The position numbers and the translations under genes are program-made. Below, piece by piece: positions 1 through 64,000 of a DNA stretch of 64,000 nucleotides. The stretch's first letter is position 1. Each line of letters starts with the position of its first letter. A model generated the notes under the pieces. The model made no database searches and had not been told where the DNA came from. It saw nothing but the letters and a program-made list of their open reading frames with translations. The stretch spans positions 17,083,312 through 17,147,311 of the forward strand of contig OY979719.1 in assembly GCA_963855995.1 (NCBI GenBank), in the 5' to 3' direction. The DNA is from Muricea muricata (lineage: Eukaryota > Cnidaria > Anthozoa > Malacalcyonacea > Plexauridae).

Positions 1-739
1 TTATGCTGTCTTTGCAACGAAACTCCACCCTAACGTTTTTTGGTCTCAGTGTAAAGAATTGCTTTTTAATTTTTTTGAAATAACTTGGTTATTTTTTGAG
101 ATATTTTAATTGTGACTTCACACCAGACATCACAGTGCATCATATTTTGAAACCGGTGTTTTTACCAGTTAAAAGAATGGCGAATAAATATAAAAAATGC
201 TCTGTGCCAAGTTAGAAATTAATTTTCTGTATACGTTGTGCAATTTTCAGATATTTTTAACGTAGATGAGAAAAACCATGCAGCATTTAAAGCTCATTAT
301 TCGCTGTGGTGTCGTAAGTGTGATATTTGTATATTATTCAAAATGAAACGTCAAAGTGAAATTCTAAAAAGGTGGCTAACAACTTAATTTACACTATTTT
401 TACAGTGACACCATAATACGTTGGAGGGGGGGGGGGGGGGTGCCATGTTATCGATGACAGTGGCGCTTAGCCAGCCCGCTATGCAAATTTCAAGTTATTA
501 TCATTATTCATTTGTTTAGAAGTTGATTATTTTTGCAGTCACTGATGAACGTAAAAACATTTGCATAATGGCTGGCTAGGCTGCTGATCGATGATACAGT
601 ATCCTAGTAAATTGATGATGGAACATATAATGCACAGGGTGACAGTAAATGTTTAGGAGACATGTTGATACATACGTACGTTTTACAATCGAAAAAATAC
701 AAATAACAAATGTACTTCTTTTTAGCTATCTACCTAATT
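1..739. other. Non-coding flank with G-run and foldback repeat
   Basis: No coding exon is visible. A run of about 16 G lies near 425-440. An imperfect inverted repeat of roughly 45-bp arms occupies about 447-600: the left arm carries GCCAGCCCGCTATGCAAAT and the right arm carries its reverse complement with a few changes. This looks like a small MITE lying 3' of the phosphonate transaminase gene. Confidence 0.5.
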
Positions 740-3700
740 CTACGCGAGTGGAAGCGGGATATTCATTTCGTCGCAAACTTCTCTGATACACTTTAACAAA
801 GTTTTCATATCTCCTGGATACAGCTGTCCAATATTTCCTATTCTGAAACAATCAGCCTTGCTAACTTTTCCCGGATAAATAACTTGACCTTTTTCGCTCA
901 GATTCGTGTAGAACGCTTCGAAGTCAAAATTTGGATGGTCAGGATAGTAATACGAGGTAATGATGTAGCCTTGGTCGGCATCTTTGAGCAGTTCTTTGAA
1001 ACCCATCTCTTTCATTCCATCCTTCAAAACTTTTCTGTTTTCTTGGTACCTGAAAAGTATTTAAAAACAAACATTGTAAAATATGAAATGGTGTGCAAGA
1101 CTCGAACTGTGACAAACACAATGTGGAACACATAAGATTTATCATTGATCAACATTAGATTATCTTCCCATTCTATCGTTTCATGACGCTGTGCTTTCTA
1201 CTAATTACAAAGAAATACCATGACGTTTTAAAATCACGTGTGATCACATGTGAAGTTCATGTTATCCCATGTGAAATTTATGTAAAGTTCATGTGATTAT
1301 ATGTGAACTTCATGTGATCACATCTGAGGTTCATGTGAAATTCATGTGATCATATGTAAAGTTCACATGTGAAATTTACGTAGTCACATGCGATTTGTGT
1401 AATTTTATGAATAAGATTTTTTTGCTTTACGGAAACTCTAAAGACTGTTTTCCAATTACACGTTTTTCCCACGTACGTACACGGGTAAAAGTCTAAATCA
1501 TGTTCAATATTACACATGAAATAAACAAATGTTTCGATGAAGAGAGTTCAGCATTCGCTACGAGTTAGCATACTTTAGTGATTTTATTTGTTAAATACAA
1601 ACTACATAGTAGAGTTTAAACTTTTACGTGCGTGTACGTGCGAGTGAAAACGGATAACTGGAAAGCAGCCTTTAAGGATCAATCTAGTACCTGCGAGATC
1701 TTGCATCGACACCCCCTTCCTCTTTCTGGATCTCGATTGCTCTTTTGAAAGCCATCAAAACATGTGTGGGTGGGGTAAATCTGAACTGACCATTTAGTTC
1801 AAGTGCTTTGTATTGCTGCAGGGCATCTAAACTAAGACTGCGTGCATAGCCTTCGCACTTCAACAACTTCTCGATATTTGCCAAAATGAACGAGAAGCCA
1901 GGAACACCTTCGGTGCACTTGTTGGCTGAACTCACGAGAAAATCAATACCGCATTTTTCGAAGTCGACTGGAACGGCAGCAAAACTGCTCATGGCATCCA
2001 CGAAGAATGCTGCATTCGGTGCGTGTTGACGAACCAGTTGACCGACCTCTTGTATCGGGTTGAAAATTCCTGTTGTGGTTTCACAATGCACCATTGCGAC
2101 ATTTGTGATCGACTTGTCGTTGATCAAAATCTCTTCAACTTTTTTCACATTTGTACATTCGATCTCAATATCTTTGTGGAGGACCTGGAAAGATTTTATA
2201 AATCCCAAATTTGTAATGGATTGTTCCAACGAGGAAATTTTCAACACACCGGGACATTCTGGACATTTTATACATATTAAGACATTCTTTGGACCCCCGT
2301 CTCTGGACAGCGGATATTTCCTCTGTTTATGGGTTATTGATCTTTGTTTGGAACGAGTTATTATGTTAACTTATACGCAATATTTTTTTGTCACCACCGG
2401 TTACCGTAGCCGATAAATACGTTTAAATAATTGGTCATGCTGCACGAGACCGGCATAAAGGAAAGTTATGAAGTGTTATCTAGAAGAGTTATAATTTCGG
2501 AGAGTTATTACAAAAGCAATTTTGCAAATGACTGCACCTAATCGCTTAGCTCTCCCGACGTTTCAGTGACCTAACATGGGAGAGTTACATTTATGAAGAT
2601 CTTGGAGAGTTATCGTTCTTTTATAACTCTGAGCCGCGTTCACTATTCTGGCGATGAAGAGAGTTATGTAAACGAAAGCCTTTGAGAAAAGTTTCTTCGC
2701 AAACTGCCGACAGAACTCTCTCCATCGCCATTCTCCTCTCTCGTTCATAAACGGGGCTCAGAATCATAATAGAACGGTAACTCTCCAACGTCTTCATTAA
2801 TATTGGCACGAAAAAGTTACATTAAATGTAACTCTCTAATGCTAGTTAAAGGAAAAGTCGGAAGAGTTTAGAAATGACGTGTGGTCACAGGGATTGTGGG
2901 CGTGGTTAACTCTACGAAATTATAACTCCACTTCACTGAAATTGATCAAAATGGTAAAATTACCAGGTACAACCACAAATGAAATTTTGACAAATTCTAA
3001 AAATGTATTTTGTGTGGCCATTTATTATGATTGTTCCAGAAAGGGCCCATTTCATGATTTATGCAAGGTTTCAAGCAACTTCAAGGCATTGTCAGTGATA
3101 ACTATTTGATCAACATTGACCCAGCAAATACACTCCAAATTCCATGTGCACAAGTACCTATGTTACTCTCAGGAGTCAAAACATAAACAGGCAAAAAGCC
3201 AAAACAATGCATCAGATATTTGCTTTAATCTGACTCTTGAAATTGTTCAATAGTTTTGTTCACTGGGGACCGATCATTATTTCTAACTGGATGTGGCAAA
3301 AAAATTACATTTTCACACCTCAACTTCTTTTCAACTCAACCATGGTAGAGCAAACATTTTATGTTACCAAACCATTTAGACACAAAGAGTTTTTCACCCT
3401 AGCTGAAAATTCTCTCCTGCCTTTCATAAAGGGAAGTGATGTTGTACTAATGGTAATTGCATTCAAAGCTAGATGAGAAAGAATTAATGGTGAAATTCAC
3501 TAACAACATAAATCACATACCGCATTAATGCCCAATGCCTTTGCAATATTACCAATTCTATCACCATATGCACCATTTGTGCAGACCAATAATTTACCAT
3601 CTCGTGGCACTGTGGTACCAATGACAGACTCCACGCCCATGGTACCTGCACCTTGCATTGGTATGCAGGTAAACTTATCTTCTGATAGACCTGCAAACGA

Positions 3701-5380
3701 CACTAAGCTTGTCCGAATGTACTCGACACAGTTTATAAATTCTATATCCCGAGAACCATAATCTTTTTGCATTGCTGCCCTGGTATCAGCGTGTGTGTTC
3801 AGTGGACCTGGCGTAAATAAATTCTTTCCAGCATCTGGAATTAAATGCATTAAAAAAACTAGTGTTGCAAAACTGTTTAAACTAATAACTTCCTTGTATG
3901 TTTGCATGGTGAATATCAAATTAGAATAGAATTTTGTGCAAACACCACATAAAGTTATTTTCGCAAAGCTTTCAATCCATAAGCTCAGATCATCATCAGT
4001 TCTGATAACAATAATAACAATATTTATTACTACAGTGCTAATGATAGTTTATTATATAAAGTAATGCACTTTATAAGGATTTTGGACACTGATAAAACTG
4101 ATAATTTCGCATGTGAGATTACTTATGATAATTTCACATGTGAAAATTATCGCTTTTCAAACAATCACCAATCATAGCTTCTGGACATTTTATAATGGTG
4201 GAAAACCAGTAGATTATTTATATAATAAACAAAAAAGTACATGGGTGCTTGGAAATACCAGATTTTTTTTTGTGTTGAACATGATATTTCTCACTCGTTC
4301 GCAGTGCTCACTCGTGAGACATCATGTTCAACACTCGAAATAAATCTGGTATTCCTATGTACACATGTATTATTCTTTATATATCACTACATCACTAATG
4401 GCTTGTTATCAACAAGCTGATATCAAAATGCGTTTGCATGGTTTGCGACAGATTGTTGATCACAAGTCTGTGGCAGGTTGTCTGCACTTGTCGCAAGTTG
4501 ATTATCAAAACTTGTTATCCACAGGCTTGCTGCAAGTTGTTTCAACATGTTGCAAATCTATGACAAGTTGCAACGAGCCTGATTTTAACAAACTTGTTGC
4601 AACTCTGCAATTACAATTTTAAAATAGTATGTTTCAGGGGTTCATAGGTCTTAACCCCCTGGCAAAAAATTCACAGTTTCAAATCCTGAACTACAATGGT
4701 GTATGGCACAAACGGAAAAAAAAAATTGAGAAATGGGATATTGCTCGAAATGTGGAAGGCTTTGTCTTGTCAATGAAAACAATGAACTCTCTTTAATGGC
4801 CATTTTACTGTTGTTAAAAGCTACAATTAGTAATGTAGCAGTCAATATAAATCCCCACAGCTCCAGGGCATAGTAGTCATTTGCTTTGCTATTGACCAGT
4901 AAGGGGACAAAAGCCTCTAATCTCCCTCTAACTTCACAGCCATGGACGTGCAGGGACTTACATTGACTGCTGCTTTGTCGACTGCTGCTTGCCTGCTTTC
5001 ATCAATCAACCAACTTACAGGTAGGCAGGTAGACCTCAGGAATTAAAAATTGAAACAAATTAGAGCCTGAAACTTTTGGAAACTGCCCCGGAAGAAGCAT
5101 ATACAAGCACATGCTTTTTTACCCATTAACAGAGTTTGTACTATTGGATGGTACTAACATGTGTAACAAATATGTAACAAATGAAGGACTAGTAGCCTTC
5201 ACAAATCATGAATATATTCATTCACGGTCGTTCATTCCTGCTGCTGTCTAGAAATTAGCTAAAATTACCTTGAGGTTTAGAACACGTTGTGGCAAAGCCA
5301 TGCCATTGTGGAACCACGCTCTGGACATGGAAAGAATACCTCTTAAAATAACTTGAAGATAAACGCAAAAAGAAAGGCAT
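740..5380 (-). CDS. 2-aminoethylphosphonate--pyruvate transaminase (phnW type), probably mitochondrial
   Basis: PLP-dependent fold-type I aminotransferase that converts 2-aminoethylphosphonate plus pyruvate to phosphonoacetaldehyde plus alanine. Four exons read on the minus strand: 5380-5269, 3834-3521, 2184-1691 and 1049-740. All junctions are GT/AG, phases close, and the protein has 409 residues. After a leader of about 37 residues that is basic and hydroxylated (start MPFFLRLSSSYFKRYSF), likely a mitochondrial targeting peptide, the family motif LFTPGPLNTHADTR begins. Asp205 in FFVDAMSSF and the Schiff-base Lys231 in SSANKCTEG are 26 residues apart, as in bacterial PhnW. The chosen ATG is in frame with exon 2; a second ATG at 5328 is out of frame with it. 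Introns 1-3 hold repeats. Spliced structure and the leader argue for a resident animal gene rather than contamination. Confidence 0.92.
1225..1400. repeat. Short palindromic tandem repeat
   Basis: Within the last intron of the transaminase gene. Units resembling TTCATGTGATCACATGTGAA are repeated about eight times with variation, each itself nearly palindromic. It is a local minisatellite-like array; no coding or ribozyme core was seen. Confidence 0.55.
2258..2350. repeat. Interspersed repeat shared with 18.8-18.96 kb
   Basis: The stretch with ATTAAGACATTCTTTGG, CCCGTCT, TCTGGACGGC-like and TTTCCTCTGT blocks recurs in the same order near 18855-18955 between VTI1B exons. It is a short dispersed repeat of unknown class, here in an intron of the transaminase gene. 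Confidence 0.5.
2436..2900. repeat. GAGAGTTATAAC-rich foldback repeat
   Basis: Many copies of GAGAGTTA and its complement TAACTCTC. A larger inverted repeat is seen between about 2592-2650 and 2750-2801 (arms include TTGGAGAGTTATCGTTCT). The same motif vocabulary recurs at about 7668-7870. It looks like a MITE family, and no protein is encoded. Confidence 0.5.
4380..4620. repeat. CAACTTGTTG-type quasi-palindromic repeat
   Basis: Dense repetition of ACAAGTTG, CAACAAGC and GTTGCAAC words. The same family, partly in opposite orientation, occurs at 6490-7180, 12735-12800, 42360-42560 and 44335-44510. It lies in intron 1 of the transaminase gene. It forms no open reading frame of interest. Confidence 0.55.
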
Positions 5381-6091
5381 TTTATATGAGACACTCATAA
5401 GACCAGACAATGACACGTTAGAATATCACGATTCCTGAACCACACGTGTACCAGTGACGTCACACTTTGATACTAATAATAAACTGGAATGCTGTTTGAT
5501 TTGTCAATCTTTAAAGGCTCGGGCCACTTTTCTGACAAACTTTTAAATTTACGCTGACAAAATTTATTTATTTCATTAGAAGAGCAATTCATACAGTACG
5601 TTTACATTTCACTTTACATTTACTCGACTATAAAACTTTAATACAAATTATCATAAATTTTATTTCATTCAGCTGTGTAAATAAAATTCAAATTTAGAAT
5701 CAATACTTATAGACAATTAGGCGCTTATATACCCATTTTCAGGATTACATTCCCCCCTGTTAAATATCCGAAAATACACTCATATTTTCTATGCCAATCA
5801 CGTTTTTGCTACTCTTTGGGAACAGCCGACGTTATTTTGCTCCAAAAGTGTGAAAAAAAGAGTTATTGCCATGTCTTATATATTTAACAAGGGGAGTGAT
5901 GCCTCCTAAGCCTATGGTTTGCACCACAAATGTTTATGTTAGTTTTGCTTAGAATTCATTCATATCTAGATCACTAAGCTTTCTGGTGTTTTTTGGGGAG
6001 TTCGCGTAATTTTGAAAAGGTATGTAAAGGAATTACTGGCGGTTCTGTTGAGAAGGCCATCGACCTTTGCCGAGTCATGTTATGACTAAAA
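5381..6091. other. Intergenic, transaminase 5' side to aftiphilin 3' end
   Basis: About 710 bp between the transaminase start and the aftiphilin stop, both genes on the minus strand. It is AT-rich with no exon-like signal. The transaminase promoter and the aftiphilin 3'UTR must share it; no TATA box or other clear element was identified. Confidence 0.5.
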
Positions 6092-9000
6092 TTAATTACT
6101 TTTATTCAGTGGGAACATTAGAACGGAGGAATGCATGAAAGACAGATCATCAAATGTCTCCATTATCTCTTTAGCTCGCGCGCTTATCCGAGCGCTAGCG
6201 GTGCCAACCACCGATGAAGACATTTTACTGGTGTCGAGTTTTTTCAGAATTTCCAGCGGATCGTCTTGGCCGGGTTTGGATGTCTTGAACACGTCCATGT
6301 CGGAATTACTTACGAGACTTGCCGCCTGTCTTCCACCAGAGACGGCCGGACCAAAAGCAAACTCCAAATTGTACAGACTTGTTGAGGAACTTTGATCTAC
6401 AAGAGGAATGCAGTCAAACCACGGGGGCGATAAAATCTTATTTTTATGAATGAAAAAATAGCGAACCGTACAATACACATGTAAAAACGGACATCTTGAA
6501 ACAAGTCTGTCAACAAGTTGTCTCGCACTGCTTGCAGCTCAAGTTGTCAACAAGCATGGAAGAAGCTGTTGACAACTTGTAAAAAGCTTGATAGGATTAT
6601 ATCAGAGTGTTACATGTTTCTTTTCCCAACAATCTGTTGCAGCATTTGCAGCATTGATGTAACAAAATGTTCTAAAGCCCCGTACAGACGAGCCAGTTTT
6701 CTTTGACAAGTTTTATTGCTCGTGTGTACGCGAAAAAGTTGACAATTTTTCCTTGACAAAGAGCCTGGTTTAAAAGCTGACTGTACCGCGTGTACGTGCA
6801 AAAGGACAATGGCAACTTGACAGGGGAATAGCTTGTTTACGTACTTAATCATGCGGTCTCGTAAATTTCGCGTACACAGGAGCAAATAAACCCCGTCGAG
6901 GAAAACTTGTCAGGTAACAAACTTGATTCATGGCATTATCAGAATTGTTACAAGGTTGTTCTAACAAGTCTGGTAAAATCATGATATAACAAGAATGTTA
7001 CAAGGCTGAGGAAACAAGGTTGTAACAATATTGTTACATCATGACTGTATCAATTGTTCGAACAACCTTTCAACAAGTCTGATGATATCAACAAGGTTGT
7101 TACAAGTTGTTTAAATCTTGTTCCAAACTTGTTGACCACATGGAACAAGCAGTGTGAACACAACTTGTCGACGGCTTGCTTGCAGATTCGCTACAAGATG
7201 TGAGATTCTTACGTGTGTAGGGTACACACAAATGAAATTGGGCCAGCAATGTATTACCTGAGCTGACGGGAGGATTGGATGGCGCAGATGCAAAGAAATC
7301 CAAATCAAGCGAAGCAGTGTCGGAATTAGAGAGGGAAGCTGTGTCGGAATTGTTGTCCTTAATGCTCTCTGGAATACAAAACGAATGTAACAGTTAGTTT
7401 AACGAGCTATGAAAAACTTGATTCATATTAATATGACACTGCAGAGAACAACAAAAAATTCGTTGCTACGAGCGTGATTTGAATTCGCATCTTCGGGTTT
7501 CTAGACCACCGCTCTACCAACTGAGCAAGATCACAGTAGTCATGAAAAGTGACTCACCTGTCTTCACTTCTGGGAAAGATGTTTGCTGTTGTAGCAGATT
7601 GGGTGGGGGAGTCTGCAAAATTGAAAGAATATCACTCGAACAATGACTCATAGCGAAGCTCACGTTGCAAAAAAAGAGAGAGTTAAGTATAACTCTCTCA
7701 TGTTAGTCCAAGAAAACATCGAGAGTTAAGAAATTGGGTGTGGAGATTGGGAAAAGCGGGTGTGTTTTGGCCGTGCCTCGGACATAACTCTCCAAAGTCA
7801 TAACTTCTCTGACATAACTCTTCGCTTCATAACTTTCCCTCAAATCATACTCTTTACCGACAGTCTTTCCGATAATTCCCAACTTACTGGAGATTGTGAG
7901 CTTCGAGTTTCACTTGTGGCTTCCTTCATTCCTTTGCCTTTTGTCTTCTTCTTCTTTGGGGGTACGGGGACAATACTTGGTTGAAGAATACCCTGGACAA
8001 AGAAAAGCAAAATGTAGTTTTGCAAAACAAAAAATATTTCCTTGTAAAAATCAATCAGCACTCACCAAGCCAGTTGCAAAGGCTGGCATTTCTAAGCCTT
8101 CACTCATCGCGAGAACATTAGGATTCACCTACAATTTAAAATGGAAACGGAACTTTATATTTACATTGAACGAGGGTGTGTATATTTAACAAACATTCAA
8201 TGGTTTTAATAAAACAAGTACTTAATTCTGGTTTTCAGCTTTCTGATGCCCGAAATTAGTTTGCACAGACGTAACTGTTTCTCCTTAAAATACACATACC
8301 ACAATATTCTTTTTAGAAACCTCCAGTGATTCACACATTTTTTCTGAGGTCTTGCATTGTTCCCAGCTGAATCGCAACACACCGTCACCCATGTTAGAGT
8401 TCAGATCCTTCCAGAACTTTTCTTGGTTTATCCTGGCAAAAAAATTGTTCAAAAGTTACGTAGTAAGATTATTAAAAGTTATGTAGTAATATTGTGAAAA
8501 TATGAACAAGTTTTAAACAGCGAAGACACTGCCTGCAAAATGACTGCTGTTTTGTAATGAATTTAATATAGTTTTCGAAACAATGTCCACAAGACCATAA
8601 TGCTAAAAATATAGGGTATTACATGGTGGTACGAAGATATGAAATTTATTATAAAAAGCCAAGTAACTAATGACGATGGTAAAGGGTACTTTTGTGAGCC
8701 GTGATTAGCTAACATCTGTTTGTGTGAAAAGTTTGATTCAGTTGCAGTGAAATGTGATTTATTTAACGCCTGTAGGGGGTGGCTCTCAACAAAAACGCTC
8801 CCTGAGAATAATAAATGTCAAGCTGCACATGAATTTACAGTCAATTGTTTGAATAAGAGTCAAAATTCTTTGGAGGCCTTTCAGAGGTCAATACCTATTT
8901 GGAAGATTATACATATTGTAAGAAATAAGATCCAATCCATCTAAAGGAACATAGTGTATATGTGTAAACAAACTGTTATGTACATGAAACATTAAGCTGT

Positions 9001-11558
9001 TTATTTACGAGCATGATTTGTGAAATTACCCCCTCCCCCGCTGTGAAATGTGATCAACACCCCCCTTTAACCACCCTCAGTAATATAAATTTCCCATCAT
9101 TAATGCTAAAAAATTAGCTTTATTCTAAAGAGTTACATCACCATTCATACTATTTAAACTCAAAGAATGTTTGTGCAATACTAGCTTGTACTATTTCATT
9201 TTTTGGACAAAAACATGTTGACTAAGATGAAAACTGTTTCACTTCGAACGCAATTTTAAAACACTGAACACCATTTTAAAAACATTATTGACAAGAAATG
9301 ATTACATGATCGATATCTTCACAAGTCTTCACTTGTGAAGATATAGATCACATGATCAGTTCCTGTCAATAATTTCATATGTAAAATAAAATATCCTATA
9401 ATTAAAATTTAAATATCATATAATATAATAAATTTAAATATCATAATTTAAGAAATATAATTTTATATGTAAAATAAAATATTATTAAAATATTTAAGAA
9501 ATATAATTTTATATGTTTTTCCAATTTCCAAATAAATAAACTGTATATCAACATGGAAAAATGTTTTATATTTCTTAAATGTAAAATATCTATGTTCCTG
9601 TCAATAATTTTATATATAAAACAATTTTATATGTAAAACGTCTCACTGTGTACTTTTAGTATCTTACAGTCTACTTTATAATAATACCTTTTATTTCCTG
9701 GAGGTTTCACATGTTCAAGATCCTCAACCTTGCATCGTAGTGTCACAAAAACATCTTGAAAGCAGGTGAATAGCGAAACCAATTGTGTCTGTGCCGACAT
9801 GTACTGCTTGTTAGACACAGTTTGGTTTACAGATTTCTGAGAAACATTCTGCGAAAATGCTCCAAAATCTGCTTGAAATCCTTGCTTATTCCTGGAAGTC
9901 TTATTTTCTGAGAAAGCACCAAAATCATCTTGAAGCGCTGTGTTTTTGTTGTTGGCACTAGGACTCTCAGAAAATGCACCAAAGTCATCATTAAATTCCT
10001 GTGAACTCTTCGAACATGCACTTCCTGAGAAACTGCCAAAATCTGCCTTAAATCCTTGGGTGTTGCCAGCTGTTTCTGAGAAAGCAGTAAAATCTTCAGA
10101 ATCTGGTTTAGAATCATTACCTTCTCTCGATAGATCTCTACCATTCTCATGGGATTTATTTGTCCATGTACTTCCTGCAAATTTGCCAAACTTTGATTCA
10201 TCAGCACTTGTTGAGAATGAACCAAATGTGGAATCATTTTGTTTTACTCCAACAGAATCGGAAGAGAATGCACTGAAAGAATCATCTGAAAAATCGGCAA
10301 AATCCCCAAAATCATTGTCCTCAGAACTTGCTATATTTCCCTGAGTAAAATTAACATCAGCCTTGCAGACATCTGTAGTTAAACCTTGACTACTATTTTC
10401 AACACATTGAGATTCATTTTTTATATCATTAGTACTCAGAGAATGTTCAGAAAAATTTTCAAAATGATCACTTGCACCTGTGAAGCCATTAAAATCATCA
10501 TCATCTTTAGCAGTTTCAAATGAATGAAAGCCATCATTTTGTGCCGCTACATGATTGGTCAGGTCAGGTGGTAATTCAGAGCTTGTTACATGATTAGTAT
10601 CGTTAGATGATGGATCTTGGAACGCTTCCAAAGACTCAAGCTTATCATTATTTCCTGTTTCATGATTAGTCAAGTCATGGGGAAGCTCAGTGCTTGTTAA
10701 ATCACCTCTCTCGTTAACAGGCATATTACCTTCAAATGAAGCAAATCTATCATTAGTTCTTGTTTCATGATTAGTCAAGTCAAGTGGCAATTTAGAACTT
10801 GCTAATTTATTCCCCTCGTTAGTTGGTATAACATCTGGATTGGCACTAGCAAGTGCACCAGCAGGTTCCTGGATCTCATTAGATTCAACATCATTAGCTT
10901 CGTTAAAAGACCCAAATTCATCATCAGATTCATCACTTTGATTCACAACGTTATTTGCGACCGATTCACTCCCAAAATAGTTTCCATTATTTCTCGGCTC
11001 ATCATTAGCAGTTTTAAAATCTGTACTTTGAAAACTTGAAAAATCTGCAAAGCCAGAATTATTTCTGTCACTTTCCGACGTATTATTAGGAGTAAAATTT
11101 TGAGTAGAGTTTTGGCCAAAACCTGTCGAGAAGTCTCCAAATTCGTCATCACTGAACTCCTCTTCACTTTTCAGAGTTTCGATGTTTCCTTTGTATCCAT
11201 TCACTTCCTTACTAACTTGCTGCTTGCCTGATGTATCAAGCTGATTTGTTGTTTCAAAATTGGCAAATGCCCCAAATTCCTCCGTATTTGGCTTGCTTTC
11301 AATATCAGAATTCAACGTTTCCACTTCTACTACGGGTCTCTCTTCGGCATCTCGTTGTAGCTTGCTTTCAATTTTATTCAACACCGCTTCGCCAATAGCA
11401 TCGGTTTCCGACGAAAACACAAATTCCCCATGATCATCATCGCCGTCTTCTAATGGAGGCGGTCCGTCGGCGAAAACGGTCGACAAATTCGCGCCAAACA
11501 TCGAGGAATGATCGACATTGTAGTAAAGCGAATGTGTATCATTCATATATCTATCCAT
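6092..11558 (-). CDS. AFTPH: Aftiphilin (clathrin/AP-1 accessory protein)
   Basis: Aftiphilin family, which acts with gamma-synergin and AP-1 in clathrin-dependent trafficking at the trans-Golgi/endosome. Seven minus-strand exons: 11558-9688, 8432-8300, 8128-8066, 7992-7888, 7612-7558, 7368-7258 and 6396-6092. Splice sites are GT/AG, phases close, and the protein has 880 residues, near the vertebrate length. A long acidic low-complexity exon 1 starts MDRYMNDTHSL and contains PPPLEDGDDD plus many DEFGDF/DDFGAF-type motifs, expected ligands of the gamma-adaptin/GGA ear domains. The conserved C-terminal half follows: RINQEKFWKDL, VNPNVLAMSEGL, a lysine-rich patch (PPKKKKTKGKG), LYNLEFAFGP and the near-terminal DLSFMHSSVLMFPL. 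Intron 1 (8433-9687) is AT-rich; a tRNA-derived SINE sits in intron 5. Confidence 0.93.
6490..7180. repeat. Quasi-palindromic ACAAGTTGT/GTACAG repeat cluster in aftiphilin intron
   Basis: Two repeat types are interleaved. ACAAGTTG/CAACAAG words fill 6490-6600 and 6900-7180. Between them, 6675-6930 has an inverted-repeat element beginning GCCCCGTACAGACGAGC, with GACAAG and GTGTACG words on both arms. Related GTACGGGGC or ACAAGTTTTC sequence occurs near 13926-14260 and 40500-40615. Confidence 0.5.
7430..7545 (-). repeat. tRNA-derived SINE
   Basis: The minus strand reads a tRNA-like A box (GCTCAGTTGGTAGAGCG) and B box (GAATTCAAATC), followed by a tail that contains AACGAATTTTTTGTTG and CTCTGCAGTGTCA. 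The same tail is joined to the same tRNA-like head near 30650, 43790, 43960, 58020 and 58120. The head is degenerate, so it is a pol III-type SINE rather than a working tRNA gene. It lies in an aftiphilin intron. Confidence 0.7.
9400..9620. repeat. AT-rich simple repeat in aftiphilin intron 1
   Basis: Repeated AATATAATTTTATATGTAAAATAAA-like words, only A/T for long stretches. They lie just upstream of the splice donor side of exon 1 on the minus strand. No coding signal. Confidence 0.5.
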
Positions 11559-11806
11559 TGTGTACGTTTGTCTGCTTGTACAGGCTTACCAGTCTGATCA
11601 AGACCATTTCACAAAGACAAGCTTTGTCTGGCAAAATTTGATCAAAACTAGTCCAGTTTTAAAGTCCACATCTGTGCACATAGTTTACCATACAGCAAAG
11701 GAAGATAGATCTTTAACTAGGACAAGTATCTTTCAGTATTTTATGGTACAACGTTACATTTCCTTTCTATAAATCTCGAATTATGATATCATCTTTCTTC
11801 GTTCCG

Positions 11807-11814
11807 GCCGCCAT
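11807..11814 (-). promoter_or_regulatory. Possible YY1-like ATGGCGGC element upstream of aftiphilin
   Basis: The minus strand reads AATGGCGGCCGG about 250 bp upstream of the aftiphilin ATG. ATGGCGGC is the core of YY1-type elements common near metazoan housekeeping start sites. Position and motif are the only support. Confidence 0.25.
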
Positions 11815-11969
11815 TAATCGGCTTTATTAATAGCGTATCCATGATGCTTCGCGCTTGTAGAAAGAATACTTCACCAGCCCCCACCCCCCGGCCATGATCA
11901 TGAATGGCCCTTCAAAAAAGGGTGAGATAATTGACTTTAGAAGTGCTTACGTCACGTGGTTTTCAATGC

Positions 11970-12221
11970 ATGTAAATCATAGAAATAATAGATATAGAAT
12001 GCGTGCTTGGTAACCTAGCCGGTACCCAAATTGAAAAAAAAATTGCCCTTATAAATCCGCCATGTTGGATTTGTCCGAGGAGCGGTCTATGCGAATTACA
12101 GTGGGGCGAGTTTAATTTGCCCTTATAAATCGGCCATTTTGAATTTTAATGTGGCGTCATTTGTTTACCTGAAAATAGATAGGAGCGCGCATTCTATATC
12201 TTTTATTTCTATGATGTAAAT
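11970..12221. mobile_element. hAT-like MITE with 8-bp target duplication
   Basis: A 236-bp element at 11978-12213 has terminal inverted repeats CATAGAAATAATAGATATAG / CTATATCTTTTATTTCTATG. It is flanked on both sides by the identical octamer ATGTAAAT (11970-11977 and 12214-12221). An 8-bp duplication fits the hAT superfamily. No transposase is encoded. Confidence 0.75.
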
Positions 12222-12364
12222 ACAAGGTAATTTTTCCCACATGTTACCCACATTGCATTGCAATTCATTGTTTAACTATGGCGTGACGTAAGGACTTCTA
12301 ACGTCTATTGAAACTGAACCGAAATCATATTGGTCTGGCCTTGACAGACTTGTTATAAACAATT

Positions 12365-12447
12365 TCGCCTGACCTGATCGTGTAACTCAGTTGGTAGAGC
12401 ATTGGGCTAGCAAAGGTCGTAGGGTCGACTTCCACCGTGGTCAGGCA
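12365..12447 (+). repeat. tRNA-like SINE head
   Basis: A tRNA-like segment with A box GTAACTCAGTTGGTAGAGCA and a degenerate B box GGGTCGACTTCC. Terminal CCTGACC and GGTCAGG can pair over 7 bp like an acceptor stem. The degenerate T arm argues against a functional tRNA. The next element is inserted at its 3' end. Confidence 0.5.
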
Positions 12448-12675
12448 CAGCCTCGTACCCAGGCGCTTTATGTGCTGATAATACAGTTATACATAGAGAG
12501 ATCAGTCAATAAATTAGCGAGCGCGCGGGGGTGCTTGGGGAGGTTTTAAAGAGCGGTAAAGCTTCGCTCATTAAAACCTCCCCAAGCACCTCCGCGCGCT
12601 CGCTACTTCAGTAACTGACCTCTATAACTGTATTAAAAGCACAAAAAGCGCATGGGTACGAGGCTGGGTCAGGCA
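12439..12675. mobile_element. hAT-like palindromic MITE inserted in the SINE
   Basis: Element 12448-12666 (219 bp) is almost entirely an inverted repeat, with ends CAGCCTCGTACCCA and TGGGTACGAGGCTG and inner arms GGGGAGGTTTTAA / TTAAAACCTCCCC. GGTCAGGCA flanks it on both sides (12439-12447 and 12667-12675), an 8-9 bp target duplication. Termini CAG...CTG and duplication length suggest hAT. It is non-autonomous. Confidence 0.75.
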
Positions 12676-13213
12676 TATATTTTTCAGCTTGCCCGGTGTG
12701 AATATAACACAACAGATTAAACAAGTTGCCAACAGACTTATGTTGCAAGTTGATTTTGAAACTTCTTATCCAGAGTCTTGCTACAACTTTTTCAAAGAAA
12801 GAGGCAATTCAGGCAAACATATATAAATATACATAGCAAATTATTTAAAGTTTATCAGTTTACTGCTCGTTTCGGTGGTCATTTTTTTCGGTCGTCTATT
12901 TTGTTTTACTCTGGATAGACCAGTATGCATTGTGTCCTCAATTCACCATAGCAAAAAAAGATGGCGAATGTCGATTTTACCAGAATGCATTGAGGTCTGA
13001 AATCGTTAAAAAAGGCAAATTAACATCGTTTGAAGAACAGATAGAAGACAAAAGGTTATTTCCACACTTGTGTTAAAATTTCAATCCATTAGCTTTGCTT
13101 CTTGTTATTTTTTCCCAGGTATTCTTATTCCCAGGTATCATTCTAACAAAGATGTATCTCTTGGAGAGCGCGCTTTCATTTTTCCCGCTGTGCATGTCCA
13201 CGACTCCTCGCTC

Positions 13214-16200
13214 CTACTTTCTAACGTTTTTGGGAAGAAATGTCGAACCTGCTCCAACGGCAACGCTCTGACTTCTACCTCGCGATTTGTTTCTCTTTCC
13301 ACCGAGAACGCTCTGAGACGTTGACTTTCGAACGTTGACACTGCCTCTCCGCGTGCCGTGCTGGTGTATCTTTAATCTCTCCATGGTATCATGTTGAGAA
13401 TCTGGCTCCACGTTGATCTTTTTGTTTAAATTTTCTACAGAAAACGGAGGAATGTATTGCTGTCAGGCACCAGGGACATAGCCAGAACATTCAAAGGGGG
13501 GGGGGGGGGGGGAGCCCTGCAGATACTAATAATTATGATAGGTTTGACGCGCCTATCGCGTTAAATAGTAGGGAGGTTTAGCAAAGAGACGTGACGTCAA
13601 TGCGACGTAAAATGCCGTGATTGCCCATTTCCAGATTTGCTCACGGCATTTCCATATTGTTTTTACCTCGCTTTGGCGTTGTCAAAGGCGTTGTGTCGTC
13701 TTTGCTAAACCTCTCTATTAACGAAAGGGGGGGGGAGCCGCGGCTCCCTCGGCTCCCCTCCTGGCTACGTCCCAGTCAGGCACTGAGTGACGTAGGGAGA
13801 GGGGGGAGGAAGTGGCGCCCCTTTGAAAAAATTTCACCCTCTCCTAGGAATATTTAGACTGAAGTGTAACCTCTCTCTATTATCATTATTATGTTCTGCT
13901 GTAGCAATACCGTGTCGACAGTCGTCTATAAACCCTTACAGACAAGCAAGTTTTCTATGACAAGTTTTCATGTGGTAAGTTTTATTTGCTCGTCAGCTGT
14001 ACGAACTTCGTTGTTATTCTTTTTTACACAAGCACACTGTTCAAATGCTAACATATTAGCTTTTCAACATCCAAGTGCATTTGTCATAGAAAACTTGTCA
14101 ACGTCAATTGAGCCAGTGGTACTTTGGCCAGGAGTGCATTGTACAGGTGCAAACAAAAACGTTTAAATTTGCCAAAAAAACGTGTAATAAAAAATGTTTT
14201 GCATACACGCTTACACTTGGCAACTTTTAACTTTTTCGTTTGTAAGGGGCTACAATAGCAAATGCTAGCAGATCAAAATTTCGCCATTACTAGATCAATA
14301 GTAAGGTTACATAGGGAAGGGTGATTAATGGATTAGACAGACTTCTAATCAACTCGCCTTTGCAGCAAGCCAGTTGATCTGAAAACACGGAAAAATACTG
14401 GCACTAGTTGTCAAATAGAAATCCATTTTTCGATTCAAATTATCAAATTTCTCATGAAATATAATTTACTTTGTTTTTAAATTTCTGGTAGACTTATAAT
14501 TTTCTTTATTAAAGACCGTTACTAAGTTTCAACAAGTTTCACAAAGGAAAACAAAAGATATAAGTAATTAACAACAGTAAAATGGATTTCTATCTAGTAG
14601 CTAGTTCCAGGCCTTTTACTCACAGTCAGATCAGTTAGAGACTGATCTTTACGACAAGAATTCAAGAAACGTTTCATAATTACCTAAAAATTCTCTGTTT
14701 CCTTGTAAGCCATGTAAAAGAGGCACACAAGTTTCGTTTAGGGCTCCTGGAAACCCTGAACAAAAAGATTTAAGAAACTTTTTTACCAAGAATATTGTAT
14801 ATAGGTAGGAGCACATTAAACTGACGTGGTTTGTGTCTGAACCACCTGAAAACGACATCCGAGACGCGATGGTTTAGTATGGGTTGCATTGTTCAGTAAG
14901 CTGCCTGTTTTGGTTTGTCTAAACTGCCTGAAAAAGATATCTTAAACGTGGTGGTCTATAGTAGGCTGTCCTGGTGGTTGTTGAACTACCTGAAAAAGAT
15001 AACTTAAACGTGGTGGTCTATATTCAGTGAAGGTAGTAAGTATACTTACTACCTTAGCTTCAACGACAATTAAGCTGTCTTGGTTTGAACTATTTTTTAA
15101 AAAATATCTCTTAATGTAGTGGTCACGTATTTACGGTACAATAAACTATCGCAAATAAATTTATAACAACTCACTTTCAATTTTCACAAGAATGAGGGTG
15201 TCTCTTTCTTCCATGTGTTTAATGGCATAGTCCATAGGATTCGATAACAGATACTTACGAGTCCCGGTTTGGTCTGAGAGGTCAATTACATCTAAAGAAA
15301 AGAATCGAATATTTCCTACTCCATTGACCTGTGCCGTTTATCTGCTCTCTGCATTACGATTTGTAACTGTTTATACCTGTACGATACTGTTACTGGGACC
15401 TCATCCTTGCATAAACCAGAACAAAAACATAGATAATGACTTATATTGTAGTTCCAGTGGGTTTTCAAACCATCTAGCTCTATTATAATTATGGTTCCTC
15501 TCACTTCTAAACGTAAGAGTTTAGAACCGTTTTAAAGCTTCTCGGCATCGTGTGAACGGCGGATCTAAAAAGTTGCATTTTGGTATATTTACCGTCTTTC
15601 AATAGATCGCATCTCTCCTTTATGTTATCCAACAAAATACAAACTCTGCAATGAGGGTTGAATAACTCCTGACGATCGTCTAAATATACCGATAAAATAA
15701 TCAGATAAGCACCGCGTTCTTTGATAAACTAACTTTGCATGGGCGTAAAATGACTTAGGCGATATTCACAAACACGTATTATTAAAGTTGCATGTGCAAA
15801 TATCTAACAATTAGATTACGAGCTCGAGATTTCTATGCGGTGATAGTTGATGAAGGCGAGGCCCGAATAAGCTATCACAGCATAAAAATTGAGAGCGAGT
15901 AATCTAATTGTTTTAGTAGGATCGTTCCATAGCTCAAACAAATATATTCGTAGTTCTGTCAGTAAAATATTTCAGAATGAAAAAAATTAAGATTTTAATA
16001 ACGAATGTATGTGCTGGTTTCCCTACTGGCTATCTATTGAGGAATAGATAGCGAGTTGAGTAGCCAATCAAATTACAGTGTTTGCAATAGTATACTAGTA
16101 TGATTCTACAAAAATTCTGTCACAATTAAATGTGAAAACAAATTGTTACAAAATTGTTCTAGAGCCGGTATCGTGAAAGATTAGTTTGTGCGCTGCGTCC

Positions 16201-17004
16201 GCGGTTGAAACTTGAAAGCAAAAATCCAAAGCCTTGAAAGTCCTTGGATTTATAAAGAAGTGCTTCCAAGACCTTGAATTCATCTCGTTTTAGTTTCTGT
16301 GCATTTTTCGGCATTGAAAATTAAATTATAGTCATGTATGACTTTTAAATCTAGATCTGTTTTAAATTAAGTTGCAGTTATATTAGAGCATTATTTAACA
16401 ACTCTTTTTAGCCTGGAAAGTCTGCGGTCTTCTTGCAAGATAAGCCCTCAAAACGTTCTTGAATTTTCCTCCTCTTCACCCATAAGTGCCCGGCCTTTAC
16501 TACTTCAAATACCACTCGACTTCTTGTCATGCAAATGTTGTGACACGTCCGGAGCAAGTTGTCGCCTTTTTCCAAAGCAGTGCGTTATTAACGCGTTGGT
16601 AAGTCCCACTAAATCCCGTTCAATGTAAAGAACGAATGAATATGTTTCAAACAACCATAGTTCAATCTTCAAAATTTGTACAATAACATCCAAATTATCT
16701 AAAAATATACTTATTAAAACTAAATGCATATTGGGATTATAATCTTTGTTCTTTAGATACCCATAGTGTGTTGCATTTGATAGAAACGCCGAAATATCAG
16801 GTCTTCCTCCAGACGTCCTCATTTTTATCAGTCTTAAGCAGCTTGCTTTAACTTCGGACGGCAAATACACGCTTGAAGCAGCTGTACAGAATCTAGTATC
16901 TTAAATAACCGCTCTAGCATAAACTCTAAAATTATAATACATGTGCTTAAGTGTGTATAAGTCGAAAAGCTAGACTCACCGCCAAATTTAACAGTGATAA
17001 ACAT
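13214..17004 (-). CDS. CXorf65/C22orf15 family protein
   Basis: Homologue of the uncharacterised vertebrate CXorf65 and C22orf15 proteins. Five minus-strand exons: 17004-16980, 15679-15593, 15291-15175, 14755-14684 and 13434-13214. All junctions are GT/AG, phases close, and the protein has 173 residues (human CXorf65 is about 183). The N-terminal domain is recognisable in order: MFITVKFG, the FNPHCRVCILLDNIKERC segment, DLSDQTGTRKYLLSNP, MDYAIKHMEERDTLILVKIE, and ALNETCVPLLHGL. The last exon gives a very basic Ser/Arg/Lys-rich tail ending FLPKNVRK. The molecular function is unknown. The first exon encodes only eight residues, so automatic prediction would easily miss it. Confidence 0.88.
13495..13735. 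repeat. G-run and MITE with AGGGAGGTTTAGCAAAGA ends
   Basis: A run of about 15 G at 13496-13511 is followed by an inverted repeat. Its left end GGGAGGTTTAGCAAAGAGAC (about 13570) faces GTCTTTGCTAAACCTCTCTA (about 13699-13718). It is non-coding, 5' of the last exon of the CXorf65-like gene. Target duplication is unclear. Confidence 0.55.
15680..16979. other. Intron 1 of the CXorf65-like gene, with a dispersed repeat
   Basis: A segment at about 16015-16100 (CTATCTATTGAGGAATAGAT, then AGTAGCCAATCAAATTACAG) recurs at about 26200-26285 in L2HGDH intron 2, so it is a dispersed repeat. A 121-codon open frame at 16505-16870 has no recognisable similarity and lies wholly in this intron. Confidence 0.5.
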
Positions 17005-18211
17005 GGATGATATTATGCCGAAACCAGAATGCTACTTTCCAAAGTTGTTTCGAGTCGGAGGCAAAGTGTAGATAAGCGATGAGTGATTTGTCGTAGAAGT
17101 TTTTGCAGAAATGTTATAATATGGTAATTGAAGGGAAAATGAGTACAGTCTATTGGTCCGGCTTCGATATCCACCTGCTACAAGTGACATTAGTTCAATT
17201 TCAATTTAAAGCGTTGTGTTTAAATTTCTTGTCGTTATGGAAATTAACTGCAGTCGGAGTATGAGCATAATTATATCATCAAAAATTTAAGTGGTGAGAA
17301 ATTTGACCTTTAATAAGATATATTCTCCCCAATACTATATATATTGACTTTTCTTTGCGATTTTTAAAATCGATAACACTGCATTTCTGTAAATGACGGA
17401 TTTAGTTCTGACTTTGTGGAATTTGATAACGGTTTTAAACGTTTTTAAAATTATTTTAGCAAGATGCAAACAGTTTTGTACATCGATGCAGTGTGCGCTA
17501 TAAGATTTGGACTCAGGGGCGTAACTCCTGGGGGGTGTGAGGGGGAGGGGTGATATCCCCCAAAGTTCACAAATGGCGATTTTGTCGGGCAAATATCGAT
17601 AACTGGTTAGGCAAATAGTGCAGGAAAACCTAAATGCAAGGGTTAAGAGGACCCTGAAAGTGCCATTTCTAAAGATTTCTAGTGAAAGTTTTCTCACTCG
17701 TGGGAAAGGAAGGATACCTTTCATTAATATCGATCACACACCACTAATTTTGACCCTCTTCCTGGACTTCAGTAACGCTTTGCACGTCTTGGCATGCATC
17801 ATTCCTGTTGCTCAAGGGAGCTGATTGATCGAGGATTGACATGTTGAGAACGGACTATGCAGTTGAAATACTCATGGTAAAAGTAGGTTCAGTTGGTGAC
17901 TATTCCATATACGCGCCACGTACGGACGTACCTATTTTTTTAGATACAGAAAATCTGGAATATATCGCATAAATTTCGAACAGGAATTTATGAAACGGAA
18001 GTGCACATATTAGTCCAGTGAAACAAATATATATAGTTCAGTAATTTTGGTAATTTTGTCACAGAATTTTGACGTGAGAATGGCTTGAGCAAATTGCTTG
18101 AGTACAAACATCGAGTTTTTTGTTGTTTGAACGAGATTATTTTTATGTTTCTGTACTTAAGTTAGCATTATAATACAGTCGTAGACTCCTTTGCCGCTTT
18201 CTCTCAAAATC
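17005..18211. other. Divergent intergenic region between CXorf65-like and VTI1B
   Basis: About 1.2 kb between two divergently transcribed start codons. It must hold both promoters. No TATA box, CpG-rich core or repeat with clear ends was recognised. Confidence 0.4.
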
Positions 18212-20784
18212 ATGGCGTACAAAGGGCTGGATTCAGAAAAGTTTGAGGATTTGGGTGAGGAATTGGACGGCTTGTGTACGGGAATTCAATCGGGAATTGA
18301 GAAAATCCAGAGACTGGATGGAGGTAAAGAGACACAATTATTAGTCATGATTTAGTGCCTGATTGCTCAATTAAGATGTTAGTGGTAGGAAGTACCATGG
18401 ACAGGACAAAATAAACACCCCCCCCTAGATATGAGATATTTCCTTGTGTGTAGTATTTTTTGGGCAGATGTAAAGGGGGGAGAGTGGTGGTGCTAATATT
18501 CACTTGCCCCTCAATTAGCATGTCACAAATAATAAATAATGAACAATCAACGTAGACTGGATATACCTTTCCATATTGTAAATAAACAACCTCAACAATG
18601 TTGAAAATAGTTTCAACTGTGAAACATAAGAAACTACTTCCTATCATCTCGCTTGATTTGGTTATTATGTAGAGTAGTATTGATGGGACAAGTATATATG
18701 GTTTTTTAAAGCAACAAAGTTATTAAAATGAAAAAAATAGTTCAACTGTGAAACATAAGAAACTACTTCCTATCATCTTGCTTGATTGGGTTGTTCCAGA
18801 AAAGATCCACCCCCAAGGAGGAAATTAACAATACCCCCTCTCCAGACATCCTATACATATTTAAGACATTCTTTAGGTGATCCCCGTCTTCGCCTTCTCT
18901 GGACGGCAAAAATTTCCTCTGTGGGTGGGTTATGGATCTGTTTTGGAATTTGGTATATAAGTTGTAAACAGAATAATTTCATTATCAACCAGTCAAAGCT
19001 ATGCATCCAAATATTGAAGATTATTGCAGGCTCTCCCTCCCTAGGGACTAGCATAGCACACTGCCTAATTAATGGCAAGTTTGCCTCGTCCTTGGTGCTT
19101 TGATGTTCTTTTGATGTTAATTCTACGGCAGCCTGTGCGTGAGTCAGGCATGTGCACGATTCATTTGGCAAGTGTAAAGTGGCAACTGTACATGTCACTG
19201 TTTTAATAGGAATAATTGCTTGAAAAAGGCAGTCATTTTGCAGTTACCTGGCAATAATAGTATTGTGCTATACCCCCCTCCCCCCCCCCCCCCCCCCCCC
19301 CGTCCTGTCCCCCCTGCCTTTTTTCATTATATGCTGATGGCTGGTGACATTTTCTTGGCTTTCTAACTGTAGAACTTAAGAAACAAAAAATACGAGAAGT
19401 CCAGAAACAAATTGAAGATTCAAAGATTATCGTAAGTTAACTAAGTTACAATTCACTTGAAGATATGATTATTTTAGTCACTAAAATGTAAAGTTGCTTA
19501 TGTGTATATTATTATTTTAGTTTGTATTATGTTATTATTACATGTAAGAGATAGACGCTAAGAAGGAAGGACATCGAGTGGACATGTAGCATCTGAGGAA
19601 TTTGTATGACATAAATCCTGACCTCCAAGTTTCATTTACAAATTTAGTTGGAAGAGATGGAGGAGGAAGCAGCCATTGCTCCAGCTTCATTCAGGAATAA
19701 AATGAATGCAAGAGTACGAAACAAAGCCCGTGAGCTTGAAAAGATTAAACGAGATTTGGTTAGTGTAAATTGTTGGACTGATAATGTCATTATCTGAAAA
19801 CTAAATCTCGAAAGTTTTAAACTTTTAGAATAAAATAACCAGTGGCGTGCAAGCATCTTCCGCAAGAGATGATCTGTTCTCATCAGGATCCAAAGATTAT
19901 GATCCAAATGTATGTTCATGTTTTACTTTCGGCTTTAGCCATTCAACTTTAGTATGGTTGCAATGCAATTTCCTTATTCAATTAACAGGCTGGTCAAAGA
20001 AATAAACTTGTCCAAGGCACAGATATACTGAATCGGACCTCAGACAGTATTGCAAGATCACAACAAGTTGCTGCAGAATCAGGTGAGCAATTGTGACAAT
20101 GACAAGCCTAGAGAAAAGCAACTAGACAGTGGCGCAACAAATATTTTCTACCTTTTGCAGAACAAATTGGCGTTGAAATCATTGACGATTTGGATATGCA
20201 GAGAGAGTCCTTGTTACGAACTCGTGATAGGGTCAGTAAAAGATTTTCTCAGGGGAGATTTTCAGTACAGAAAAATTTTTTTGCCCTGATATCTTATATG
20301 TTTACTTACAGCTGAAAGAAACTGACCAAGACTTGAACACTAGCCGGAAAATTTTAACCAGTATGGCATTCAGGTAAAGCAGCGACAAACAAATTAGGCC
20401 AGCCATTATTGCATTGATACCCAATTTGCAACGTTTAATTACTCACATAATATTGTTCTGGTTTCCAGAAAATTAACACCAGTCATTCACTCATGTTTAT
20501 ATCTTAGGTGTTTTATCTTAAGTATTTTCAATGAAAGGATGTTCCTCTATATTTTTCTAATTAGAAATTAAAATAGTTAAAGGTTTGGATATGTATTGGT
20601 ACCAGACAAGTACTGCATATATCATAAATAAACATGTATTTACAAGTATTAAAGAAATCATGCCCTAAAACATTCTTTTTTTTTCTTTTCTAGGGTGGCA
20701 ACAAACAAACTTATCATGGGAATTATAATTCTTGTCGAACTTGCAATTATTGGTGCTATTGTGTATGTTCGATTTTTCAAATAG
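18212..20784 (+). CDS. VTI1B: Qb-SNARE VTI1B
   Basis: Vesicle-fusion SNARE of late endosome/lysosome and Golgi traffic. Eight exons: 18212-18323, 19373-19431, 19648-19758, 19829-19909, 19989-20082, 20161-20231, 20312-20373 and 20694-20784. GT/AG junctions, closed phases, and 226 residues (human VTI1B 232). An N-terminal helical Habc-type region starts MAYKGLDSEKFEDL. The SNARE motif runs from about 126 to 195, with the zero-layer Gln about 166 in DLDMQRESL. A single C-terminal tail anchor is NKLIMGIIILVELAIIGAIV. The LVELAIIGAIVYVRFFK ending is closer to VTI1B than VTI1A. Exon 1 lies 1.05 kb from exon 2, across an intron with repeats and a C-run. Confidence 0.94.
18605..18795. repeat. Direct duplication inside VTI1B intron 1
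   Basis: The segment with GAAACATAAGAAACTACTTC and CTATCATCT(C/T)GCTTGATT occurs twice, at about 18610-18660 and 18740-18790, about 130 bp apart. The second copy runs into the dispersed repeat also seen at 2.26-2.35 kb. Confidence 0.6.
19273..19302. repeat. C homopolymer run
   Basis: A run of about 30 C with one interruption, in VTI1B intron 1, just before exon 2. A simple repeat prone to length error in assembly. Confidence 0.8.
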
Positions 20785-22248
20785 TGATGTCGAATAGGAA
20801 CTCTTCAATAATTTGATGACAGTTGTGGCAGTTATATAAACATAACTTGCTTAGAATAAGTAAAGCTAATATAATTTTGTGGAAACACCACGTAAGTTTA
20901 TTATCGCAAAGCTTTCGATCCGTAATTTGGAGCTTACAGATCGTAAGCTTTGCAATAATAAACTTATGTGGCGTTTCCACAAAATTATATTTAATTTGAT
21001 ATTCACCATACAAGGAACTTAAGTAAAGCTAGCTGGGCACGAGAACTCATACATAATTGGGTTCTGAGAATTTTACCCTTTCAGGCTGAAACAAAGATTT
21101 ATTGTGTTTGATATCTGTTGAACTGATTTACACAACCTCCCATGATGATTGGCTCATTAGCCAAGTGCCTTCAATGTAAGGATGAATTTACAGGGGGGTG
21201 TGTGTTATTTTTCATGATAAAGCAGAAAATACTAGAGACATAATGAGACACACACTATATATATATACATACACTGCTTGAGTACTTTGAAATGCAGTTA
21301 ATAGTGCGTGACACACAACATCGTTGCCTGTGCTTCGATGTTCTATGCCAGTGAGTGATGTGCGCATGTCATGCACACACGAGTCATTCTATTTATTTAT
21401 CTTTTTTCTTATCTCCCACGTGTGTGTATCCTGCCCGCACCATCATAGGAACTCAAAGTGACGAGGCTGGTGGTCACGCTTAAGTTCTTGACATATAGGC
21501 ATCACAGCAGGGCACACCCTTCCCCCATTGAATCCATCCAGTTTTAATGTTTATAATTATGCAGTTAGCATTAAGTGAAACCATAATATGCAATTATAAT
21601 GACCAACAACTTGTACTTAGCATGGTGAGCATCAAAATCAGTTTGTGGAAACACTGCGAAAATTTATTATTGTGAAGCTTTCAATCCGATAATTTATTTA
21701 TTAGCACTAATAATGAAGATCTGAGCTTGCATATCAAAACTTGTGGTGGTAAATATTTCCAAGCTTGCAGTAATAAATTTTCTTATTCTATAAAATTAAA
21801 CTTTTGATAACTGTTAATAAGCATGCATATAACTATCTGACATCATTTGCAATTATTCCAAAGGTTAGTTTAGCCATCCAGTACACTCAATATTAATTAC
21901 CATGCATGAATATAATTATTATACCTATTGTACCAATATATACCAATGTATTTAATTATGAATTACATAATTATTAATCTGTTATTTTCCATTTGGAAGT
22001 GTTTGAAACGATACTAGGGGTATAAAAAGTGGTACTCCCTCTCCAATTATGAAGCTTTTTGCACTCCTGGATGCACAGAATTTCTAGATTTAAATATTTG
22101 TTTTCTGTAGGCTGGGTTGGGGAAGTCTCCTGCATAGCTATTTTTAAGGGTAGGGGGTGTTGTAAGCAATATTCACCTGACATTGAGATATGAGCCTCAA
22201 GGTCTGTTAGTTTGGACAAGCTTGGTTGTCACTTAGCTCATTTTGTCT
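20785..22248. other. Intergenic between VTI1B and the small membrane protein gene (tail to tail)
   Basis: It contains an inverted repeat of about 55-bp arms at 20869-20992 (arms carry TAATATAATTTTGTGGAAAC and GCAAAGCTTTCGATC). A related single copy lies at about 21640-21695 and another at 3930-3980. The rest is AT-rich with no exon signal. Confidence 0.55.
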
Positions 22249-23703
22249 TCATTGTTTTTTTAAGTCCTCTTTGCATTCTTCAACATATTTCAGATCTTCA
22301 GAACTTAATGTAAAGAAATTATCTCTCTGTTTTGCAACCCACTGTCTAATCTAAACAAGAAAACATGGCATTAAAGTTAAATAATACATGTTTTAATTAT
22401 TCTGCAATGCATACACAAAGACTTGTTTGGACTTACTGGCTGAAAACAATGATTTTCAGATCTGTACTCATGGAAGAAAACCATGTAGATCGTCATCACT
22501 GGAAAATAATTTAAAAATGTATATTATTAGGGTCTCCAACTAATGTTGCCAGTGTTGGTAAGTGCAATCAAAAGCACTCAAAACCGTATGATCTTTTATC
22601 ACCAAAATGAGTATAATTGAGAATTTGATGTTTTGAGGTATGGCCCTTCGACAGAAAGTCGAAAGATATTGTCCTGGGAACATGTGAATTACGTAGGAAT
22701 GACCATAGGCTGCCCAAAAATGTGTGTAAAATTTGTCGTGAGCCACGCCCATCCAGGAAATTCATTGTATATATTAAAATACATAACATGTATTCATAAT
22801 ATATACAATGACTTTCCTAAATGGCACTTATGGCTCGCGACAAATTTTACACTGTACACTTTTTGGGCGGACTATGGAATGACATGAATTATCATCAAGC
22901 AATCTTGCACTGAAAAGTTTAGAGCACACAAAACCCTTATGCCAGGAGGCAATCCATGTAAACCTTTCACGCTGGAGATATGACAATGTGAAATTGATTA
23001 TATTTACAGTTTTTATCAGATAGTGCTGGGCACTAGTTAGTAATAGACAACTACTAAGTGACTACCACTACTGCTGCCTTAACCCATCATTCAGCCAACT
23101 AGAGGAGCTTGGTCTACCCAGCTGACCAATCAGATTGCTTAAAATAGGGATAAACTCTCTATCATAGTTACAGTACTATGCAAGGTAATTTTGGTATATA
23201 CTGAAACAGTTCGAATCACGCTGGAAAGTTTGTCTTGTGCAACATAGAACCCTGTTTTTTCGTTTTGTTGCTTTTAGCTATTTTATGGTAAATTTCAGTC
23301 AAGGGTATATTTCCAAACTTTTCAGACAGGATTTAATACTGGTATATACCATCCAATATGGCAGCAGAGAACAGTGAACACCAGTATAATTGATCCACAT
23401 ATCGATTGCTACCAGTAACTGTTTCACTACAAAAACTAGTGCAAAATTATCACTGTTTCATTGTCCAAGCTTGAACTGGTGGAGTGAAGAGGTGTAATAC
23501 ACCAAAAAGTGATTAACTTACACCCCCTCCCCCCCATTCTGCATATGCTAAATTTTCTCACCGAGCGTGGCTCCAACAGTAAATCTTTTGAATAGTTTTT
23601 CATTATTTGGAAAGATTAAAGGCTTCTGAAGCAGTTTTCTTTCTTCTTCTGGGATCTTATCCCAGTTTTTTGGCAAGCCAAACGACGGCTCAGAATCCGA
23701 CAT
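22249..23703 (-). CDS. Small single-pass membrane protein of unknown family
   Basis: Three minus-strand exons: 23703-23562, 22498-22437 and 22350-22249. GT/AG sites, closed phases, and 101 residues. The protein starts MSDSEPSFGLPKNWDKIPEE, then has a Lys/Leu-rich segment. One hydrophobic stretch of about 18 residues (FTVGATLGVMTIYMVFF, about 41-58) is followed by a charged tail with IRQWVAKQRDNFF and ending EECKEDLKKQ. I do not recognise the family. Size and layout resemble small inner-membrane or ER proteins, but that is inference. It is divergent from L2HGDH, with 382 bp between the start codons. Confidence 0.75.
22680..22893. mobile_element. Palindromic MITE in intron 1 of the small membrane protein gene
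   Basis: Arms of about 95 bp: the left includes GTAAAATTTGTCGTGAGCCA and the right its complement around TGGCTCGCGACAAATTTTAC, with an AT-rich loop. No coding capacity. Confidence 0.65.
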
Positions 23704-24085
23704 ATTGATTCTGCATTGAAGCAGGGGGGGAGGGTGAGAATGTGGAATAATGCCTCTTCCATTTTGAAGAAAGATATTCCTTTCGAAGTGCGACAATTTC
23801 AACTCTCGTTCAAAGTTGCATTAAAGACCTTAAGACTGTATGCGTGCCTAAATTATATTCTTTGAGCTCAAAATATTCGTTTTGTCAACATTTCATTGCA
23901 GTTGAAAGCCAGGAAAATAGGATAGTTACAAGAATCTTGCCAGAATTCCCCGGAGTTTCTTCGACTTTTCCGCCAAATTTCCTTTACCGAATACCAGTAT
24001 CACCAGCTGTGAACTCAATATCACTGATTCACTGTATCAGCATGCAGTCACGGTATTTTGACTATGGTGTCGTTTTGTTGTCAAA
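23704..24085. promoter_or_regulatory. Probable bidirectional promoter region
   Basis: Only 382 bp separate the divergent start codons of the small membrane protein (minus) and L2HGDH (plus). Both promoters must therefore lie here unless an untranslated exon exists. No TATA box is evident. Confidence 0.5.
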
Positions 24086-27000
24086 ATGCTGAATTCTATC
24101 AAGAATTTACACACAGAAAGCTTGATTTACAAAGGATATCAATCCTCCTTGAGTCCCATTAGGAATTTCAAGGCAGCGTTGTGAGTATTTATAATGATAA
24201 TCAAGCACTTAACTTGCACCTGTCAATGTTAGTCATGAGGGGGTCAGGGGAAAGCGGGCAATGATAGCGAATTAGAATTCGAAGTAAAACGTATTGAAAG
24301 TTCTCTTCAAATTACATCTTACTTTTTAATTGCACTCAATCATATGTCCGACCTTTGCCCACCCACGTCCCACAACATTCAAATGACCATGCTCCCAGGC
24401 TTTCTAATTCGAACAACAACATCTGCGACCAAGCCCCCTATTATAGCCCTCCACCCCCTTGTGCCTAACATTAATAGGTGCATTAGAGATGTTCAGATCT
24501 CACTCCCAATACCTCTACTGCTACCTAAATCTATCTTTCAGCTAATCAAATGTGTTGTACCAACCCGATTACCCAATCAAATTGTTTAAAAATCGGGAAA
24601 AGGTAGCGCTAGTGGTAGAGGAAGTCAAATCTGAACCTCACTATTATATTGCAAAGCGTACAATGTATTATTAAGATTTTTTAACAACACTTTGGCTAAT
24701 TGCACCCAGCTACTGCAGTGAACCCTTTACTCCCCCGTTTTATGATTTGTTCAAGACTGCAAATTATGGCTGTTTTCGACGAGATCTTGAGTGTGCATGT
24801 TAGATAAGCAACACTGATCATATTGAACACTCTGCGATTCTACATGTAAATGAACAAATGCTAGAAATGGAATAATGACATGCATTTATGTATCATCTAG
24901 AAAAATAATTAACACCATTTATTTTACCATTGCTCACTTAAATAATTCTATTAAATAATTCATATTTTTGTTGTAAACTCCTTATCGATCAGCTAAGAAA
25001 ATTTTTTTTTGCCATTTTGCATCAGCCCCTAGTCTCTCCTAATTCCTATGCATGCTCATAGGTATGGGGCTAAGCTGCAAAGGGGAGATGCATAAAAGTT
25101 CTGTCTGAAATTTTTTATGTTATAAAGTCTGAGGCTTCTAAATATCATTTGGTTGAATGTCGCAGAAAACATGGATATGTTCAGGGCCTGTGACTGGGCC
25201 GTGTGCTGGCAATTATAAAAAAAAACAAGGACTTGTGGGACCCAAATTTTTGGTTGCACAATGCTAACTTTCCATTTTGGGTGTTCATTAATCTTTTTTT
25301 TTCGTGATGCAGATCCACAACAGTGCTGTCAAAAGATGAAAGATTCTATGATTTGGCTATCGTGGGAGGTGGTATTGTTGGACTTGCCACAGCTCGTGAA
25401 CTTGCTTTACGTTATCCAGGAATGAAACTTGTGCTGCTAGAAAAAGAGCGTTCTTTAGGTAAGATTTCTTTATATATATAACATTTATATCTTTTATGAT
25501 ACACAACTAAAAATTATGCATTTATATTTTTCCCCAAAATATTTCACCCAAGCAGGAATATTTCCAAGCATTTTTGTTGTATGCCATTTTTGAGTTTTGA
25601 AGGAAAGGAATGTATTTTTAGTTTGCGTTTTGGCTGGCGTATAAAAAAGTAAAAATGAATTAATACCCAAAATGAGTACTAGTAGAGTCAATATTTTAGC
25701 TAGGATTCGGAAAACATTGTCTCAAATAATTTTGTCTTTGTCCACTCAAGCAATTGTTACTGTAATGTATTAATATTAATAATATTAAATAAATTAATAC
25801 ATTATGATATATGATATATAATTTATACATCATGATGTAGTAAGTAATAATATTAATAAATTAGTACATAAATTAAATTAGCAAGGATATTATGACCATA
25901 ATTCCAAAATATAATTAAAATATTACACATAAATTGGCAGTCCTATGTTATAATCATACCACGTACCACGTACATCATATAAACACTCATCACACAGTTT
26001 GAACTCAGTGATGTGTTACTTGCAGATCAAGTGAAGTTGAATGAGTTTTAAATAGTCATACTGTCATACTAATTAACAATTCTAATTGTTTTAGTAGAAT
26101 TAATCTGAGTTAAATAATTGATTCATAAGCCATTTTGTTAAAAATGATACTATGCATTGTCTTAATGAATTGAAAAAAATATGCCAGGAAAATTATTGGT
26201 TTGCTACTCGATATTTATCGAGGAATAGATACCGTGTAGAGTAGCCAATCAAATTACAGCATTGGCATTAGTATGCTAGTATTATTCTAGTAATAGTCAA
26301 TAGGCTACTGTAATTGTCATAGACCTATACACAGCTTGTACTCAGCCTTTACACAGCATGATTCCGTATCTAAACCTCGCTTTCACCAATAGCGGTGGAC
26401 TATATGCGAGTGTTTTCTCAGTGGCCCGCTTAATTATAGTAGACACACTGTAAAACAGTAAATATTTCTGGAGAATGGAACAAGTTTTTTCTTGAAATAA
26501 TAATATATGCAATGATTGTTTGCTGGGATGCGCTGTGATGAGACAAGACTGGACTCACGATCAGGGCCGTCGCTAGAGCGTTAATTGGGGGGTTGAATAT
26601 TCATATTTTTGTGTTATGCCCGACTAATTTCTTTTGAAACCAACTTGATTTGAAACGAAATCAATCGGGCATAACATGAAAATATGAATATTCAACCCCC
26701 CAATTAACGCTCTAGGGACGGCCCTGCTCACGATTTTCTCATGAAACTGCCCATGCATTGGCAAAAGAATTTCCGTTTTCAATACCTTTTTTTTTCAAAA
26801 TGCCTCTTTTGTCTTTTAACTATGTTTAATGCCTCAGTCATTTGTAACCACGGCCCCCCCACCCCCGGGATATAGCGGGGATGTTCAAAAATATAACGGG
26901 GATTTAACGCCATTTAACAGCGCAATATGCCCCGTAGTGCCGTGGAATTAACTACGAATTTTAACACCGGGGAATCAAACCGGGATTTAACAGCCGGTCT

Positions 27001-30000
27001 TAAAATGGCGTCCCACAAAACAACTTGTAGAAAGTATGATTTTTAATATGTTTATGTATCCTTAGCAATTCAGAAACTTACAGTATAGGTATACATTAAA
27101 TCAGGGTTTACCTTATCTACGCAATTTATAAACACGAGCTTTATGTATTTGTTATATTAACTGTTACTATTTTCTTGTTATATTGGCGTAATATTTTTAA
27201 CACTTCATAAGGTTTTAAATTAATGTGTGATCTGGTTGATTTGGATGTTTTGAGGCACTGCCATACTGGGGGTTTAACAACTAACTTTGCACTAGGGGTG
27301 GGGAAATTAACAGTTTTTAACACTTGGTTAGTGTTAAGTTCCCCGCTATGTCCCGGGGGGGGGGCGTGGTTACAAATGACTGAGGCATAAGGCGAAACGA
27401 GGATTATTCATATTAAGTTGTAGACGTTCATTTATTTATTACGAGCTTTCGACTGCCAGTCTGCAGGTTTACAATTACATGTAGGAACAAAGTGACAAGA
27501 TGATAGTTCCCCCTGTATACAATATCGATATCTTAGATTGCATGTACGGAAAACAGTCAAATTTTGCACAGTAAACAACGGTATTGTACTGGTAAATGCT
27601 TTGATATGTTATCTGAGTCTTTTGTGCATGCTGTGTGCTATGATTCAATTGTCCTACTGTGCTGATAGTTTTCTCTGTCCTTTCTCAATGATTTCTCCGT
27701 TATTAAAATCTATTTGATGGTTATTCGTCTATGCGTGATTGGCAATATTTGAACTAACTTTGCAGTTCTCTACGTTTGTCTTGTGTTCCTTCAGCCGAGT
27801 GTTCTCCCAGTTCTTCTTCCAGTTTCGGCAGTATAGCTCCATGAGCAACCTGCACATTTAATTTGTAGACAACTTTAGCCTGATTTTCTGTCTAGCCTGT
27901 CTTTAGTTGAAGAAAATGACTGTCCTACAGGGTTTAGAGGTGTTACTCGGATATCATGAGATTTTCAGTAGTCTTTTCAGTGGTTCTGACCTTTGATGTA
28001 CGGAAGGTCATCGTAGCTGTAGCGGGATTGTGGTTCTACGAGATCGAAAAACAAGTTTACTAATTCTTCAGGTGACAAAGCTTTTGTCTATGCCATTGCT
28101 TGTTTCTTAGTTTCAACTTCTTATAAACATTTCCGAGGGCAACCGTTTGAGATTAAGGTGTTATGTGCTCCCGTTCCTGTTGTTTTCCTTCGATTGTATT
28201 GGGTAATATTGTTGCCATGCATGTGTAGGAGAGTTTGTGCAGTGCTGACGTTGGTCCGTTTTTGTTATGGGATGAATCTAGTATCTGTCCGTATGTGTGG
28301 CGGGTTTCCTGTGGAAAAAACCCCGCTATATAGATACACGTGCTTGGATATTGTGTCCTGTTTACAAAATCAATTAAATCATATCTATAACAGGAGGCGG
28401 GACTTGAAAAACAATCCCAAACACACACTCACGTTTACGGAAACTAACTCTTTTCATAAGGGCGGAAACACACACGGCCACCTAAATAAAAGTCGAAGTT
28501 TTAGAACTTTTAGACATAAACTACCAGAGGTGATGATGGCAAGAAACTAGAGTATGCATCGATGGTAAAAGATCAAAGATCTTGGATGGTTGTTATGACT
28601 GATGCACGTTCATCTTATTTTATGCATTCCGTTGCTTGTGTTCTTTTATATTGTCTTCTTGTACAAGTCAGTGGGGAAGTTAGTAAAAAACTTCCCGAAT
28701 CTTCTCTTGACACGAAAGGTGCGCAAAGATTTGCATCAAAATATCACGAAGAAGCGAGTACTGGCAAACATTTGGAGAAACGGGACGTCTCTAACCCAAC
28801 TCACAAATCAATAGTACACTCAACGACCTCAGCACACTCAACGACCTCAGCACACTCAACGACCTCAGCACACTCAACGACTTCAGCAACTTCGTCGTCA
28901 ACTAACTACGGATTATGGATTTTAACATTGAGCAGTTTAAGCGTCTCGACAACCTGTCATTCATTAGTTCTGATCACGTACGGATTATTTCGACAATTAA
29001 GAAACCTCCCCGGATTGAATGTGATGAACTTGTGTCTTTCCTTGGCGCTGTCGCAACTCACACACCTCATCGCAATCTCTCATTTTAACGGGACAATAGT
29101 TTGCGACGTTTTGGCAATTTTCATACACTATTTACGCCTATCATCATTTCTTTCTGTATCCATCATTTCTTATCATACTTGGTATATTTTCTCACGACCT
29201 TTTGCCGGACGAATATCCAACAGATCGCGGTCTAAGTTTGTCAAGTATTCTATCGTCGTATGGCTAACTCCAGCCGTATTTGTTATAATTTGTTTCACCT
29301 TGGACAAAACTCAAGTCTTTTCTCTCGATTATGGAACGAATTGCTGGATTGGAAGCAGAAATGGGCGATTGTTCTTGTATATAATACCGTCCTCAGTTCT
29401 AATACTTTACAATTTTTACAAATTCATCCAAACAGCTCTCAGTTTATCCCGTCATTACAAGCAGACACACGAGACCATAAAACGCAAAAAAGGAAAACAA
29501 AATCTTCTGGTCTGTGTAAAACTTGCCGCTCTCGTAACCTGCCCATGTTTCGTGTCGTTTTTTGCCATGTTGTTTCCCGATGTGGAAGCATTAAATTATT
29601 TGTACGCTGTTTCTGTATGTCTACAAGGAGTGTACATTGCCCAAATGTTTCTGCTGAACAAGAGGACAATAAAACTTTATAAGAATTGGTGGAGAAAGCG
29701 GAGAAACGTTGGAGCAGATCGATTACAAAACGTGGCGAGACCAAGAAGAAATGACGTGCCATCAGCAAACACAGCATTTCGACTGTCTTAGGAATAAATA
29801 TGAATAAAAACAGCAATGTCTTTGCTATATGAATATACTGAACATAAAATAGCCACATTGCAATGAAAACGTCTATGTATAAGACGATATTTCCTAACCG
29901 ATAACGCAATACGTAAATTAAAATTTTAAGTTCCGTTTAGGTTTGTTCATAAATAGAATAAAATTTCGATATATCGTGTCATTTTGAGGCATTGTGCATG

Positions 30001-33000
30001 CTGTTTCTTTGGCTAACTGTTATCGGGTATTTCCGCTACTTATCCTCTATTTAAACATGTAAATATTTTTGTCGATAATTAATGGACTAATTGTTAATTA
30101 TTATATAACCTTAAGAACTCTCATTTTGTCTTTGTTCGATATAATTGTGACGATAGGATCTGTCTGTATGTGCATGTAGGTTTCCTGTAAACGTTAATAT
30201 GTAGGGAGTAGGGACCCATTATTACGTGTAACTGTGAAACTTTCTCGCCTTGTTGCTGTTCTATAGTGAACTTAATATACTGGTCGATAGAATTAGGTAA
30301 ATTATAGAAATTGGTTAACATTATGTCTTTTGATGATGACAAAAATATCATCGACAAAACGAAACCATTTCTATAGGTGGTGATGTAGAATGGTTAAGCA
30401 TGTGGTAGTTCCTCAATTGTCTCCATGCAGAGGTTAGCTGCAATATGACTCACTGGACTACCCAAAGCACATCTTTAAATTTGTTTGTACGTCTGACTAT
30501 TGTAGTTAAAGAAGCTGTTGGAAAGCCTAAAGGCTTAGTGATATCACCTGTAGATAGTTTTGTTATGTTTTGTAATGCTGTGTCTTTTTTTGAGCTTGTT
30601 GCGAATATGTTCGCATACTCTGTCAACAGGAATTGCTGTATTCATATTAATCTGGCACTGCAAAGAGCAAAGAAAAATTCGTTGTCTCGAGCGGGATTTG
30701 AACTCACATCTTCGGCTTTCTAGACCGCCGCTCAAATCGCGACAATGAATTTTTCGTTGTTCTCTGTAGTGTCAGATTAATATTAATCTAGTTTTTCATA
30801 TCTCTGAGAATGGTTCTGATATACAAAAAAAGGAATTGCTGTGAATAGTGTTATTACGTCAGATGAGACCATGATTTCATCTTCCTGCTAGCTTCTCTGT
30901 AAACTCGGTAGAGTTGTTAACAGAGAAGTAGTGATGAAAGTGTGTCTGAAAGCAGCTTGAAGTGTTGTAAAGTGCTGTGTCTCTACAAGTGATGACAGGT
31001 CGAAGTGGGTTGTTAGGTTTGTGATCTTTGGTGGAACCTCGAGTGGTCGGTGATAATTATGCCAATGGTCGGTTTGTACGTATGTTTGTCGGGCTCCTGT
31101 TCACGTTTTAGTTTTTAATTCGCGTTCGATTCTTTTGAAAGAGGATTTAGAGACTTTCTTTCAGGTGTTTTATGGTTCAGTGAGTCTTGCATTTTTTCAC
31201 CGACCACCTGATAAATGCTTTCGTTTTTGTCGATGATATTTCTGCCATCATCAAAAGACCTACTGTATATATGCTAACCAATTTCTATAATGGATTTAAT
31301 TCTATCGACCCACATATTACATTCACTATGGAACAGGAAAAAGAGGGCAAACTTTCATTCGTAGACACATGACTCACCTTAGTTGCACGTATAGTAATAA
31401 TGAGTCCCTGCCTATTATCGTTTACAGGAAGCCTACACGTACGGAGAGATACTTAGACTTTAACTCACACCCTAACAAATAACTCTCCTACACAGAGCAA
31501 CAACATTGCCAAATACAATTGAAGGGAAACAACAGTTTGAACGTATAAACACATATAACTAACACTTTAATCTCAAACGGTTACCTTTGGAAATTCTTAC
31601 TAGAAGTTGAAAAGAAACGAGCAATGAGGAAGATAGAAGCTTTGCCACCTGAAGAATTAGTTAAATTGTTTTTCGATCTCGTAGAACCGCAATCCCACTA
31701 CAGCTACGCTGTCCTTCCGTACATCAAAGGCCTGACAGCACCACTAAAAAGACTACCAAAACTTCTACACATTGTAGAACAGTCGCTCAACTAAAGCAGA
31801 CCATCACCGAAAAATCAGGCTAACATTGACTACAAATTAATTGCGCAGATTGCTTATGGAGCTATATTGCCGAAAATGGGAAAGGAAAAACACTCAAATG
31901 AATCGCACTTGAAGTCTGCATTATAATTCTAGGCCCTTGAAAACTGGTATAAAGATTCTTTAAGTTTATTCTTTTAATCGTAATTCAATCACGTTTATAC
32001 AGCTATTATAAGGTTTTCTTTCCAAGCGTAAACTGTCAGCTATATGCGCTCAAGGGATAGTCGATTATATAAATCACATTTATACAGCTATTAAGGTTTT
32101 CTTTTTAAAAGCGTAAACTGTGATTTAGCTATATGCGCTCAAGGGATGGTCGATTATATAAATCACGTTTATACAGCTATTAAGGTTTTCTTTCCAAAAG
32201 CGTAAACTGTGAACTGAGTTCGCTCATGAGATGATCGATTATAGATTATTTACGGTCTGATACGCAGGAAAATAGGTTTGTAGCGAGTAAATTTGCCGTC
32301 ATATGTCCCCTATGTTGTTTCAAAGAAATAATTCGGCGTTTAGAGGAGAAAATAAGCAGTGACACGCTGTTATCCCGTGAACGCTCATAGTTACGGTTTT
32401 GGAAGGGTAACCTTTATTGAATTATCTGTGTATTAAATCCTGATAGAAATTAAGTAAATGTATAGTTTGTGTTGGTGATAAAGAACTCTCATCGTTAGCC
32501 CACAATCTTTGTATTGGTAGATGTAAAGTGATGCATACGTATAAAAAGCGAAAGTCGTACAATTTTAACAAAGATTGATGACAATTAAAACGCTCTTGAA
32601 ACCCATAAAAATTTTCAGGTGCATGGTAGCCATGCAGTTGTCGTCATATATCGTACAAAGACAGAGTTGTTGAGACAGGATGTTTGTATGGGGTTACGTA
32701 ATAGTTCATTCTAGAGACGGTTCTCTTTGATGTATCGCGGTCACTATAACCACGATAGTGACTTTGAGTGCAATATCAATTGGATGAAACTTGTGAAGAC
32801 ATCTCGTAAAATCTTGCAGTAGAGTTTTCAAGTCGATAGACTCGTTGAAACATCTCCTCGAAAGGTCAGATGACCAATTGATACCTACGAAATCAGGATT
32901 TATTTGATATAAAGTTTTATTTCACTGAGTCGTTTACAAGAAATATATACATGTTCAAATTAAAAGAAAATAAGTATACCGCGAATATCCAATAACAGTT

Positions 33001-36000
33001 GGTCACTCAGTCATGCCTCAAATGCCTACATTGTGTTACGATTTATACTTATAAATTTCGTCTCTAAATAGATGTGTTTATTCCAATGTGTCTATTTTAT
33101 GTACAGTATATTAATATAGCATTTAGGACATTGTGTTATTTATTCATATTTATTCTAAGACAATCTAAATCCTCTATTTGCCAATGACGCCAGTACATTT
33201 TTTGTTGGTCTCGTTACGTTTTTTAATCGATCTGCTCCAACGTTTGTCCTTTTTCTCCACCAATTCTTATAAAGTTTTATTGTCCTCTTGTTCAGCAGAA
33301 ACATTTGGGCAATGTACACTCCTTGTAGACATACAAAAACAACGTACAAATAATTTAATGCTTCCACATCGGGAAACAACATGGCAAAAAACGACAGGAA
33401 ACATGGGCAGGTTACGAGAGCGGCAAGTTTTACACAGACCAGAAGATTTTGTTTTCCCTTTTTGCGTTTTATGGTCTCGTGTGTCTGCTTGTAATGACGG
33501 GATAAACTGAGAGCTGTTTGGATAAACTTGTAGATATTGTAAAACATTAGAGTTGTGGACGGTATTATATACAAGAACAATCGCCCATTTGTGCTTCCAA
33601 TCCAGCAATTCATTCCATAATCCAGAGGAAAGACTTGAGTTTTGTCCAAGGTGACACAAATGGCAACAAATCCGGCTGGAGTTAGCCATACGAGGATAGA
33701 GTACTTGATAAATTCAGACCGTAGACTGTTAGTTATTCTTCCGACGAAAGGTCGTGAGAGAATATACCAAGTATGATAAGAAATGATGGATAGAGCGAGA
33801 AATGAGGATTCGCGTAAATAGTGTATGAAAATTGCCAAAACGTCGCAAACTATTGTCCCGTTAAAATGAGAGATTCCGACGAGGTACATTAATTCCGACA
33901 GCGCCATGGAAAGACATAAGTTCATGAAATTCAATCCGGGGACGTTTCTTAATTGTCGAAATAATCCGTACGTGATTAGAACTAATGAATGACAGGTTGT
34001 CGAGACGCTGAAACTGCTCAATGTTAAAATCCATAATCCGTAGTTAGTTGACGACAAAGTTGCAGAGGTCGTTGAGTGTTCTACTGGTTTGTGACTTGCG
34101 TTAGAGACGTCCCGTTTGTCCAAATGTTTGCCAGTACTCGCTTCTTCCTGATGTGCTGATGCAAATCTTTGCGCATCTTTCGTGTCAAGAGAAGATTTGG
34201 GAAGTCTTTTACTAACTTCCCCATTGACTTGTGCCAGAAGACAACATAAAATAATACAAGCAAAGCAATGTATAAAACTAGATAAACGTGCACTAATCAT
34301 GACTACCACCGAAGTTTTGATCTTTTACCATCTATGCATGCTCTATCTTTTTGTCCTGGTGATTTATGCCAAAAGAATACTAAGTACTTGACTTTTATTT
34401 GGTCGAGCGTGAAAAGGATTTCCGTAAACTCGAGCGTTGTGTTTGGGATTGTCTTTTTTTCCCACCATCTGTAGATATGATTTTGTAAATAATGCAAGGT
34501 ATCCACGCACGTGTATCCATATAGGGGTTTTTTAGTGTAGATTGTTCGAAAGAAAATTGTGTGGGTTTACAGGTTTAGCGTACGATTTAAACACTGAGCT
34601 TCATACTACATCCTATAAACTGAAACCACGACAGGCAGACAACTTAAGGAAGCACAAAATAAAACAAATTCCGAAAATAGGCATCTTGTATTCCTGATAT
34701 TCAAGAAAAGAAAAATACGAAAACGACGGAGTCGCTGATATTTCGTTCTTATTCCAAAGACATTGTCAAATGGTTTGACAATGTCTTTGGAGTAAAGACG
34801 AAATATCAGCGACTCCGTCGTTTTCTTGTTGTTTTTTCTTCTTGAATATCAGGAATACAACAAGATGTCCATTTTCGGAATTTGTTTTATTTTGTACTAT
34901 AAACTGACATGTACTATTTCTACGGGTAAACGTGTCTTCCATTAAATAGTTTTAGTTTGAGGTTTAGGCTAAGCCGCAAACACTTCTTTTGTGACATAAT
35001 AGAGATCATCAACCTTTAAATTTTTGAAACATACGATTTACGAACGATCTTTCAAATTGCTGTCCTAAGACACTGTATGATCCCAGAATCTTTAACATAG
35101 CTGAATATCTCAATCGTCCGACGTTCGAGATGACTGCGTTGTGTCGTTGGACGTTTGTGTAGAACGGCTGTCAGCAACTCAGCATGTCTAGCCATAGCAC
35201 TTAAACACTTTGTAAGTCTGCAGAAACCTCATGTTTTCGATGTTCAATAATTTGTCTACTTGCATGGCTTCAACTTTTGACTAAAGGCGTTTGACGTTTG
35301 CGGTTTGCAATTAATTTTAGGCCTCTAGACATGCTGACAGCGGCTCACTTCAAACGACACGAGTCGGTAAACTCGAACGTCAAGCGATTGTGGCGTTGAG
35401 ATATTTGCAGCCACAGACAAAGTGCCTTAGACTTAGTGCAACATCTTAAACTCATTTAAAGAACTTAAAGGAGGAGACATGGCTCTCTAACCATTAACTA
35501 CTAATCGTATTTAAGATACCGCTTGCACTAAAATTGCTCTACGATGTCGCAACTCTGCGCTTTCGAGAACGCATTGGCGTAGGCAGGCCGACGCCAATTA
35601 GTGGCGGGTTTGCCATTAAAAAACAGCATTGAATACATGTACTTGACATTATATAACAAGTTTTCCTCTAATTCGCTTACTTGAAGGAGTTTATTATGGT
35701 GGATGTTATCGCGTTGCTGTCTTGCATGCTGAGGGTCCGTAGAACCTCTAGTACTATTTTCCGTACTGAACACCCTCATCCATTTCTTGAGACAAAAATC
35801 ATCATTTAAGGTTCAAAAACGAACAAAGGTTCTTACAAGACAAGTTTTAGGAATTTGCCTTATGATAAGATGAGGCCATAAGTTTGGGCCATATCAGAGT
35901 AGAGCAGATTTTTTCAATGAAATCAAGTCAATAAGAACACATAAGAACACACCAATCAATTGAATAAGAATACATTTCTCATATATGACTATATGGGGCA

Positions 36001-39000
36001 AAAAATATTTGTAGATAATTGCGGATAATAATAATAATAATTGTTTGATAACTAGCATATAGTGGCATATTATTAAAATGCGTTTACAATAATTCGATAA
36101 ATTAAGCTAATATAATTTGAGACTTTACACCGTGTATTTATATTAAATAAATGCTGAACTTATATGAATTAATCAAATAATGCTACTCTTAAAAGTATTT
36201 AAATGTTCTGAACTCCGTATTTAATATATTATATTCGGTCAAATTTGCACCGAATAACAAATTTTTAAAAAAATCTTCCGTTCATTTATCACTTTCAGGT
36301 TGGCAGAGAATTGACATAGATGTTGTCTGTGAATTATGTCTTTATTTTAATGTGTATGGTTATTTTGTGTATAGTATACAAGTTTGTATGTTAGTTGGAT
36401 GTCTTGAAAGCACTTAAAGTTCTTAAATTTATCAAAAAAGTGCTTGAAAGTCCTTGATTTCATCTTTTTTAATATTTTTTTGTATATTGAATTTAATGGG
36501 GTCCTTTCATTTTTAATATTTTTCTTCACATTGAAAAGATTCCTTGAAAGACCTTCAATTTTACTCTTCTTGACCGACACGTACCCTGGGTCATTTATAG
36601 CCACGATGTGGTATATCAAGGTAATTGAAATGGTGCATTTGTTAACGGTGCTGGTGCATTTTTTGTTGGTCTTGCTACGTTTTTCAACCGTCCTGCCCCA
36701 ACCGGTTTTTTCTCTTCCTCCACCAATCTTTATAAAGGTTTACAGTCCTCTTGTTCAACAGGAACATTTGGGCGATGTAGACCCCTTGTAGACACACAAA
36801 AGCAACATACAGATAATCCAACTCTTCAACATCGGAAAATAACGTGGCAAAGAACGACAAGAAACACGGACAGCTAACAAGCACGGCTAATTTTGCACAG
36901 ACGAGAAGATTTTGTTTTCCTTTTCTACGTTGTATGGTCTGTGTCTGCTTGTAATGACGGGATAAGCTGACAGCTGTTTGGGTAAGCTTGAAAATATTAT
37001 ACAGCATTATCATTGACAAGGGTATTATGTAAAAGTAGAGCGTCGCATTCGCGGTTCCAAACCAACAACTTGTTTCGTAATATGCAAGGAAGACGTTAGT
37101 TTTGTCCAAGGTGACACAAATCGCAACAAACACGGCTGGAGCAAGCCACACGAAGATGGAATATTTGATGAATTTAGACCGTTGTCTAGTGGCTATTCTT
37201 CCAAAGAAAGGTTGTGAAAAAATTTTATAAGTATCGTACGAAATTACGGTGAGGACCATAAATGATACTTTGTGAAGGTAATGTTCCAGTATTGCGCCGG
37301 CTTCGCATACTGTTGTCCCGACAAAAAGAGAGATTGCAATGGGCCACACAAGTTGCGACAAACCCAAAGAAAAGCACAAGTTCATCACATTCAATCCTGG
37401 GACATTTCTCAACTGTCGAAATAATCCGTAAGTGATTAGAACTAGTGAATGGCAAGTCAGCGAGACACTGAAACAAATAAGTGTCGCAGTTCGTAATGCA
37501 TAATTGAATGATGTGTTCATAACGTGCAACGAAGGCATTGAGGGCATTTTGTATTGTTTGGGTATCTCCATAAAATACATTCGTGCTATCTTACAGAAAC
37601 AAACACTTGTTTATATTGTTACAGGCTCTTGAATTTAATGACAATGAAAGGCAATCTTTAAACTCCTAGAATAATGCAAGAATTTTGCCTTCTGGGCATA
37701 TATAAACGCTGTTAAAAGGTTTTAGAATTAATTATTGCTACTTTAGTAAAATTGGAACATTCTTCATGCTATATGCTGAATGCTGTGATGTAATAGGTGC
37801 CACCTTAGTGAAAACTCGGACCACGGTCTGAAACACATTCATGAAACAATGTTGAAATTGATAAGCTCCTTGTATGTTTCCATGGCGGTTATTAATCAAA
37901 GTATAATTTTGTGGAAAGCTCGGATCTTTATCAGTGCTGATGATCATGCATTATTATATATTGATCCAAGAATTTACGTGCAGACAATCAAATGAAAATG
38001 GACCTTTAGCCTTTTAGACGAAATTTTGAAAAAATTTCAAACAGGCAAAAATATTGCCACATCTTGAAAAGCATCCTAAACTTAGTAAAATTGCAAAGTT
38101 TGGTTGTGAAATGTTCTAAAATATGGAAAATATAGCCTTGCGAATTTGGCAAATTCTGTATACATTTGTATTACGGGTGTAAAATAATACCCAGTTGATC
38201 CCCTTGGGTATTCATTTCTTACGGATAATACATAACTACAGAAAATTTGCCAACTTCGCAAGGCTATATCTTCTACAGTTTACAACATTTTACAACCAAA
38301 CTTTGCAATTTTACTATGTTTAGAATGCCCTTTCAAGCTGTGGTAATATTTTTTCCTATTTCGATTTTTTTTTCAAAATTTCGTCTAAAGGTCCAATATT
38401 TTAATTCTGTGTGTACATGTAATACAAGTCATCTTTATCGTCATGATCCTACTGAAGATGACTTGCACTACGTGTCGAAACGTTTAGAATTAAAATGTTG
38501 ACAATTTACGAAGTATCAATAGTTTTGTGTTTTATTAATATACTCTACGACAGTCGACAATACTACAGGTATATGTATCACAAAATACCTCGGTACCACA
38601 GAATACCGGTCGTATTTATTTTCAGTGTAAAATTTGAAAGAAACGTGCAAAATACTTTATTCTCGTAAATATATATTAATTTTGGTGTTAATTGACACAT
38701 AAATAAGAAAAATGAATATTTTAATAAAAATTCTTAAAAGTAACGAGGATAAAGTTTAAATATAATTCATTGTTTTTGATACCACTTTTTTGCTAAATGC
38801 TCGTAAAATAAGGACGTTTGAAAATAAGCTTGCAAACCAATATAAATTATGTTCATAGACATTTGTACTAAGCGATAAAACATTCCTGCCATTCAAGAAT
38901 AACAGGGAGCAATCAAATTTTTTATTTGTAATAAAAGAACGCGATCTTTCAACATTATTGATGAACCTGATATATTGTAGTTTATACAATACCTTGTTAA

Positions 39001-42000
39001 ATTCAGATCGTGTAATTGGTTGATTTTGGTCCCGTGATGTCGAATAGAAAGTTCTATTTCCCAAGAGTGCAATAGGAAAATACTATTGCACTCTCCAGAG
39101 TGCAAAAGTACTATACGTTTTTTACTATTGCACTCTTTCTGTTTTCAATAAATCCCATCCGACAAAACATTTCTCGGACGGTGATCTTTTAATAAATTGT
39201 TTTTATTTGAAAAGCAATAGCCTATTTTGGTATTATATAAAACAAATAATGAATGTTTTTATTCTTGCTATAGTAAGAATATTTTCATTCGGTGAAAGAT
39301 GAAATGTTCTATTCAACTTGGCTATCGCCTCGTTGATTGGAACATTACATCTTTCATCTCATGAAAATATTCTTACTATTGCACTCATAAACATTCATTA
39401 CTTGTATAATATACCATGGGTATTATGTAGTGACTTTAGTATTAACCTTCCACTAAATTAGATAGCAATATCTATAGAGTATTACAATACAGCATCAAAG
39501 ACCAAATCCTGGTTCAATTTGATAAACCGTTACTTATTTATTGCCACACTGGTATTCTGTGGTACATTAGGATTTTATCCAAATAATGTTAGGCTTGGAA
39601 AATACAAGAATATGCTAAATCTAACCGCAACACCCCACAGGAAGAAAAACTACAGGGAAAACCGTTTCAAAAAACCAATAATAGTCCATGTATATACTTG
39701 TGACATAAAGTATGAATGATAGAAAATTGTGTGGTATTCTGTGGTACATACGCTTGCAATAGTTCGTTTAAGTATTCGTGGTTGATCTATTGTTTTGTTG
39801 ATAAGCACTTCTGTTTATGGTTGACCACACGAGTTACAAAGAATTATATAGTAGAGCAAAGCCGGATGTTTTCTTGCGAGAATATTCCATGAAATATTGC
39901 ATGATTACTCGCGAAAGAATGTCCAATTTGGCTACATGTAAAACTATTTTCCCACACGTATTTTAGCATTTCGCAACAAAATTTTGCAACTTTACCAATT
40001 TCATTATGTTCTTTCAGACTATTTCCATTTTTGCCCAAATGTAAAAAAGATAAGGTAGTCTTCTTCTGAATGTGTGAAGAATGGTGTGCGAAAATGGGAT
40101 TCGTTACTCACATTGCTACTGTGACTGGGCAAAATTTCTAATAATGATATAGCAGTTTCTTTTGCCGTCTTTTCAGCCGGCTAATTGTTCCGCCTTTGAC
40201 TTTGTTAAGTATCATGTGGGCTTTACCGCTTACTTGGGATTTTTCCGACAGGAAATGTATACATGAGCGCTTAGAAACTAATCAACTACATATAGTCTTT
40301 TTGAAAATACTTCAAAGGCACTTTGTATATAATGTATGACCTACATAATTGTTAAATACATTACACCTTGAGCGACATGGTCTAATTGATCGTTTTTGTG
40401 TGGAATGTTGATCTTTCAACGGCATTTTCTGGAATCTGGATAAATACCAACCTTAAGTGATCAGGCTTCGTGATAGATAGATTTTGCGTAAAAAGGAATA
40501 AATAAAGCCTATCAAGGAAAACTTGTGAAAGAAAACTTGTTCGTCAAACAGACGCGTAAGTGAACTCGTCAAGAAAGTTGCGAAGCCTCGCCTGTACGGG
40601 GCTTTCAGCCGGCTAACATTTTTCCGACAGGAAATGTTGAAGCGATTAGAAACTAATCAACTACATTGTATATAATGTATCACCTATATAATTGTTAAAT
40701 ATATTATACACAAAGAGGCATGGTCCAATTAATTGATCGTTTTTGTGTGTGAATGTTGATCTTTCAAGGGCATTTTCTGGAAAGATACCAACCTTAAGTG
40801 ATCAGGCTTCGTGATAGCGCATTTTTAGAAGATTTCTGTCACATCATAGTATTGAGGGATTGGTCATTATTTATGCCGACAAGCGTGTTTAAGGATATCT
40901 TAATAGGATACCCTAAAGGTCGAAATGTCGAGAGAGCACTGGGTTGGAGTTTGGGTTAGGGTCCCAGTGCGAAATGTCTCTGGGGACGAGAATGGATCCC
41001 ACTGCTCTCTCGATATTTCTACTTTTAGGGTATCCTATAAAGCCAAGACCTTTCATATATATGTTTTCTTTGCCACATTTTAGCTATGCACCAATCCTCT
41101 CACAACAGCGGTGTAATACATTCTGGTATATACTACACCCCTGGAACAATGAAGGCGAAACTGTGCGTTAAGGGACTCGATATGACGTATGCGTATTGTA
41201 AAAGTAAAGGAATTCCTTTCAGGAAATGTGGAAAGGTAACTGCTATCGACATAACATTCTCACTTTCGATTCACAGGCGTACAAATAGCCGAACTATAGA
41301 ATTATTTCAATTCTGTCTTAGCTCATCGTGGCAGTCGAGGACGAAGAAATTCCCAGACTCCTGAATTTATATGAAAGAGGACAGGAGAACGGCGCTAAAG
41401 ATCTAAAACTGTTAGATAGACATGAAATAAAAGATGTGGAACCGAATTGTGAAGTAAGTAAAAGCTTGTTTGTTTGTTTGATTGTCTATTTATTTTTTCA
41501 TTTATTTTTGTTTATTTCCTGGAAGGTTGTTTGTTTGTTTACTTTTTTTGTTTGTTTTTTTTGTTTGTTTTTTGTTTGTTTACTTGTTTGTTTGGTTGCT
41601 TGGTCGGTTAGTCGGTTGGTTGGTTGGTTGGTTGGTTGGTTGGTTAGTTGGTTGGTTGGTTGGTTGGTTGGTTGGTTGGTTGGTTGGTTGGTTGGTTGGA
41701 TAACGTAATAAAGACCATGGTAATATCACAGTCTCATTTCGTTTGCATGACCAGAAACAACGTGGAACGTAAAAACTTAAACCTATCCTTATTAGGGTGT
41801 TCACGCGATTCACTCCCCTCATACCGGTATAGTGGACTGGGCTGAGGTTGCTAGATCGTATGGAGAGGAGTTTCAGAGGTCTGGAGGCGAAGTAAAACTT
41901 AACTTTCAAGTAAGAAGTTAAGAAATGATAATACTTGAAGTGCGTTAATCCGAGTTCACGTCAGGACTTGTGACTAGGTTTCATTCAAATCATTCTGTTT

Positions 42001-45000
42001 TGTTTAGGTAAGCAAGTTTGAGAGAAGTGCACGTAGGTCTACTATTTTTGCTTATTTCACGTGAGCCCACATCTTTGGGATTTTTCCATTCGATCTCCGA
42101 GAACCTCGAGAAACTAAGCAACGTAAAAAGTGACTTTAAAGCCTGGTTCATACTTAACGAATAATCGGGGATTTTCTGTTTTACACGTATGTGAATGGGA
42201 CAAACATTAGATTGCTTTTCCAATGGTACAGACTTTACTCATTCCCATCGGTCAGAAGAAGCCGTTCACGACAAGTGTGAGGCAGACTTAAAGTTGTAGA
42301 GCTGTATGTCTCGAACTTGTTTTAGTCTTATATTGCCAGAAAGGCGAAAGGCTCGATGCAAGTTGTGGATTTACTGGCTTAATGCAATTTATCAAGTTGT
42401 CTCAAGTCCGAAAATCAGTTTTGATGCAACTTGATATTCGAAGACTTGCTGTTAGTCGTTGAAACAACTTCCATCAAGCTTGTGGATAAAAAGTCTCCAC
42501 AATCAACTTGCATCAAGCCTATTGACAACTTGCAGTAGACTTGTTAGCATTGGGCGGGAGCAAGTGATGCGAACGCATCCTGATGTCGGCTTGATGACTG
42601 CAAGGTAACAAATACGCATGAACTTGCGGGGGTTTGCCTGTGTAGTTGATGAAAGAGATTGTTTTAGAAGGTAACAATTCATTAAATAAATAATTCATTA
42701 TTTTAAATTAATTAATAAATAATGTTAAATCATAACATTGTAACTTGTAAGACTTTCCAAATCTTCTGTGAATTATATTTTGCCATCGTCAACTGTATTT
42801 ACAGATCAGCAGCATCCTGTTCAAATAACTGGACGCCAAGGACAAGAGCTATTTAGTGGCTATGTGGTCACATGTGCTGGACTGCACTCGGACCGTCTGG
42901 CCAAACTATCCGGGTGTGATGCACAACCGCGCGTCGTGCCATTTCGTGGTGAATACCTGAAAGTTTCAGCAGAAAAAGGAAAGCAATTAGTTCATGGAAA
43001 TATCTATCCAGTAAGAACTGCTTATACATGAATACCATTGATTTTATTTCTTTATTTTAAAGTGGCTCAATAGCCAGAATCATTAGAATTCTCTTTACTA
43101 TAAAATGTTTTATAGTGAATGCTTGGACTTTATTTTAGGTCATTACACAGCACTATAGTACTGTTCTTAGTATTTCAAAAGGAATTTCTTCAAAGTTTGC
43201 CCAAACATAGGAATCGTGTTTCCCGTTTGAACTAATTTTAAGTTTTGCATAAACTCCACACCTTATCCATGAAAAAATAACACCTCTCCAATTATGAAGA
43301 CAATCAGTAAAGCTGTGCGATGACCTAAACGTGCACAATAAAAGATTCTATGTCAAAAGAAGTACAGTGTGCCATCTGCCAAGTAATCATGTTCAGTAAT
43401 GAAAATTATAAGTCACCAGAAATTTGGAAATTTATAAACCAGAAATTTATATTTCATTATAGTACGCTAGAGTTCAGCTTACCAATCATTGATATACAAT
43501 TCTTTCTTGTTTCTTTATGTCCCTGATCCAACGCTGCCTTTTCTTGGAGTTCATTTCACTCCACGTATGGACGGCAGCGTGTTATTGGGACCTAATGCTG
43601 TGTTGGCATTCGCAAGGGAGGGATACAAGATGGGTACTGTTAATGTCGGCGACTTCGTGGAGTCTATTTCTTTCAGGTGAGTTAGTTATGTTTTTGCTAT
43701 GTACATGTTTGTACCTGGCAGCTCTAGCAGTATTATACTGGGCTTCTTTTTCACAATCATCCTCTAGAGATATAAAAAAAACTACTCATATTAATCTGAC
43801 ACTGCAAAGAACAACGAAAAATTCGTTGTCTCAAGCCGGATTTAAACTCGCATCTTTAGGTTTCTGCCAATTGAGCTATGGAGGGATTGATTGCGAGTCC
43901 AATTTAAGTGCACGAAATATTTTCGTGACGACTTAACGCTTGCCTTTGGGGACGCGTCCTCAAAGATGCGAGTTCAAATCCCGCTCGAAACAACGAATTT
44001 TTCGTTGTTCTCTGCAGAGTCAGATTAATATGAATCTAGTTTTTCATATCTCTGTGGATGGTTCTGAAATAAAATTGAAACACTGTGTGTCAACAAAGGC
44101 ATACAATAATTTAGAGTCAACTATTTACATCATATGTTCAAGCATGAACAAGTGGTCTACAATAGTGGTAAAATCATTGATGTGAATTACCATTCAGTCT
44201 GGTTCACATTTTGCCGAAGCCATTTGCAAAAATTTCGGCTTGAAATGAGCACTAAAGGTTGGTTAAAGTCAATAATTTGCATCTCATGCCGTTACAAAAA
44301 CGTCTGGTGTGTGGTGTACTTTTCCAATCTCATTGAATTGCAACAAGTCTGTTAAAATCAGGCTAGCTTGCTCCAACTTCTCATCTGCAGACTTGTCGCA
44401 ACTTGTTGAAACAACGTGTAGAAATCCTGTGGATAACAAGTTTTGACAATCAACTTGCAACAAGTCTGTAAACAACTTCCAACAGACTTGTCGTCAACAA
44501 GCTGTTGCAGGCGTTCCGAACGCGCCTTAGTCACTGATCTCATGATAGACTGGATATAGCTTCTGTGGATATCAAAAGATACAATACAAAATTCACTTCC
44601 GGGGACCACTTTTGATGTAAACTTGTCACAAACAACTTTGTTTACTGCAACAATGTTGATAAATAATTGCAGAGTGCTTAAAATATTACAAAATTGTACG
44701 TTCTTGCTCTTTTCCCACCAAGTATTCCTTTTCAAATTTGTATCACACGGGCTCTGCGGTCCCCGGAAGTGAAATTTGCATTAAAATTGAGCTTCACTTT
44801 TGATATCCATAGAAGCTATATCCAGTCTACTATGAGACCAGTGACCTTAGTATCGCTTGTTGTTGATAGCAAATTTGTGTTAAGACGTCAGCAGAATTGT
44901 TGGCAGTTTCGTCGCTTTTGGCTGTATGCAAATTATGAACCCTCAGTAAATTGGTTACGGTGGTGGTCTCTCAGTTAAAAACCAATTGTGGGGAAAAACC

Positions 45001-48000
45001 CTTGGTTCATGGGTTCATGACATGCCATACTATTTGAAAATTGGGTATTTCCATTGAGTAATATATTTAATTTGTTTTGCAGAGGTTTGAGGAAGCTGGC
45101 TACGAAACACTGGAAGTTTGGTGCGAGTGAATTTTACCACGGTTTGAACAGACGTGCTCAAGTGAAACGATTACAGAAATATGTCCCAAGCTTACGGCAA
45201 GAAGATTTGACGAGGTAGGATTAGAATTCAGAGTTAGTTTACATGAATCCTGATTGCGTTTCATTCCCGAGCGACACTTCCGTGTTTAATCCGCGTTTAG
45301 ATGAAAGATTGAGTCGAGGAATGAAAAATTACACAAAATCAAAATCTCATTCTTGACCGACTCTCTTTTTGTTCGGCGATTTTAGCACTTGTACATTTGA
45401 GCACAGAAATGAAACTTGCGAACAACTTTTCTTTCAGTCATGATGAATGTCGATTTCAATCCGAGATTCATTCCTGGGTAAAATCCCGATCCAAGTTGAC
45501 ATGATTATGGTCAATCAACATTTTATTACTGATCGAGCGTTGAAATGTCGATTCAGCATGTCGATCAGGAATGAAAAATGGAATCAACTCTACCTGGAAT
45601 GAGTTGTAACTTAATCCGGACTTATATAAGTCAGGGAGGCAGAGGGAATTTTACTTACTTTCTCGAGGGACTAATTCTATTGTTGATAATATTGTAGTTT
45701 AGATGTCCCTTAATATGAATTCGAATGTTGTTTCGGCAGATTTTTCTTAAGTAATGTGTTAAACATGGTTTTCTGTTTGACTTCAAAACATTCGAAAAGG
45801 CGCCATTTTGTTTCTAATTTTAGTACAAGAAACGAGCCCACGATATTATCGATCAGCGTGCCACGAGGTAACTTCATGTATGACATTAATACGCAAAATA
45901 TTCATGCTTTCGCATGGGTAGTCATAGCGTCAATGCTCAAAACATTTGATATAATTTATAGTTATTCTGATTCGTGAAATATGTATAATTCATTTCTCTT
46001 TTTGTTGTTTTAAAAAATTAAAAATATTTTGAATGACTCAAACAACTGTGAGGCACAAATATCCTGGCAAATGAATCATTGTTACACAGTCATGCCTATG
46101 CTCATACGTGACCGGTCTAAGGGTGCCCACCAGCTGCTGCACTTAAAATATGGTATGCTCAATATATTATCATCACCTAAAATGATGTATTCCTTTTGAT
46201 AACCCCCCCCTTGTTACAGATTTATTTTGGTTTTATTGGAAGCAAGAAATCAAGTAGCAGTGGAGGTCATCTGCAGTTTGTTTAATTTTAATGAACGTTC
46301 TCCAGTTTCTTTAAGTATTCTTGTTTTAAAATATTTCAGTACAAAGTATAAATGATTTTCCATTACCACCTTTTTTTCCCTTTGCATGAAAATTAGTGAA
46401 CCGTTTTTGAATCGACCCTCCCCCTATAATTAAAGAAGATAACACAAAGAGTTCCTTCCTTGTCCGCCATGGTCATATCCAAACAACATTATTCAATTAA
46501 CATTACTTCCCTTATTTTAACCGTGGTGCTGTCGAAAGAAAAATTACCAAACGAACAGGTTCCCCGAGTGGTCTGGTGCATAGCAATCGAACCGTAGGTA
46601 GTTATGGGCTGTCCATTAAGGGAAATAACACCACCGTAAATCAAGCAGCATGTACATTTTACAGCATTCATTGCGAACAATCGGACATTGAGCAAAAACG
46701 ACTGAAAAAAATGCCAAGGAAAATATCCCGGGATATAAAACTTTAACAACACAAAGAAAATAACCTCCTCTCTTGTGCTTGTCCTTCAACAGACGTTCAA
46801 TGTGCTTTGTGAAATGACATAGGCATACGGGATCTCTGTCAACTGGGGGGGGGGGGGCTGTCATTTGTTTCCCGAATTCCTCCATGGCCAGTGTCTCAGC
46901 GTCCAAACTCCCCAAAATTTGGAAATAAATTCCCCGAAAAATTGCAGTTTCCAATTTATTTTTTTTGGGGGGGGGAGCTGCAGCCCTCCCAGCCCCCCTG
47001 GCTCGTACGCCTATGTGAAATGATTTCCGACCGCAATGCATTCTGAAAATGTACATACACCAACTTAATTGAAAAATACTCGGCTTCACCTCGTATTTCA
47101 ACCTGTCTCGGAGGAAGTCCTACTTGTGTTTGAACTATTACAAGTATTAAAGTTCTTCAAGCATCACCACGGCAGAGAAATGGAAGAATAATCATCTTTA
47201 GACATCACCACAGATGAAAGGAAGACGGTGATATAATTTTCTTCTCTATACGTCATCAGGCAGGAACTTGAAAGGTGAACTTTAGACATCGCCACATTAG
47301 GAAATGTAAGGAACTTTTCATTTAGGTTACGGTAGCAGAAGGGAGGAACTGATCAGTTAAGTTAGCATATAATTTTCTAGTTGATACATCACCATATATG
47401 GCAGAAGGAGGGAGGGACTGTTCATAGACTTTCACAGTGGGTGAGGATAAAAAAATTGAGGATACCATATTTTAATTGCACCAGCCGGTGCCTCCCCCCC
47501 ACCCCGCCTTATGACCGGTCACATATGAGCATAGGCATGGCTGCGTGACAATGGTTCGTCTGGCTATTTGCGCTTCACAGTTGTTTGAGTCATTCAAAAA
47601 AATTTTAATTTTTTAAAACAACAAAAAGAGAAATGAATTATATATATTTCACGAATCAGAAAACTATAAATTATATCAAATGTTTTGAGCATTGACGCTG
47701 TGACTACCCATGCGAAAGCATGAATATTTTGCGTATTAATGTCATACATGAAGTTACTCGGTGGCACGCTGATCGAAAATATCGTGGGCTCGTTTCTCGT
47801 ACTAAAATTAGAAACAAAATGGCGCCTTTTCGAATGTTTTGAAGTCAAGCAGAAAACCATGTTTAACACATTACTCAAGAAAAATCTGCCGAAACAACAT
47901 TCGAATTCGTATTTAGGGACATCTAAACTACAATATTATCAACAATAGAATTAGTCCCTCGAGAAAGTAAGTGTGCATACATTTTTGACCCTCTGCCTCC

Positions 48001-48354
48001 CTGACTATATGGTCACAACAGAAACGTAATGAGCTCGACTCAATCCAGATTCATGTAAACGCCACCCCCCTAAAGAAGTGATATTTTGTGATATTTGTTT
48101 AGAAATAATACATCGCTAATACTTGTGCTTTTCAAATTTTGCTTCCCAGGGGTCCAACTGGCGTGCGGGCGCAGGCCTTGGATATCGATGGTAATTTGGT
48201 GGAAGACTTCATTGTAGATCAAGGTGAAGGTCAACTAAGCAAGCGATTACTTCATGTAAGAAATGCCCCATCGCCCGCGGCCACATCTTCGTTGCCAATT
48301 GCGAAAATGATTGTCGATCAAGTGGATGCACGTTTCGATTTAACTGAGGGTTGA
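24086..48354 (+). CDS. L2HGDH: L-2-hydroxyglutarate dehydrogenase, mitochondrial
   Basis: FAD enzyme that oxidises L-2-hydroxyglutarate to 2-oxoglutarate. Ten exons: 24086-24180, 25313-25458, 41084-41235, 41322-41453, 41796-41909, 42008-42032, 42805-43010, 43519-43676, 45083-45214 and 48150-48354; 454 residues (human 463). The leader [13 protein letters not shown] is followed by the FAD-binding GGGIVG at 50-55. Later landmarks are [70 protein letters not shown] and [15 protein letters not shown]. Exon 6 is a 25-nt microexon inferred from phase. Exon 8 joins exon 7 in frame at 43519, but the preceding dinucleotide is AT instead of AG. Intron 2 is about 15.6 kb and contains three receptor genes; intron 9 contains a foldback element. 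Confidence 0.93.
26554..26734. mobile_element. hAT-like MITE with empty site in block B
   Basis: Element 26562-26726 (165 bp) is a near-perfect palindrome with ends CAGGGCCGTCGCTAGAGCG and CGCTCTAGGGACGGCCCTG. The octamer CTCACGAT flanks both sides (26554-26561 and 26727-26734). In block B the same flanks meet at a single CTCACGAT (54721-54728). Confidence 0.92.
26827..27390. mobile_element. MITE with TAA target duplication, PIF/Harbinger-like
   Basis: Element 26830-27387 (558 bp) has ends TGCCTCAGTCATTTGTAACC and GGTTACAAATGACTGAGGCA. TAA lies on both sides (26827-26829 and 27388-27390), and the unoccupied site in block B is a single TAA at 54819-54821. Inner arms are C/G-rich (CCCGGGATATAGCGGGG). 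A 3-bp TWA duplication suggests PIF/Harbinger. No transposase frame. Confidence 0.85.
27410..28312 (-). pseudogene. Penelope-like element remnant, 3' half (GIY-YIG endonuclease side)
   Basis: Read on the minus strand, degenerate frames give PLE landmarks in order. [20 protein letters not shown] lies after RT (28300-28170), [16 protein letters not shown] at about 28090-28035, and HKTNVENCK with [11 protein letters not shown] of the GIY-YIG domain at about 27790-27710. Stops and frameshifts break it. A region about 27415-27530 (ACGAGCTTTCGACTGCCAG) is shared with block B. Receptor 1 interrupts the element from 28313 on. Confidence 0.75.
28325..28340 (+). promoter_or_regulatory. Possible TATA box of receptor 1
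   Basis: CCCCGCTATATAGATACACG marks the point where similarity to the PLE ends and the receptor unit begins. Related CCCCTATATGGATAC or CCTGCTATATCGGTAC sequences lie at the same place before all four leader-bearing receptor copies, about 220-240 bp upstream of their start codons. Conservation among recent duplicates is weak evidence. Confidence 0.3.
28562..29791 (+). CDS. Receptor 1: class B/adhesion-like 7TM GPCR, single exon
   Basis: Intronless frame of 409 residues; the true start may be Met9, as in the sister copies. A hydrophobic signal peptide (about 19-38, ending QVSGEV) is followed by a spacer with Lys-Arg at 73-74 ([11 protein letters not shown]) and four HSTTSA repeats. Seven membrane segments lie at about 116-141, 151-174, 180-210, 227-247, 269-295, 314-338 and 344-368. 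Cys181 at the top of TM3 and Cys261 in NCWIG of loop 2 can form the usual disulfide. [14 protein letters not shown] in TM2 and [13 protein letters not shown] in TM7 are class B/adhesion or Methuselah-type signatures. There is no GAIN/GPS domain or hormone-binding domain. Ligand unknown. It lies in L2HGDH intron 2 and interrupts a PLE. Confidence 0.85.
   Translation: MVKDQRSWMVVMTDARSSYFMHSVACVLLYCLLVQVSGEVSKKLPESSLDTKGAQRFASKYHEEASTGKHLEKRDVSNPTHKSIVHSTTSAHSTTSAHSTTSAHSTTSATSSSTNYGLWILTLSSLSVSTTCHSLVLITYGLFRQLRNLPGLNVMNLCLSLALSQLTHLIAISHFNGTIVCDVLAIFIHYLRLSSFLSVSIISYHTWYIFSRPFAGRISNRSRSKFVKYSIVVWLTPAVFVIICFTLDKTQVFSLDYGTNCWIGSRNGRLFLYIIPSSVLILYNFYKFIQTALSLSRHYKQTHETIKRKKGKQNLLVCVKLAALVTCPCFVSFFAMLFPDVEALNYLYAVSVCLQGVYIAQMFLLNKRTIKLYKNWWRKRRNVGADRLQNVARPRRNDVPSANTAFRLS
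30121..31165 (-). pseudogene. Penelope-like element remnant, reverse-transcriptase side
   Basis: On the minus strand, degenerate RT motifs are [14 protein letters not shown] (about 30470-30420), a [17 protein letters not shown] segment (about 30325-30275) and NVYRKPT (about 30200). Together with 27410-28312 they make one PLE in the same orientation, split by the receptor 1 unit. A SINE pair is inserted near 30640-30790. Confidence 0.7.
30640..30790. repeat. Palindromic tRNA-SINE in block A
   Basis: TAATCTGGCACTGCAAAGAG and AAAAATTCGTTGTCTCGAGC lead into GGGATTTGAACTC (B-box complement). The right arm, AATTTTTCGTTGTTCTCTG, faces the left, so it is a head-shortened inverted pair. The counterpart in block B is 58010-58178. 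Confidence 0.65.
31172..31930 (+). pseudogene. Penelope-like element remnant in plus orientation
   Basis: [20 protein letters not shown] (RT catalytic region) at about 31210-31270, [19 protein letters not shown] at 31308-31362, [13 protein letters not shown]-like sequence near 31420, and [18 protein letters not shown] plus [20 protein letters not shown] at 31570-31700. Frameshifts and stops interrupt it. The paralogous segment in block B is inverted. In this copy the RT-to-linker junction is not interrupted by a receptor. Confidence 0.75.
31990..32245. repeat. Three tandem units of about 85-89 bp
   Basis: Each unit begins CAC(G/A)TTTATACAGCTATT, continues through AAGGTTTTCTTT and AGCGTAAACTGT, and ends near TCGATTATATAAAT. 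Starts are at about 31990, 32075 and 32164. Block B retains only about one unit near 59430-59480. Confidence 0.75.
33155..34309 (-). CDS. Receptor 2: class B/adhesion-like 7TM GPCR, single exon
   Basis: Intact intronless frame of 384 residues, sister to receptor 1 but on the opposite strand, about 3.4 kb away. It begins [11 protein letters not shown] with a signal peptide through QVNGEV. Lys-Arg is kept ([10 protein letters not shown]), followed by a short Thr/Ser stretch with a single HSTTSA unit. All seven membrane segments, NCWIG and [13 protein letters not shown] are present, and the tail ends NRGFRLS. The third intracellular loop and TM6 are almost identical to receptor 1 ([19 protein letters not shown]), while TM2-TM4 differ more. 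The frame is open end to end, so it may be expressed. Confidence 0.85.
   Translation of the reverse strand: MVVMISARLSSFIHCFACIILCCLLAQVNGEVSKRLPKSSLDTKDAQRFASAHQEEASTGKHLDKRDVSNASHKPVEHSTTSATLSSTNYGLWILTLSSFSVSTTCHSLVLITYGLFRQLRNVPGLNFMNLCLSMALSELMYLVGISHFNGTIVCDVLAIFIHYLRESSFLALSIISYHTWYILSRPFVGRITNSLRSEFIKYSILVWLTPAGFVAICVTLDKTQVFPLDYGMNCWIGSTNGRLFLYIIPSTTLMFYNIYKFIQTALSLSRHYKQTHETIKRKKGKQNLLVCVKLAALVTCPCFLSFFAMLFPDVEALNYLYVVFVCLQGVYIAQMFLLNKRTIKLYKNWWRKRTNVGADRLKNVTRPTKNVLASLANRGFRLS
34640..34900. mobile_element. Long palindrome (MITE) in block A
   Basis: Arms of about 115 bp: ACAAAATAAAACAAATTCCG ... at about 34654 and the complement ending ATTTTGT at 34895, with CAGCGACTCCGTCGTTTTC in both arms. 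The orthologous copy lies at 61195-61440 in block B, so it predates the duplication. The hairpin would be nearly perfect. Confidence 0.75.
35550..36683. other. Non-coding part of L2HGDH intron 2
   Basis: AT-rich. An AGTGCTTGAAAGTCCTTGAT-like motif near 36410-36560 repeats and resembles 16220-16290. No exon signal. Confidence 0.4.
36684..37580 (-). CDS. Receptor 3: diverged 7TM GPCR without leader
   Basis: Single frame of 298 residues with the same seven membrane segments as receptors 1 and 2 ([25 protein letters not shown] in loop 2, [13 protein letters not shown] in TM7). It lacks the signal peptide, Lys-Arg spacer and Thr/Ser repeats; it starts [12 protein letters not shown] shortly before TM1. 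It is more diverged than the others and lies outside the duplicated block, so it is probably the oldest copy here. A missing 5' exon is possible. Also inside L2HGDH intron 2. Confidence 0.75.
   Translation of the reverse strand: MYFMEIPKQYKMPSMPSLHVMNTSFNYALRTATLICFSVSLTCHSLVLITYGLFRQLRNVPGLNVMNLCFSLGLSQLVWPIAISLFVGTTVCEAGAILEHYLHKVSFMVLTVISYDTYKIFSQPFFGRIATRQRSKFIKYSIFVWLAPAVFVAICVTLDKTNVFLAYYETSCWFGTANATLYFYIIPLSMIMLYNIFKLTQTAVSLSRHYKQTQTIQRRKGKQNLLVCAKLAVLVSCPCFLSFFATLFSDVEELDYLYVAFVCLQGVYIAQMFLLNKRTVNLYKDWWRKRKNRLGQDG
37998..38396. mobile_element. Foldback element
   Basis: Arms of about 170 bp with ACCTTTAGCC...AGACGAAATTTTG on the left and CAAAATTTCGTCTAAAGGT on the right. The loop carries TACCCAGTTGATCCCC. 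A single related half-arm is at 39945-39995. It is followed by GAAGATGACTTGCACTACGT and GTCGAAACG, an end-type motif often seen near retroelement termini. Confidence 0.65.
39228..39412. mobile_element. Palindromic MITE
   Basis: AATAATGAATGTTTTTATTC at the left end pairs with AAACATTCATTACTTG at the right. Inner arms are AAGAATATTTTCATTCGGTG and its complement. Non-coding. Confidence 0.6.
40904..41038. mobile_element. Small palindromic MITE next to L2HGDH exon 3
   Basis: TAGGATACCCTAAAGGTCGA at the left faces TACTTTTAGGGTATCCTA at the right, with GAGAGAGCA/TGCTCTCTC inner arms. It ends 46 bp upstream of the exon 3 start, close to the branch-point zone. Confidence 0.65.
41576..41700 (+). repeat. 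(GGTT)n tetranucleotide microsatellite
   Basis: GTTT-rich sequence passes into about 20 tandem GGTT units at 41612-41699, in L2HGDH intron 4. It produces spurious Trp-Leu-Val-Gly frames on the plus strand and Pro-Thr-Asn-Gln frames on the minus. Confidence 0.9.
42330..42560. repeat. CAACTTG-type quasi-palindromic repeat
   Basis: A member of the family also seen at 4380-4620 and 44335-44520: repeated CAACTTG/CAAGTTG words with AAGCTTGTGGATAAAAAG. It lies in L2HGDH intron 6, between the microexon and exon 7. Confidence 0.5.
43787..44037. repeat. Inverted pair of tRNA-derived SINEs
   Basis: The left copy (43787-43880) reads the SINE on the minus strand; the right copy (about 43960-44037) reads it on the plus strand. 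Both have AACGAATTTTTCGTTG tails ending in TGCAGTGTCAGATTAAT-like ends pointing outward. It is in L2HGDH intron 8. Confidence 0.65.
44335..44520. repeat. CAACTTGTTG-type quasi-palindromic repeat
   Basis: It matches 4380-4620 in the opposite orientation over GGATAACAAGTTTTGA, CAACAAGTCTGT and AAATCAGGCTAG-like blocks. It lies in L2HGDH intron 8. Confidence 0.55.
45632..48003. mobile_element. Long-TIR foldback DNA element in L2HGDH intron 9
   Basis: The left arm 45632-46117 and the right arm about 47513-48003 are inverted copies of about 490 bp. Outer ends are CAGGGAGGCAGAGGG / CCCTCTGCCTCCCTG. Shared inner blocks include GAAACGAGCCCACGATAT and CATGCTTTCGCATGGGTAGT. The middle 1.4 kb shows no transposase. 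CAGGG termini hint at hAT, but the target duplication is not clear. Confidence 0.75.
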
Positions 48355-48754
48355 AGTAGGTAAATAATTGATAACTAGGGTGGGCTAGCGGCCTCGGAGT
48401 CTTACCTTAGGCTGAAGTGTGGAAGTGGAGTTCGGAAATTCAAAAGAGGAATGAGATCTAAAGGTAATGAAATTGACCAAATAATTAGCGCAATTACAAC
48501 TGTTCTAATTAGGACAAAGGTAACAAGTTATTCAAAGTATGTATCAAAGGAATTTGTTGGCAATATAAACTACAAATTTGAAGAATTCTCAATATATTTT
48601 GAACCCTGGGCAACAAGACACACGCACACACTACAAACAAATTTTATCACAATTTATTTTCGCACTTTAATGCAGTTGTTATCTAGTATTCTACTTGTAG
48701 TGCTGTTGACTTTAATTCACGCACACGCGCTGTTTATAGTCTGCTGTCAGCTAG
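48355..48754. other. Intergenic between L2HGDH and the MDH exon (tail to tail)
   Basis: About 400 bp that must contain both 3' UTR ends if the malate dehydrogenase exon is live. The ACACACGCACACAC tract near 48620 is the only simple repeat. Confidence 0.4.
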
Positions 48755-48927
48755 TCACGCGGACAGAAAAGCAAAAGCCGCTTCCTTTTCCTCGACCAGT
48801 TCTTGAGTGGTCAAATCCATTTTCTCACGAGAGAAATCATCGATGCCCAAGTCTGGCACAACTTTCCATTCGCGGTTCGCGTCAATTGTCACTGGCATCG
48901 AATAAATTATTCCAGCTGGTATGTAAC
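48755..48927 (-). CDS. MDH1: Cytosolic malate dehydrogenase, C-terminal exon (partial)
   Basis: The minus strand encodes 57 residues plus stop: [20 protein letters not shown], then [20 protein letters not shown] and AFAFLSA. This is the C-terminus of animal cytosolic malate dehydrogenase (NADH-linked malate/oxaloacetate), where [10 protein letters not shown] is diagnostic. A TTTGTCAG acceptor precedes the first codon in phase 1, as expected for an internal intron. I could not find the preceding exons in the next 6 kb, so they may lie farther away, or this may be a stranded exon. The frame is intact. It faces L2HGDH tail to tail. Confidence 0.75.
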
Positions 48928-50935
48928 CTGACAAAGTCAGGCCCTTTCCTTCATTCGCTAGGGTTTGACCACTGGTAGTGGGCGCGAATGAAGGAGGGCC
49001 TGATACAATTCTTTACCTGGCCGCATGTAAAAAGCCAGATTCTGGCTTTCTCGTCTGATTGGCTGATTAAACAAAGAAAACGTAAAGCTCGATTCTGATT
49101 GGTACGTATGGCCACCTTTGTAGATTATCGTCAGCTCATAGACTTCTTTTTTAAAAAATATTTAAATCACTTCAAAGTGAGACACCAGCTGAAGACGCAT
49201 GAGTAATCATTATGTATATATGTATTTTCAACCTGATGAAAATATTCACAACGTGGTATTTAGAACGAAATTTTCGAATATTTTTTTATACGCAGTCAGC
49301 ACACCATATTTTATACATACTCTACGCTACAGGTTCGTTAAAGCATATACTTTTTGTATTTTCGTATGAAACTTCGCAAAAATGTAGGGAAAACTACAGC
49401 GATTTGTTTGATGTACTGGTATTTCGAAAAATATACGTCTTGATAGAGAAAATGTCGCCGAATATATTATGTATATAATACAATTTCTTAAAATTTGCTT
49501 CTTTACAAGGAAGTAAATAACTTTTTAATATAATTATTGTTAACAAATCAGTAATATAATACTACAATACCGCTTTTTGTCTAAATTCCTTGAAACATTC
49601 GTCAAAGGTTATTATTTTCTGTAAATTAGCACTTCCAGGTAATTACTAAGTGGGCGGCATACAGCCATGTCAAGAATTGTGTCAGGCTTTATTTTTCTCG
49701 TCTTCTCGCCCGCCGCTTCCGCCCGCAACTTGCCAAGTGTAGCGAAAGACGAGAAAAATAAAGACGTCTATGCCACACATAGAACCATCGGAATACACTC
49801 CCATCGACACCCATTGGCCCTGAAGGAAAAAGACATTGCAGTTATAACATTAACCGAGTTAAAAAGTAAAATTTGTAAGCACAGATACCATTTACAACAC
49901 GAGTCACCATGTTGTGTCGGATATACAAACTTGAGCATAGGCGGGCCAAAAATGTCTGGTAATTTCGTGCACCGCAAGTTGTTCATCTGATACAAAGGCA
50001 AATGTTGTAAATGGCTTGTAAAACTCCCCAACATAATAGATCTGTTTGCGAAGAAATTTTGAAAATACACCTTATATAAGACGAGAAAATCAAAGTTTAG
50101 ACAAGTCAAGAGAAATCTGAATCACATACTGTATACAGACTCGTGATGTCTTTTGCGTGTTCTTAACGAGTTTCGCAAGGAGTTATGTTGGCACTAAACT
50201 CAAAATTATCTTGACTCAGCCTGATGGGGGGTGGGGTGGGGTGGTGGTTCTATTCCCATTTCCCAGCCCAAATTATAAATCCCATGTGGGCATAAATCCC
50301 TATAGCGCAAATGTAAACAATACTCTAATGTTTCCGCAAACAATGTTTTCTAGTTTGCCCATGTTGGGAAACATAACAAAACATCGACAGGAAACAATGA
50401 TTCCGCAACAATGTTTCCTAGTTTGCCCAGGCTTTAGCCATTAGTTACTAAAACGCTTTGAAAACGGATTTAAGGCCTTGCTCTGCCAGTTGCTCAAAAT
50501 CCTGTTAACCTGTGAAAATTCCAGGCCTTAAAAGTTTTACATACATTTATACAAAAATCATTCAAAAACCCTGCACTGGTCAGGGGTAGAGAATATATTA
50601 AATGTATTTAATGCAATTATTAATATTAGAAACCTAAAATTACGTAGGGCGGCTTGACCAAAACTATCATTTGCAGACACAGGCAATTAAAGGCCTTGAA
50701 ACTGTGGATACAGGCAAAGCTGGTATAGATACATGCGAAGATGATGATATAGATACAAACGAAGATGTGGATACTGTAGATTGCGAACGTTCTATTTTCT
50801 CAATCCACCCTTTTCGAGGTTGACCGTCGGGGGGTAACACGTGTAGTAATTCGAAACAGTCGGACAAACATCAACCGTCGCGTTAATACTTTTGTATACG
50901 ACTGAACTATTGATTATCGATAATTTTAGCGAAAT

Positions 50936-51175
50936 TTACTTTTTAAAGACAAAGAAAGGCAAAGTAAAAAAGGGCAAAGTTCTATCAAAGCATGGATAGT
51001 ACTTTGAAGCGCAGTCATTTTGAGAAAATGTCGCTTCTGACTTGAAATAATATTTAAAAGCGCGAGGCGTTTCAGTGACTGGATATCTTAAACCAGCATT
51101 AGTTGACATAGCGAAATCCGAATCTCTGTTAACAAAGCCATTACCCAGTGTGATATGGTTGGCCATTTGTTTCAA
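50936..51175 (-). CDS. Possible small gene, unrecognised
   Basis: Open frame of 79 codons on the minus strand. It has a balanced, protein-like composition (ITLGNGFVNRDSDFAM, RYPVTETPRAFKYYFKSEAT, NDCASKYYPCFDRT) before a hydrophobic, low-complexity end. The Tyr/Phe/Lys-rich part vaguely recalls short ciliary microtubule-associated proteins, but I do not recognise a family. It could be the first exon of a spliced gene. No homologous second copy is in the window. Confidence 0.3.
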   Translation of the reverse strand: MKQMANHITLGNGFVNRDSDFAMSTNAGLRYPVTETPRAFKYYFKSEATFSQNDCASKYYPCFDRTLPFFTLPFFVFKK

Positions 51176-53258
51176 AATAGGTACGCTAAAGCGTAGATGT
51201 GTCTACTGTAAGCGAAATACAGGACAGTCCGAATATGCGAGATATTAAAATGACCTTTCTATTTTAATAAAAAAATTCGACAAATAGACAGCTAATCTAC
51301 AATACATCACATGTATTTACTTTTAGTAATACTGTACATAGTTCACTGTGGCGATATAGTTGGCATCAATTAAAACTAAATCAATCAAAAACTTTAGTTA
51401 TATGTCAGTAATCTAGCTGAGGAGGTTTTCTCTACTAACTGAGGACGCCTGCCGACTATATCTAGAATGTTCTATAAATCACTTTGACGATTAATATGTT
51501 TCACTTGAATGTATTGTGTGAATCACAATGTGAACTCGCAACAATATGTCTGACCAACCGGCTGAGGTCAGCGCAGACCTAATAAGTTTCTGGTGCTACG
51601 TGAAACACAGAGTGAACTCACGCAACGAGCCTGACCGAATCGCTGTGGTCAGCGCAAACAAATATGCTCCAGTTGTGCACCAACACAACAAAGTACACTC
51701 ACGTTGAATGAACACCTGAAAGTAAAAAGATATAATTACATGCATGTAATATTCAGTACATGTTTTTGATTAAATTACCCTACATTACTCATTAGACTGG
51801 GTTATAATAATAATACATTTGTTATTTACACTCTATATAATTATATGTGAGGGAAGTGATGGGAATGTGAACACTTATTTAGGTTTTCATTCATTTGATG
51901 TTAAAATTTTCAAATTCATTAATCATTGAAATAACAGCCATTTTAAATAGCCACAGAATACAAGAAAATAAGCAAAAGGTCCTCTCAGGTTAAAGCCTTT
52001 GAATTTTGTGCCTTTGAACATCAAGCCTGTTCATTATGTAGGTTCTGGTTGAATTTCCATCCAAAAAGGCCAAAATTCCATAAATCAGACAATTTCCACA
52101 AACAAGCAGTAATTTCCATGAAAGAAAAATCATACTACATAGAATTGTGGAATTCCCCCCACCCCCTAAATATTCAGTTAATGAGATTGCAATTAATTAT
52201 TAACATAGATAGTTCATAAAAATATTTTTCAAATACTATTACAATACATGCCTCCACAAATGTTTTGTAATGGTATTGTAAGTCAAGGTGAAAAGGGCTT
52301 GGGAATCTATCTCTGTTAAATAAACATTAGCATTTTCTTCATCAAAACAGTAAACATTAATGGATTGTTTGGAGAGGCAGAGCATCAGGAAGTGTGCATT
52401 AATCTCAACAGTCATTCAATTTTTGTCATTTGATTCTGTACAAATTTATGACAGAGTGGTGCAAAAATAGTCATCCTTATCTAATACTTTCTTTATTTGT
52501 CTTGTTACACGTAGACAATACTGTCTACTTATTGATTTATCTAAAGCAGATTTAACATTGCTTTTCTGTTTAACAACCTGTTTATGTCAACCAACATTAT
52601 GTAAGTTAATTGACCTTCGAAGTGATATCTGAACTATTCGGTCAACATGTTTTGTTTTTTAATGGAAATACCTGGGCTCATTTATTTACAAAGAAAAGGG
52701 TGTTGCCACTTTGTATTTTCCTTTAAATCATTAATTCCACGGACAGCTTTGCTACAACAGGCTAAAGAGTCAGTAAGATTGCTGTAATTTTATCATGTAG
52801 ATAATAAATTAGAATAATAACATAATTCATGAATTTATCAAATCATAAATACTTTAAAGTGTCTTTAAACTGTTTTGATGAGTGTAGAAATGCCAATGGC
52901 ACCAGCCGCTGCAGATGGCTTGAGATTATTAGCTGTGGGGGGGGGGGGGGAGGTATAGGTTAGGGCAGAGAACATTTAAAACTAGACTTTTTAATAGCAT
53001 TTTCAGCATTCTAACAACATATTTTTGGGGAAAATTTAAGTTGCATAAAGGGGGTTGATGACTTGATAGTACGCTATTTTGAATTTTGGTAAATTGCATG
53101 CTATGGTACATTAATATATCTAGTTGTGTACTTGTGCATAAGTAATAAACTAACACAGTTACATACTTTCTCAGATTATATATTTTGCTGCATTTATATT
53201 CAGTGGCATAAACATGAAACAATTTTGCTGCGAAAAGAAGTGACCAGCTTTATATTTA

Positions 53259-53409
53259 AGAAATAGAAAACGAGTCGCGTGCGTTTATGGTGTGATTATG
53301 CATGCGGGAAATGTTAGGAGAATACGAGAGAAACGTGTAAACGAGGCGTAACATTTCCCAAGTGCATTATCACACCATAAACGCACAAGACGAGTTTTTC
53401 TATTTCTTT
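53259..53409. mobile_element. Palindromic MITE
   Basis: AAGAAATAGAAAACGAGTCG at the left pairs with CGAGTTTTTCTATTTCTT at the right. Inner arms are GTGCGTTTATGGTGTGAT and ATCACACCATAAACGCAC. Non-coding. Confidence 0.65.
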
Positions 53410-54839
53410 TATAATATAAGAACGTTATTGCACAGCATACAATATTTTTAAACAGATTGATAATAAAATTCTCCTTACATGTTAGGATTGACGTTACGCA
53501 ACTGCTTTTGCTCATTGCTTAGCAACAACCTTACATTTTTAAGCGGCCGGCGAAAGAAGTGAACTTTTTAAGCAAAAACAAACAGACTTTCGATATTTAT
53601 AATTTTAAAATAGCTTTAAAAAGTGTGAGACTGATAGGAAAAGTAATTTCCAGCTGTTTGCTGCATATGGCATAATATATTTGGCAAGAAAGTCGAACAA
53701 TCTGATCTTTTCGTCGAGCTGTTATGTTTCTGTTTGCTGAAAGTATGGAATATATTTTTTTGTGTTTCGTCGATGATGTGTCAACGAGTTTCTGTTCCGA
53801 TGACAATTAAGGTACTTTCGTGATAAAATTAGTTTAGTTTTTGTAGTTTTCTTGCAATTTTTCTCGATTTTTTGTGTTTTCTTGCTGCCTTTTCTAAGTT
53901 TTGTCAAATTGTTCAATCAAATTCCTACTCAGCGAAAACAGCTACGAATGTTGTTTTTGAATTTTATCGTTTTGCTTTGCCCGTTTTTCTTTTGTTTTCA
54001 ATCTGTTTTTCTCCTTAACTTTCACGCTGTTTTTTCCTGCATTATATAATAATTTGTGTACAAAAACTACGCTAAATGTGGTCACATTGGTGCCCTACTC
54101 CCAGGAAACAGGAGGCAAAAAAAGCGTGCATTGTTGTGTTATTATGCACGCTCAGTAACCAATCATATTGCAGAATTTTTACTTCTTATGTTATAATGAG
54201 CAATGATGCTCAACATAGGCCATAAAATGACAACCGATAAACAGAACTTTCCCGAGGAGAATTTCTTATAGGTTCGCAACTTTGTTTGTACAATATATTA
54301 GAGCCTATCAGCCTAGAGGCTAGATCGTGTGACAAAACTAAATCGGCTATTTACACATACACTACAACGTGTTTAATTTTAAAATCTTACCTTGATACCG
54401 ACGAAGATATTCCCCCAAAAGCGAGAACTATATCATTTAATAAGTAAATAGCGTTAAAGCGTTTAAACAGCTAGCTATAGAAGAACAAACGAATGGAAGA
54501 TGTGAAATTAGAGCATGCTTGCTTGGATGGTGATTCCATATTTGGGCATTTTCGTGCGAACGGCGAATTCGGAAATATCCGGTGCGCTCCTGAGTTTGAT
54601 GTTGAAGCCATTTATGGGCACATGCGTAAATATGCGGAATACGGAAAATTCCGAAATTAGAATGCACACAACCCCCAAATTGTACTCACACGATGACATA
54701 TGTGATGAAACAAGACTGGACTCACGATTTTCTCATGAAACTGCCCATGCATTGGCAAAAGAGTTTTCGTTTTCAATACTTTTTTTTGAAAATGCCTCTT
54801 TTGTCTTTTAAATATGTTTAAGGCGAAACGAGGATTATT

Positions 54840-55745
54840 CATATTAAGTTTGTAGACGTTCATTTATTGATTACGAGCTTTCGACTGTCAGTCTGCAGGT
54901 TTACAATTACATGTAGGAACAAAGTGACGCGATGATAGTTCCCCCTGTATACAATATCGATATCTTTAATTGCATGTACGGAAAACAATCAAATTTTGCA
55001 CAGTAAACAGCGGTATTGTACCGGTAAATGTTCTGATATGTTATCTGAGTGTTTTGTGCATGCTGTATGCTATGATTCAATTGTCCTCCTGTGCCGATAG
55101 TTTTGTTTGTCCTTTCTCAATGACTTCTCCGTTATTAAAATCTATTTGATGGTTATTTGTCCATGCGTGATTGGCAGTATTTAAACTAACTTTGCAGTTC
55201 TCTACGTTTGTCTTGTGTTTCTTCGGCCGAGTGTTCTCCCAGTTCTTCTCCCAGTTTCGGCAGTATAGCTCCATGAGCAACCTGCACATTTAATCTTGTA
55301 GACAACGTTAGCCTGATTTAAAAAGTTACTAATAAAGATTTAACAAAATGTTCAATAGAATAATGCTCAATAGAGTAAATGACTATTCTACAGGGTCCAG
55401 AGGTGTTACCCGGATATCATGAGGTTTTTAGTAGTCTTTTCAGTGGTTCTGTCAGTCCTTTGATGTACGGAAGAACAGCGTAACCGTAACTGTAGCGGGA
55501 TTAGGGTTCTACGAGATCGAAAAATAAGTTTACTAATTCTTCAGGTGACAAAGCTTTTGTCTGTGCCATTGCTTGTTTCTTAGTTTCAACTTCTTGGAAA
55601 CTTATGTCCTTGCGTCCCTGTTGTTTTCCTTCGATTGTATTGGGTAATATTGTTGCCATGCATGTGTAGGTGAGTTTGTGCAGTGCTGACGTTGATCCGT
55701 TTTTGTTATGGGATGAGTCTAGTAATTGTCCGTATGTGTGACGGG
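54840..55745 (-). pseudogene. Penelope-like element remnant, 3' half, block B
   Basis: On the minus strand, [20 protein letters not shown] and [17 protein letters not shown] of the GIY-YIG endonuclease are at about 55245-55120, preceded by degenerate [12 protein letters not shown]-type sequence near 55560-55510 and NTIEGKQQ near 55640. Matches 27410-28312 in block A, and ends where receptor 4 begins. Confidence 0.75.
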
Positions 55746-55959
55746 TTTCCTGTGAAAAAAACCCCTGCTATATCGGTACACGTGCTTGGATATTGTGTCC
55801 TGTTTACAAAATCATATCTATAACATGAGGCGGGACGGAAACTAACTCTTTTCATAAGGGCGGAAACACGCACGGCCACCTAAATAAAAGTCGAAGTTTT
55901 AGAACTTTTAGACATAAACCACCAGAGGTGATGATGGCAAGAAACTAGAGTAGGCATCG

Positions 55960-57156
55960 ATGGTAAAAGATCAAAGATCTTGGATGGTTGTTATGATTGA
56001 TGCACGTTCATCTTATTTTATGCATTCCTTTGCTTGTATTCTTTTACATTGTCTTCTTGTACAAGTCAGTGGGGAAGTTAGTAAAAAACTTCCCGAATCT
56101 TCTCTTGACACGAAAGGTGCGCAAAGATTTGCATCAAAATATCACGAAGAAGCGAGTACTGGCAAACATTTGGAGAAACGGGACGTCTCTAACCCAACTC
56201 ACAAATCAGTATAAGTACACTCAACGACCTCAGCACACTCAACGACTTCAGCAACTTCGTCGTCAACTAACTACGGATTATGGATTTTAACATTGAGCAG
56301 TTTAAGCGTCTCGACAACCTGTCATTCATTAGTTCTGATCACGTACGGATTATTTCGACAATTAAGAAACCTCCCCGGATTGAATGTGATGAACTTGTGT
56401 CTTTCCTTGGCGCTGTCGCAACTCGCATCCCTCGTCGCAATGTCTTATTTTAACGGGACAATAGTTTGCGACGTTTTGGCAATTTTCATACACTATTTAC
56501 GCGAATCATCATTTTTCGCTGTATCCATCATTTCGTATCATACTTTGTTTATTTTCTCACGACCTTTCGTTGGACGAATATCCAACAGATCGCGGTCTAA
56601 GTTTATCAAGTATTCTATCGTCGTATGGCTAACTCCAGCCGTATTTGTTATAATTTGTTTCACCTTGGACAAAACTCAAGTCTTTTCTCTGGATTATGGA
56701 ATGAATTGCTGGATTGGAAGCAGAAATGGGCGATTGTTCTTGTATATAATACCGTCCTCAGTTCTAATACTTCACAATATTTACAAATTTATCCAAACAG
56801 CTGTCAGTTTATCCCGTCATTACAAGCAGACACACGAGACCATAAAACGCAAAAAAGGAAAACAAAATCTTCTGGTCTGTGTAAAACTTGCCGCTCTCGT
56901 AACCTGCCCATGTTTCGTGTCGTTTTTTGCCATGTTGTTTCGCGATGTGGAAGCATTAAATTATTTGTACGCTGTTTTTGTATGTCTACAAGGAGTGTAC
57001 ATTGGCCAAATGTTTCTGCTGAACAAGAGGACAATAAAACTTTATAAGAATTGGTGGAGACAGCAGAGAAACGTTGGGGCAGATCGATTACAAAACGTGG
57101 CGAGACCAAGAAGAAATGTCGTGCCATTAGCAAACACAGCATTTCGACTGTCTTAG
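55960..57156 (+). pseudogene. Receptor 4: 7TM GPCR copy with in-frame stop
   Basis: Block B counterpart of receptor 1 and nearly identical to it. The frame is 1197 nt from the first ATG to the terminal stop, but a 3-nt insertion relative to receptor 1 creates TAA at 56212-56214, right after THKSV in the spacer. Reading continues in the same frame through HSTTSA (fewer repeats than receptor 1) and all seven membrane segments to NTAFRLS. The leader plus the Lys-Arg spacer (84 residues) could still be made as a short secreted peptide; the 7TM part has no good upstream ATG. Most simply a recent pseudogene or null allele. Confidence 0.82.
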
Positions 57157-57479
57157 GAATAATTATACTTAAAAGTGTAATGTCTATATTGCTGTATGAA
57201 TATACTGAACATACAATAGCCACATCCCAATGAAAACATCTATGTATAAGACGATGTTTCCAAACCAATAACACAATACGTAAATTAAAATTTTACATTC
57301 CGTTTAGGTTTGTTCATAAATAGAATAAAATTTCGATATATCGAGTCATTTTGAGGTATTGTACATGCAGTTTCTTTGGCAAACTGTAATCGGGTATTTG
57401 CGCTACTTATCCTCTATTTGAACATGTAAATATTTTTGTTAATAATTAATGGACTAATTCTTTTTATTAAATAACGTCA

Positions 57480-58565
57480 AAATTTCTCATTCTGTCTTTG
57501 TTCGATATAATTGTGACGATAGTATCCGTCCGTATGTGCATGTAGGTTTCCTGTAAACGTTAATATGTAGGGAGTAGGGACCCATTATTACGTGTAACTG
57601 TGAAACTTTCTCGTCTTGTTGCTGTTCCATAGTGAACTTAATATATTAGTCGATAGAATTAGGTAAATTATAGAAATTGGTTAACATTATGTCTTTTGAT
57701 GATGACAAAAATATCATCAACAAAACGAAACCATTTCTATAGGTGGTGATGTAGAATGGTTAAGCATGTGGTAGTTCCTCAATTTTCTCCATGCAGAGGT
57801 TAGCTGCAATAGGACTCACTGGACTACCCATAGCACCGGTTTTAAATTGGTGTGTACGTCTGACTATTGTAGTTAAAGAAGCTGTTGGAAACCCTAAAGG
57901 TTTAGTGATATCACCTGCAGATAGTTTTTTTGTTCTGTTTCGTAAAGCTGTGTCTTTTTTTGAGCTGGATGCGAATATGTTCGCATACTCTGTCAACAGG
58001 AATTGCTGTATTCATATTAATCTGACACTGCAGAGAGCAAAGAAAAATTCGTTATCTCGGGCGGGATTTGAACTCGCATCTTCGGCTTTCTAGACCGCCG
58101 CTCAAATCGCGAGTTCAAATCCTGCTCGAGACAACGAATTTTTCCTTGTTCTCTGCAGTGTCAGATTAATATTAATCTAGTTTTTCATATCTCTGAGGGT
58201 GGTTCTGATATACAAAAAAAGGAATTGCTGTGAATAGTGTTATTACGTCAGATGAGACCATGATTTCATCTTCCTGCTAGTTTCTCTGTAAACTCGGTAG
58301 AGTTGTTAACAGAGAAGTAGTGATGAAAGTATGTCTGAAAGCAGCTTGAAGTGTTGTAAAGTGCTGTTTGTCTACAAGTGATGACAGGTCGAAGTGGGTT
58401 GTTAGGTTTGTGATCTTTGGTGGAACCTTGAGTGGTCGGTGATATACCAATGATCAGTTTGTACGTGTGTTTGTCGGGTTTCTGTTCACGTTTTAGTTTT
58501 TGTACTTGTTGATTTAATTCGCGTTCGATTCTTTTGAAAGGGGATTTAGAGACTTTCTTATAGGT
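57480..58565 (-). pseudogene. Penelope-like element remnant, reverse-transcriptase side, block B
   Basis: The minus strand gives [20 protein letters not shown] (RT motif) at about 57835-57770, preceded by [26 protein letters not shown]-type sequence lies near 57555. It is the RT half of the PLE split by receptor 4. A SINE palindrome is inserted at 58010-58178. Confidence 0.75.
58010..58178. repeat. Palindromic tRNA-SINE in block B
   Basis: TTAATCTGACACTGCAGAGA leads into the B-box complement GGGATTTGAACTCGC. The right arm reads GCGAGTTCAAATCCTGCTC, then AACGAATTTTTCCTTG and CTCTGCAGTGTCAGATTAAT. Two SINE tails meet head to head. Confidence 0.7.
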
Positions 58566-58570
58566 GTTTT

Positions 58571-59482
58571 TATAGCTGTATAAACGTGACTGAATAACGA
58601 TTAAAAAAATAGACTTAAAGAATTAACCTTTGTACTAGTTTTCAAGGGCCTAGAATTATAGTGCAGACTTCAAGTGCGATTCATTTAAGTGTCTTTTGTT
58701 TTCCAGTTTCGGCAATATAGCATAGCTCCATGAGCAATCTGCGTAATTAATCTTATAGACAATATTAGGCTGATTTTCCGGAGAAGGTCTGTCTTTTGTT
58801 GAGGGAAATTGCTGTTATACTGTTAGTCAGTTGTTACTCGGTAGTCTTTTTAGTGGTGCTGTCAGGCCTTTGATGCACGGAAGAACAGCGTAACTGTAGT
58901 GGGATTGCGGTTCTATACGGGGTCGAAAAACAACTTTCCTAATTCTTCAGGTAGCAAAGCTTCTACATCTGTCTCATTGCTCGTTTCTTTTCAACTTCTA
59001 GAAAGAATTTTCGAGGGCAACTGTTTGAGATTGAAGTGTTAGTTATATGTGCTTATATGCGCTCCTGTTGTTTCCTTCAATTGTATTTGGCAATGTTGTT
59101 GCCCTGTGTAGGAGAGTTTGTGCAGTGCTGACTCTGCGTGAGTTTAAGTCTAAGTATCTGTCCGTATAGGCGTAGGTTTCCTGCAAACGATAATAAGTAG
59201 GGACTCATTATTACTACACTAATGTGAGTAATGTGTCTACAAGGGAAAGTTTGTCGTCTTATTCCGGTTCCATATTGAACGTAATATATGGGTTGATAGA
59301 ATTAAGTCAATTATATAGAAAATCGTTAGCATATATACAGTATGTCTTTTGATCATGATGGCAAAAATATCATCGAAAAAACGAAACCATTTCTCAGGTG
59401 GTGAATGAAAAAAGGCAAGAATTACTGAACGATTAAGGTTTTCTTCCCAAAAGCGTAAACTGTGAACTATGTGTGCGTTCAT
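58571..59482 (-). pseudogene. Penelope-like element remnant, inverted relative to block A
   Basis: The reverse complement of this segment matches 31172-32006. The minus strand reads FFDDIFAIMIKRHTVYML (RT region) at about 59390-59330 and LPEELGKLFF-type linker sequence near 58965-58930. Its flanks on both sides are collinear with block A; only the inside is turned around. Confidence 0.8.
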
Positions 59483-59706
59483 GTGACGATAGGGCCTGAT
59501 ACGCAGGAAAATAGCTTTGTAGCGAGTAAATTTGCCGTCATATGTCCCCTATGCATGCTGTTTCAGAGAAATAATTCGTCGTTTAGAGGTGAAAATAAGC
59601 ATTGACCCGCGCCGTTATCCCTTTATGTACAGTATATTAATATAGCATTAGGACACTGTGTTATTCATTCATATTTATTCTTAAGACAATCTAAATCCTG
59701 TATTTG

Positions 59707-60870
59707 TCAATGCGGCAGTACATTTTTTGTTGGTCTCGCCAGGTTTTTTAATCGATCTGCTCCAACGCTTGTTCGCTTTTTCCACCAATTCTTATAAAGT
59801 GTTATTGTCCTCTTGTTCAGCAGAAACATTTGGCCAATGTACACTCCTTGTAGACATACAAAAACAGCGTACAAATAATTTAATGCTTCCACATCGGGAA
59901 ACAGCATGACAAAAAACGACACGAAACATGGGCAGGTTACGAGAGCGGCAAGTTTTACACAGACCAGAAGATTTTGTTTTCCTTTTTTGCGTTTTATGGT
60001 CTCGTGTGTTTGCTTGTAGTGACGGGATAAACTGAGAGCTGTTTGGATAAACTTGTAGACATTGTAAAATATTAGAACTGTGGACGGTATTAAATACAAG
60101 AACAATTGCCCATTTCTGCTTCCAATCCAGCAATTCGTTCCATAATCCAGAGAAAAGGCTTGAGTTTTGTCCAAGGTGACACAAATGGCAACATAAACAG
60201 CTGGAGCTAGCCATACGATGATAGAATACTTGATAAATTCAGAACGTACTCCGTTAGTTATTCTTCCGACGAAAGGTCGTGAGAAAATATACCAAGTATG
60301 ATAAGAAATGATGGATAGAGCGAGAAATGATGCTTCGCGTAAATAGTGTATGAAAATTGCCAAAATGTCGCAAACTTTTGTCCCGTTAAAATGAGCGATT
60401 GCGACGAGGCACATGAATTCCGACAGCGCCAAGGAAAGACACAAGTTCATTAAATTCAGCCCGGGGACGTTTCTTAATTGTCGAAATAATCCGTACGTGA
60501 TTAGAACTAATGAATGACAGGTTGTCGAGACGCTGAAACTGCTCAATGTTAAAATCCATAATCCGTAGTTAGTTGACGACGAAGTTGCTGAATTCGTTGA
60601 GTGTGCTACTGATTTGTAAAGTTGCGAAGTTGCTGAGGTCGTTGAGTGTACTACTGATTTGTGAGTTGTGTTAGAGACGTCCCGTTTGTCCAAGTGTTTG
60701 CCAGTATTCGCTTCTTCGTGATATGTTGATGGAAATCTTTTCGCATCTTTCGTGTCAAGAGAATATTTGGGAAGTCTTTTACTAACTTCCCCATTGACTT
60801 GTACCAGAAGACAACATAAAATAATACAAGCAAAGCAATGTATAAAGCTAGATAAACGTACACTAATCAT
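59707..60870 (-). CDS. Receptor 5: class B/adhesion-like 7TM GPCR, single exon
   Basis: Open frame of 387 residues, block B counterpart of receptor 2. It begins [16 protein letters not shown] with a signal peptide through [16 protein letters not shown] is retained, followed by a duplicated spacer ([20 protein letters not shown]). All seven membrane segments, NCWIG and LQGVYIGQMFLLN are intact. The C-terminus ends early as RPTKNVLPH, because small changes replace the ANRGFRLS-type tail of receptor 2. It may be functional; loss of the last few residues is the only visible defect. Confidence 0.83.
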   Translation of the reverse strand: MISVRLSSFIHCFACIILCCLLVQVNGEVSKRLPKYSLDTKDAKRFPSTYHEEANTGKHLDKRDVSNTTHKSVVHSTTSATSQLYKSVAHSTNSATSSSTNYGLWILTLSSFSVSTTCHSLVLITYGLFRQLRNVPGLNLMNLCLSLALSEFMCLVAIAHFNGTKVCDILAIFIHYLREASFLALSIISYHTWYIFSRPFVGRITNGVRSEFIKYSIIVWLAPAVYVAICVTLDKTQAFSLDYGTNCWIGSRNGQLFLYLIPSTVLIFYNVYKFIQTALSLSRHYKQTHETIKRKKGKQNLLVCVKLAALVTCPCFVSFFVMLFPDVEALNYLYAVFVCLQGVYIGQMFLLNKRTITLYKNWWKKRTSVGADRLKNLARPTKNVLPH

Positions 60871-61194
60871 GACTACGACCGAAGTTTTGATCTTTTACCA
60901 TGTATGCATGCTCTATCTTTTTGTCCTGGTGATTTATGCCAAAACAATACTAAGTGCTCGACTTTTATTCGGTCGAGCGTGAGAAGGATTTCCGTAAACT
61001 CGAGCGTTGTGTTTGGGATGGTCTTTTTTTTCCCACGATCTGTAGATATGATTTTGTAAACAATACAAGGTATCCACGCACGTGTATCCATATATATAGG
61101 GGTTTTTTAGTGTAGATTGTTCGAAAAAAAATTGTGTGGGTTTACAGGTTTAGCGTATAAACTGAAACCACGACAGGTAGACAACTATAGGGAA

Positions 61195-61440
61195 GTACAA
61201 AATAAAACAAATTCCGAAAATGGACATCTTGTATTCCTGATATTCGAGAAAAAAAAACAAGAAAACGACGGAGTCGCTGATATTTCGTCCTTATTCCAAA
61301 GACATTGTCAAATGATTTTAAAATGTCTTTGGAATAAAGACAAAGTATCAGCGACTCCGTCGTTTTCTTGTTTTTTTTCCTTCTTGAATATCAGGAATAC
61401 AAGATGTCTATTTTCGGAATTTGTTTTATTTTGTACTATA
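61195..61440. mobile_element. Long palindrome (MITE) in block B
   Basis: Same element as 34640-34900: TACAAAATAAAACAAATTCC on the left, its complement on the right, and TCAGCGACTCCGTCGTTTTC within both arms. Present in both blocks at the same place. Confidence 0.75.
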
Positions 61441-61749
61441 AACTGACATATACTATTTCTACAGGTAAACGTGTCTTCCATTAAATAGTTTTAGTTTGAG
61501 GTTTAGGCTAAACTGCAACATGTGATATGACACATACTTGTGACATAATAGAGATAATCAACCTTTAAATTTTTGAAACATACGATTTACGAACGATCTT
61601 TCAAATTGCTGTCGTAAGACACTGTATGATCCCAGAATCTTTAACATAGCTGAATATCTCAATCGTCCGACGTTCGAGATGACTGCGTGGGGTCGTTGGA
61701 CGTTTCTATAGAACCGCTGTCAGCAACTCAGCATGTCTAGCCATAGCAC

Positions 61750-62120
61750 TTAGACCCCGTTCACACGATACCGGTATGAAACTCTGCCGGTTAAAAATCA
61801 TTACGTTTTCAACTATTCACACGGTACCGGTAGAGTTATACTTGTTACAACTTTTGTTCATTTCATTATTGAAATTCGCACGCTAAAATGTTTTGCATAA
61901 CCGTAATAAAACTCTTACGGTTAGGCGTTCACACGGTAGTCTGACGGTTGAATTTCGTTCCGTTTTCAAAGTCTTACGGTACGTATACCGTTTTCAAACT
62001 CTTACGGTTAGCGTTACGGTTTCACACAATTTCATACCGGCATCGTGTGAACGCAACCACTAAACGTAAGAATTTCATACCGTTTTCAAACTCTGCCGGT
62101 ATCGTGTGAACGGGGTCTTA
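61750..62120. mobile_element. MITE with TTA target duplication, private to block B
   Basis: Element 61753-62117 (365 bp) has ends GACCCCGTTCACACGATACC and GGTATCGTGTGAACGGGGTC. The inside repeats TTACGGTT and ACCGGTA words. TTA flanks it on both sides. Block A has no insertion at the matching place near 35200-35205. Confidence 0.85.
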
Positions 62121-62200
62121 CTAAACACTTTGTAAGTCTGCAGAAACCTCATGTTTTCGATGTTCAATAATTTTTCTACTTGCATGGCTTGACTTTTGAC

Positions 62201-63750
62201 CAAAGTTGGATAACTATAGACCGATTTCAATCCTTCCTGTAGTAAGTAAACTTATAGAACGAATTTTATACGACCAAATTTATGAATATTTCAATCAGGA
62301 GAAACTTTTTTCAAAACAACAATTTGGATTTAGGCCCTGTCATTCTACTACTACTACATTGTTGGATTGTACGAACGAATGGTATGCCAACATGGACCGT
62401 GGGCTTTATAGCTTAGTTGTTTTTCTCGACCTGAAAAAAGCATTTGATACTGTTAATCATGAAATTATGTTAAGCAAGTTTCAAATGTATGGCTTCAAAG
62501 AGAAAGCGATAAATCTTTCGCGTTGTTATTTGACGCATCGAACACTAAGATGTCAATTGAATGATAAGCTCTCGGGGGAGAAAGAAGTCATTTGTGGCAT
62601 TCCTCAGGGGAGCATTCTAGGCCCTCTTCTATTCCTCATCTATATTAACGATTTGCCAAACTGTCTTAATGGCACAACTTCTAGGTTATTTGTTGACGAT
62701 ACCAACTTAACGGCAGTTGGTGAAACAGTGGATGAGGTGGAAGGGAGGGCGGATATTGATGTGGGGAATGTCCGGGAATGGCTGTGTGCAAATAAGCTTA
62801 GTTTAAATATTGGGAAAACCGAGTATATTTTAATTGGATCAAGGCATAAAACAAATAGTATAGATACCGAACGAGGGATTAAAGTAGAAAACCAAGTGAT
62901 TAAGAAAGTGAGAAACACCGAAGTACTTGGAGTTAAACTAGATGAAAATTTGAGTTGGGAAAAGCATATTGACCATATCAGCAGTAAAATAACATCAGGT
63001 ATAGGAGCAATTATGAGGATAAACGATTATGTTGAGCAAAGCACTCTGGTAACAGTTTATAATGCCTTAATTCAACCTTATTTCGATTATTGCTGCGAAA
63101 TATGGGATACATGTAATAAAGGACTAAGTGAACGTCTACAAAAACTCCAAAATAGAGCGGCTAGAGTGATCATGAACCTGAATAATGAGCATGGTCAGTC
63201 TATCTTGGCTCGAAAATCCTTAGGTTGGGTAACTCTTGAAGAGCGCAGAGCTCAACTAAAAGCAAGGTTAATGTACAAAATAGTAAATGGTTTAGCCCCA
63301 CAACGACTATGTGAGGCTTTTCGTAAAGTAAATGAAATTCATGAATATGAATTAAGAGGCTCATCGACAAAGCTTCATATTCCAAGACCGAAAACAGAGT
63401 TTTTAAAAAACAGTTTTCAATATAGTGGGGCTAAGCTTTGGAATAAAATACCTGAAGAGATACGAAATTCGACATCCTATAACATCTTTATTAACAAACT
63501 TTCCTCCTCGACCTCAACCATAATTTAATTGTTTCCTAAGTTGTAATAATAACTTAGTTATGTAGAGATATGTCTACACGTACGTACAACAGAGTAATTT
63601 TAGTAGTTAATACATCTAAAAATTTGTTATTATTATTTCCATTATTTATAAAATGTAATAATTTTTATATGCACATCCCTTCTGGAAATCAGCTAATGTT
63701 GAGAAGATTAATGTGTTTAAATAAAGGTTTATCTATCTATCTATCTATCT
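62201..63750 (+). mobile_element. 5'-truncated CR1/L2-like LINE
   Basis: Non-LTR retrotransposon fragment inserted in block B between sequences that are contiguous in block A (around 35280). It holds the C-terminal part of ORF2 and a 3' end of ATAAAGGTTT followed by about five ATCT units, the microsatellite tail typical of CR1/L2-type elements. It lacks the 5' part with the endonuclease. Confidence 0.85.
62203..63528 (+). CDS. LINE ORF2 fragment: reverse transcriptase
   Basis: Open frame of about 441 codons with no start codon of its own, because the element is truncated. RT motifs in order: LDNYRPISILPVVSKLIERI, QQFGFRPCHSTTTTLLD, FLDLKKAFDTVNHEIML, GIPQGSILGPLLFLIYINDL, catalytic LFVDDTNL, and LSLNIGKTEYILIG; the NTEVLGVKLDENLSWEKHI segment follows. 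These motifs place it in the Jockey/CR1/L2 assemblage. The intact frame suggests recent insertion, in line with absence from block A. Confidence 0.88.
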   Translation, partial: KLDNYRPISILPVVSKLIERILYDQIYEYFNQEKLFSKQQFGFRPCHSTTTTLLDCTNEWYANMDRGLYSLVVFLDLKKAFDTVNHEIMLSKFQMYGFKEKAINLSRCYLTHRTLRCQLNDKLSGEKEVICGIPQGSILGPLLFLIYINDLPNCLNGTTSRLFVDDTNLTAVGETVDEVEGRADIDVGNVREWLCANKLSLNIGKTEYILIGSRHKTNSIDTERGIKVENQVIKKVRNTEVLGVKLDENLSWEKHIDHISSKITSGIGAIMRINDYVEQSTLVTVYNALIQPYFDYCCEIWDTCNKGLSERLQKLQNRAARVIMNLNNEHGQSILARKSLGWVTLEERRAQLKARLMYKIVNGLAPQRLCEAFRKVNEIHEYELRGSSTKLHIPRPKTEFLKNSFQYSGAKLWNKIPEEIRNSTSYNIFINKLSSSTSTII

Positions 63751-64000
63751 AAAGGCGTTTGACGTTTGCGGTTTGCAATTAATTTTACGCCTCTAGACAT
63801 GCTGACAGCGCCTCACTACAAACGACACGAGTCGGTAAACTCGAACGTCAAGCGATTGTGGCGTTGAGATATTTGCAGCCACAGACAAAGTGCCTTAGAC
63901 TTAGTGCAACATCTTAAACTCATTTAAAGAACGTAAAGGAAGAGACATGGATCTCTAACCATTAACCACTAATCGTAATTGCTCTACGAAGTCTCAACTC
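63751..64000. other. Shared non-coding tail of block B
   Basis: It resumes similarity to block A (35281 onwards: AAAGGCGTTTGACGTTTGCG) after the LINE and continues to the window end. Relative to B, block A has about 22 extra bases before ATTGCTCTACGA. No coding signal. Confidence 0.6.

Follow-up and report, generated by a model that had tools for sequence, protein, structure and literature searches.

A receptor gene within a Penelope-like element relic, best read as a large repair-mediated proximal duplication

Template switching of the FoSTeS/MMBIR type gives rise to inverted dispersed duplications. Repair-mediated duplications, in which nearby chromosomal DNA is captured in an interrupted element, have been described by Pace et al. 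(2009; PMC2671141). In the part of that study on which we draw, 824 of 1,136 human duplications have a donor within 5 kb, and the longest of this proximal class measures 619 bp; target duplications in the proximal cases, where there are any, span 4–21 nt, and a poly(A)/(T) tract is absent from all 39 proximal cases inspected (PMC2671141). The same part defines such cases by collinear pieces of one element whose consensus positions lie within ±30 bp, a donor within 5 kb, an insert found at one other place only, no added poly(A)/poly(T) of at least 5 bp, and microhomology or filler at the junctions. A different relation between a host gene and a Penelope-like element (PLE) has been described in Adineta vaga, where, according to the portion of the report used here, terminal repeats stand on both sides of a PLE-mobilised NRPS gene and are themselves bordered by an 8-bp duplication (PMC3846280, Arkhipova et al. 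2013).

Here, we describe a receptor gene, receptor 1, that lies inside a PLE relic in a 64,000-nucleotide stretch of Muricea muricata DNA, the whole of which we call the window. We consider it likely that receptor 1 arose by a single repair- or replication-mediated proximal duplication of the neighbouring receptor 2 gene into the relic, and that the block containing both was duplicated afterwards. A nearby inverted copy together with a short flanking duplication is what FoSTeS/MMBIR would also leave behind. With the cases of Pace et al., as far as the part drawn on here describes them, the locus shares a single collinear interrupted element, a donor from the same chromosome less than 5 kb away, the probable absence of an added poly(A) tail and a short target duplication, which is possible in theirs. 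It differs in the size of the insert, which at ~1.84 kb holds a whole gene and is about three times as long as the longest human proximal repair duplication (619 bp; PMC2671141), in the ~29-nt rather than 4–21-nt duplication, and in the inverted orientation of the copy; the excess in insert and duplication length counts against repair. The best reading is a known process, repair- or replication-mediated duplication, in an unusually large instance carrying a whole gene. The A. vaga locus, within the portion of the report considered, is similar in having a host gene of a multigene family beside a PLE, a target duplication, and inverted terminal segments on PLE copies; however, the gene there is placed between terminal repeats, whereas receptor 1 is found unframed within the PLE body.

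Receptor 1 belongs to a small cluster. Five 7TM open frames are located inside the window, all of which match Pfam 7tm_2, and a sixth follows directly past the window end; the plus strand carries receptors 1 and 4, the minus strand all other receptors of the cluster. A PDB search with receptor 1 only returned adhesion GPCRs as the nearest solved structures (ADGRE5, E 1.2e-13). Searching the 453-Mb genome with receptor 1 gave ten matches, six in the cluster and four to distant paralogs (65–69%). The receptor 1 frame and the two pieces of the interrupted element, which on the minus strand runs from 31171 to 30156 and resumes from 28313 to 27388, are as follows.

28520..29791, plus strand: uninterrupted stop-to-stop frame of receptor 1; Pfam 7tm_2, E 1.1e-20
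30156..31171, minus strand: 5' (reverse transcriptase) side of the PLE relic, with a palindromic repeat inside at ~30640–30826
27388..28313, minus strand: 3' (endonuclease) side of the PLE relic, including a terminal segment at ~27376–27640
31203..31887, plus strand: second PLE fragment, uninterrupted at the site; its block B copy (within 58572–59436) is oppositely oriented

The element is assigned to the PLEs on the basis of related copies and of motifs read by eye. RVT_1 was matched in the related copies L047 and L077 (E 5.7e-7 and 5e-8, Pfam), and the GIY-YIG profile reached E 0.037 in L047, under the cut-off, with no match in L077; the four PLE pieces of the window gave no Pfam match. In a genome scan for GIY-YIG, the analysed loci were absent among the 150 scored matches of 782 candidates, and a PDB search with a PLE protein produced a single, uninformative match (E 0.92). 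An Rfam scan of the window for ribozymes and other RNAs yielded nothing at the gathering threshold; five sub-threshold matches were located on two palindromic stretches. A bacterial-type promoter scan returned zero hits, which is uninformative for such a genome.

A preliminary description of this DNA had placed receptor 1 inside a minus-strand PLE, and the placement holds: both pieces are on the same strand, in the same orientation, and collinear with PLE copies elsewhere in the genome. Its left junction, 28313, coincides with the limit of PLE homology, but its right junction, 30120, does not, as the homology ends near 30155. The break, which it had assigned to the YRKPT region, is located in the VYRKPT... 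stretch. Receptor 1 occupies the interior of the PLE, and the right piece is without a 3' end of its own, the left piece providing that end. When the insert and one copy of the duplication were removed from the flanks, 12 alignments spanned the join, in 10 of 17 PLE subjects picked from the fetched loci; zero spanning alignments were obtained for the remaining seven, which are 5'-truncated or rearranged copies. The refuting condition set earlier, flanks that come from different or non-collinear elements, was thus not borne out. PLE copies on C6, on C3 (two arms) and at C1:39.49 Mb are continuous across the site, as is a related PLE subfamily on C1 and C2. The same is true of both second fragments of the cluster, including the copy at 31.2–31.9 kb, which runs through the site in alignments and had rightly been described as uninterrupted.

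These data also bear on whether two independent truncated PLE fragments flank the receptor by chance. The genome is rich in PLE fragments, often truncated ones, several of which lie within the cluster; for chance to suffice, however, a 3'-truncated and a 5'-truncated end would have to coincide within ~30 nt in one orientation, and the edge of the homology between receptors 1 and 2 sits at the very same nucleotide, making this explanation very unlikely.

A similar arrangement surrounds receptor 4. Direct alignment of 27388–31171 (in block A) with 54819–58570 (in block B) gave 3867 columns at 89.8% identity, and further matches, roughly collinear and offset by 26–30 kb, extend on to 44.5 kb. Block A positions 32377–33095, which take in the receptor 2 repeat described below, have no counterpart in the receptor 5 flank of block B. 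The features of block B that correspond to the interrupted element are listed below.

55756..57520, plus strand: receptor 4 unit, derived from the receptor 1 unit by segmental duplication, with an in-frame stop at 56212–56214 upstream of the 7TM part
54819..55754, minus strand: 3' side of the PLE, block B copy
57522..58570, minus strand: 5' side of the PLE, block B copy

Because the blocks are one duplicated stretch, what is seen at receptor 4 is the receptor 1 event once more. The recurrence noted in the preliminary description is therefore real but lends no independent support, and a second, independent insertion at receptor 4 is rejected in favour of tandem segmental duplication.

At the junctions, ~29 bp of PLE sequence is present on both sides of the insert, reading ACAGGAAACC...GATAC in the PLE sense.

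28283..28313, minus strand: target duplication of ~29 bp, left copy (edges ±3 bp)
30156..30187, minus strand: target duplication of ~29 bp, right copy (edges ±3 bp)

By eye, the two copies differ at roughly 4–5 bases and by small indels, in agreement with the diverged PLE copy previously reported on either side. Shifting the join and scoring it against six targets placed the optimum at 18–35 bp removed for all six in block A, and at 22–35 bp removed for five of six in block B, where C6 preferred zero trimming; the PLE pieces accordingly overlap by ~29 bp as judged by eye, and by 18–35 bp (block A) or 0–35 bp (block B) as judged by scoring. The untrimmed block B join, best with one of six targets, is a point against repair. 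At the left edge a TAAA-like overlap is possible, and microhomology at the junctions is short, ambiguous and strongly diverged, which is a further point against repair; it is likewise too short and aged for assignment to FoSTeS/MMBIR.

The sequence between the duplication copies is homologous, practically over its whole length, to receptor 2 and its flanks.

28315..30154, plus strand: receptor 1 unit, read as an insert copied from the receptor 2 gene and its flanks; homologous to 34533–~32641 (minus strand)
32641..34533, minus strand: putative donor, the receptor 2 gene with its 5' and 3' flanks
32694..32914, minus strand: interspersed repeat on the 3' side of receptor 2, without counterpart in receptor 1; 40 other genomic matches

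Homology begins at 28315, corresponding to 34533 in receptor 2 and adjoining the left PLE junction, and covers ~200–250 bp upstream and ~360 bp downstream of the receptor. The 5' flank, searched on its own against the genome, matched receptors 4, 2 and 5, each starting at query base 2, and each flank searched alone gave four matches, the query included, all within the cluster. The coding part additionally matches receptors 3 and 6 and the four distant paralogs, while the flanks match only receptors 2, 4 and 5. We infer that receptor 2 was the donor, since it is receptor 1 that has the duplication on both its sides within the PLE. Receptors 1 and 2 are separated by ~2.5 kb (30154 to ~32641), and the copy is inverted relative to receptor 2. 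Together with the collinear element and the ~29-bp duplication, the nearly junction-to-junction homology supports the earlier suggestion that the receptor had come in as one unit and had duplicated a few tens of bases of its target.

On the 3' side, homology to receptor 2 is clear up to ~29892 and continues more weakly to ~30108 (68–73%, ~107 columns), and the last ~44 bases (30110–30153) align with receptor 2 positions 32674–32641. The tail score against receptor 2 was reached by 0–2 of 2000 shuffles for receptor 1 and by 0 of 2000 for receptor 4. Between these homologous portions receptor 2 has ~220 bases more (32914–32694); as 40 other genomic matches, 68–82% identical, fall inside it, we regard the stretch as an interspersed repeat, which most simply would have inserted into the receptor 2 flank later. 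When the whole 3' flank was searched against the genome, the match to receptor 2 covered the first 101 of 363 bases only, the remainder coming from targeted alignments, and the shortness of this match is a further point against repair.

The tail of receptor 1 also resembles the PLE terminal segment, at 0 of 2000 shuffles for the block A copy and 2 or 55 of 2000 for the block B copy, and in a scan of 212 tiles the terminal segment scored 15.0 against 14.5 for receptor 2. The receptor 4 tail matches that segment weakly (28 or 213 of 2000 shuffles, depending on scoring). We rejected the terminal segment as the origin of the receptor 1 tail and prefer receptor 2, because receptor 2 fits the tails of both receptors 1 and 4 and the repeat accounts for the gap; the likeness to the terminal segment remains a doubt, and it too is a point against repair.

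The edges of the insert are informative about whether receptor 1 could be a processed mRNA retrocopy made by a LINE or a PLE. Its uninterrupted open frame and the target sequence duplicated at its flanks would suit such an origin, but receptor 2 is likewise a single open frame and lies merely ~2.5 kb off. No poly(A) is found at the 3' edge of the insert, and the homology passes the stop codon by ~360 bp, running beyond the AATAAA signals close behind it and ending almost at the right junction. At its 5' edge, receptor 1 contains a TATA-like CTATATAGA, the corresponding site being different in receptors 4 and 2. The same edge bears GAAAAAACCCC, and as receptor 2 has a similar A-run at that place, the run was probably copied rather than added. 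Judged from these sequence features, the insert is best read as a genomic copy that includes the nearest AATAAA signals, the DNA past them and the putative TATA-like 5' site, and we consider a retrocopy extremely unlikely.

A further explanation, also raised in the preliminary description, is that PLE activity carried the receptor. In this case, the reverse transcriptase would have jumped to a receptor template, or the machinery would have mobilised the gene in trans, resulting in a PLE body head-to-head with the receptor. The PLE-framed NRPS gene and host DNA capture in A. vaga offer a precedent, within the portion of the report consulted here (PMC3846280). In addition, the PLE body of another copy, L021, begins at the same nucleotide as the left junction, where it adjoins an inverted terminal segment, and a PLE copy on C14 has a deletion joint at that site, both breaks lying no more than 2 nt from the left junction; a rough P for the shared break position is about 0.001, an approximate value based on 18 hand-counted breakpoints and a test chosen post hoc. 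The second PLE fragment lies 3' of receptors 2 and 5. In block A it ends ~0.6 kb away from the donor segment, and in block B its distance to the receptor 5 homology is ~0.2 kb, so that PLE sequence is near the donor too, on one side only. Since the block B fragment follows receptor 5 on the same strand, a joint transcript is conceivable. The shared break position and the PLE sequence beside receptors 2 and 5 are further points against repair.

Nevertheless, the terminal segment (27376–27640) occurs only once per block in 74 kb, all other matches being at most 29 bp, and no copy of it is found on the other side of the receptor. The gene is consequently not framed, which leaves no outer boundary for an 8–10 bp target duplication, and the marks of the A. 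vaga case are lacking. The right piece lacking its own 3' end and the location of the gene in the PLE interior argue in the same direction. Moreover, no PLE was detected within the ~1.5 kb flanks of receptors 3 and 6 and the four distant paralogs (L013–L018), and the 10 kb past the window held only a palindromic repeat that is also found in the PLE piece. Movement of the receptor by PLE machinery is thus unlikely. It is somewhat more doubtful still that the PLE reverse transcriptase, halted at a favoured stop site close to the breaks of L021 and the C14 copy, switched to a receptor template without terminal repeats; if true, template jumping from within a PLE body would be a route of gene-family growth.

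On the best reading of the locus, as a repair-mediated duplication, the PLE served as landing place rather than as vehicle. A staggered break or a stalled fork would have arisen within the PLE relic, and the gap would have been patched from the nearby receptor 2 locus, with synthesis-dependent strand annealing or template switching as candidate pathways, the rejoining duplicating ~29 bp of PLE sequence. Later, tandem duplication of the block comprising receptor 1, the PLE, receptor 2 and receptor 3 would have produced receptors 4, 5 and 6. The locus thus offers a readable case in which a whole receptor gene, with its promoter region and 3' flank, was copied into a dead element, seemingly by other means than retrotransposition. 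It shows a route by which a small receptor cluster can grow, through copying followed by multiplication with the block, and that a gene found inside a retroelement has not necessarily been moved by it.

Sequence divergence is consistent with this order. Between receptors 1 and 2, K2P amounts to 0.325 in the 5' flank and 0.169 in the 3' flank, exceeding the 0.04–0.11 measured for noncoding sequence between the blocks; by this measure, the receptor copying is older than the block duplication. Coding dS between receptors 1 and 2 is 0.115, a low value that constraint may explain, or else gene conversion acting between the two inverted copies. The dN/dS ratio is 0.82 for receptors 1 and 2, 1.15 for receptors 1 and 4, and 0.27 for receptors 1 and 3.

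Receptor 1 (R1, 28583-29788), which splits the minus-strand Penelope-like element (PLE) relic, and its inverted neighbour, receptor 2, are separated by a dS of 0.115 in their coding regions and by a K2P distance of 0.325 in their 5' flanks. Because the coding regions are thus closer than the 5' flanks, gene conversion between them is possible. Receptor 4, the counterpart of R1 in the second copy (block B) of the tandem segmental duplication, has an in-frame stop separating its N-terminal part from its 7TM part at 56100-56230, a region in which an HSTTSA-type repeat varies among the receptor copies.

Around the relic, a second PLE fragment lies at 31169-32006 in block A and at 58572-59436 in block B in opposed orientations, which is a local inversion of ~0.85 kb. 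Adjoining the PLE 3' end, a stretch of ~556 bp with inverted ends of ~53 bp (26829-27388) is present only in block A; the matching place in block B resembles an unoccupied insertion site for it. Within the relic, a palindromic repeat (30640-30826) with numerous genomic copies gave tRNA-like and miRNA-like Rfam matches, all weak and below threshold.

Elsewhere in the genome, several PLE copies are arranged head-to-head (L021, L024/L025 and L022/L052); L021 is a 5'-truncated PLE body to which an inverted terminal segment of ~300 bp is joined. Two copies, L021 (C1:102990726) and one at C14:861550, break at most 2 nt from the position of the left PLE/receptor junction, where PLE homology ends at 28313.

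Other coding features of the window include:
1687-2370, minus strand, an exon of a class-V aminotransferase, matching Pfam Aminotran_5 at E 8.9e-16
62200-63525, plus strand, a long frame for the reverse transcriptase of a different retroelement, matching RVT_1 at E 2e-32
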